DNA from: a virus
Virus record (IMG/VR): IMGVR_UViG_3300037475_000051
Location: 1-36,262 of that record
DNA length: 36,262 bases
Strand: one strand, 5' to 3'
Below are positions 1-36,262 of this stretch, in pieces. The notes beneath the pieces were generated by a model, which searched no databases, had not been told where the DNA came from, and saw only the letters and a list, made by a program, of their open reading frames with translations. The number at the start of each line of letters is the position of its first letter. The first letter of the stretch is position 1. A program made the translations under genes and the position numbers.

Positions 1-281
1 AACAACTCATCCAATTTGTGGTAGTAAAGCTGAAGACCGAAATTAAGAATTTTTTGCCTTCCTAATTCAGCAGACATCTCCCATCTCATAACCGCTAGAT
101 TTACACTGCTAACTTCAGGCATAACCATAAGGTCAACATATAAGTCTGAATTGTCTTCCAGCATGCTTATTAATAAATCACGTTGGTCAACTAGACATAA
201 ATCGCTATAATCTTTGTAGTCATGAGAAAGTGACATCGCTAACTTGAATGATTCTGGGTAGATGTACTGTAAGTTCATCAT
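1..281 (-). CDS. Hypothetical protein, first gene of the leftward early (PL) operon; runs off left edge
   Basis: Reading leftward from ATG codons at 281 and 278, the frame stays open for 93 codons to the window edge. A GGAG-type ribosome site (286-289) precedes the start. The product begins MMNLQYIYPESFKL and is acidic and soluble, with no recognised domain. It lies directly downstream of the PL promoter (319-346). If the window is circular, the frame continues at 36262 and stops after two more residues (Met-Arg-stop near 36253), giving a protein of about 96 residues followed by the next leftward gene at 36197. I do not recognise the family. Confidence 0.7.
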   Translation of the reverse strand, partial: MMNLQYIYPESFKLAMSLSHDYKDYSDLCLVDQRDLLISMLEDNSDLYVDLMVMPEVSSVNLAVMRWEMSAELGRQKILNFGLQLYYHKLDEL

Positions 282-318
282 CGTCTCCGATTGTTGTTGT
301 TTGTTAAGTACATTTACA

Positions 319-346
319 ATAATACAATATGTATTAAAGAAGTCAA
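319..346 (-). promoter_or_regulatory. Leftward early promoter PL
   Basis: On the minus strand a -35 TTGACT (346-341) and a -10 TATTAT (324-319) are separated by 16 bp, close to sigma-70 consensus. A repressor operator (321-335) lies in the spacer and overlaps the -10. The predicted start near 312 leaves a leader of about 30 nt before the gene at 281. The arrangement matches PR and PRM on the far side of the immunity region. Confidence 0.8.
321..335. promoter_or_regulatory. Operator OL1 (repressor site)
   Basis: AATACAATATGTATT is an inverted repeat of AATAC and GTATT around a 5-bp centre. It is the exact reverse complement of the operator at 2947-2961 and differs by one base from that at 2897-2911. 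It sits inside PL. Confidence 0.8.
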
Positions 347-360
347 ATACAAATATCAAT
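346..360. promoter_or_regulatory. Probable weak operator OL2
   Basis: AATACAAATATCAAT has one perfect half-site (AATAC) and one degenerate half-site. Its centre (353) is exactly 25 bp from the centre of OL1 (328), the same step seen at OR. The perfect half-site overlaps the PL -35. Confidence 0.5.
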
Positions 361-461
361 AATTTTAATATTTCTTCAATATTCTTTAAATTTCATACAA
401 TTTATGTATTATTTTGATTATTTTTTGATTGTTTTCAGGCAAGTTATTTAAATAAATGTCA

Positions 462-489
462 TTTACGCAATCACAAAAACGCATATAAT
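462..489 (+). promoter_or_regulatory. Candidate promoter for the gene at 523
   Basis: A perfect -10 TATAAT (484-489) follows a weak -35 TTTACG (462-467) at 16 bp. Two identical palindromes TTATTTAAATAA (444-455 and 499-510) flank it, one upstream of the -35 and one in the leader just before the ribosome site. They may bind a separate regulator. No cI-type operator overlaps it, so it could be active in the lysogen. Confidence 0.5.
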
Positions 490-522
490 AAGTTAAATTT
501 ATTTAAATAAAGGTGATTTGTT

Positions 523-726
523 ATGGCGAAGTTAACTGCTGCGAAGAGAAAGAAGATTCCTAAGTCAGAATTTGGAATGCCAGGTGATAAGAAATATCCT
601 ATGCCAGATAAGGCTCACGCCGTGAATGCAAAAGCTAGAGCTACTCAGATGGTTAAGAAGGGTAAGTTGTCAGCTGGGACGGCTGCGAAGATTAAAGCTA
701 AGGCTAATAAGGTTTTGGGTAAATAG
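523..726 (+). CDS. Small basic DUF6582-like phage protein
   Basis: A 67-residue Lys/Ala-rich protein starting MAKLTAAKRKKIPKSEFG, with a GDKKYPMPDK segment and a MVKKGKLS stretch. This pattern is common in small phage and bacterial proteins annotated as DUF6582-like. It has no membrane segment and looks like a nucleic-acid-binding or structural peptide, but its function is unknown. The ribosome site AAGGTG is 7-12 nt before the ATG. It is the only rightward gene in the immunity region, has its own TATAAT promoter and converges on the 765-2230 genes. That placement suggests a separately controlled (moron-type) gene. Confidence 0.8.
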   Translation: MAKLTAAKRKKIPKSEFGMPGDKKYPMPDKAHAVNAKARATQMVKKGKLSAGTAAKIKAKANKVLGK

Positions 727-764
727 ATTTTTAGAATTTGATGAGACTGGTGCGTAGTAATTGC

Positions 765-944
765 TTATTTAAGTGCGTGAATTATTGCTGCAATCACGGC
801 AGAAACTGTAAATATATTGGTTAATATAATTAATGACCATGCTAATTTTATCAAATTATTGAACTTTTTTTCTTTTTGATTTTCAATATATTTTTCAATG
901 CTATTCAGCCTTTGATCTATAGATCCAAAATTATGATAACTCAT
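765..944 (-). CDS. Small single-pass membrane protein, last gene of repressor operon
   Basis: I place the start at ATG 944, two bases after the stop of the preceding gene and behind an AAGAA ribosome-like site; an in-frame start at 1010 would lie inside that gene. The 59-residue product begins MSYHNFGSIDQRLNSIEKYI. A short coiled-coil-like N-terminal half is followed by one C-terminal hydrophobic helix (about residues 31-55) rich in Ile, Leu and Ala. Its make-up resembles the larger protein encoded just upstream (946-1326), so the two may form a membrane pair. Function unknown. Confidence 0.65.
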   Translation of the reverse strand: MSYHNFGSIDQRLNSIEKYIENQKEKKFNNLIKLAWSLIILTNIFTVSAVIAAIIHALK

Positions 945-945
945 A

Positions 946-1326
946 TTATTTCTTAAATTCTTGTGATTGTTGCGATGGCAGTTTATATGCTGATTGAACG
1001 AAATTAGCAAGGAATGGCATCAATACTACTGCAAGCAATAAGCCGATAGCTAATTTAGATATCCATGAATGAATAGACTTCATTTCTGCATGTATTAAGA
1101 GATTAGTTTGGTTAATTTTGTCGTCCATTTTTTCTAGCTTTGTTTTTATTTCATGGACGTCTCGTTTTATATATTCAACATCTGACTCTAGGCGCCCAAG
1201 ACGTTCTCCGTCATCTCCGCCGCTGCCACCTGTAGTTTTTTTGTGGATAGTTTCTTTTTTCTTTTCAGTCATATCTGTACCATGAAGTTTATGTGAATTG
1301 AAATCTACAAGCTTAATGCGTTGCAT
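946..1326 (-). CDS. Membrane-anchored coiled-coil protein (phage family with Gly/Asp-rich N-terminus)
   Basis: The 126-residue product has a Lys-rich N-terminus, a GGSGGDDGERLGRLE segment, a coiled coil (VEYIKRDVHEIKTKLEKMDDK) and one C-terminal hydrophobic helix (about residues 92-112). Proteins with this LGRLESDVEYIKRDV pattern are frequent in prophages, sometimes noted as XhlA-like or membrane hypothetical proteins. The start at 1326 has an AAGGAA site; a second Met at 1272 lacks one. It overlaps the stop of the upstream gene by 14 nt, so translation is probably coupled. It sits in the rex position behind the repressor, so expression in the lysogen is likely. Confidence 0.75.
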   Translation of the reverse strand: MQRIKLVDFNSHKLHGTDMTEKKKETIHKKTTGGSGGDDGERLGRLESDVEYIKRDVHEIKTKLEKMDDKINQTNLLIHAEMKSIHSWISKLAIGLLLAVVLMPFLANFVQSAYKLPSQQSQEFKK

Positions 1327-1606
1327 GTATATTCCTTTTCTTATTATACCAGGTATGAACTACTTCTGCTGCAAAATGCCACATATACCCACAGTTATCG
1401 CAGATAAGTGTTATTACTGGATAACCTAGACCTAGACTTTTAGAGTTAGAATCGCCCACAGGATAGAAGAAATATGTTTCAGGAACAGAGTCTGGAACTA
1501 TTCCATAATGGGCGTTATTGCATGCGGGACACTTCTTATCGAATCCTTTTTCACGAAGGAATTCTTCGAAGTCTTTTTTTGTGAATGTGTAGGATGAGGT
1601 TGTCAT
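1313..1606 (-). CDS. Zinc-ribbon hypothetical protein
   Basis: A 97-residue soluble protein with two CxxC pairs: CPAC near residue 27 and CDNC near residue 69. They could form one zinc ribbon with a long insertion between the knuckles. The C-terminal part ends in GYMWHFAAEVVHTWYNKKR. Similar small phage proteins occur but I cannot name a family. The ATG at 1606 follows the preceding stop by a few bases and has no clear ribosome site, so translation is probably coupled to the secreted protein upstream. Part of the repressor operon. Confidence 0.7.
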   Translation of the reverse strand: MTTSSYTFTKKDFEEFLREKGFDKKCPACNNAHYGIVPDSVPETYFFYPVGDSNSKSLGLGYPVITLICDNCGYMWHFAAEVVHTWYNKKRNIHATH

Positions 1607-1609
1607 AGG

Positions 1610-2002
1610 TTAGTATTTATGAATAGGGTTTTTAACAAAAGCAAACTGAGCAAGAGTGAAAAGCGCTTGTTGTTCTAAAAATTTTTCTTTATCTACATAA
1701 CTCTTAAATGAATTTCTTTTGTCTCTGATCCAAGCAACATATAAGTCAACAACTTCAGTGTAAGTTCTTCCTGCTATGTCTGGATTGAAATTGAAGTCTC
1801 GCGCTTTAGAATCTTTATTGTCGTTTATATCAATTGTTATTCCTGCGCTATCCATATACCCAGCTATATATGCAACACAAATATAATAACCAACGTCAGA
1901 TTTTTTATCACACATCTGGAATAGTTGTTTTGTGGTATATGAAGCAGCATATACAGAAGATATTAAAAAAAATGTTATACATAATATGATTATTTTTTTC
2001 AT
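1610..2002 (-). CDS. Secreted Rap1a/Tai-like immunity-type protein
   Basis: A 130-residue protein with a clear signal peptide (MKKIIILCITFFLISSVYA), so it should act in the periplasm. The mature part shows the Rap1a/Tai pattern: TKQLFQMC, then YICVAYIAGYMD, a loop, YTEVVDLYVAW and a final Ala/Leu/Phe helix; the usual last Cys is absent. Rap1a/Tai proteins neutralise peptidoglycan amidase effectors of type VI secretion. Here the gene lies in the lysogenic operon behind the repressor with a GGAAGAAA site. I infer a cell-wall or envelope protection role in the lysogen, for example against rival amidases or the phage's own wall enzymes. The family call is by pattern only. Confidence 0.6.
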   Translation of the reverse strand: MKKIIILCITFFLISSVYAASYTTKQLFQMCDKKSDVGYYICVAYIAGYMDSAGITIDINDNKDSKARDFNFNPDIAGRTYTEVVDLYVAWIRDKRNSFKSYVDKEKFLEQQALFTLAQFAFVKNPIHKY

Positions 2003-2017
2003 TTTCTTCCTATTATA

Positions 2018-2230
2018 TTATCTTTTAATTCGATCAATGCGATATTGCAATTCCCGTATTTCATTTTTTATTTCTTCTAATTTTTTATGAGTTGCCATAT
2101 CTATTGACGTATACACACCCAAATAAAATCCTCCAAATACTAGCGATAAACATATCCATGGGTATATCCATTTAATAAATTCCCATATATAGTCTCCTGA
2201 TAATATTATGTATGCAGATGCATCAGTCAT
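2018..2230 (-). CDS. Small membrane protein co-translated with the repressor
   Basis: I place the start at ATG 2230, 9 nt after AGG within the end of the repressor gene; the two genes overlap by 8 nt. The 70-residue product starts MTDASAYIILSGDYIWEF, has one or two hydrophobic segments (about residues 15-40, rich in Trp, Leu and Phe) and ends in a charged coiled coil (KKLEEIKNEIRELQYRIDRI). The overlap ties its expression to the repressor, as for lambda rexA behind cI. It resembles no Rex sequence that I can recognise. Confidence 0.7.
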   Translation of the reverse strand: MTDASAYIILSGDYIWEFIKWIYPWICLSLVFGGFYLGVYTSIDMATHKKLEEIKNEIRELQYRIDRIKR

Positions 2231-2888
2231 ATTCACTGAACCTTTTTATTATTACAGCTAATATATCTTTGTATTCAATTTCAATAATTGGATATTGTGG
2301 ATTAAGAGCTTTTAAAAGATGCTTCGATCCATCTTCAATATATTGCCTAACAATTCTAGAACCTTGAGAAAAAGCCAAAACAGAATCTCCGCTTTTAGCT
2401 TTTTTATCAAAATCTATAATCAAATAATCACCTTCTAATATCATCCTTGGATGAGGGTACGCAGGTAGCATCGCATCTATATTTACAGCTTTTACTGCCG
2501 CTACACGATGACCTAATAGCTCTTTATCTTTTATCTCCATCTTCAATATCTCCTGGTTTTTAACTTTGTTTTTTAAAACTTGGTCTATAGTTTCCTGGAG
2601 GTTCTCTGAAGATGCGGTAATTTCTTCCCATTGGAGGATGGGGATAAATTTTATATTTACAGGAACTTCCTTGTCTTCTACGGTGTTTGTGACGCCGTAT
2701 AAAATCCATATTGGAGAAACATTTAGAGCATTAGCTATATCGTCTATCATCTCTATAGTAGGTTGCCGGTCAGATCTCAAGTAATGACCAATGCTTCCTT
2801 GTGTAACGCCAATAGCAGCGGCTAGCGCATCTTGGGTAAACCCACGCTGCTTCATCACTTCTTTCAATCGGTCTCGCCAACTAATCAT
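2223..2888 (-). CDS. cI: CI-type phage repressor with S24 fold but no catalytic dyad
   Basis: A 221-residue repressor. Residues 6-60 form an HTH (FTQDALAAAIGVTQGSIGHYL); residues 125-221 are a LexA/CI S24 domain with GDYLIID and the CI-typical ALNPQYP. The catalytic Ser of the DSM motif is Ala (IDAMLP, Ala139) and the Lys of the VKR/FKK motif is Arg (IVRQY, Arg181), so autocleavage should not occur. I place the start at ATG 2888: the PRM -10 lies at 2895-2900, so the transcript begins at or beside the ATG, apparently leaderless as for lambda cI from PRM. Operators at 2897-2961 and 321-360 are its likely targets. The upstream in-frame ATG at 2945 lies inside PR. Confidence 0.9.
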   Translation of the reverse strand: MISWRDRLKEVMKQRGFTQDALAAAIGVTQGSIGHYLRSDRQPTIEMIDDIANALNVSPIWILYGVTNTVEDKEVPVNIKFIPILQWEEITASSENLQETIDQVLKNKVKNQEILKMEIKDKELLGHRVAAVKAVNIDAMLPAYPHPRMILEGDYLIIDFDKKAKSGDSVLAFSQGSRIVRQYIEDGSKHLLKALNPQYPIIEIEYKDILAVIIKRFSEYD

Positions 2889-2894
2889 GTGCAA

Positions 2895-2922
2895 ATAATA
2901 CAATATGTATGAAATAAGACAA
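2895..2922 (-). promoter_or_regulatory. Repressor maintenance promoter PRM
   Basis: On the minus strand, -35 TTGTCT (2922-2917) and -10 TATTAT (2900-2895) are separated by 16 bp. The operator at 2897-2911 covers the -10. The central weak operator is centred at 2929, about 41 bp upstream of the predicted start (~2888), the spacing at which lambda CI bound to OR2 activates PRM. Confidence 0.7.
2897..2911. promoter_or_regulatory. Operator OR3-like, over PRM
   Basis: AATACAATATGTATG matches OL1 at 14 of 15 positions and overlaps the PRM -10. Occupancy should repress the repressor gene. The 16-base string ATACATATTGTATTAT is identical at PL, PR and PRM on the transcribed strand. Confidence 0.8.
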
Positions 2923-2936
2923 TCAACAAATGTATT
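2922..2936. promoter_or_regulatory. Probable weak central operator OR2-like
   Basis: One perfect half-site GTATT (2932-2936) is paired with a degenerate left half. Its centre (2929) is exactly 25 bp from both neighbouring operators (2904 and 2954). It lies next to the PRM -35. Confidence 0.5.
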
Positions 2937-2963
2937 GCTGGGCATAAATACATATTGTATTAT
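2935..2963 (+). promoter_or_regulatory. Rightward early promoter PR
   Basis: -35 TTGCTG (2935-2940), 17-bp spacer, -10 TATTAT (2958-2963). The operator at 2947-2961 fills the spacer and overlaps the -10 exactly as at PL. The predicted start is near 2970, about 24 nt before the Cro-like gene. Confidence 0.75.
2947..2961. promoter_or_regulatory. Operator OR1-like, over PR
   Basis: AATACATATTGTATT is a perfect AATAC/GTATT dyad and the exact reverse complement of OL1. It occludes PR. Confidence 0.8.
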
Positions 2964-2993
2964 CAGGTCTGGATTATAAGAACTATAAATATC

Positions 2994-3215
2994 ATGGACT
3001 TAAAAATGTACATAAATAGCTTCTCAGCTGAAGAGAGGTTATTAGTTATTGATTATCTATTAAAAAATCTAAAGATTCAGAAATCTTCTTTGGGTCATTG
3101 GATGTACGGACATCGAAATCCATCTCCTAAGCATGCATTACAAATAGAAAAGCTTACCATTGGCGCGGTAACTAGATATGACTTGCGTCCTGATATTTAT
3201 CAGAGGGATGGTTAG
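2994..3215 (+). CDS. Cro-position regulator of the YdaS/Cro type
   Basis: A 73-residue protein whose end, IEKLTIGAVTRYDLRPDIY, is the hallmark of YdaS-like HTH proteins (a Cro/antitoxin-type family in lambdoid prophages). A segment around SSLGHWMYGHRNPSPKHA would be the recognition part. I chose ATG 2994 because the open frame upstream runs through the PR promoter; ATG 3006 is possible and neither has a strong ribosome site. As first gene from PR and divergent from the repressor, it should act as Cro, competing for the OR/OL sites or turning PRM down. Confidence 0.8.
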   Translation: MDLKMYINSFSAEERLLVIDYLLKNLKIQKSSLGHWMYGHRNPSPKHALQIEKLTIGAVTRYDLRPDIYQRDG

Positions 3216-3217
3216 TT

Positions 3218-4102
3218 ATGGATGTGATCGAAGCATTTAGTGATAAACCAATAGCTTTCCATGCCTCTCTATCAAAAAAACTCAAGATAGGAGCTATTGC
3301 CTCTTTATTTTTATGCCAAGCATTGTATTGGACAAAGGTAAAAGAAAAAGTAGGCGAGAGTTGGTTTTATAAGTCAGCTGTAGACTGGGAAGAAGAAACT
3401 TCCTTAACTCAACAAGAACAAAGAACCGCTAGAAAAAAGCTAAAGGAACTTGGGATATTAGAAGAGGCAGTAAAAGGCATTCCTCCAACTGTATATTATA
3501 AGATAAACAAAGATCAGCTAAGAAAACTTCTATCTAACGAATCTAACGATGTGCAACAAATCAATTGTCCAGATTCAACAAATCAATTTGTTGGTAGCAA
3601 CAAATCAATTGTTGAAATTCAACAAATTGATTCTTCAAATTCAACAAATCTATATAAAGAACATAGATTACATACAGAGATTACTACACAGAATACAACA
3701 GAGAAAAAAATATATAAAAAAGATTTGTCATCTGACGTTATTTCAATCTTCGAACACTGGAAACAAACCCTCCAGCATCCAAACTCCGTTCTCGATGACA
3801 AACGAAAAAAGAAAATCAAAGAACGCTTAGCGGAAGGCTACACAGTCGAGCAACTGAAGAACGTCATCAACGGATGCAAATGCTCTGCTTATCACATGGG
3901 CCATAACGAAGGCGGCAAAATATATGATTCCATCGACTTACTATTTCGCGATGCCGAACACGTAGATAGATTTATTTCCTACTTTGAAAAACCTCCCATT
4001 CCCAAGACCAAAGGCACTCTGGAGTCTGAAAGATTCCATATGGAGTTCTATGGCGTCCAGGAATCGCAAAATATAGGCAAAGGAGACACTTTCAGACACT
4101 AA
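3218..4102 (+). CDS. O-like replication initiator with origin iterons inside the gene
   Basis: A 294-residue protein. Residues 1-105 look like a winged-helix replisome-organiser domain (AFHASLSKKLKIGAIASLFL and LTQQEQRTARKKLKELGILEE). Residues 110-160 are a low-complexity Asn/Ser/Thr/Gln linker; the C-terminal part (about 170-270: ISIFEHWKQTL, KERLAEGYTVEQLKNVINGCK) resembles the helicase-loader-binding region of phage initiators. The linker is encoded by five 22-bp-spaced iterons (3554-3655), as lambda O contains ori. It should bind the iterons and recruit the host helicase with the next protein. GAGGGA precedes the ATG, 2 bases after the Cro-like gene. Confidence 0.8.
   Translation: MDVIEAFSDKPIAFHASLSKKLKIGAIASLFLCQALYWTKVKEKVGESWFYKSAVDWEEETSLTQQEQRTARKKLKELGILEEAVKGIPPTVYYKINKDQLRKLLSNESNDVQQINCPDSTNQFVGSNKSIVEIQQIDSSNSTNLYKEHRLHTEITTQNTTEKKIYKKDLSSDVISIFEHWKQTLQHPNSVLDDKRKKKIKERLAEGYTVEQLKNVINGCKCSAYHMGHNEGGKIYDSIDLLFRDAEHVDRFISYFEKPPIPKTKGTLESERFHMEFYGVQESQNIGKGDTFRH
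3554..3655 (+). repeat. Replication origin iterons (five copies, 22-bp spacing)
   Basis: Five directly repeated units start at 3554, 3576, 3598, 3620 and 3642, each exactly 22 bp apart. The 8-mer CAACAAAT is invariant; the first three copies share CAACAAATCAATT. The second unit has near-dyad symmetry (CAACAAAT...ATTTGTTG). Since 22 is not a multiple of three, the protein does not repeat, so the DNA itself is the repeated object. An AT-rich stretch follows (about 3651-3735), as a DNA-unwinding region would. Confidence 0.85.
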
Positions 4103-4167
4103 CCAATACCAACATAGCGCATAGGTCATAGAAGGCCGTTAAATCGAAAATATGGAGCTTTTAGAGA

Positions 4168-4653
4168 ATGAGCAATTTTAGAAATACAGACTTTGAAAAG
4201 TCAAAAGTGTTTAAGGCAATTTTTGATTATCACGGAATGTCACCAAGTCCAGAGCTTCAGGGTGTTTGGAATGAGGACTTGCAGTCATGTGATGCGGCTG
4301 AAATCAAAGATGCATGGAATGAATGGCGCAAGAACTCTGTAAACAAGAGGCCTACATCTTATGAGCTGTACAAGCTTGTTAAGTCTAAAAACTCTGAAGT
4401 TCACGCTAAGCTTGATACTGTGGTTAAAAGTGAGCCGTTGTTACGAGGTAGAAGTTATCTTGAGGATAGGTTGATAGATGATATAAAGATTATGAACAAA
4501 AATAACCCTGATTTATTAAAAGACATTAGCAAGTGTGAGTCTGTATATGACAAAATTGGTATATGTGTGACAGCCCTTGGTAAACCTGAGCTTTTGAATT
4601 CGCCAGTTTTGAAAGCTTTGCAGAGGAGCGTAGAAAATCGTGAAGTCGTTTAA
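4168..4653 (+). CDS. Probable replication protein, lambda P position
   Basis: A 161-residue soluble protein directly after the initiator. The N-terminal half (FRNTDFEKSKVFKAIFDYHGM, VWNEDLQSCDAAEIKDAWNEW, RPTSYELYKLVK) resembles the N-terminal region of phage P/DnaT-like replication proteins, with the WxxxL...AxxxWR pattern seen there. The C-terminus is helical. By position it would be a helicase loader or initiator partner. No ATPase motif is present, so it is not a DnaC-type loader. The ribosome site is weak (TAGAGA). Family assignment is tentative. Confidence 0.55.
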   Translation: MSNFRNTDFEKSKVFKAIFDYHGMSPSPELQGVWNEDLQSCDAAEIKDAWNEWRKNSVNKRPTSYELYKLVKSKNSEVHAKLDTVVKSEPLLRGRSYLEDRLIDDIKIMNKNNPDLLKDISKCESVYDKIGICVTALGKPELLNSPVLKALQRSVENREVV

Positions 4654-4972
4654 TTTTACATACAGCAAGTTTAAGTCAAAGAAAACAGAGAATGACGGCA
4701 TTAAGTTTCATTCGAAGTTAGAAGCTGAATACTACTCGCATCTGAAGTTATTTCAGAAAGCAGGTGAAGTTGTTTTTTTCTTGATGCAGGTTCCGTTTCA
4801 TTTGCCTGGCGGAGTTAAGTATGTATGTGACTTTATGGTTTTGTATAAAGACGGGTTGATTGACTTTGTTGATGTGAAGGGATTTGAAACTGCTGAATTT
4901 AAGATGAAGAAGAAGTTAGTTGAGAGTTTGTATGGCGTTGAGATAACGGTGATTAAGAAGGGGGATTTTTAA
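4640..4972 (+). CDS. DUF1064 family protein, PD-(D/E)XK nuclease-like
   Basis: A 110-residue protein starting at GTG 4640, 14 nt inside the preceding gene, with GAGGAG upstream. It shows the DUF1064 pattern: KFHSKLEAEYYSHL (conserved Glu), a PFHLPGGVKYVCDFMV strand with the Asp, and IDFVDVKGFET supplying the D...xK pair. This matches a small PD-(D/E)XK nuclease fold. In phages DUF1064 often sits among replication and recombination genes where RusA-type resolvases occur. A Holliday-junction or structure-specific nuclease is a reasonable inference. Confidence 0.8.
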   Translation: MKSFNFTYSKFKSKKTENDGIKFHSKLEAEYYSHLKLFQKAGEVVFFLMQVPFHLPGGVKYVCDFMVLYKDGLIDFVDVKGFETAEFKMKKKLVESLYGVEITVIKKGDF

Positions 4973-5163
4973 TGAAATATTTAATTGTTATTTTTATTAT
5001 TTGGATAATGCCTCCGTTGTCATTTTCTCATGACATTAAACCTTACGATGCAACGATTATTTGTGCGCCTATGTATGTGATTATTTCTCCATCTGAAAAA
5101 ATGAGAAAGATCGAGAGATGCAAACTGAAAGTTGGCGTTAAGAAGGGGGAGTGTATTCGATGA
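4972..5163 (+). CDS. Small secreted or membrane-anchored protein
   Basis: A 63-residue protein with an N-terminal hydrophobic signal (MKYLIVIFIIWIMPPLSFS) and a short mature part with two Cys pairs separated by a charged segment. The start overlaps the preceding stop (TAATG) and a GGGGGA site is upstream. It could be processed to the periplasm with a disulfide or stay anchored. It belongs to the rightward early operon. No family recognised. Confidence 0.65.
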   Translation: MKYLIVIFIIWIMPPLSFSHDIKPYDATIICAPMYVIISPSEKMRKIERCKLKVGVKKGECIR

Positions 5164-5363
5164 ATGATAAAATAAAAGAAATTAACAAGTGCAGGAAAGC
5201 TTTGGTTGATGCATATCATGATATTCCTGAGTTAAGTGATAGGATTGATGATTTGATTGATTCATTTCATAGTTTAGAGATTCATTTAAGGAGCCTGGAA
5301 TCGTGGATTGCGGGGATCGAAAATTCTTTGAAAAATAATATTAATGAGGGGCAATTAAAATGA
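5160..5363 (+). CDS. Small helical hypothetical protein
   Basis: I place the start at ATG 5160, which overlaps the preceding stop (ATGA) and lies about 9 nt after GGGGGA; the GTG at 5151 is less likely. The 67-residue acidic product (MNDKIKEINKCRKALVDAYHDI...) is predicted all helical with a coiled-coil-like Leu/Ile pattern around SFHSLEIHLRSLESWIAGI. No domain recognised. It is translationally coupled to both neighbours. Confidence 0.6.
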   Translation: MNDKIKEINKCRKALVDAYHDIPELSDRIDDLIDSFHSLEIHLRSLESWIAGIENSLKNNINEGQLK

Positions 5364-5587
5364 TTTGGATTTTTTCGTTACTTATTTTATTTACGAATAT
5401 TATTTTTATTGGTTTTGTTATTAACAAGATGAATGAAATTGAATCGAAATTAATTCTGGCAAATCAATTTATTGATGACAAAATAATAATACTTGAAAAA
5501 GCAAATATTCAAATAAGCAAATGGCTCGCTAATATAAACACTTCTATTTATGAACTAATTGATGAGAAAAAGCAATGGAAATTATAG
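5360..5587 (+). CDS. Small single-pass membrane coiled-coil protein
   Basis: A 75-residue protein with an N-terminal hydrophobic helix (about residues 2-22, IWIFSLLILFTNIIFIGFV) and a coiled-coil tail. The ATGA overlap with the previous gene and a GAGGGG site support the start. The layout (short N-terminal anchor, long helical tail) resembles phage accessory membrane proteins, but I cannot assign a role. Confidence 0.65.
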   Translation: MIWIFSLLILFTNIIFIGFVINKMNEIESKLILANQFIDDKIIILEKANIQISKWLANINTSIYELIDEKKQWKL

Positions 5588-5778
5588 CTATTTTATTTTC
5601 TTTAGCATTTGTTATCTTAAGATTATGTAAGTTGATTAGTTGGGATTGGTTATGGGTGTTTTGTCCTATTTGGTCGTTGGGATTAATATTTGTAGCAATT
5701 GTTTTATATACATCTTTTAGCTGTGCTCCAGCTGATGTTATTGACCAACTTAATTTTGTTAGTGTTGATGTTAATTAA
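5575..5778 (+). CDS. Small two-helix membrane protein, Tmemb_185A-like
   Basis: A 67-residue protein with two hydrophobic segments separated by KLISWDWLWVFCPIWSLG. The SWxWxWVxxPxW signature is that of small phage membrane proteins labelled transmembrane Fragile-X-F (Tmemb_185A-like). Their function is unknown. The start overlaps the previous gene by 13 nt behind GAGAAAAAG. Confidence 0.65.
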   Translation: MEIIAILFSLAFVILRLCKLISWDWLWVFCPIWSLGLIFVAIVLYTSFSCAPADVIDQLNFVSVDVN

Positions 5779-5786
5779 GGCTATCT

Positions 5787-5999
5787 ATGGAAAATGAAAT
5801 TAAAGAGCTCAAAGAAAGAATGGATAAAATGGAGTTAATCATTCGTGAATCTGTAGATATGGCAAAAAGCTATCTGATACAAGTTACGCAGCGCAGTGAT
5901 TTAACGCATATCTTGTGGAGATTGGATAAATTTATTGGCATTTTCGAAGAACCTGAGTTAATGCATAGAATGGATTTGTTTCGTAAGAGTATAAAATGA
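5787..5999 (+). CDS. Hypothetical coiled-coil protein
   Basis: A 70-residue protein opening with a charged coiled coil (MENEIKELKERMDKMELIIRE), then a helical region around LTHILWRLDKFIGIF. No membrane segment and no known domain. AAGG lies 9 nt upstream. It continues the chain of tiny overlapping early genes. Confidence 0.6.
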   Translation: MENEIKELKERMDKMELIIRESVDMAKSYLIQVTQRSDLTHILWRLDKFIGIFEEPELMHRMDLFRKSIK

Positions 6000-6511
6000 T
6001 TCAAATGGACAATGAATTAAAGAAGTGTAATAAGTGCGGTATTAATAAAAATCTCAGCGATTACAGTAAGCATCGCGGAGTTTGTAAGCGTTGCACTGGC
6101 CTTTTATATAAAGAATATTATCAAAGAACAAAAGAGGCTCGTAAAAATTATGAAAAAGAATATGTTAAAAGAAATTTTAAAGAAATTTCTGCAAAAAGAA
6201 AAATATTTCACTCTATTCATAAAGAAAGATTAAACGCAAAAACACGCGCTTATCATATTAAAAATAAACATATACAACGTGAAAAAGGGCGCATTTATAG
6301 ATTGAAAAATCTAGATAAGATTAGATCGTATAAAAAAAGATACGTTGCAAATATTGAAGATACATATATTAAAGACAGATTTCTAAGAATGAATGCAAAA
6401 TGTTCTGACCAAAATGTGATAGAAGCATATAGAAATTTACTTAAACTTAAACGACTATTATGGGAGATAAAAAATGGAAAAGTTAAACAATATCGCGCAG
6501 CTAATGGATAA
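5996..6511 (+). CDS. Zinc-knuckle protein related to phage HNH-type proteins but lacking HNH
   Basis: A 171-residue, very Lys/Arg/Tyr-rich protein. The N-terminus has KKCNKCGINKNLSDYSKHRG followed by CKRC, the CxxC...CxxC zinc module that precedes HNH domains in many phage nucleases. The middle is a basic helical region with repeated xYxxKNK motifs. The C-terminus (TYIKDRF... VIEAYRNLLKLKRLLWEIKN) resembles the end of those same proteins. The HNH core itself is not present, so this may be a DNA-binding derivative or a decayed homing-type gene. Start ATG overlaps the previous stop. Confidence 0.6.
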   Translation: MIQMDNELKKCNKCGINKNLSDYSKHRGVCKRCTGLLYKEYYQRTKEARKNYEKEYVKRNFKEISAKRKIFHSIHKERLNAKTRAYHIKNKHIQREKGRIYRLKNLDKIRSYKKRYVANIEDTYIKDRFLRMNAKCSDQNVIEAYRNLLKLKRLLWEIKNGKVKQYRAANG

Positions 6512-6674
6512 GTTGGCTGAAGATTATGAAGCTGTAAGAAGTGGAAATGTTAGTCCAAATGTTGGGGCTGCTGCCGCTAATGTAGCTGGTAAGTTAATTA
6601 AAGCTGCCGCAACTAAACATGAGTACAATAAGTTTCATGGCAATTCATCTAAGATAAAGTTTTTGGAGGATTGA
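6474..6674 (+). CDS. Hypothetical helical Ala-rich protein
   Basis: A 66-residue protein (MEKLNNIAQLMDKLAEDYEAV...) with a C-terminal Ala-rich helix containing KLIKAAATKHEYNKF. The ribosome site GGGAG is about 9 nt before the ATG, inside the preceding gene (38-nt overlap). Short phage proteins with this LAEDYEAVRSG and AANVAGKLI pattern are common and uncharacterised. Confidence 0.65.
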   Translation: MEKLNNIAQLMDKLAEDYEAVRSGNVSPNVGAAAANVAGKLIKAAATKHEYNKFHGNSSKIKFLED

Positions 6675-7087
6675 TGAAATTTAATCATGATGATGTTATG
6701 TGCGTAAAAAAATCTGCAAATGGCGACCCAAATATTTTATTTTTTAAATCAGTAGATGACGTAGAGTTTATTATTCACATAAATAAAATGAATGACGTTG
6801 TTTATAAAGGCTGCGTCTATCCTGCGATTACTATGGAATTTGATGACGTTGAAAGATGGCATTATTGTTCGAAAAAAGCAGCAGATCCATTCGAGCCAAC
6901 TAATGACATAGATGATGCGATACATTGGTTTGGATTTAATTTTTCTCATCCAGGAGTTTGGGACGGTAGAATATATTTTAGTGATGAAGAATTTTTTATG
7001 CATGAGTTGCCCATAATTCAAGAGGTGTGGAATTTTATAGAGAATACTTTACGAAAACGAATTGAAGATAATACGAATATTGATTAA
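6674..7087 (+). CDS. Hypothetical protein
   Basis: I use ATG 6674, overlapping the previous stop with GGAGGA 4 nt earlier; a TTG at 6671 is less likely. The 137-residue acidic protein is rich in Asp, Phe and Trp (DVERWHYCSKKAADPFEP, DDAIHWFGFNFSHPGVWDG). No membrane segment and no recognised motif. The aromatic-rich, mixed pattern suggests a compact alpha/beta fold. Function unknown. Confidence 0.6.
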   Translation: MKFNHDDVMCVKKSANGDPNILFFKSVDDVEFIIHINKMNDVVYKGCVYPAITMEFDDVERWHYCSKKAADPFEPTNDIDDAIHWFGFNFSHPGVWDGRIYFSDEEFFMHELPIIQEVWNFIENTLRKRIEDNTNID

Positions 7088-7103
7088 ATTTTTTGGAGGA
7101 TTA

Positions 7104-7694
7104 ATGGCTAAGTTAACATTTAAATATGACGATGATTCTGTTCGAAGTATTGGGGAGGCTCAGAGTTCTACTTATCGTCTTCATCTAGAAATGGAGTCAT
7201 TATATGATGACATGGGAACACGTAAATTTGAAAAAATAGATGATATTATTGACCAAGTTAAAGAGTTTTCGGAAGATTTGGATTTTATAAAAGGATTGAT
7301 AGGGGGCGCCCTTAAAAGTCTTGAAGAAAGAAAAAATGAAGAATATATGGCGGAGAAAAAAGAAAATTTATCAATGGAGTCAGTATATGATGACATGGGA
7401 AATCGCCTTCATATCCGCGATTGGCAGTTTAAAGAGTTTGAAGATTTGGATTTTATAAAAAAGATGATAAGCGATGCCCTTAAAAGTCTTGAGGAAAGAC
7501 AAGAGGAGCTTGAAAGTCTTGAAGAAAGAAAAAATTCAGAGCCTATTGTGGAACAAAAAGAAGATTTATCCATTGCAGAAATATTTTATAATCTACTTGT
7601 GGCGAATGGCAACCTCGTCGAAGTTAAAGATAATGTTGTTATAAAAGATTATATTGCAGGATTCATTAAGGGAATTAGGGGTATAAATGAGTGA
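7104..7694 (+). CDS. Hypothetical protein with an internal duplication
   Basis: I place the start at ATG 7104, 4 nt after a strong GGAGGA, because the earlier in-frame ATG (7062) lies inside the preceding gene. The 196-residue acidic, helical protein contains two copies of a module of about 45-60 residues: MESLYDDMGTR ... DLDFIKGLI...ALKSLEERKN, and MESVYDDMGNR ... DLDFIKKMI...ALKSLEERQ, starting at 7191 and 7374, 183 bp apart. A third partial ESLEERKN follows. It looks like a recent in-frame tandem duplication. Function unknown. Confidence 0.65.
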   Translation: MAKLTFKYDDDSVRSIGEAQSSTYRLHLEMESLYDDMGTRKFEKIDDIIDQVKEFSEDLDFIKGLIGGALKSLEERKNEEYMAEKKENLSMESVYDDMGNRLHIRDWQFKEFEDLDFIKKMISDALKSLEERQEELESLEERKNSEPIVEQKEDLSIAEIFYNLLVANGNLVEVKDNVVIKDYIAGFIKGIRGINE

Positions 7695-7845
7695 GCTTAA
7701 CTTTGATGAAATAGATAAAACTATTAAAGACATTATATTTGGTGGCAAATTAAAGGATAGCTTTCCTAAAGTTCCACTTACATTTAAGAAAGTTGTTTAT
7801 AATGAGTTAATTAGAGAGCTGAATAAGAGAGTTAATAATGAATAA
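7687..7845 (+). CDS. Small hypothetical protein
   Basis: Translated directly from the bases: 52 residues, MSELNFDEIDKTIKDIIFGG ... PKVPLTFKKVVYNELIREL. It overlaps the upstream gene by 8 nt (ATGAGTGA) and the next start lies inside its end. There is an AGGGG sequence just upstream. Codon use is like that of its neighbours. No family recognised. Confidence 0.55.
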   Translation: MSELNFDEIDKTIKDIIFGGKLKDSFPKVPLTFKKVVYNELIRELNKRVNNE

Positions 7846-8014
7846 AGATGAGTTCAAGAAAATATATCCTAATGTTGATGATTCAGAATTTGTTACTCCA
7901 GAAGAATTTCATAAGCAAGCTTATTATACGCATCCTGCAGATAATTATTATAAAGATATCATTGAAGATGATTTTGCTGTGCACATTTATGAAGTTTTTA
8001 AAAATTTAGAGTGA
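7838..8014 (+). CDS. Small acidic hypothetical protein
   Basis: Translated directly: 58 residues, MNKDEFKKIYPNVDDSEFVT... YYKDIIEDDFAVHIYEVF. The start overlaps the previous gene by 8 nt and an AGAGAG site is upstream. It is strongly acidic and Tyr-rich. It is the last early gene before the terminase genes, 6 nt upstream of the small subunit. Function unknown. Confidence 0.55.
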   Translation: MNKDEFKKIYPNVDDSEFVTPEEFHKQAYYTHPADNYYKDIIEDDFAVHIYEVFKNLE

Positions 8015-8020
8015 TGTTTA

Positions 8021-8461
8021 ATGAGTGGTAAATTAACTCCTCGTCAAAAGAAATTTGTTAAGGAATATGTAAAAACTGGCAATGCAGCGGAAGCAACAAG
8101 AAATGCAGGATATGAGGCAAAAGAGCCTAAAAACACGGGCTTTGTAGTTCGGACGAATTCACACGTAAGTGCAGCAATTGAACAATATGCTTCAAAAGCA
8201 GCTGCAGAAGCCGATTTAAGAGTTGTAGATGTGCTCAAAGAATTAAAGGCGTGGATGTGTCACGACCAACGATTTGATGACCCTAGAATAGGCGTATTAT
8301 CGCTTAAAGCTACTGAATTAATTGGTAAGCATTTAAGAATGTGGAGTGAAAGATTGGAAGTTTCAGTTAATTCACATGAGAAAGCATTATTAGAAATGAA
8401 AGATTTATATAATAAGATACAACTGGAAGAATTAAATAAAGATTCAGAAGAAACCACATGA
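8021..8461 (+). CDS. terS: Terminase small subunit
   Basis: A 146-residue protein with the Terminase_2 N-terminal signature LTPRQKKFVKEYVKTGNAAEATRNAGY, an HTH that recognises the packaging site. A helical central region (oligomerisation) and an acidic C-terminal tail that would contact the large subunit follow. It should form a ring that binds pac DNA and stimulates the large subunit. It overlaps the large-subunit gene by 4 nt (ATGA). Upstream ribosome site is weak. Confidence 0.9.
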   Translation: MSGKLTPRQKKFVKEYVKTGNAAEATRNAGYEAKEPKNTGFVVRTNSHVSAAIEQYASKAAAEADLRVVDVLKELKAWMCHDQRFDDPRIGVLSLKATELIGKHLRMWSERLEVSVNSHEKALLEMKDLYNKIQLEELNKDSEETT

Positions 8462-9975
8462 CTGAAGAAGAATTAGTTGTAAGACTTAAATTTCAAAATG
8501 ATTTCGAGACATATGCTAAACACTGTTTAAAAATACGAACTAAAGATGGAGGTATGCGCTCATTCAGCTTAAATAAAGCTCAATTATATGTTAATAGCAA
8601 GCTTGAAGAACAAATAAAGAGAACAGGAAAAGTAAGGGCAATTATATTAAAGGGTCGCCAGCAAGGTATGTCTACACTTGTTGAAGGACGTTTCTATTGG
8701 AAAGTAACGCATCGGAACGGCGTTAGAGCTTTTATTCTAACTCATGATAAAGAGGCTACAAATAACTTATTTGATATGGTGCAGCGCTATCATGCCAATT
8801 GCCCTGATATTGTTAGGCCGAGCGCTGGTATTAGCAACGCAAAGGAGTTGTTATTTGACCGCCTTGACTCTGGATATAAGGTTGGTACCGCTGGCAATAA
8901 AGGCGTTGGACGCTCATCCACCATTCAATACTTCCATGGAAGTGAGGCTGCATTCTGGCCTAATGCTCACGAGCATGCGAAAGGTATTATGCAAGCAGTT
9001 CCTGGGATTGGTGAAAGCGAAGTAATCATTGAGTCTACTGCATTTGGTGTTGGAAATTATTTTCATAGTCAATGGGAAATGGCGCTGGCTAATGAATCAG
9101 AATTTATTCCCATCTTTGTGCCCTGGTTTTGGCAGCCTGAATATAGCATTCCAGTTGGGGAAGATTTTTCTTTAGATGATTATGAAACAGAAATACGCGA
9201 CCTATATAAGCTAACTAATGAACAGATGTCTTGGCGTAAGAATAAAATACAGCAGCTATCTATCAATGGGTTAAATGCAGATAAGGCATTCAAGCAAGAA
9301 TATCCATGCAATCCTAATGAAGCATTCCAGATGTCTGGCATTGAGTCGCTGATCCCTACTGAGTATGTAGTTAAAGGAATGCAATCAACTGTCGAGGGTA
9401 TTGGTCCTAAAATTATGGGAGTAGATCCAGCTTGGACAGGCACAGACCGAACCTCAATCGTATTCAGACAAGGTCGCAAAGTATACAATCTAGAAAGCAT
9501 CGCACATAACCCAGATGTCATGGTACTTACCGGGAAACTCTACACGCTTATTAAAAAAGAAAATCCAAATGCTGTATTTATAGATGTTACAGGTGGATTA
9601 GGAGCGGGAATAGTCGATAGACTCAAAGAAATGGGCTGCAACCAAGTAAAAGGTGTAAATAGCTCACAATCACCATTAAACGGCGATATCTATGCAAATA
9701 AACGGGCTGAAATGTGGTGCGAAATGAAGAAGTGGTTAATAGAAGAAGTAGTAGAGCTGCCAAAGAAAGAATCACTCCATAAGGATTTATGCAGCATAAC
9801 CGCAGATCCAAACTCAAGTGGTAAAGTTATCCTTGAAAGCAAAAAAAGTCTCCAAAAACGTGGAATCAGAAGCCCTGACGAAGGAGATGCTTTGGCATTG
9901 ACTTTCTCATTCCCCTGTGCAAATAATAGTACTAATTTGGTAAAGAATTTATTAAATCCTACTATTAGATTGTAA
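8458..9975 (+). CDS. terL: Terminase large subunit (ATPase and nuclease)
   Basis: A 505-residue packaging motor. The P-loop is a variant, KGRQQGMST (about 65-73), where the classical Lys is replaced and the Arg of GRQQ probably serves, as in related terminases. HGSEAAFW and VIIESTAFG fit the Walker B and coupling regions. The nuclease domain shows its acidic residues in MGVDPAWTG (~D323), VFIDVTGG (~D376) and DEGDALALTF (~D477). It translocates DNA through the portal using ATP and cuts the concatemer, with the small subunit encoded just upstream. Length is normal for the family. Confidence 0.95.
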   Translation: MTEEELVVRLKFQNDFETYAKHCLKIRTKDGGMRSFSLNKAQLYVNSKLEEQIKRTGKVRAIILKGRQQGMSTLVEGRFYWKVTHRNGVRAFILTHDKEATNNLFDMVQRYHANCPDIVRPSAGISNAKELLFDRLDSGYKVGTAGNKGVGRSSTIQYFHGSEAAFWPNAHEHAKGIMQAVPGIGESEVIIESTAFGVGNYFHSQWEMALANESEFIPIFVPWFWQPEYSIPVGEDFSLDDYETEIRDLYKLTNEQMSWRKNKIQQLSINGLNADKAFKQEYPCNPNEAFQMSGIESLIPTEYVVKGMQSTVEGIGPKIMGVDPAWTGTDRTSIVFRQGRKVYNLESIAHNPDVMVLTGKLYTLIKKENPNAVFIDVTGGLGAGIVDRLKEMGCNQVKGVNSSQSPLNGDIYANKRAEMWCEMKKWLIEEVVELPKKESLHKDLCSITADPNSSGKVILESKKSLQKRGIRSPDEGDALALTFSFPCANNSTNLVKNLLNPTIRL

Positions 9976-9981
9976 AAAAAT

Positions 9982-12102
9982 ATGGCTAGAAAATCAGCGG
10001 ACGATCGGGATTCCGAAATCTTTGATGAAGTATCCAAGAATATAAATGCTTGGTACGAAGCCTACAGTATCAATCTAGAAAACTTTCGCCTAGACCAAAA
10101 CTTCTTATTCGTTAGCCAATGGGACTCACGAGATTATTCTGAGTTCAATCGCTTACAAAAACCAATGATGACCTTCAATAAAATCTATGACTTCTTTAAA
10201 AAGGTCGTAGGTGAGCAACGTCAAAATACTCCAGACCTTCAAGTTAGATGCATGGATGGAGATACATCACAAGATGCAATCGAACTAAGAGCCGATATTA
10301 TTCGCTCTATATCATATAACTCAAAATCTAATATCGTCTATCAAACAGCATTTGAAAACGCATTAGCTGGTGGATTTGGCGCCATGCGCATCATCACTGA
10401 TTACGAACATCCTAAATCATTTAATCAATGCATTCGGTTTGAGCGAGTAGATAATCCAGATAGAGTGTTCTTTGACGCAGACGCTAAAGACCCAACCAAA
10501 GCCGATGGTGACTTCTGTGGTTACTACGATGTAATGAGCAAGAAAGACTTCGAAAGCAAATATCCAGACACTCCTATTCCTGAAGGCTATCCAGCATTTG
10601 GGAATATAAAAGAATTCAACTGGATGACAAGCGACTCAGTATCCATAGTTGAGTATTACCGAAAAGAATATTTTACATTCACGCTTCATCAATTAAGCGA
10701 TGGAACAACCGTTACTGATAAAGAACTAAAAAAGAAAAAAGACGAATACGAATCTATGATGATGCAAGAAGATGTATCAAGCATACAGTCTCCAATCGTC
10801 ATGCCTGAAGTTGTTAGTAGCAGAAAGTCTAAAGACTATAAAATTATGTGCTACAAGGTCATAAAAGACAGAATACTTGATAAGAGCGAATGGCCATGCG
10901 ACCAGTTTCCAATCATATTTTGTCCAGGTGACATTCATGTTGTTGATGGCCAAGAACGAACGTTGTCATTTGTGCGATTCGTTAAAGATGCTCAGCGATT
11001 CTTAAACTATTGTGGTAGTGAAATAGCTCAGGCTATTAAGAACAATAGGCGTGAACAGTTTCTTGTTACGCCTGACAATATTAGTGGCGAGGGTTTGGCT
11101 GATATGTGGCGAAACCCGTCTATACAGCAAGGCGCATTAATAGCTAAACCCGACTCAGTTACAGGAAACATGCCTGTACAACTTCAGCCACCTCAGATAT
11201 CTCCGTCATTGTTAACTCAGTTCCAAAGAGCTGAAATGGATATACAAAGCATCCTTGGTTATTACGAAGCTAATCGTGGAGCTTCTGGACAGGAATTATC
11301 AGGAGTTGCTTTGCAAGAACGTCAGCGAACTGGTAATATGTCCGTTGCGGTATTCTTTGATAACTTAGATAGAATGATAGAGCAGGCTGGAAGGGTAGTT
11401 CTTTGTTTATTACCGACTATTTATGATACTGAGCGTCGTGTTTCAGCTCAAGGTGCTGATGGAAAGAATAAAGATATTACTATTAATCGTCCTATTGCAG
11501 GTGGATTAGTAGAGAATGATGTAACGAAAGGTCGCTATGACGTATGTATAGAGTCAGGACCAAGCTTTGCGGTTCAAAGAGAAAACGCATTGCAATTATT
11601 AGTACAATTAGTTAGCGTAAATCCACAAGTATTCCCATTGGTTGCAGACTTAATTGCACAGAACATTGATATTGAGAATATGCCTCAGCTTGTAGAGCGG
11701 TTAAGGACTTTAGTGCCACCGAATATTTTGGCACAGGAGCAGGGTTTGCCTCCTCCGCCACCTCAACCGCAGCAGCCAGACCCACAGATGGTTTTGGCTC
11801 AGCAGAATATGCAGATTAAGCAAGCAGAATTACAATTGAAGCAGCAGCAACAACAATTAGATGCTGCAAGTTCATTGAGACAGCAGCAGATTGATGCTGC
11901 AAAAACAGAATTAGATATGCAAAAATTGCAAATGGATCAGAATATGGCTGGGGTTAAAGCAGGAGCTGAGATGGATAAGGCTCGCTTAAATTACCAAGCT
12001 AATATGGCTGCTTCATTATCGAAAATTATGGGAGCCCACAACACGTTGGTCAAACATAACAACGATGCAATTCAAAGCCTAGATAATACCTACCGTCAAT
12101 AG
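9982..12102 (+). CDS. P22-like portal protein
   Basis: A 706-residue protein, close to P22 gp1 (725 residues), in the right position after the large terminase. The N-terminal portion (NFRLDQNFLFVSQWD, KPMMTFNKIYDFFKKVVGEQRQ) is typical of the P22_portal family. The C-terminus is Pro/Gln-rich (PPPPPQPQQPDP, then a Gln-rich coiled coil, about 585-670), comparable to the helical barrel of P22 portal. It should form the dodecameric ring at one vertex through which DNA passes. No clear ribosome site is visible. Confidence 0.92.
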   Translation: MARKSADDRDSEIFDEVSKNINAWYEAYSINLENFRLDQNFLFVSQWDSRDYSEFNRLQKPMMTFNKIYDFFKKVVGEQRQNTPDLQVRCMDGDTSQDAIELRADIIRSISYNSKSNIVYQTAFENALAGGFGAMRIITDYEHPKSFNQCIRFERVDNPDRVFFDADAKDPTKADGDFCGYYDVMSKKDFESKYPDTPIPEGYPAFGNIKEFNWMTSDSVSIVEYYRKEYFTFTLHQLSDGTTVTDKELKKKKDEYESMMMQEDVSSIQSPIVMPEVVSSRKSKDYKIMCYKVIKDRILDKSEWPCDQFPIIFCPGDIHVVDGQERTLSFVRFVKDAQRFLNYCGSEIAQAIKNNRREQFLVTPDNISGEGLADMWRNPSIQQGALIAKPDSVTGNMPVQLQPPQISPSLLTQFQRAEMDIQSILGYYEANRGASGQELSGVALQERQRTGNMSVAVFFDNLDRMIEQAGRVVLCLLPTIYDTERRVSAQGADGKNKDITINRPIAGGLVENDVTKGRYDVCIESGPSFAVQRENALQLLVQLVSVNPQVFPLVADLIAQNIDIENMPQLVERLRTLVPPNILAQEQGLPPPPPQPQQPDPQMVLAQQNMQIKQAELQLKQQQQQLDAASSLRQQQIDAAKTELDMQKLQMDQNMAGVKAGAEMDKARLNYQANMAASLSKIMGAHNTLVKHNNDAIQSLDNTYRQ

Positions 12103-12182
12103 ACGAGCGGCGTAACGAGCCTAAAAAGACAGTCCGATATAACGAGTGGTTGTATATACCTTTAAATATATTTGGAGTTTAT

Positions 12183-13088
12183 ATGTCTGAATTAGAAGCG
12201 GGTTCGTTGGCCGTGCCGTCTGAGTCTGTGCACATTCAAAGCACAGAAACACTCACATACCCAACAGAAACCAATATACCCAGTTCTGAGTCTGTCGAGT
12301 CTCATATTGAGCACGAGGCACACGAAGAATCGGATGAAAGTAAAGTTACTAACAACGGCGAGAATGCCAAGAGACGGATTGATAACCGCAATAGGAAATC
12401 TCAGCGTGAGATTGATGAGTTAAAGGGGCAGGTCCAGTATTTGGCTCAGCTTCATGCTCAGAATCAAGCTCAAGCACAGAATCCTTATGCGCAACCCACT
12501 CCTTATCAACAGCAGTATCAAGCTCAAGTTCAGCAGGCGCAGGCGCCGATAGTTGATCCGTTTACTGGTGAGTATCTAACTCCTGGTACGCCTAGATATG
12601 AGACTGTTTTGTTTCGTCAACAAGAACAGCAACTTGCTGTTATGAAAGAACAAGAACAGAAGCAGCGCGAAGACGCAGCTATGTTGCAAGCTAGGCAAGA
12701 TAAGTTTTTCGATGCATTGGATGCGGCGTCAGACAAATATGCGGATTTTGATGAAGTTGTTAGGAACAAAGATTTGCCATTAACAGAGTCAATGCTAAAC
12801 GTAGCAATGGCTACTAGAAATGGTGCAGATTTACTTTATTTTCTTGGTAAAAACCCGAAAGAAGTTCAGCGAATATCTAAGCTCCACCCATTGTTGCAAC
12901 AAGAAGTTGTGGCGAATCATGCGCTGGAATTGGCAGCACGTAGAAATGTTTCTAATGCTCCACCTCCAACTGCATCAATTGGTGAGACGTCTGGAGGCAA
13001 GTCTATTAATTCGTTTAATAAGCTTGCTCAAAATCCGCGAGACTTAAGAAATTATTATCGCAGTAAAGAAGGACGTCCAAAAAAATAA
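12183..13088 (+). CDS. Capsid scaffolding protein
   Basis: I place the start at ATG 12183, 5 nt after GGAG; an upstream in-frame ATG (12150) has no such site. The 301-residue protein has an acidic Ser/Glu-rich N-terminus, a coiled coil, a Gln/Ala-rich middle, the region KYADFDEVV ... LYFLGKNPKEVQRI and a basic end (RSKEGRPKK). In P22-type scaffolds the basic C-terminal end binds coat protein. It lies between portal and coat as gene 8 does in P22, so it should direct procapsid assembly and then exit. Confidence 0.88.
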   Translation: MSELEAGSLAVPSESVHIQSTETLTYPTETNIPSSESVESHIEHEAHEESDESKVTNNGENAKRRIDNRNRKSQREIDELKGQVQYLAQLHAQNQAQAQNPYAQPTPYQQQYQAQVQQAQAPIVDPFTGEYLTPGTPRYETVLFRQQEQQLAVMKEQEQKQREDAAMLQARQDKFFDALDAASDKYADFDEVVRNKDLPLTESMLNVAMATRNGADLLYFLGKNPKEVQRISKLHPLLQQEVVANHALELAARRNVSNAPPPTASIGETSGGKSINSFNKLAQNPRDLRNYYRSKEGRPKK

Positions 13089-13109
13089 TATATTTTTGGA
13101 GTTTCAAAC

Positions 13110-14342
13110 ATGGCTAATAATATTTCGGTCACAGACCTTGTTAGTAACATTGCTTTAGCAAAATTTATCAACAACAACTCAATGCTTATGACTGCCAATC
13201 GCGGATATGAAGGCGATTTCAAAATGGCTAGTTATAAAATCGGCGACACATTAAATATTCGCCAACAGAATCACTATATCGTTGGTGATGGTCGTATAGG
13301 CGCCGTTCAAGACATTAATGAAGAAACCGAGCCATTAACTATTGACCATCAATATCACACCTTAATTTCTTATAGCTCTAAAGAATTAACTTTAGACATT
13401 GATAACGGATTAGAAAGATTTGCTGAGCGTTATATTGACCCAGCTATCCAAGAAATCGTTCATCAGATGGAAGTTCAAATCGGCTTAGATGCAGTTAACC
13501 AACTAAACTTCTTAACTGGTTCTGCTGGCTCTCCTATAAGTAGCTTTTCTGCCGTTGATTTAACGGGAGCCAAGATGTTGGAACAGGCTATGCCAATGAA
13601 GCCTAATGCATATATGAATTTATCTGTTCGTGATGGTTCTGCATTGAAAGCTTCTTTGCAAAATAACTTCAACGAAACATTGAACCAAGACATTTCTTTC
13701 TATTCAAAACTCGGCAGATTGTCTTATTTCGACATGTTCCAAAACCAAGCTATTGCGCGTCATACAACTGGTACATTTGATGGCTCTCCTGACGTTGATG
13801 GGGCTGTTGCATCTGGAAATACCGTTGTTCTAAAAGGCGCCACTCCTTCGCAGACTGGTGTATTCAAGCAAGGAGACGTTGTTTCTTTTTCTGGTGTTTA
13901 CTCTGTAAACCCAGTTGGTCGGGCGAACACCGGTCAATTAATGCAGTTCCTTGTTACGGCTGATGCTAATTCTACTGGCGGTGGTGCTGTAACTCTTACT
14001 CTTTCTCCTTCAATCATAAGCGACCCAGCTAATTCACGTAGAAACGTAAGTAATGCAATTGCTGATAATGCAACCGTTACTTTAGCTGGCGTTACAAGTC
14101 CTGGTACGCCAGTAACTTACAACGTTAATACAGCTTACTGCTCTAGAGGGTTAGACATCGTTGTTCCACCTTTAGAAAGATTAGATGTTGTAGAAAGCTT
14201 TGTTAAGACCGACCCAGATACAAATGTATCTATTCGCGTAAGTAAACAAGGTGACATTTTGAATGACGTTAACGTACTTCGTTTAGACGTGCTATGCGGC
14301 TTCAAATGGCACAACCAATACGCTGTTAAGTTAATTTCTTAA
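13110..14342 (+). CDS. Major coat protein, P22 gp5-like
   Basis: A 410-residue protein, near P22 coat (430). It begins MANNISVTDLVSNIAL and has the HK97-type layout: an N-terminal arm, a helix (ERFAERYIDPAIQEIVHQME), a central beta-rich stretch and the P22-type insert around SGNTVVLKGATP...VVSFSGVYSVN. The insert segment matches the 'kGdkisfaGv' pattern of the P22 family I-domain region. It has a strong site (TTTGGAG) upstream. This is the major head subunit. Confidence 0.9.
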   Translation: MANNISVTDLVSNIALAKFINNNSMLMTANRGYEGDFKMASYKIGDTLNIRQQNHYIVGDGRIGAVQDINEETEPLTIDHQYHTLISYSSKELTLDIDNGLERFAERYIDPAIQEIVHQMEVQIGLDAVNQLNFLTGSAGSPISSFSAVDLTGAKMLEQAMPMKPNAYMNLSVRDGSALKASLQNNFNETLNQDISFYSKLGRLSYFDMFQNQAIARHTTGTFDGSPDVDGAVASGNTVVLKGATPSQTGVFKQGDVVSFSGVYSVNPVGRANTGQLMQFLVTADANSTGGGAVTLTLSPSIISDPANSRRNVSNAIADNATVTLAGVTSPGTPVTYNVNTAYCSRGLDIVVPPLERLDVVESFVKTDPDTNVSIRVSKQGDILNDVNVLRLDVLCGFKWHNQYAVKLIS

Positions 14343-14343
14343 C

Positions 14344-14718
14344 ATGCTTTATCGTTTGTACCACCAGTCAGGAGTATTTAAGAATGTTTTCAAAGTTGAG
14401 GCTGAGAAAGTGTTGGCTTCTGGCGGGTGGCACGACGTAACGGAATACAAAAGTAATCAGGAGAAATTGCGTGATAACAAATCCTTATTCTTCTCTGGGT
14501 CAGAGAAATGCGGTGAACCCAAACACGAACGACATCCACAACGATGCACAGAAAGTTTATCAAGTGAAGCCATTAGTTGGTCAGAAACAAAAGATGGGAA
14601 GAATGGCAGATCCACGCAACCCAGTAATGCCAAAACTGAAAAAGTAATTGGTAAGAAACGAAATGCGTTAAATAGAAAGGTGCTAAGCGATGCCACAGAC
14701 ACCACGGACAGCAAATGA
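14344..14718 (+). CDS. Small hypothetical protein of the coat-gp4 interval; 3' half may be shadow
   Basis: A 124-residue frame starting right after the coat stop. The first 45 residues (MLYRLYHQSGVFKNVFKVEAEKVLASGGWHDVT) look real: the pattern of a short sheet plus 'LASGGWH' is seen in small conserved phage proteins. From about residue 50 the sequence turns into a Ser/Lys/Arg/His/Cys-rich string unlike a folded protein, just where a better gene starts in another frame (14471-14647). The true gene may have lost its stop or may be dual-coded. No good ribosome site. Confidence 0.5.
   Translation: MLYRLYHQSGVFKNVFKVEAEKVLASGGWHDVTEYKSNQEKLRDNKSLFFSGSEKCGEPKHERHPQRCTESLSSEAISWSETKDGKNGRSTQPSNAKTEKVIGKKRNALNRKVLSDATDTTDSK
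14471..14647 (+). CDS. Hidden small gene overlapping the previous frame
   Basis: A 58-residue frame starting at GTG 14471 with AGGAG (14459-14463) placed 7 nt upstream. The product MITNPYSSLGQRNAVNPNTN ... VYQVKPLVGQKQKMGRMAD ... RNPVMPKLKK is smooth and protein-like, with a basic Pro/Lys-rich end. The same bases in the frame of the longer gene (14344-14718) read as a Ser/Arg/His/Cys-rich string. I judge this the likely coding frame here. Family not recognised; by position it may be a head-completion peptide. Confidence 0.55.
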   Translation: MITNPYSSLGQRNAVNPNTNDIHNDAQKVYQVKPLVGQKQKMGRMADPRNPVMPKLKK

Positions 14719-15424
14719 CATTATAGTTAGAGCGTTCTATCTCATAGGAGAATTCTCGCCTAACAGATTGCCTGATGCAACTGATATGCAGGAAGGATTA
14801 TATTGTCTAAATGATTTGTTTGACCATTTTGCATCGCTTGGTATCTACATTCCTTATATAAAAGAATTAACATTCAATCTTATTACTAACCAAGAAAATT
14901 ATACGCTTTCTAATATAATTCCTGCGGACGTAGATTCTGAGCGTATCGTAGAATTAGAGTTTGTTAATGTCGCTATTGATGGTCAGGAAATTTCTTATCC
15001 TGTAAGAATAATAAATCGTTCTAGTTTATTAAATAATACAAGATTTACAGCGCTTCAAACACGTCCTGGATTTGTCATATTAGAACGCCAAGATTTGTAT
15101 TCACAATTAACTTTTTATCCTAAACCAGACCAACCGTACGTTTGTACCGTACGTGCGAAATTCATGTTGGATAAGCTTGAATTGTTCGATAATTTAGAAG
15201 AAGTGCCACCTTATTATTTTAGATTTCTTCGTTATGCATTAGCGCGTGAATTATTAAATATATATCCATCTGCAAATTGGTCAAAGATGTCTGAAGAGAC
15301 ATATCAAAGCATGGTTGCTAATTTAAAGGCGGCAACCGATATGAATTTAGCTATTTATCCAGACAATTTATTGATGAATCAATATGGAGATATTGGATAT
15401 AACATTTTTGGATCTAACCTGTGA
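14690..15424 (+). CDS. Head-to-tail adaptor, P22 gp4-like
   Basis: A 244-residue protein in the position of P22 gene 4. It begins MPQTPRTANDIIVRAFYLIGEFSPN and has the gp4-type N-terminal helices (LNDLFDHFASLGIYIPY) and a C-terminal helical region (YFRFLRYALARELLNIYPS). It should bind below the portal to close the packaged head, forming the first tail ring. Longer than P22 gp4 (166). It overlaps the gp10-like gene by 4 nt. Confidence 0.82.
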   Translation: MPQTPRTANDIIVRAFYLIGEFSPNRLPDATDMQEGLYCLNDLFDHFASLGIYIPYIKELTFNLITNQENYTLSNIIPADVDSERIVELEFVNVAIDGQEISYPVRIINRSSLLNNTRFTALQTRPGFVILERQDLYSQLTFYPKPDQPYVCTVRAKFMLDKLELFDNLEEVPPYYFRFLRYALARELLNIYPSANWSKMSEETYQSMVANLKAATDMNLAIYPDNLLMNQYGDIGYNIFGSNL

Positions 15425-16890
15425 GTGTTAATGGCAGTCAACGAGCAGACTTTCCGATAGTCGGAAGTTTTAATGAAGATTTAGTTCGTAAAATTGACGC
15501 ACAAAATACTATTAATATGTATGAGGTAAACGATTCAGAAGGTAAAAAACAAAGTTATTTGTCTCCATGGCCTGGATTATTAGCGAAGGGAACATTCTCT
15601 GAGGGTGTAAATGGTAGAGGGTCAATTGTATTTAAAGGATTTGCATATTTCGTTGTACGTGAAGATGTTTACAGAATGGATACAGGTCTCACGATAACTA
15701 GAATCTCTGATGCTGGAAATAAATTTAATACTCAAAGTGGATTTGTAGATATTGCAGCAAATGAAACGCAAATCGCATTTGTAGACGGCGCTAGATTATT
15801 AATATGGGATACAGGAACAAGCACATTAACTGACAGAACGTCTACATTGCCAGCTGGAGTTGCTCCACTTGGAATCACGTACATGGATGGCAGATTTATA
15901 TTAATTAATGGCGCTGCAACCGACACCAATAAATTTTATATAAGTAATTTAGACCATGGCGAAGTATGGGACATATTAAATTTTGCGTTAGTTAATTCGC
16001 GTCCAACAATATTAAGTGCGTGCTCCGTATTAAAAAGAAGAATATTTCTATTTGGACAAACAAATGCAGAGTTATGGCTAGATGCGGGTGCTGCTGATTT
16101 TCCATTTAGACGCGATAACAACTTGCTACTTGAGCATGGAATATTAGCGCGCGGCACATTAGTTGAGGGATTCGATAGATTATTTTATTTATCGAATGAC
16201 CAAGACGGAGTTGGTGGCGTAATGATGGTTCTTGAAGGAACTGTTCCACAAAAAGTTAGTACTAGAGAAATTGACCAAGCAATTCAAGTTATGACAACTC
16301 CTGAAGATGCAACAGGATTTGTATTTAAAATAAATGGTGAAATATTTTATCAAATTAATTTTGTTGGTGGAGATAGAACATTTGTTTATGCAGTAAGTTC
16401 TAATAAATGGCATGAATTAGAAATGTTAAATCACACCAGACATATTGCAAATTCACATGTGTTTTATAACAACGCTAATTATGTTCTTGGATATAACACA
16501 GACGTACTTTATGAATTATCCAACGCATATACCAATAATAATGGTGAAAATATAAGGCGTTCTCGTATAGCGCATATATTTTCTAGTCCTACATATGAGC
16601 GAATAAGAATTGATAGATTGCAAATTGACATGCTTCAAGGTGTTGGTTTGCCGAATACGCTAGGTGTTGATTCAGATCCAAAAATATTCCTAAGTATTTC
16701 AGAAGATGGCGGCGCTACATATCACGATTTTGGCCCATCTAATGTTGGAAAATCAGGTGACAGATTAATTAGAACAATCTGGAGACGCTTGGGTGTTAGG
16801 CGCGACAGCATTATTAAATTAGAAATGTTTAACAATGTTCAATATTACATTTTGGGTGGCGCTGTTGATTATGAGGTGTTACCAGAATGA
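15421..16890 (+). CDS. Tail hub / DNA stabilisation protein, P22 gp10-like
   Basis: A 489-residue protein (P22 gp10 is 472) with the GTG start overlapping the previous stop. The N-terminus SQRADFPIVGSFNEDLVRKIDAQNTINMYE and repeated short beta motifs (SPWPGLLAKGTF, ILINGAATDTNKFYIS, GAADFPFRRDNNLLLEHGI) are typical of the gp10 beta-propeller-like family. It should attach below the gp4-like ring and plug the tail. The order portal-scaffold-coat-gp4-gp10 is that of P22. Confidence 0.88.
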   Translation: MSVNGSQRADFPIVGSFNEDLVRKIDAQNTINMYEVNDSEGKKQSYLSPWPGLLAKGTFSEGVNGRGSIVFKGFAYFVVREDVYRMDTGLTITRISDAGNKFNTQSGFVDIAANETQIAFVDGARLLIWDTGTSTLTDRTSTLPAGVAPLGITYMDGRFILINGAATDTNKFYISNLDHGEVWDILNFALVNSRPTILSACSVLKRRIFLFGQTNAELWLDAGAADFPFRRDNNLLLEHGILARGTLVEGFDRLFYLSNDQDGVGGVMMVLEGTVPQKVSTREIDQAIQVMTTPEDATGFVFKINGEIFYQINFVGGDRTFVYAVSSNKWHELEMLNHTRHIANSHVFYNNANYVLGYNTDVLYELSNAYTNNNGENIRRSRIAHIFSSPTYERIRIDRLQIDMLQGVGLPNTLGVDSDPKIFLSISEDGGATYHDFGPSNVGKSGDRLIRTIWRRLGVRRDSIIKLEMFNNVQYYILGGAVDYEVLPE

Positions 16891-17213
16891 CGAATAGAGT
16901 TGATTCAGCGCCATTTTTACCAGAAGCGCCTATTTACGACAAGATGTTGGATGCTAACGGCAAATTAACAGCATCTTGGTTTAATTGGTTCAACTCAGTA
17001 ACTCGTGTAACTGGATATGTTGTAACACATGCGCGCTATGCAACATCGCGTGAAGAAACTCCTTTAACGCAAGTTGTAATGTTTGAAACTACGGCATTAA
17101 GAGATGACATATTGTCAGTGCCAGATGGAACGATTGGATATAACAAAGAAACTGGAAGATTTAATTTTAGAGAAGGTGGTTCATGGGTGACGTTCACACC
17201 AGTAGCTGCGTAG
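16887..17213 (+). CDS. Small tail-associated protein
   Basis: A 108-residue protein beginning MTNRVDSAPFLPEAPIYDKM, with LTASWFNWFNSV, a motif that recurs in small phage tail proteins. The second half (VPDGTIGYNKETGRFNFREGGSWVTF) resembles the C-terminal stretch of short trimeric tail or fibre proteins. It occupies the place of the P22 tail needle gene between gp10 and the ejection genes but is far shorter and not a coiled coil, so I do not call it gp26. Overlaps gp10 by 4 nt. Confidence 0.6.
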   Translation: MTNRVDSAPFLPEAPIYDKMLDANGKLTASWFNWFNSVTRVTGYVVTHARYATSREETPLTQVVMFETTALRDDILSVPDGTIGYNKETGRFNFREGGSWVTFTPVAA

Positions 17214-17644
17214 ATTTATATGTCGAACAGACGCGTGATAAAGAATTATTAAAATCATTAATTGGTTGCAGTGAAATAATAAATGGATTTACGGATGATG
17301 TGAATTTAGAAAATTATATAAATAACATAGGAGATAAACATCTTTGTTATTTAACGGTTTGTGATGGTGAAGTTGCAGGAGTTCTTGTTGCATTAAAGAT
17401 GCATGATTTCGACGACATGAAAAATTGTTATATCGCAGACATTGGATTTTTTAAGAAGTACAGAGGGAAAGTCGCGCAAGATTTATGTGAGATGACGATA
17501 AATAAATTTTTCAATGATGTTAAGTGCGAACATTTATTTGCATCGATTGATAAAAAAAATAGAGCTGCACTTTTTAATGCGAAGAGAATTGGATTCAAGA
17601 TTATTAATGTCACTGAAGACAAATATTATTTGAGGTACGAATAA
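17183..17644 (+). CDS. GNAT-family acetyltransferase in the virion gene cluster
   Basis: A 153-residue protein with the GNAT layout: an N-terminal helix pair, strand CYLTVCDGEVAGVLVAL, motif A at CYIADIGFFKKYRGKVAQDL (acetyl-CoA pyrophosphate loop RGKVAQ) and a C-terminal NRAALFNAKRIGFKI (motif B-like). It would use acetyl-CoA to acetylate an amine. Acetyltransferases in this slot occur in other podoviruses. It starts 31 nt before the end of the small tail gene, behind GAAGGTGG, so the two are co-translated. The target is unknown; a virion protein is plausible. Confidence 0.72.
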   Translation: MGDVHTSSCVDLYVEQTRDKELLKSLIGCSEIINGFTDDVNLENYINNIGDKHLCYLTVCDGEVAGVLVALKMHDFDDMKNCYIADIGFFKKYRGKVAQDLCEMTINKFFNDVKCEHLFASIDKKNRAALFNAKRIGFKIINVTEDKYYLRYE

Positions 17645-18294
17645 TGGGACAAGATACAGGCGGTTACGATAAAGCTAGGAATTCTATTCAGAATGGAATG
17701 CAACAACAACAGCAAATTGCTAACCAAGCAGGTCAATACTTCAATCCTTATATGCAAGCAGGCCAAGGTGCATTGGGTGCTTTCCAAGGCGCATTAGCGC
17801 AAGGCCAAGACCCAATGGCTTTATATAACCAAATGCTAAGTGGCTATAGAGAATCACCAGAATTTAATGCGCAACTTCAGGCAGGAACAAATGCTGCTAA
17901 CAATGCCGCATCTGCTAGTGGAATGTTAGGTTCTGGAGCTGAAGCTCAGGCCGCTGCTGGCAGGGCACAAGACCTCCGGTCACAAGACGTTCAGAATTAT
18001 TTGAATAGCGTTATGGGACTTAGAAACCAATATTTACAAGGCCAACAATCATTAGTAGACACCGGAATGCAAGGCGCTACTGGTGGCGCAAACGTGCTTA
18101 ACAATCTTGGTCAAGATATAGGTCAAGGATATACAGGCATTGCAAATAGCTATATCGGACAAGCTCAACAACCTGGGTGGGGTAGTCAATTATTGGGAGC
18201 AGCGGGAACTTTAGGTGGGGCATTCCTTGGTGGACCAGGTGGGGCTGCGGTAGGTAACAAAATCGGTCAAGGATTGAATTGGTTATTTAAATAG
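17644..18294 (+). CDS. Ejection protein candidate, gp7-like
   Basis: A 216-residue Gln/Ala/Gly-rich protein starting MGQDTGGYDKARNSIQNGMQ. The motif YNQMLSGYRESPEF followed by NNAASASGMLGSGA is common in the small internal virion (ejection) proteins of P22-like and other podoviruses. It ends in a Gly-rich hydrophobic stretch (SQLLGAAGTLGGAFLGGPGGAAVGN) that could insert into membrane. It should be packaged and ejected with the DNA. The TAATG overlap couples it to the acetyltransferase. Confidence 0.7.
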   Translation: MGQDTGGYDKARNSIQNGMQQQQQIANQAGQYFNPYMQAGQGALGAFQGALAQGQDPMALYNQMLSGYRESPEFNAQLQAGTNAANNAASASGMLGSGAEAQAAAGRAQDLRSQDVQNYLNSVMGLRNQYLQGQQSLVDTGMQGATGGANVLNNLGQDIGQGYTGIANSYIGQAQQPGWGSQLLGAAGTLGGAFLGGPGGAAVGNKIGQGLNWLFK

Positions 18295-18304
18295 GAAGAG
18301 CATT

Positions 18305-19669
18305 ATGTATAGAATACCAATAGTAGCACCGCAACCAGGACCATTAGATAGATTAATTAGCGGATTTGGTGCTGGCTTAAATATTGCGAATGAATTGCAA
18401 AAAACAGCTTTAGCTAGGCAGCAACAAGCATATGCGCAGCAACAACAAGCTTATCAAGCTCAACTGCAGCCAATACAACTTGCATCAGCACAACAAGCGC
18501 TTCAATTTAACTCTCAATTGAATCCTTTAAAGCTTCAAGAGGCACAAAGTCAAATAGATAGCGGGCCATATAAAAGAGCGGTAGAGCAAGCTCAATTACA
18601 AAATATATTGGCACAAATTGGCCTTAGAAATCAGCAAACTAAGAATCTAGCTTTAGGCGGTAAAAATGGAAGTGGGGTAAACATAGCCATAAGCCCTCTA
18701 ACAGGTTTGCCTATTGCGCTTCCTGGCGCCGCACCTCCACAAGCATCTACTCCCGCTACTCAAGGTGATCAACCACCTGCTGCTCAACAGACAACTATTC
18801 CAGAAACGGCAGACGATCAAACAGCTGACTCAGATGCTCTAGTAGACCAAACTGCTGCGGCTAATCAAGCAGCGCAAGAAGCAGCGCAATCTCAAGGATC
18901 ACAGCAAGCATCATCTCCACAACAGGCGGTTCAAGCGCCACAAGTTACTCAAGGTCAGCCATCTGCAACACCTGCTGCTGCACAATCTCAAGGCGTAATG
19001 ATGCCTGGAGAAGTGGGCAAAACTTCTAGGGGTCAGATAGCTCAATGGACGAATCCAAATACCGGAGAAACATTAAGCGCATTAACCGCAACTGGCAGGA
19101 CACAGATGCAAGGTATGCTCAGAGCAATGGACCAGGCATTGCCTAGCCTATCAGTGTTGGCAAAAACTGGCTCTGTTGGAACATTAGGGCCTCCTAGTGT
19201 ATTGGGTCAAACGCTTACACAAGCTGGAAGTGGCGCAGCTGGGCAATCTCTTCCTGGGCTAGGAAGCGGAGATCCGGTTTCTGCAGCTATATATAATTCG
19301 ACTCTTCCTTTTCTCCAAGACGTATATGTACCTGCGCGTGGTTTAAAGGGAACGGTTCCACAATTAACGGCAGTTAAAAAAACACTAGAACGTCAAGAAT
19401 GGGAAACTGGTCCTAATTATGAAAATAGAATTAATGGCATGGTTAATCAAATGCAGGGTGAGAGACAACAAATTATTAATGCATTAAGAGCTGGTGGTAC
19501 ACATGTTCCTGGATTTGCAGAGCAACAAGCAATGAATAATCCAGCAGGAGCATCTCAGTCATCGTCGATGAAATTGCCTTCATTTAATACTAAAGATGAC
19601 TTTGTAAAATGGGCATCCCAGCAATCTCCACAAGTTTTGGCTCAATATAAATCTCAATTAGGCGGATAA
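18305..19669 (+). CDS. Ejection protein candidate, gp20-like
   Basis: A 454-residue protein. The N-terminal region (DRLISGFGAGLNIANEL, then a Gln-rich repeat of QQAYAQQQQAYQ) is a helical, Gln-rich segment, followed by a disordered Ala/Gln/Pro/Thr stretch (about 130-240) and a folded C-terminal domain (RGQIAQWTNPNTGE to EQQAMNN). Size and order (second of three Gln/Ala-rich proteins after gp10) match P22 gp20. It likely lines the channel through which DNA enters the cell. AGGAAGAG lies upstream. Confidence 0.65.
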   Translation: MYRIPIVAPQPGPLDRLISGFGAGLNIANELQKTALARQQQAYAQQQQAYQAQLQPIQLASAQQALQFNSQLNPLKLQEAQSQIDSGPYKRAVEQAQLQNILAQIGLRNQQTKNLALGGKNGSGVNIAISPLTGLPIALPGAAPPQASTPATQGDQPPAAQQTTIPETADDQTADSDALVDQTAAANQAAQEAAQSQGSQQASSPQQAVQAPQVTQGQPSATPAAAQSQGVMMPGEVGKTSRGQIAQWTNPNTGETLSALTATGRTQMQGMLRAMDQALPSLSVLAKTGSVGTLGPPSVLGQTLTQAGSGAAGQSLPGLGSGDPVSAAIYNSTLPFLQDVYVPARGLKGTVPQLTAVKKTLERQEWETGPNYENRINGMVNQMQGERQQIINALRAGGTHVPGFAEQQAMNNPAGASQSSSMKLPSFNTKDDFVKWASQQSPQVLAQYKSQLGG

Positions 19670-19670
19670 T

Positions 19671-21515
19671 ATGGCATATACACCGACAGCTGCCGATTTC
19701 GATGACATACCTAAATCTGGTGGATATATTCCAACTGCTCAAGATTTTGATGCCATATCCTCTGCCAATTCTCAACAGCCTGATGCTATGAACAGCCCAT
19801 TATTACAAGGAATATTAAATGCTGGTGGTGGTGTCGCTCAAGGTTTAGGAGATGTTGCAGCAGGCATCATGAATATACCTCACGATATTGGGAGCGCCGT
19901 TAACTTCATAAATTCTCATATATCTAATGCTTTCCCTATGACCAAATCAAACCCTGACTTCGGCATTCCCGGCCTTGGAGCATTAGCAAATATTCCACAA
20001 GTGCAAGCGCCAGATGCGCCATTTACCCAGCAAGGTTCTGCCTCTAATTTTATCCCTTCTACGCAGATCCCAGAGCAAGCAGTTAATGCATTAGGAATTT
20101 TAGCAAGTGGTGGTGGTTCAGCCATTCAAAGTGGGGTTAATGGATTATCTAAACTATTAGGCGCTGTTACCGGAAGAAACGCCGATGAAACTGCAGTTAA
20201 TTTATTTAATACATTGAGAAATGGATCTCCTTTAGGAAATTTGCATGGTGCCATAAATGATAAGATAAAAAGTTTATATACTAGCGCTAAAGATGACTAT
20301 GGCGTTTTGCGCGACAATATGAATTCATTAGCGAATGACAGAGGGTATACTGCAGACGCATCACCAATAGAAGCAGCAAATAACTTATCAAATCTTCCTG
20401 CATCCAAAGGTAAAATAGCTTCAAATGACCTGTTTAATTATTTAAATAAAAGTTCTAGTAAAGTTCCGTCATTATCAAATAATCCAGAAAATTATTTAGA
20501 TAAAATGGCAAATAATGAGCCATCAGCTAATGATTATCATCCTAGCATTTTTCCGATTCGCCAATCTGAAAGCCAAAAATTTGCTCGCATGAATCAAGGT
20601 TATTTTCCTAATACTATTGCGCAAAATGATACGCAATTAGCCCCTACAGCAAATGATATTTTATCGCAATCAAATGGATTGAATCTTCAAGATTTAGTAA
20701 ATAAAACATCTAATCAGATTCCAGGAGCAACTAAGGGGCTTACAATAAATGCTGATAATTCATTAGATTTATTAAAAGGGATAAAGCCCAATATAATTAC
20801 GACTGACACAAAAAATGCATTGAATGCTTTTATGAAAAATAGATCATTTCAAAATGCAGATAACTTGCAATCTAATCTATATCAAGATTACGCATTAATG
20901 AAAAATAGCAATGATCCAAGAGATGTCGCAAAAGCTCCTGATATATTAAATACAAGAGAAGCATTAAAAAACGATATATTTAATACATTTTATAATAATG
21001 GCGACCATGACTTAGCAGCTGCATATCAAAATCAATTAGAAAACTATAGAACTAAAGTGGTGCCGTTTTTAGAAAACAACGCTATAACAAACATGTTATT
21101 AAAGACAAAAGGCTCAAAGCAAAACCCTTCAAGCACTATTAATTTCCTAACACAACAAGATGAGCCAGCAGCAGATTTCATCAAAAATCAACTTTCCACA
21201 CAAGATAATAATTTGATGCTCGCAAATGGTCTATCTAAGGCAGTTAGAACAAACTCAAATGGATCGCTAAGAGTTCCTTCAAATGCATTATTAAATGAAT
21301 TCTCTAACTTAAATAATAAAGGCTATGGGAATTTTATTGATACCTCTCATCTTGGCGCGATTAATAAAATTGAAAATCAATTGTCATTATCTAACAAGTT
21401 GATTCCTGTATTTAAGTCAATAGGTGCTGGAGCTGGATTAGGAACTGGATATGAAGGAATAAATAAATTGCTAGGATTCCACCGTGCTCCAGGAACAAGT
21501 GAGGGGGCAGAATGA
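19671..21515 (+). CDS. Large ejection protein candidate, gp16-like
   Basis: A 614-residue protein, equal in length to P22 gp16 (609). The N-terminus carries two copies of a short motif, YTPTAADFDDIP and YIPTAQDFDAIS. A Gly/Ala-rich segment (GILNAGGGVAQGLGDVAAGIM) resembles membrane-interacting regions of ejection proteins. The remainder is Asn/Ser/Leu-rich and helical; a C-terminal SIGAGAGLGTGYEGI segment may also be membrane-active. By position and size it is the last internal virion protein. Sequence identity to gp16 cannot be judged. Confidence 0.65.
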   Translation: MAYTPTAADFDDIPKSGGYIPTAQDFDAISSANSQQPDAMNSPLLQGILNAGGGVAQGLGDVAAGIMNIPHDIGSAVNFINSHISNAFPMTKSNPDFGIPGLGALANIPQVQAPDAPFTQQGSASNFIPSTQIPEQAVNALGILASGGGSAIQSGVNGLSKLLGAVTGRNADETAVNLFNTLRNGSPLGNLHGAINDKIKSLYTSAKDDYGVLRDNMNSLANDRGYTADASPIEAANNLSNLPASKGKIASNDLFNYLNKSSSKVPSLSNNPENYLDKMANNEPSANDYHPSIFPIRQSESQKFARMNQGYFPNTIAQNDTQLAPTANDILSQSNGLNLQDLVNKTSNQIPGATKGLTINADNSLDLLKGIKPNIITTDTKNALNAFMKNRSFQNADNLQSNLYQDYALMKNSNDPRDVAKAPDILNTREALKNDIFNTFYNNGDHDLAAAYQNQLENYRTKVVPFLENNAITNMLLKTKGSKQNPSSTINFLTQQDEPAADFIKNQLSTQDNNLMLANGLSKAVRTNSNGSLRVPSNALLNEFSNLNNKGYGNFIDTSHLGAINKIENQLSLSNKLIPVFKSIGAGAGLGTGYEGINKLLGFHRAPGTSEGAE

Positions 21516-21542
21516 TCAACCTAAAACAATTAAGGAAGCAAT

Positions 21543-23234
21543 ATGTCATCTACATTTTTTGAAGCTCCATCACCAAAATGGTATTTCTTTGATGCTGAAG
21601 GAAGGGCGGCTGTAGGTGGACATATGTATACCTATAGTTCGCTAGACCATTCGTTACCAAAGCCAATATTTAGTGATGCGGCAGGGCTGTTTCCTTACCT
21701 AAATCCAATGGTATTAGATGGTACTGGCGGCACTGAAGTTCCTATATTCTGGGAAGATAATGGCACGGATAGATATTATGTGGTTGTAAAAGACGATCAA
21801 GGCAGGATTATATTTACTGTTAACGATTATCCAATTACTGGCAGTGGTAGTTCTCCTCCTCCAATTACGCAAAACATAGATATTCAGAATTACATCATTA
21901 ACGGCAATTTCCATCTGGTGCACGATAAGATGTTCGGTGGCATGTATCAACCAGGTGATACATTGCCTTTTAGCCCAATAGCTCCAGGAACTTACAGATT
22001 AGCTCCTGGCGGGGGGATAACAAGTGCTCTTGATGCCAATGCAGGTCAAGATTATATCTATGCGCCATTAATAAACGACGCAGGAGATAGTATTGGAGCG
22101 CCTTTTCTTCCTGATACAACTTATGTTCCAGGATGGGTTTTCATTAAAGAGGGTGGCGACACATTAACTGACACCATATCTTTTCCATTTACCAGTCCTG
22201 GTGTCGGAATTCCAGACGGACCTTCTGCAAATGCCCCTAGATATTTTCAATACCATTCAAACAATGCAGCAGCTACTACAGAGTTAGATTTAACTTATGT
22301 AATGGGTGATGTGCGCACATTTGCAGGTCAACAGCTTCAAATAACTTTTGATGCGTATTGTGATGGCCCATCAGACCCAACAGAATTCATTATACAACAA
22401 CACTTTGGCTCTGGTGGCTCACCTAGTTCTTCAGTTCGAACATCTGAACCATTTACTTTTCCAAACGGAGTTTGGGAAAGGATTTCTCTTACTATAAATG
22501 TGCCTGATATAGACGGAAAAAACCTTGGAACCAACAATAATCATAGAATCTTATTGCGCTGGAGAATTCCAGAAAATAACACCCAAACTTACGGATTGAC
22601 AAACCTGCAGGCAACCATTACCGTATCGGGCATAGTAGTAAATGATTTCATATATGACTCATTTAATCATGTAGCTGCGTTATCTTTTGCAGAATTAGCT
22701 TCAAACTTATTGCCTCAGACTGGCGATATTAAGTTGAGTTTATCTCAGTATGCAAAAGCTGGTTGGATTGTTCAAGATTCTTATCTGGATACGATTGGAA
22801 AGACTGGCGCTACATTTAGCGGGCAATACGTAAAGAACTTATATGTTCTAGTTTATGAGTCTTTTGATAACTCTATATGTCCGGTTTCTGGTGGAAGAAC
22901 AGGTAATGCGTTTAACGACTTCGACGCAAATAAAACCATGCAGCTTCCTCCGTGGAATAATACGGTGATGGGTGTGCAGGGTGTCGGACCATTTGGAACT
23001 TTTAATTATAGTAATTTCGAAGGTGCGCGCACACATACGCTGACTGTTCCTGAATTAGCGGCTCATAGTCATGGAATTACTGGTCCGGTTCTTACTTATG
23101 CGCCAGGTGCTGACACAGTTTTTGAGGCGCAAGGAAGTGGATCGGAAACTGTTAGTACGGATTCTACTGGCTCAGGAGCTCCATTTAGCATCATTCAGCC
23201 AACCTCATACTGGTACTTGCATATAAAACTATAA
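21543..23234 (+). CDS. Tail fibre / receptor-binding protein with a collar-type C-terminus
   Basis: A 563-residue protein. The N-terminus (EAPSPKWYFFDAEGRAAVGG, YTYSSLDHSLPKPIFSDAAG, RYYVVVKDDQGRIIFTV) is a common attachment domain that anchors fibres to the tail. The centre (about 140-350) is a jelly-roll-like module (ITFDAYCDG, SLTINVPDIDGK, GLTNLQATITV). The end (THTLTVPELAAHSHGITGPV then FSIIQPTSYWYLHIKL) is the phage tail-collar pattern with HxH, a metal-binding feature in short tail fibres. AAGGAAG lies upstream. It should bind a surface receptor. Confidence 0.75.
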   Translation: MSSTFFEAPSPKWYFFDAEGRAAVGGHMYTYSSLDHSLPKPIFSDAAGLFPYLNPMVLDGTGGTEVPIFWEDNGTDRYYVVVKDDQGRIIFTVNDYPITGSGSSPPPITQNIDIQNYIINGNFHLVHDKMFGGMYQPGDTLPFSPIAPGTYRLAPGGGITSALDANAGQDYIYAPLINDAGDSIGAPFLPDTTYVPGWVFIKEGGDTLTDTISFPFTSPGVGIPDGPSANAPRYFQYHSNNAAATTELDLTYVMGDVRTFAGQQLQITFDAYCDGPSDPTEFIIQQHFGSGGSPSSSVRTSEPFTFPNGVWERISLTINVPDIDGKNLGTNNNHRILLRWRIPENNTQTYGLTNLQATITVSGIVVNDFIYDSFNHVAALSFAELASNLLPQTGDIKLSLSQYAKAGWIVQDSYLDTIGKTGATFSGQYVKNLYVLVYESFDNSICPVSGGRTGNAFNDFDANKTMQLPPWNNTVMGVQGVGPFGTFNYSNFEGARTHTLTVPELAAHSHGITGPVLTYAPGADTVFEAQGSGSETVSTDSTGSGAPFSIIQPTSYWYLHIKL

Positions 23235-23244
23235 GGTAAAAAAT

Positions 23245-23535
23245 ATGTCATATCTAGGCAACGCAATCAACAATATAAATCCGGCTACCCCTACTAATCG
23301 GCTTGGTATTATCCCTCAAAAAGGCGGTCCATTAGTCGCTGATGTGCACGTTGGATTTCCTTTCAATCTGATACGTGTCAGAACTGCGGGTGACGTAAAC
23401 CTCATGGGGATTGATGGAAATCCAATGCTAATTATAGATGTGCAACCAGGATTTTATACAGTAGGTGAAGGTTTTGGATATTTATCATCTGGAACAACTG
23501 CTACTGGTGTTCATTGGTACAGTGGTGGTCAGTAA
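23245..23535 (+). CDS. Small virion structural protein (spike-base type)
   Basis: A 96-residue protein. IRVRTAGDVNLMGIDGNPMLIIDVQPGFYTV and the end YLSSGTTATGVHWYSGG match a short beta domain found in many phages, often described as a tail or capsid decoration (spike-base) protein. AAGG lies upstream and TAATG links it to the next gene. Role structural; exact place in the virion unknown. Confidence 0.65.
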   Translation: MSYLGNAINNINPATPTNRLGIIPQKGGPLVADVHVGFPFNLIRVRTAGDVNLMGIDGNPMLIIDVQPGFYTVGEGFGYLSSGTTATGVHWYSGGQ

Positions 23536-23681
23536 TGTTAGAAGCGCTTGTTGCTCAATCTTGGTTAATACTGGAGATAACTCCTGATATAGCGCCACCT
23601 GGTAGCGAAGAGCGCATTACAGAAAGTGGTGAAATAAGAATTACTGAAGACGGTCAAGTCCGCGTAACAGAAGGTACATAA
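23535..23681 (+). CDS. Very small tail-cluster protein with RITE repeats
   Basis: Read directly from the bases: 48 residues, MLEALVAQSWLILEITPDIA, ending with three related motifs RITESGE, RITEDGQ and RVTEGT. Short repeats of RITE(D/S)G occur in small phage structural peptides. The start overlaps the previous stop by one base (TAATG), and the large fibre gene begins 2 nt after its end. The gene fills what would otherwise be a 147-bp gap between two genes. Confidence 0.6.
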   Translation: MLEALVAQSWLILEITPDIAPPGSEERITESGEIRITEDGQVRVTEGT

Positions 23682-23682
23682 T

Positions 23683-26600
23683 ATGAGTGTAAAAATAAGT
23701 GGTTTACCTCCAGCTGGCTCGTCACTTTCTACCGACCTATTTGAAGTAGATCAGAGTGGAGTTAGTAAAAGCGTAACAACTGCTCAAATTGCTACTGATA
23801 TTGTAGCTGCTAACAAAATTATAACTAACCCTAGTGCTGCATCTACTGACAATGCAATAGTACGATTTGATAGTACTACCGGACAAATTGTACAAAACAG
23901 TAGTGCTACTATATCTGATTCTGGATTATTAACTGTTCTTTCTGTAGATATTTCAGGTTTATCATCCGGAGTAGTTCATTCTGATAATACAGGCAACCTA
24001 ACCAGTTCATTAATTGTTAATGCAGACGTTGACCCAGCAGCGGCAATTGTAGACACAAAGCTTGCAACTATTGCTACAGCTGGAAAGGTTAGCAATAGTG
24101 CTACTACCGCTACAAGTTCCAATACTCCAACTGCAATTGTTTCAAGAGATGGCAGTGGTAATTTCAGTGCAGGCACTATCACAGCAAGCTTAACCGGTCA
24201 TGCATCTTTAGATTTACCACTAACGGGTGGAACAGTTAGCGGTGGACTAACTTTATCTAGTTTATCGACTGGCGTTGTCCACTCAGGAAGTGGCGGCGCT
24301 TTGACAAGTTCAACTATTGTAAATGCTGACGTTGATGCGGCGGCAGGAATAGTTGACACTAAATTAGCAACTATCTCAACAGCAGGAAAAGTATCTAACT
24401 CGGCTACCACTGCAACCAGTGCTAATACACCCTCTGCAATTGTAGCGCGAGATGGAAGCGGCAATATCTCTATACATCAAGTTACGCTAGCGGTAGATGG
24501 CTCTAATGCAATGGACGCAGTAACTTTTCAGCAGTTAAATTCCGTAGCTGGTGGGCTTGTTGTTAAAACCGCATGCGTTGCTGGAACAACAGCTAACTTA
24601 ACTGCAACATATGCAAACGGTGCTTCTGGTGTTGGTGCTACATTAACAAACTCAGGTACTCAAGCTGCATTTGCATTAGATGGAATTTCGCTAGCTTTAA
24701 ATGATAGGGTTCTAATTAAGAATCAATCAACAACATTTCAAAACGGTATTTATACTGTAACAACAGTTGGTACTGTATCTACTAACTGGGTTTTAACACG
24801 AGCTACTGACTATGACCAAGCTGCTGAAATAACAGCTGGAAGTCTTGTTGTTGTAAATACAGGAACAGTTAACGCAAATTCATCATGGATCCAAACAGCA
24901 ACAGTTGCCACCATTGGAACAAGTCCGGTTTTATTTTCACAATTCACAGCTAACCCAACTTCATTTTTATTAAAAGCAAACAATCTATCTGACTTAGCAA
25001 ATACAACTACAGCTATTAGTAATCTTGGATTAAACGCAGGAACAGCCACATTATCTGTTGGCGGACTTACGGCAACAAGCTTCACAGACTCAGGATTATC
25101 AACTGGAGTTGTACATTCAGGGAGTGGCGGAGCATTCACTAGCTCGACAATAGTAAACGCTGACGTCGATGCAGCCGCAGGAATTTTGGATACAAAGCTA
25201 GCTACTATAAGCACTGCTGGTAAAGTATCTAATTCTGCAACAACCGCAACCAGTGCTAATACAGCAAGTGCAATCGTAGCGCGCGATGGTTCTGGCAATT
25301 TCAGTGCAGGAACGATAACGGCGACAGTGACAGGACATTCGTCCCTTGATTTACCGCTGACCGGGGGGTCGCTGACAGGTGCTCTGACCATTAATCCCGC
25401 AACTAATCAATTAGTTTTAGGTGGTGTTGCTGCCGGCAATACGACGACTATAACATCTCCGGCACCTGCTTCAAGTAGAACATATACCGTTCCAGATGCG
25501 GGAGGGGCTGCATCTTTTGTGATGACTGCCGGCAACCAAACGATAGGTGGCACAAAGACATTCTCAAACACCCTTGTTCTAAATTCTTTGTCAACAGGGG
25601 TGTTGCATTCTGATGTAAGCGGAAATATTTCAAGTACAACAATTGTTAATGCTGATATTAGCGCAAGCGCTGGAATTACAGACGGTAGACTCGCAACAAT
25701 ATCAACTGCCGGAAAAGTTTCGAATAGCGCTACAACTGCAGCAAGCGCAAATACAGCCAGCGCGATAGTTGCAAGAGACGGCAGTGGTAACTTTGCGGCT
25801 GGCACGATTACTGCATCACTTACAGGATCTGCAAGTTTAAATTTATTAAAAACTAATAACTTATCTGATATGAGCGCTCCTTTGCAGAATACGCAAATAG
25901 GATTTGGAAACTCTTCAAATGCGATGATTGGTTCTAACTCTTATACCTGGGATGATACTACGCAAACACATACGATTGGAAATTCATCAGCCATTGTTAA
26001 TACGGCCCTTCATCTGCAATCTACTCGAGATGTTACGCATTGGTTAGAAGCGGACACCGGAAATGAGGGAACGGAAGGCTCAAATCCATTAATAATGTTT
26101 TCTCAAGATGCAAACAATACGGCTTGTACTATTGGATATGACAGCGACAATATATTCAGAATTAATAAAAACGGTATAGGCTCTAATAATGATTTTATTA
26201 TCACCGTTGGAGCTACCTTGTCAGGTGGCGGAACTCCTGGAACAATGCCAACGCTTAGTGGTGGTATCGATGCAATAAATATAGGCGGATCTAACGGAAA
26301 GTTAACGCTAGGTGGGCAGCTTGCAATTCCAGCTACTACTAATCAAATGGTGCTGGGTACTACTAATACGACAACCATTTCAAGCACGGCTCCAGCGTCA
26401 AGCGTAACCTATACTATTCCAGATGCTGGAGGCGCCGCATCATTTGTTATGACTGCAGGCAATCAAACTATTGCTGGCAATAAGACATTAAGTGGCTCTA
26501 CTACTTTAAGTGCTCTTGGAACAGGGGTTGTGCATTCTGGATCGGGAGGGGCGCTAACAAGCTCAACTATCGTTAACGCAGATGTTGATGCTGCTGCAGC

Positions 26601-27549
26601 GATTGTCGATACGAAGCTTGCGACGATTGCTACTGCCTTAAAGGTCTCTAATTCTGCCACAACAGCTGCCAGTACAAATACAGCATCAGCCATTGTGGCT
26701 CGAGATGGAAGTGGCAACTTCTCAGCTGGTATTATTACGGCGTCACTTACAGGGCATGCATCATCAGATTTGGCGTTAACGGGTGGTACATTAACGGGCG
26801 CGCTAACCATTAATCCTACTACTAACCAATTAGTGTTGGGTGGTGTTTCAGCAGGTACAACCACGACCATTACATCTACTGCACCGGCCTCAAATAGAAC
26901 TTATACGATTACAGATGCCGGCGCAGCTGCAAACTTTGTCATGACAGAAGGCGCTCAGACACTTAATGCGACAAAAACATTTTCATCTGCCATTCCAATT
27001 ACAGCGACTACTAACCAATTGGTTCTTGGAACAACTAATACCACAACCATAACAAGTCCAGCTCCATCTGCCAGTAGAACATATACATTGCCAGACTTTG
27101 GTGGTGCGGCATCTATGGTATTAACCAATAATACTGTTACTACAATAAAAACTGGCACCTATACACCAACCATTGGCGATGGCACTAATAATTTTACGAT
27201 GTCTAATGCTAATGGATGGTATAGCCAAAGTGGTGACACCGTCAATTTTTCTGCATGGCTGAATTGGAGCGGCAAAGGATCGGCGACTGGTGCAATGAGA
27301 ATCTCTCTGCCTTTCAGTATAACTGGCGCTGGTTTCTACAGATCGTCCGTTTCATTTGGTTCAACAACAGGCTTGGTGTGGACTGTGGCTGGGAAGGATG
27401 TGACGTTGATAGGCGCATTAGTAACCGGATCTGATTACGTCCAATTGTCGGGCAATCCTTCAGATGGTACCGCAGGCACTGCTATTCTTTGTTCTGCTTG
27501 TTTGACGGCTGGGAACGTAATTGTTAGCGGAACATATAGAACAACATAA
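23683..27549 (+). CDS. Long repeat-rich tail fibre protein
   Basis: A 1288-residue protein, Ser/Thr/Ala/Gly-rich. It starts MSVKISGLPPAGSSLSTDLFEVDQ, a known virion-attachment head (LFEVDQSG). Five copies of a module follow, beginning GVVHSxxGG and running through IVNADVDAAAGIVDTKLATI, then KVSNSATTA and AIVARDGSGNFSAG (near 23960, 24260, 25095, 25585 and 26510). Between them lie NQLVLGG...RTYTxPDAGGA modules (near 25400, 26340, 26820, 27000) and a region shared with the next gene (26020-26280). The final 140 residues form a distinct tip (YTPTIGDGTNNFTMSNANGWYSQ). Trimeric fibre architecture is likely. Confidence 0.85.
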   Translation: MSVKISGLPPAGSSLSTDLFEVDQSGVSKSVTTAQIATDIVAANKIITNPSAASTDNAIVRFDSTTGQIVQNSSATISDSGLLTVLSVDISGLSSGVVHSDNTGNLTSSLIVNADVDPAAAIVDTKLATIATAGKVSNSATTATSSNTPTAIVSRDGSGNFSAGTITASLTGHASLDLPLTGGTVSGGLTLSSLSTGVVHSGSGGALTSSTIVNADVDAAAGIVDTKLATISTAGKVSNSATTATSANTPSAIVARDGSGNISIHQVTLAVDGSNAMDAVTFQQLNSVAGGLVVKTACVAGTTANLTATYANGASGVGATLTNSGTQAAFALDGISLALNDRVLIKNQSTTFQNGIYTVTTVGTVSTNWVLTRATDYDQAAEITAGSLVVVNTGTVNANSSWIQTATVATIGTSPVLFSQFTANPTSFLLKANNLSDLANTTTAISNLGLNAGTATLSVGGLTATSFTDSGLSTGVVHSGSGGAFTSSTIVNADVDAAAGILDTKLATISTAGKVSNSATTATSANTASAIVARDGSGNFSAGTITATVTGHSSLDLPLTGGSLTGALTINPATNQLVLGGVAAGNTTTITSPAPASSRTYTVPDAGGAASFVMTAGNQTIGGTKTFSNTLVLNSLSTGVLHSDVSGNISSTTIVNADISASAGITDGRLATISTAGKVSNSATTAASANTASAIVARDGSGNFAAGTITASLTGSASLNLLKTNNLSDMSAPLQNTQIGFGNSSNAMIGSNSYTWDDTTQTHTIGNSSAIVNTALHLQSTRDVTHWLEADTGNEGTEGSNPLIMFSQDANNTACTIGYDSDNIFRINKNGIGSNNDFIITVGATLSGGGTPGTMPTLSGGIDAINIGGSNGKLTLGGQLAIPATTNQMVLGTTNTTTISSTAPASSVTYTIPDAGGAASFVMTAGNQTIAGNKTLSGSTTLSALGTGVVHSGSGGALTSSTIVNADVDAAAAIVDTKLATIATALKVSNSATTAASTNTASAIVARDGSGNFSAGIITASLTGHASSDLALTGGTLTGALTINPTTNQLVLGGVSAGTTTTITSTAPASNRTYTITDAGAAANFVMTEGAQTLNATKTFSSAIPITATTNQLVLGTTNTTTITSPAPSASRTYTLPDFGGAASMVLTNNTVTTIKTGTYTPTIGDGTNNFTMSNANGWYSQSGDTVNFSAWLNWSGKGSATGAMRISLPFSITGAGFYRSSVSFGSTTGLVWTVAGKDVTLIGALVTGSDYVQLSGNPSDGTAGTAILCSACLTAGNVIVSGTYRTT

Positions 27550-27579
27550 TTTTTTATCTTAATTAACGAGAGGTGACAT

Positions 27580-28503
27580 ATGGCATTTTACGGATTCGGA
27601 TTAAATTTAGGGAGAGGTCAAACAAATACGACCGCTTCAGAAGATAATATCGCTACACATACATATAAATATGAAAGCGATACATTAGCTGATATTTCAT
27701 CAGCAAGTTATTTTCCAGACTATCTTGGCGGTGGAATAGAAGAAGTATTAGTAAACGACATTTTACTTTGCAGAGGCTCAGATGGAGTCGATACTTTTAC
27801 TATTACCGCTTTAGCCCCATTAACTATTGAGCCACAAGAAGAAGCTACAGGAAATGTTACTGGACCGGTTTCTTCAACATTGAATGCCGTTCCTCATTAT
27901 ACAGATACAACCGGAAAAGTTATCGGCAACACTGGTATAACTATTGATGGAAGCAACAACCTCACTACAACTGCTCAGGTAAATACTGGAACATTAAATG
28001 TTACTGGACAGGCTGCTGTATTTGGAAATACGACCACAGCTTCTGATTGGTCTTTTCACGAACGAGGAGCGCGGTCTGTAACGCATTGGATTGAAGCAGA
28101 TACAAGCAACGATCCGGGCGAAGGATATAATCCTGGAATAGTGATGACTCAGGATGGTAATAACTCAGCATTTAGACTTGGCTATGCTAACGATAATCAA
28201 GTAAGACTTGATATTGCCTCAGGAGCGGGCTCCCCAAACAACGACACCATAATTACCACTAATGGAACGCTAGTTGGTGGTGGAGTTATAGGGACACTAC
28301 CAACAATAACACCAGGAACAGTAAGAGTAACTATTCCAGCAGCTGCTGCTGCAAATATCGCGGTAGTTCCGGGCATTAGTCTTAATAACGTTACATTTGC
28401 GCCGGTTGCTGCGAATCCTGGTGGACAATTCACGATGTGGGTTAAATCATCTAATTCGCATTTAATGTGCGGCGCTACTGATACTGGACTTGCTTTCACT
28501 TAA
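27580..28503 (+). CDS. Second fibre protein, sharing a domain with the long fibre
   Basis: A 307-residue protein. The N-terminus (MAFYGFGLNLGRGQTN ... TLADISSASYFPDYLGGG, VLVNDILLCRGSDGVDTFTITAL) is paralogous to that of the next gene. The middle (about 165-245: RSVTHWIEADTSN, GIVMTQDGNNSAF, DTIITTNGTLVGGG) duplicates a segment of the long fibre (VTHWLEADTGN, IMFSQDANNTACTI, GATLSGGGTPG). The C-terminal 60 residues are a small domain ending MCGATDTGLAFT. GAGAGGTG precedes the ATG. It is probably a fibre or cap attached to the long fibre. Confidence 0.7.
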   Translation: MAFYGFGLNLGRGQTNTTASEDNIATHTYKYESDTLADISSASYFPDYLGGGIEEVLVNDILLCRGSDGVDTFTITALAPLTIEPQEEATGNVTGPVSSTLNAVPHYTDTTGKVIGNTGITIDGSNNLTTTAQVNTGTLNVTGQAAVFGNTTTASDWSFHERGARSVTHWIEADTSNDPGEGYNPGIVMTQDGNNSAFRLGYANDNQVRLDIASGAGSPNNDTIITTNGTLVGGGVIGTLPTITPGTVRVTIPAAAAANIAVVPGISLNNVTFAPVAANPGGQFTMWVKSSNSHLMCGATDTGLAFT

Positions 28504-28518
28504 TAATAGGAGATAAGA

Positions 28519-28556
28519 ATGCCTTATAATTCAAATGATTTCATGCTAGGACGCGG
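28519..28556 (+). repeat. Left arm of a 38-bp inverted repeat (gene-start duplication)
   Basis: Starts exactly at the ATG of the 28519 gene and matches the minus strand at 30717-30680 in 35 of 38 bases. Similarity ends soon after the GRG codons and does not extend upstream of the ATG. Confidence 0.85.
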
Positions 28557-29151
28557 TCAGTATAACTGCGAAGGAAGCCCTACTGCTCCTGCTTATCATG
28601 CTTATACAACTACGGAAACTTTGGCTACCGTAACTGCTGCATCTTACTTCCCCGCTAACTTTAACTTTCCTGAAGGATGCGTTATTGATAACGATTTGAT
28701 TTGGATACATGCATCTGATGGGAGGGGATTTTTTACTGTAACTTTTGCTTCAACAGTTCCTTTGTTAAGCGCAAATATTACGCCTCCTAATTTAGCAGTT
28801 ACTAACTCTGCAAGTTTAAGTTTTGGCGGTCCATTTTCTGGACCACAAACGGTTGCTTATAATTATGTAAGGAATGGAACGCAAATTACTTTAACATTTG
28901 AGCCTATTTCATTTGCTTTTACAGGAGCATCTGTAATAACTTCAAGCACCAATTTGCCCGCTGCATTAAGGCCCGCAACGGCGATTCATGGATCTATGAA
29001 TGTCATTAATGCATCTGTTAATGCTCCAGGGTATATGATAGTTGTTGAAACAGGCCAAATAATTGTCGGAACATATCAATCTTTAAATCAGTTTACCTCT
29101 GGTAATGTTGGATGGAATAGAGATCCAATCACTTATCAGTTGCCTGGTTAA
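28519..29151 (+). CDS. Third fibre-cluster protein with LGRGQ leader
   Basis: A 210-residue beta-rich protein. The N-terminal 90 residues (MPYNSNDFMLGRGQYN, TETLATVTAASYFPANFN, VIDNDLIWIHASDGRGFFTVTF) resemble those of the 27580 gene. The C-terminal half looks like a separate small domain (FTGASVITSSTNLPAALRPA, YMIVVETGQIIVG) of the kind seen in fibre tips. AGGAGAT precedes the ATG. Its first 38 bases recur, inverted, at the start of the leftward gene at 30717. Confidence 0.65.
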   Translation: MPYNSNDFMLGRGQYNCEGSPTAPAYHAYTTTETLATVTAASYFPANFNFPEGCVIDNDLIWIHASDGRGFFTVTFASTVPLLSANITPPNLAVTNSASLSFGGPFSGPQTVAYNYVRNGTQITLTFEPISFAFTGASVITSSTNLPAALRPATAIHGSMNVINASVNAPGYMIVVETGQIIVGTYQSLNQFTSGNVGWNRDPITYQLPG

Positions 29152-29153
29152 TA

Positions 29154-29702
29154 ATGACTGACTTTGATATTGCCTATCAGCGCCTCTTTAAGATTGAGGG
29201 TGGTTTTGTAAACGACCCTCACGACAACGGAGGTGCCACTAACTTTGGTCTGTCATCAAAGTTTCTAAACTCTCTTAATCTTAGCGGTAACCCAATACTT
29301 AAAGCGCTAGATGAAAATCATGATGGAGTTATAGAGAACATAGAAATTAAAGACATGAAGTCAGAAGATGCAAAAGAGATATTTAGATTCTATTGGTGGC
29401 TTGATAATCACTATGACAAACTAGATAACCAAGACCTAGCAAATAACGTTTTTGACTTTGCAGTACACGCAGGAAGTCATAAAGCCAATACTCTTTTACA
29501 GCAAACAATTAACGCTCAATCCAGCGACAAAATAACTGAAGACGGAATAATTGGAACCAATACAGTTGAAGCTGCAAATAATACAGACAACCTGCTAGAG
29601 CTGTATAAATCTAAGCGTAAGCTGTATTACATGCTAGTAGTTAAAAACAACCCATCTCAACAGAAGTATCTTCATGGATGGCTAAATAGGGTGGATATAT
29701 AA
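29154..29702 (+). CDS. GH108-type endolysin with an EF-hand-like insert
   Basis: A 182-residue lysozyme. The N-terminus LFKIEGGFVNDPHDNGGATNFG is the GH108 signature; Glu15 of EGG is the expected catalytic acid. An insertion at 53-64 (DENHDGVIENIE) fits the EF-hand calcium loop. VFDFAVHAGSHKANTLLQQT and DGIIGTNTVEAAN form the usual C-terminal peptidoglycan-binding half. It should cut the glycan strands of the wall at lysis. No signal peptide is present, so release needs the holin that follows. The ribosome site is weak. Confidence 0.9.
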   Translation: MTDFDIAYQRLFKIEGGFVNDPHDNGGATNFGLSSKFLNSLNLSGNPILKALDENHDGVIENIEIKDMKSEDAKEIFRFYWWLDNHYDKLDNQDLANNVFDFAVHAGSHKANTLLQQTINAQSSDKITEDGIIGTNTVEAANNTDNLLELYKSKRKLYYMLVVKNNPSQQKYLHGWLNRVDI

Positions 29703-30100
29703 TGTTTTCATCACTTCTAAAACCAATCAGCGACACTGTTAATAACGTAATAAACAAGATTATTCCTGATAAAACTCTCGCTCTTCAATTACAAGCTGAG
29801 ATAACAAAAGAACTTATCTCAAGTGATGAAATGGATATAGAAAATGCTGTAAAAGTTATCGTCGCTGAAGCTCAAGGACAATCAGCATTACAAAGAAATT
29901 GGCGACCAATATTGATGCTATCAATAGTAGCCATTATCGTTAATAACTATATTCTAGCTCCTTATTTAACTTCATTTGGATTGCATGTAGTAACACTGGC
30001 TTTGCCCGATAAGCTATTCTCGCTCATGGAAATAGGTGTGGGCGGATATGTTATGGGGAGAACAGGGGAGAAGATGTTAGAGACATGGAAGCAGAAATAA
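29702..30100 (+). CDS. Holin, 3-TM family
   Basis: A 132-residue protein that fits the 3TM_holin pattern: IPDKTLALQLQAEITKEL, then a linker, QRNWRPILMLSIVAIIVNNYI (conserved WRP and first membrane helix) and two further hydrophobic stretches, ending GVGGYVMGRTGEKM. It would permeabilise the inner membrane for the endolysin. It overlaps the endolysin stop by one base and the next gene by 16 nt. Confidence 0.85.
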   Translation: MFSSLLKPISDTVNNVINKIIPDKTLALQLQAEITKELISSDEMDIENAVKVIVAEAQGQSALQRNWRPILMLSIVAIIVNNYILAPYLTSFGLHVVTLALPDKLFSLMEIGVGGYVMGRTGEKMLETWKQK

Positions 30101-30459
30101 TAATGGAATTAGCCTCGCGCATAGGAAACAACGAAGAAGACATTAGACGCATTGAAGCATCAATTTATGAAGTATCAGGTCAGCTTCATACTTTAATAGC
30201 TGAACAAAGATTCCTAGCTGAAAAGGTAGACCACATTGGCAATAAGTTTTCGGCTTTAGGCATGGAATTTAAGATTTCAAAAGAAAAGATAGACGCCATA
30301 GATTTATATAATCAGTTCAAACGAGAATATATAGACACGCTTTTTTCTTATGTAAAAATAGGCGCAGTAGTAGTGCCATTCTTAATGGGAATAATAGGCT
30401 ATATGGCTTATGACTGGGGTTTGTATAAGCCAATACCTAGAATTGAGCAGCAGAAGTAA
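30085..30459 (+). CDS. Coiled-coil protein with a C-terminal membrane helix, lysis cluster
   Basis: A 124-residue protein: an N-terminal coiled coil (EEDIRRIEASIYEVSGQLHTL and on to about residue 85) and one hydrophobic helix near the C-terminus (IGAVVVPFLMGIIGYMAYDW). The start is ATG 30085 in the holin gene; ATG 30103 is a possible alternative. Next to the holin, it may be a holin regulator or a spanin-like factor, but there is no lipobox or signal peptide. The role is inferred from position only. Confidence 0.6.
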   Translation: MEAEIIMELASRIGNNEEDIRRIEASIYEVSGQLHTLIAEQRFLAEKVDHIGNKFSALGMEFKISKEKIDAIDLYNQFKREYIDTLFSYVKIGAVVVPFLMGIIGYMAYDWGLYKPIPRIEQQK

Positions 30460-30486
30460 CTTTATTAAGAAATATCGTTAATAAAG
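30460..30486. terminator. Candidate bidirectional hairpin between converging operons
   Basis: CTTTATTAA (30460-30468) and TTAATAAAG (30478-30486) form a perfect 9-bp inverted repeat with a 9-nt loop. It lies between the last rightward gene and the last leftward gene. The stem is AT-rich and has no clear T tract on either strand, so strength is doubtful. Confidence 0.45.
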
Positions 30487-30498
30487 AAAGGATGGATA

Positions 30499-30717
30499 TC
30501 ATTTATTAACAGGCCGCATAATTGGAACTTTATCTTTAATATAATCCCAAAAGCATTTGGGGCAAACAAATTCGTCTGTTGATGGGTCATTCGGTGCGGG
30601 AGGATAATCACAGTATTGCGAATAAGTTACTGAATAGTCACATTTAAAACACTTGTATTCTTTTCTAATACAATCTTCCCCGCGACCAAGCATGAAATCA
30701 TTTGAATTATAAGACAT
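30499..30717 (-). CDS. Chimeric zinc-ribbon protein with a fibre-type leader
   Basis: A 72-residue protein. Its first 13 residues, MSYNSNDFMLGRG, are the start of the fibre-cluster protein at 28519 (Pro to Ser the only change). The rest has CFKC, a lone Cys and CPKC, a plausible zinc ribbon, and ends DKVPIMRPVNK. It has its own GGAG site upstream. It appears to have been made by joining the copied start of a tail gene to a zinc-ribbon body. It is the last gene of the leftward operon. Confidence 0.7.
   Translation of the reverse strand: MSYNSNDFMLGRGEDCIRKEYKCFKCDYSVTYSQYCDYPPAPNDPSTDEFVCPKCFWDYIKDKVPIMRPVNK
30680..30717 (-). repeat. Right arm of a 38-bp inverted repeat
   Basis: Reverse-complement partner of 28519-28556 (35 of 38 bases identical), starting at the ATG of the leftward gene. 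Of three differences, two are silent and one changes Pro to Ser. Confidence 0.85.
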
Positions 30718-30719
30718 AT

Positions 30720-31064
30720 TTATTTCTCCATCAATTCTGGATTTTCGTAGATGTTTCCTATTATGTGCGTTAGCTCATTCCATTCGAATAAACCACATTG
30801 TTCTCCATCTTCAAACTTAATAAAATAACCTGCTAATTCGCATGAATAAATAACCTTTCCAATAAAATCATGTGAACTTCCGATTATTTTAAATATATCA
30901 CCTTCGTATATTTCTTTGCCGCTTTTATCTTTTAAGCCTGTGTATTGTAGTAATATATAATCATCTTCCTCCAGAATTCCATGCTTTAAACTAGGGGAGT
31001 TAAGGTCATAAACCATGACATTATCAATCGTGTTCCAAGCTCTAAATTTTAACTCTCTCATCAT
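30720..31064 (-). CDS. YopX family protein
   Basis: A 114-residue protein opening with MMRELKFRAWNTIDNVMVYD and containing LLQYTGLKDKSGKEIYEGDIFKI and THIIGNIYENPELM, all hallmark motifs of the YopX family, common in phages and with unknown function. I place the start at ATG 31064, which overlaps the preceding stop (TAATG), behind GAGTGG; ATG 31061 is equally possible. Confidence 0.9.
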   Translation of the reverse strand: MMRELKFRAWNTIDNVMVYDLNSPSLKHGILEEDDYILLQYTGLKDKSGKEIYEGDIFKIIGSSHDFIGKVIYSCELAGYFIKFEDGEQCGLFEWNELTHIIGNIYENPELMEK

Positions 31065-31402
31065 TATTTTAACCACTCCTCAGCTAGTCGCTCTGATATC
31101 TCACCACTATCTCTCATCCTTTTCACCCACGCCTCATGCGATTCATCTTTTCCCCTCCAGGAATGAGAGAAAGGAAAGTAATAGTCAACATCTTCCTCGG
31201 AAAATCTATGAAAACCCCCGCCCATATCTAAGCTGTCGCCTGTAAGAATCATTAAATCTCTGTTGCAATTGTCTGCATGATACATTAGAAACCTAAATGT
31301 GTTAATAATATCAGCGCCACCCCATCCCCATGCTTGCCTAGAAAAAGCAAACTCACTAGTTTTTTTGCATACTGTGCAACTCAGATAGTAATCAGTACTC
31401 AT
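31064..31402 (-). CDS. Hypothetical protein with N-terminal CxxC
   Basis: A 112-residue protein opening MSTDYYLSCTVCKKTSEFAF, a start seen in small phage proteins of unknown role; the CxxC may bind metal. The rest is polar with many His, Trp and acidic residues (FHRFSEEDVDYYFPF). GAGGAT precedes the ATG. It is the gene nearest attP on the far side of the integrase. Confidence 0.65.
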   Translation of the reverse strand: MSTDYYLSCTVCKKTSEFAFSRQAWGWGGADIINTFRFLMYHADNCNRDLMILTGDSLDMGGGFHRFSEEDVDYYFPFSHSWRGKDESHEAWVKRMRDSGEISERLAEEWLK

Positions 31403-31422
31403 AATTTTATCCTCTTTTTTAT

Positions 31423-31433
31423 GTATAATATAA
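31423..31433 (+). repeat. Candidate integrase arm-type site, left arm
   Basis: GTATAATATAA. The same 11-mer occurs twice on the other side of the attachment core in the same orientation. Confidence 0.45.
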
Positions 31434-31549
31434 AACCTAAAATCAATGACTTACGAATCAATTTGCCCATCAAGAGAACAAAAATATTATATAAAAATCG
31501 CACTAGATTTATGTTAAGAATCATTATATTATTGCCGTTTTGTGGCTGA

Positions 31550-31596
31550 GACTCTTAATCAATTGGTCATAGGTTAGACCCCTATACGGCCCACCA
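31550..31596 (+). other. attP: attP core: 3' half of a tRNA-Lys gene
   Basis: GACTCTTAATCAATTGGTC is the anticodon loop (CTT) and following stem of gammaproteobacterial tRNA-Lys. A T-arm-like hairpin (ATAGG/CCTAT), an acceptor strand (ACGGCCC), a discriminator A and CCA follow, ending at 31596. The 5' half and the 5' side of the anticodon stem are missing, and the T-loop (TTAGACC) departs from TTCRA. This fits a phage-carried copy that restores the host tRNA 3' end on integration, with decay beyond the crossover core. The integrase gene is nearby (31925-32926). Confidence 0.8.
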
Positions 31597-31633
31597 TATA
31601 ATCAATTACTTACAGCTCTTTTCAAAATCGACA

Positions 31634-31665
31634 GGTATAATATAATGCCTCCGGTATAATATAAT
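31634..31665 (+). repeat. Candidate integrase arm-type sites, right arm (two direct copies)
   Basis: GGTATAATATAAT occurs at 31634-31646 and 31653-31665, 19 bp apart. The core 11-mer also occurs at 31423. Alternatively these are TATAAT promoter elements. Confidence 0.5.
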
Positions 31666-31724
31666 TGTTACTTCAGGGGCAATTATTATAATAAGTTTCA
31701 AAAACAACATTAAACGAGTCAAGA

Positions 31725-31928
31725 TTAATTCATCCCCATATGCAAGTACTTTATAGCTTCCTTTTCTAAATATTTAGCCATCTTATAGGCGCACTTTGTT
31801 CCGAATAATATTAATAATTCTCTTACATCTTCATCAACGCATGCTTCTTTCCAATCATGGTAAATTTCTTCAAATTCTTTTTCTGCTATTTTTTTATAAG
31901 TATCAAAAGTTAATAATAATTCGCTCAT
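31725..31928 (-). CDS. Small hypothetical protein after the integrase
   Basis: A 67-residue acidic helical protein (MSELLLTFDTYKKIAEKEFEEIYHDWKEA...). Its ATG overlaps the integrase stop (ATGA), so it is probably translated with it. No domain recognised. Its position between int and attP means it may be expressed only with int. Confidence 0.6.
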   Translation of the reverse strand: MSELLLTFDTYKKIAEKEFEEIYHDWKEACVDEDVRELLILFGTKCAYKMAKYLEKEAIKYLHMGMN

Positions 31929-32926
31929 TTTGTTACCCCTTTAACTATATTAACGCCATCTATATATCTGGCAGTGGTTGTCTGCGAAGTATGCCCCAAT
32001 AACTTTCTAGCATCTTCACGGCTATACATTTTCTCAATGTCTGTAGCTGACTTATGCCTTATGTCTCTAAACTGAAACGGTTCTTTTAATATTCCTTTTT
32101 CAACGCACTTTTTCATGTGTCGTTTCCACATAGTGGTAAATCCTTCAGGAGTGTATGGCTGTCCAACACGATTACACAGGAGATAATCTAGATGAGATAT
32201 CTTGTATTTGTTCATTTGCGAGAGCTCAGTAACTAATTTCTTTAATGGCTCAGACCACTCGACAATCTTTCCTTTAGCGCCTTTCTTTGTCTTGGTTATA
32301 TCTACGTATAGACCTTCGTCACGAATATTTGAGCGCTTAAGTTTTAAAACTTCAGTGGGTCGAAGGCCCATCATATAAGTTAAATTCATTGCATGTTTAA
32401 TTGGATAAGTTGCCTCTGTCATCACTGCTAAAAATTCTTCATCTGTTACATTTCTTGAGCGTTTATTTTCGCTGAATTTTTTAACTCCTGTGCATGGATT
32501 TAGCTTCACGCTTCCCCATCTTATTGCATAGCTAAATACATGGCTGAGGAGGGCGAGCTCTCTGTTAGCTGAAATCTTTGCGGTTTTTCCTCTCATGTCT
32601 AGGTATCTATAAATATCTACCGCTGAAACATCGGTTGGGATCATGTTTCCAAAATATGCGCATAGAAATTTTGACTGTATGAGATTCGCTTTAAGACTTG
32701 ACTCTGATTTTTGCGGGGCTATTTCTTTCATGTATCTGTCAAATAGAGAGCTTACAGTTTTTAACTCATAATTCGTTAGTTCAAGAGTGGCTAAAGTTGA
32801 ATACATTTCAGACATTGTTTTGCCAAGCCTTATCCACTTTCCTTCGCGCGTTAAGAGGCGATAAGCATTTTTTTTAACATAAACTCGCATTGGTAGGTGT
32901 TTATTAGTTTTGCGTTTTCTTGGCAT
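31925..32926 (-). CDS. int: Tyrosine-recombinase integrase
   Basis: A 333-residue integrase. The N-terminal arm-binding region (basic, MPRKRKTNKHLPMRVYVKK) is followed by a core-binding SAM-like domain (about 55-140) and the catalytic domain: Arg189 (GLRPTEV), a beta-hairpin Lys near 214, the RDIRHKSATD box (Arg290, with Arg instead of the usual His at 287), His312 (LLGHTS) and Tyr321 (ARYIDG). The Arg variant of the HxxR box is seen in many phage integrases. It should recombine attP (31550) with a host tRNA-Lys gene. Confidence 0.95.
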   Translation of the reverse strand: MPRKRKTNKHLPMRVYVKKNAYRLLTREGKWIRLGKTMSEMYSTLATLELTNYELKTVSSLFDRYMKEIAPQKSESSLKANLIQSKFLCAYFGNMIPTDVSAVDIYRYLDMRGKTAKISANRELALLSHVFSYAIRWGSVKLNPCTGVKKFSENKRSRNVTDEEFLAVMTEATYPIKHAMNLTYMMGLRPTEVLKLKRSNIRDEGLYVDITKTKKGAKGKIVEWSEPLKKLVTELSQMNKYKISHLDYLLCNRVGQPYTPEGFTTMWKRHMKKCVEKGILKEPFQFRDIRHKSATDIEKMYSREDARKLLGHTSQTTTARYIDGVNIVKGVTK

Positions 32927-32929
32927 TGT

Positions 32930-33157
32930 TTAGCTCATCATCTTCATTAGAGCCATTGCATCAGGCTGAGTTTTTCTAGAGTAGGTATGGCCTAAGAAAT
33001 TAAGTTTCTGCTCTATGTGAGAGCGGAGCATTACTATTGAGCCATCTACTCTTATATCAAAAGCATATCCGTGCGTTGCCAGCCATTCACGTTGCTTTGA
33101 TATTTGCTTTGAGCCTGTTAGCTCTATTATTTCTTCTTTGCTAATAAATAAACTCAT
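32930..33157 (-). CDS. DUF4224 protein, integrase-associated (possible excisionase-like)
   Basis: A 75-residue protein opening MSLFISKEEIIELTGSKQISKQREWLATHGYAF, the DUF4224 signature: a short winged or HTH-like module almost always encoded just before a phage integrase. A directionality factor is a fair guess but not proven. GGAG precedes the start; the stop of the upstream gene overlaps. Confidence 0.8.
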   Translation of the reverse strand: MSLFISKEEIIELTGSKQISKQREWLATHGYAFDIRVDGSIVMLRSHIEQKLNFLGHTYSRKTQPDAMALMKMMS

Positions 33158-33393
33158 GTCATCACTCCATTGTTATAATAATAATGCGGCTCGTTTTCTT
33201 TAATTCCTACAAATCTAAGGAACGAATTCAAATCTTTTTCTGTTAACTTAAAACACTTTCCAGAGTTCATTTGTAGATGGAAATTCTTGTCATGCCCTTG
33301 TGTAATTGCTTCTATATAGATTGGGTTTAGCCATGTTTTACATGCAACTCCATCCCTGTTTATGTATGTGTACTGAAATAGACTTAATTTCAT
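33154..33393 (-). CDS. Hypothetical protein
   Basis: I place the start at ATG 33393, with AGGGA about 10 nt upstream; the ATG at 33417 has no site. The 79-residue product (MKLSLFQYTYINRDGVACKTWLNPIYIEAITQ...) has a single compact alpha/beta-like pattern and ends in HYYYNNGVMT. It overlaps the DUF4224 start by 4 nt. No family recognised. Confidence 0.6.
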   Translation of the reverse strand: MKLSLFQYTYINRDGVACKTWLNPIYIEAITQGHDKNFHLQMNSGKCFKLTEKDLNSFLRFVGIKENEPHYYYNNGVMT

Positions 33394-33418
33394 TACTTTT
33401 TTGTCCCTAATAATCATG

Positions 33419-33462
33419 TAGTTTAACTAATAATATAAATTAGTAATGGTATAGTTTAATTA
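33419..33462. repeat. Two direct repeats 33 bp apart in an intergenic gap
   Basis: TAGTTTAACTA (33419-33429) and TAGTTTAATTA (33452-33462) are 33 bp apart, about three helical turns, upstream of the gene at 33393. ACTAAT/ATTAGT between them forms a short hairpin. A regulator or an internal int promoter could use these. Confidence 0.35.
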
Positions 33463-33476
33463 GAGTGGTGTTTCAT

Positions 33477-33737
33477 CTATCCATCTCCAGATCCATTTCG
33501 ATTTCCACGGCCATTTCCATGGCCATTTCCATATCCTGAGCCACAAAAACATCTTGCATGCCCCCTTGCGTCTGCATCTCCAAACCCATATCCAGAGCAA
33601 TCATCCTCACCGCATCCACTGCCATAGGAACAGATATCTACATCTCCACAGAGATAACCAGATCCATATCCAGAGCAATCACTAAAGCCGCATCCAGCAT
33701 CGCCAAGGCCAGAGAAAAATTTACCTACGCTTTCCAT
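33477..33737 (-). CDS. Gly/Cys-rich repetitive protein
   Basis: I place the start at ATG 33737 (MESVGKFFSGLGDAG), overlapping the preceding gene by 13 nt; an ATG at 33773 is possible. The 86-residue product is almost entirely Gly, Ser, Tyr, Asp and Cys, with repeats of the CSGYGSG / GYGNGHGNG kind. Glycine-rich proteins of this type are often found next to DUF6948 in phages. The coding DNA is richer in G and C than the surrounding genome. Function unknown; the Cys may bind metal or form disulfides. Confidence 0.6.
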   Translation of the reverse strand: MESVGKFFSGLGDAGCGFSDCSGYGSGYLCGDVDICSYGSGCGEDDCSGYGFGDADARGHARCFCGSGYGNGHGNGRGNRNGSGDG

Positions 33738-34048
33738 ACTGGCACACACGCTATAGATTTTTTGGCAACACAAGTAACATCTAAAATTTCAACTGCCTCT
33801 AATAGCTCAACCCTATCTACTTCACACGGAAAATTACATTCGCTAGGCTTTTTTACTCCTTCCATTGCCAATTGAGATAAAGAGGCGGCTCCTTCCCAAT
33901 ACCAAAGACGACGAGCATTTTCTAATACAACCTCTCTTCCTTCTCTAGATTTTAGGTATCCAGCGAAAACTCCGGCACTATAAGTTCTAACAATTACATA
34001 CTTATTTTTATTTTCTACTTTATTACAATCACAGCATCTACAAGTCAT
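33725..34048 (-). CDS. DUF6948 family phage protein
   Basis: A 107-residue protein starting MTCRCCDCNKVENKNKYVIV. The core VIVRTYSAGVFAGYLKSREG and ARRLWYWEGAASLSQLAMEG matches DUF6948, a very conserved phage protein of unknown role. The N-terminal Cys cluster is unusual and may be a metal site. The gene lies between the SSB-like gene and the Gly-rich gene. Confidence 0.85.
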   Translation of the reverse strand: MTCRCCDCNKVENKNKYVIVRTYSAGVFAGYLKSREGREVVLENARRLWYWEGAASLSQLAMEGVKKPSECNFPCEVDRVELLEAVEILDVTCVAKKSIACVPVWKA

Positions 34049-34074
34049 TTTTATATCTCCTAGTTAATGTTTAT

Positions 34075-34500
34075 TTAAAACGGTATTTCATCATCTTTTA
34101 ACTGCTCTACAATTTCTTCTTCAGCGTCCTTTACATCTAAAAACAAATATTCTTTAGGTTTTAAATGCTTTTTGCCGTTATATTCTTCATATTGAAAATC
34201 AGCTCGTCCATATTTACCTATAATTTCATCATAGCTAATTTCGCCATTTTTATATTGGTCACCCAATCCAATTGACTTTAAAAACCTATAAAAACGCCAA
34301 GCAACGTGGTCAGGAAACATGTTGTCATAAGAATTAAAATCTCTGCCATCATTTTTAATTACCATCAATGTAACTTTCAGCATATTCTTTCCAGTGCTAG
34401 AAGTTTTTTCTTCTAATTCCTTAACCTTAAACTTATATTCGCCCGGCTCAAAACTTGGCGTAACTAATTCTTCTTCGTTAAAAGGTGTAAATCTAATCAT
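34075..34500 (-). CDS. DUF669-type single-strand DNA-binding protein
   Basis: I place the start at ATG 34500, behind AGGAGA; an earlier Met (34533) lacks a site. The 141-residue protein has the DUF669 pattern (FEPGEYKFKVKELEEKTSSTGKNML, then YDNMFPDHVAWRFYRFLKSIG) and ends DDEIPF, the acidic tail of bacterial SSB proteins (DDDIPF). DUF669 genes sit beside Sak4-like ATPases and act as SSB equivalents in phage recombination. It likely coats ssDNA and recruits partners through the tail. Confidence 0.8.
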   Translation of the reverse strand: MIRFTPFNEEELVTPSFEPGEYKFKVKELEEKTSSTGKNMLKVTLMVIKNDGRDFNSYDNMFPDHVAWRFYRFLKSIGLGDQYKNGEISYDEIIGKYGRADFQYEEYNGKKHLKPKEYLFLDVKDAEEEIVEQLKDDEIPF

Positions 34501-34702
34501 TGTTTTCTCCTGTTTGTTTATTGTAAATGTCATATGCTTCTGTTAATGACACTCCATGTTGTTTTTTTATTTTATAAACTTTTCTTACTGTCTCTGCTGA
34601 TTCCTCGTCAATTTTATAAACAGAAGCAATATAATTCTTAAATACCTTAGGATTTCTTTTGCTCTTAACTTTGGATTTTGGATACATGCTCCAATTGTTC
34701 AT
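34493..34702 (-). CDS. Small basic hypothetical protein
   Basis: I take ATG 34702 (MNNWSMYPKSKVKSKRNPKVF), a 69-residue Lys-rich protein. An alternative ATG at 34744 lies deep within the upstream gene. The C-terminal part (VRKVYKIKKQHGVSLTEAYDIYNKQ) looks like a small helical domain. It overlaps the gene at 34665-34829 by 38 nt and its stop overlaps the SSB-like start. Function unknown. Confidence 0.5.
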   Translation of the reverse strand: MNNWSMYPKSKVKSKRNPKVFKNYIASVYKIDEESAETVRKVYKIKKQHGVSLTEAYDIYNKQTGENND

Positions 34703-34829
34703 CTTCGCTCTCTGTTGTTGATTTGCATCCTTGCAAAAACTCAAATCTATTTAATTGTGACGTAACTCTATCGATTAAATTAATTGATTCTTGTGATGCG
34801 ATACTTAATTCACTGTTATTTGTTTCCAT
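34665..34829 (-). CDS. Very small acidic protein
   Basis: Read directly from the bases: 54 residues, METNNSELSIASQESINLID ... FEFLQGCKSTTESEDEQLEH. A perfect AGGAGG ribosome site sits 10-15 nt upstream at the end of the ATPase gene. The product is acidic and Ser/Gln-rich. No domain recognised. Confidence 0.55.
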   Translation of the reverse strand: METNNSELSIASQESINLIDRVTSQLNRFEFLQGCKSTTESEDEQLEHVSKIQS

Positions 34830-34831
34830 AA

Positions 34832-35689
34832 TTAAGCCGCCTCCTGTGTAACATTAATCTTTGATTTAAGATGTCCGATGCATTTAGTTATCGCATCTTT
34901 GCCCATTTCTTCTAGAATTTCTGCTTGAGCCTTTGTAAGCCATTTATCAACAGACTCTTGCGGAACATTTAATAGCTCAATCAATCTCTTCAGTTCTTTA
35001 ACATCCTCTTTTGTAGCCAATTCAATAGGGGCAGCATCTTTTTCTAAGATATCTTTGCCATATCTCTTGCAAACTTCATCGTAACTAAATGGAAACACAG
35101 CTCCTTCCTCGAATTTTTCTACTCGTGTTTTTTCTACATATGCAACACGATCATCACCTCGTTTTTCAATTCGAAATACTAAATCAAATAAATAATCTAG
35201 TTTCTTGTAACAATCGAATGTTTGGCCAGTAACTTGTAATCCAGGGCCATATTCATTCTTTGCATGCGAAGTGATAATTACATTCATATCTAATCGAACA
35301 AGAAGATTTAATAAATGCTTCATCTTTTTATTAGCAACGCCATAGTGTTTGCCGAATTGAGAGCCAACCTCTTTTTCGCTTGTGTCTAGCAAGTCGCCGT
35401 ATAGAGTTGTTAATGGATCTATAATTAATGTTTTATATTCATGCTTCTCAGTCAAAAGAGACTTAACCTCTTGCAATAAATCATCGAAATCAAATGTCTG
35501 AAATATTGCACCTTTTTGCTTTTCAATCATCGCCGTGTACTGGTCATTTTCAGCGCCACGCTCTGTATCAATTAAATATGGTCGAGGGAATTGGATTGAC
35601 GCAAAGGTTTTTCCAACGCCTGCTTTTCCGTAAAATAAAGCTTTAAGTCTTTTTTGTATTGCCTCAGGTTTTTTTCCACGTAGAGCCAT
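34832..35689 (-). CDS. Sak4-like RecA-family ATPase (recombinase)
   Basis: A 285-residue ATPase. Walker A is GKAGVGKT (residues 21-28); Walker B is the hydrophobic TLIID strand; INFPRPYLIDTERGAE-type and LDMNVIITSHAKNE motifs are RecA-like (AAA_24 family). Phage Sak4 proteins with this layout promote single-strand annealing with an SSB such as the DUF669 protein encoded nearby. A strong site (GGAGATATCGAA) precedes the ATG. It probably supports recombination-dependent replication and repair of phage DNA. Confidence 0.85.
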   Translation of the reverse strand: MALRGKKPEAIQKRLKALFYGKAGVGKTFASIQFPRPYLIDTERGAENDQYTAMIEKQKGAIFQTFDFDDLLQEVKSLLTEKHEYKTLIIDPLTTLYGDLLDTSEKEVGSQFGKHYGVANKKMKHLLNLLVRLDMNVIITSHAKNEYGPGLQVTGQTFDCYKKLDYLFDLVFRIEKRGDDRVAYVEKTRVEKFEEGAVFPFSYDEVCKRYGKDILEKDAAPIELATKEDVKELKRLIELLNVPQESVDKWLTKAQAEILEEMGKDAITKCIGHLKSKINVTQEAA

Positions 35690-35743
35690 TTCGATATCTC
35701 CTCTCTATAATTAATTTCGAACCAATCAATTTCTTCCAAGTAT

Positions 35744-35980
35744 TCAAGCTGCTGTTGAGTATTTGACATGACGTATCACCGATTTATTAACGAATATTTT
35801 TCGTGTAGTTACTTTCGAAACTATGTGATTATGAAAAGAAAAATGCTTATGTATCTCAAATATTGAAGTTGATTTGAGAAACCTCTTTGTTATCGGTGGA
35901 TATGTGTTGCCATTGTTTATATTTTTTAATACTGCTGATACTTCTACATAATACGAGTCATTATTATTAATTGCGTACAT
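35744..35980 (-). CDS. Hypothetical protein
   Basis: A 78-residue basic protein (MYAINNNDSYYVEVSAVLKNINNGNTYPP...) with strand-rich predicted pattern and His-rich middle (IHKHFSFHNHIV). AAAGGG is a suitable ribosome site. No family recognised. It is in the middle of the leftward early operon. Confidence 0.55.
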   Translation of the reverse strand: MYAINNNDSYYVEVSAVLKNINNGNTYPPITKRFLKSTSIFEIHKHFSFHNHIVSKVTTRKIFVNKSVIRHVKYSTAA

Positions 35981-35996
35981 GATTATTTCCCTTTTA

Positions 35997-36197
35997 TTAA
36001 TTAGTTAGTTCTAGGTGTAATTTTTTTATTTTATTGCACGCTATCCATAGCGCTTCTTCATAAGTTTCTAATTTTTTAATTAAATACATTGATGGCGATA
36101 ATGGTTTATTCAGTCTATGCAAATCCTCTATTACATATTTAGCAGCCGTCATTATTTCCATCATCATCACTTCTTCAACTTCCATTTCTATTTCCAT
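35997..36197 (-). CDS. Small hypothetical protein near the right edge
   Basis: A 66-residue protein starting MEIEMEVEEVMMMEIMTAA, with an unusually Met/Glu-rich N-terminus, then a helical region (YLIKKLETYEEALWIACNKI). AAAGGGAG precedes the ATG. If the window is circular it is the second gene of the PL operon, after the partial gene at the left edge. Confidence 0.6.
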   Translation of the reverse strand: MEIEMEVEEVMMMEIMTAAKYVIEDLHRLNKPLSPSMYLIKKLETYEEALWIACNKIKKLHLELTN

Positions 36198-36262
36198 TTT
36201 TATTCTCCCTTTGTTTCACGTAGAACTTAGAAATCACCCGCATGGATTTCTCTCATCTCATC

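Follow-up and report, generated by a model that had tools for sequence, protein, structure and literature searches.

The stretch of DNA analysed here (the window) is the viral record IMGVR_UViG_3300037475_000051 over its 36,262 nucleotides. Its minus strand encodes, from 2888 to 2223, a CI-like repressor, while many stops interrupt the plus strand there; the coordinates proposed in an earlier sequence-only reading are correct and the strand is minus. The surroundings have the organization of a lambdoid immunity region, with divergent cI and cro, predicted palindromes shared by OR and OL, and then an O-like gene (Table 1). The Cro-position gene has its ATG at 2994 in an ORF that is open from TTG 2955. 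Inside the O-like gene lie four 22-bp iterons of AACAAATCAATTG type (3553-3655), likely a lambda-type replication origin. A conserved 67-aa basic protein (523-726, plus strand; phrog_16160, E=1.7e-28) is encoded within the immunity region, opposite the repressor operon. Among the small genes in rex position are a zinc-ribbon gene (1313-1606) and genes for membrane-type small proteins. A zinc-ribbon gene is also found behind the repressor of another phage, L034 (3130-3399; 26% identity over 70 aa). Both carriers have a YdaS-type Cro, and the gene is possibly a recurring companion of lysogeny.

Table 1. Positions of the repressor gene, its altered residues, predicted operators and other genes in the window
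Feature	Position	Strand	Basis
CI-like repressor, 221 aa, N-terminal HTH_3 and C-terminal S24/LexA fold	2223..2888	-	profile and structure matches
Ala139 codon GCG, catalytic Ser column of S24 repressors	2472..2474	-	alignment
Arg181 codon AGG, catalytic Lys column of S24 repressors	2346..2348	-	alignment
Ile90-Thr91 in place of Ala-Gly cleavage dipeptide	2616..2621	-	alignment
Operator-like palindrome AATACAATATGTATG, OR region	2897..2911	.	motif scan
Possible weak middle operator, half-site TGTATT at 2931-2936	2922..2936	.	putative operator
Operator-like perfect palindrome AATACATATTGTATT, OR region	2947..2961	.	motif scan
Operator-like perfect palindrome AATACAATATGTATT, OL region	321..335	.	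motif scan
Cro-position gene, divergent, YdaS-type HTH	2994..3215	+	YdaS_toxin PF15943 E=3.8e-12; phrog_35
O-like replication initiation gene	3218..4102	+	22-bp iterons within the gene, about 3553-3655
Five small genes behind the repressor, rex position	765..2236	-	gene calls, profile searches
Integrase and excisionase	31925..33157	-	profile searches

The minus strand also carries Sak4, an SSB-like gene, xis and int, and by its content (integrase, excisionase) the phage is temperate. A leftward promoter-like site at 319-346 points over the contig start to leftward genes at the contig end (1-320, 35997-36262). The record thus has the appearance of a whole genome in circular permutation, opened inside the left early region; an end repeat was not found in it. 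Relatives of the terminase occur in L020-L024, in Pseudoalteromonas phage H6/1 and in Vibrio phage 1.182.O. P22-like podoviruses are among the terminase relatives, and the ones we looked at have no such lysogeny module. A genome scan with the terminase gave no match. Terminase and integrase matches loosely indicate Gammaproteobacteria as the host group. In L020-L024 we found neither an S24 protein nor a relative of the repressor, and none is annotated as S24 repressor in H6/1 and 1.182.O; L020-L024, KX257490 and MG592548, with terminases of about 50% identity, show no S24 repressor. This suggests gain and loss of the lysogeny module within the P22-like group.

The repressor frame is intact and full-length, with third-position GC resembling that of neighbouring genes. 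Pfam recognizes HTH_3 (E=8.9e-15) and Peptidase_S24 (E=1.2e-9), the latter match beginning just past the catalytic Ser region, and the PHROG assignment is to phage repressors (phrog_4, E=2.2e-30). The AlphaFold model (mean pLDDT 83.8) has lambda repressor as its best PDB match (3bdn, E=3.3e-8), followed by LexA and, lower in the list, 186 CI (2fjr). The N-terminal HTH and C-terminal S24/LexA fold of autoproteolytic S24 repressors are thus both present. Each domain superposes well singly on solved structures and the global superposition is poor, probably due to a flexible hinge in the model. Where CI has its cleavage loop, a helix is predicted with moderate confidence at residues 94-110. Pattern scans of viral and genome contigs gave no close homologue, and across all searches identity was at most about 33%. 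Judged by its frame, LexA/lambda-CI fold, lambda-like immunity region and three near-perfect predicted operators, the gene looks functional.

The active site is a different matter. The sequence-only reading had placed Ala139 at the position of the catalytic Ser and Arg181 at that of the catalytic Lys, and it had called for an alignment with S24 repressors. When we aligned the protein by L-INS-i to 17 phage repressors that tblastn had retrieved, both residues do fall in the expected columns, and the motifs IVRQY, GDYLIID and ALNPQYP read as quoted. A third loss had been missed: the hinge W-V-x-A-G of most aligned repressors reads W-E-E-I-T here, so that the scissile Ala-Gly is replaced by Ile90-Thr91. 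Catalytic Ser, catalytic Lys and an Ala-Gly or Cys-Gly hinge site are all absent. We looked for Ser and Lys elsewhere in the active site, and no substitute nucleophile is visible nearby, there being no Ser, Thr or Cys across residues 101-165. The combined loss of nucleophile, general base and scissile site lends strong support to the view that RecA cannot stimulate this repressor to cut itself.

How rare are such losses? Among 97 aligned relatives the Ser is kept in every one and the Lys in 95. This collection was made partly with a pattern that includes the Lys, and we therefore took a second set that is blind to the active site: IMG/VR proteins with the C-terminal motif K-x-L-N-P-Q-Y-P, 65 when made non-redundant. 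Here, Ser is present in 65/65 phage repressors and Lys in 63/65, and none lacks both. The two Lys exceptions, L239 (Ile) and L277 (Arg), keep the Ser and have no Ala-Gly site. L239 comes from the same contig as L034 (IMGVR_UViG_2710723603), and L277 sits, by its neighbour genes, in a VP882-like phage; both repressors are probably non-cleavable as well. Two further candidates were set aside: L017, apparently Lys-less, reads LLIKR on inspection and reflects an alignment slip, and L280, which seemed to miss its hinge, is a truncated fragment.

Of 135 distinct sequences, 122 have an [AC]G site, and both catalytic residues are kept in all 122. Clear dyad losses are confined to sequences without the site (Fisher p about 7e-4 with kinship ignored and L017 scored as intact after inspection). 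The converse does not hold. In an mEp554-like group (L004, L047, L048, L065, L071, L085) the hinge reads WKDVAN or WKDTVN, with no Ala-Gly or Cys-Gly, yet Ser and Lys are there; either the cut site has moved in these repressors, or they are not cleaved. These counts point to a usable rule: no sequence with the Ala-Gly site had lost its dyad, and every clear dyad loss fell in a sequence lacking that site.

What the repressor presumably recognizes can be read from the DNA around it. With at most one mismatch, AATACA-N3-TGTATT occurs three times in 36 kb against 0.28 expected, and none of 100 shuffles reaches three. Two of the sites lie between repressor and cro, one at OL, and there is none elsewhere in the genome. 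The pattern was first read off the intergenic region before the genome was scanned, which leaves the third copy, distant and perfect, as the independent support. That copy overlaps the leftward promoter-like site (346-319), and an OL half-site lies 25 bp beyond it, at 346. At OR, the half-site TGTATT at 2931-2936 is exactly 25 bp from both neighbouring sites. This half-site spacing is close to the operator spacing of lambda and is consistent with a repressor dimer that binds cooperatively, which in turn could explain why the S24 domain is retained despite its lost chemistry.

We suggest the following mode of action. In the manner of lambda CI, the protein would bind the AATACA-N3-TGTATT operators at OR and OL through its HTH domain and thereby silence the early operons. 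Its S24 domain would be retained for dimerisation and for cooperativity at the operators. With Ser, Lys and Ala-Gly lost together, activated RecA would be unable to trigger self-proteolysis; the repressor would maintain lysogeny and stay uncut upon RecA activation. It follows that induction would have to inactivate the repressor by a route other than S24 cleavage; the likeliest is an antirepressor encoded by the phage, like those acting on N15 CB and 186 CI. That the protein serves a temperate, P22-like phage as its working immunity repressor and does not cleave itself we consider quite likely, on the strength of three losses, intact frame, fold, predicted operators and lambda-like layout, all of them features of the sequence. 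Antirepressor-driven induction, which we infer from the fact that N15, 186 and Gifsy use antirepressors, has in our estimate slightly better than an even chance. Searches of the early genes in the window with Pfam and PHROG gave no match to an antirepressor family.

The sequence-only reading had also concluded that the phage is not induced by classical SOS cleavage. This is not the same as not being SOS-induced: SOS induction without cleavage is conceivable, since 186, N15 and Gifsy are SOS-induced through a LexA-controlled antirepressor. Cognate antirepressors of non-cleavable CI-like repressors are usually controlled by LexA and encoded outside the immunity region. A prophage that still responds to SOS indirectly, through such an antirepressor acting on its non-cleavable repressor, is a serious possibility that we place somewhat below even. 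It has the best-studied precedent in Tum of 186, AntC of N15 and GfoA of Gifsy-1 (PMC3121763, PMC7708051, PMC10432266), and the many small uncharacterised genes of the early region leave room for a counterpart. Against it, LexA-type boxes of three types are not above chance in the window, which is weak evidence as the host's box may differ. For CTGT-N8-ACAG there is no exact box and 7 one-mismatch sites compared with 10 expected, and GAAC-N4-GTTC and GTTC-N7-GTTC are no commoner than chance; none of the three need be the box of the host.

We give the same weight to an SOS-independent signal, such as a small protein under a sensor, a quorum signal or a host factor, or else to purely spontaneous induction via repressor dilution and the Cro-like protein. 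The lack of a visible LexA box of any of the three types in the window agrees with this, and small-protein modules of that kind exist in other phages (PMC10432266). Those known sensor-plus-smORF modules, however, come from phages whose repressors are still autoproteolytic, and no such module was recognised here. A bolder version, in which a small early gene represents a new SOS-independent family of antirepressors, evolved alongside an inactive S24 repressor whose peptidase domain survives only as a cooperativity module, we regard as rather unlikely; the additional hinge helix predicted at residues 94-110 could then be a docking site for it.

Decay of the repressor gene, with lysogeny no longer maintained, is very improbable. 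The lost catalytic residues and the lack of a known close homologue speak for it, but the full-length frame, strong HTH_3 match, conserved C-terminal motifs and confident fold speak against it, as do predicted palindromic operators intact at OR and OL and complete int and xis. Least probable of all is that Ala and Arg are sequencing or assembly errors or that other residues perform the cleavage: each codon is just one base off the canonical one (GCG/TCG, AGG/AAG), but three things have been lost separately, one of them the scissile dipeptide, residues 101-165 offer no Ser, Thr or Cys, and two independent mistakes exactly at both catalytic codons are unlikely.

The finding matters in practice. 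In prophage surveys, an S24/LexA-like repressor is often taken as a sign that SOS can induce the prophage. This protein is assigned to the S24-type repressors by Pfam, PHROG and fold searches alike though its whole cleavage apparatus is gone, and domain matches alone can thus mislead. The antirepressor, if found, would reveal what wakes the phage.

Non-cleavable CI-like repressors are already well documented, and the present one is a divergent new example rather than a new principle. With the autoproteolytic S24 group of lambda CI, P22 C2 and LexA it shares the fold, HTH, the LNPQYP and GD..I.D motifs and the layout of divergent cro and predicted operators at OR and OL; those proteins have Ser, Lys and Ala-Gly site, whereas it has none of them. 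By alignment it belongs with CI-like repressors without the Ser/Lys dyad, of N15 CB and 186 CI type. CB of N15 (gene 38), non-proteolytic by experiment (PMC10432266), likewise has a full-length HTH and S24 fold, and in the alignment it carries other residues at the two catalytic positions and lacks the Ala-Gly site. It differs in being only about 19-20% identical and in its replacement residues, and N15 itself is a linear plasmid-prophage whose antirepressor AntC is known and belongs to the SOS regulon. The CI of 186, which is inactivated by the antirepressor protein Tum and not by cleavage (PMC7708051), has the LexA-like C-terminal fold (2fjr) and no Ser/Lys dyad in the alignment; it comes from a P2-like phage with a known LexA-controlled tum, has a shorter hinge and is 17% identical. 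The closest hinge is that of the L034/L239 phage (PLLKGEKI-ENMNKTLD versus PILQWEEI-ENLQETID here). That phage has also lost Ala-Gly and Lys (to Ile) and has a YdaS-type Cro with the zinc-ribbon gene after the repressor; its repressor keeps the Ser and is 29-33% identical. Finally, GfoR, GtgR and GfhR of Gifsy-1, -2 and -3 are non-cleavable lambdoid repressors inactivated by small LexA-controlled antirepressors (PMC3121763), a likeness that extends to our repressor as far as its predicted non-cleavage goes. They are short (136 aa for LT2 Gifsy-1/-2) and without the autocleavage signature motif; unlike them, the repressor described here keeps the whole S24 domain and has lost the catalytic parts alone.
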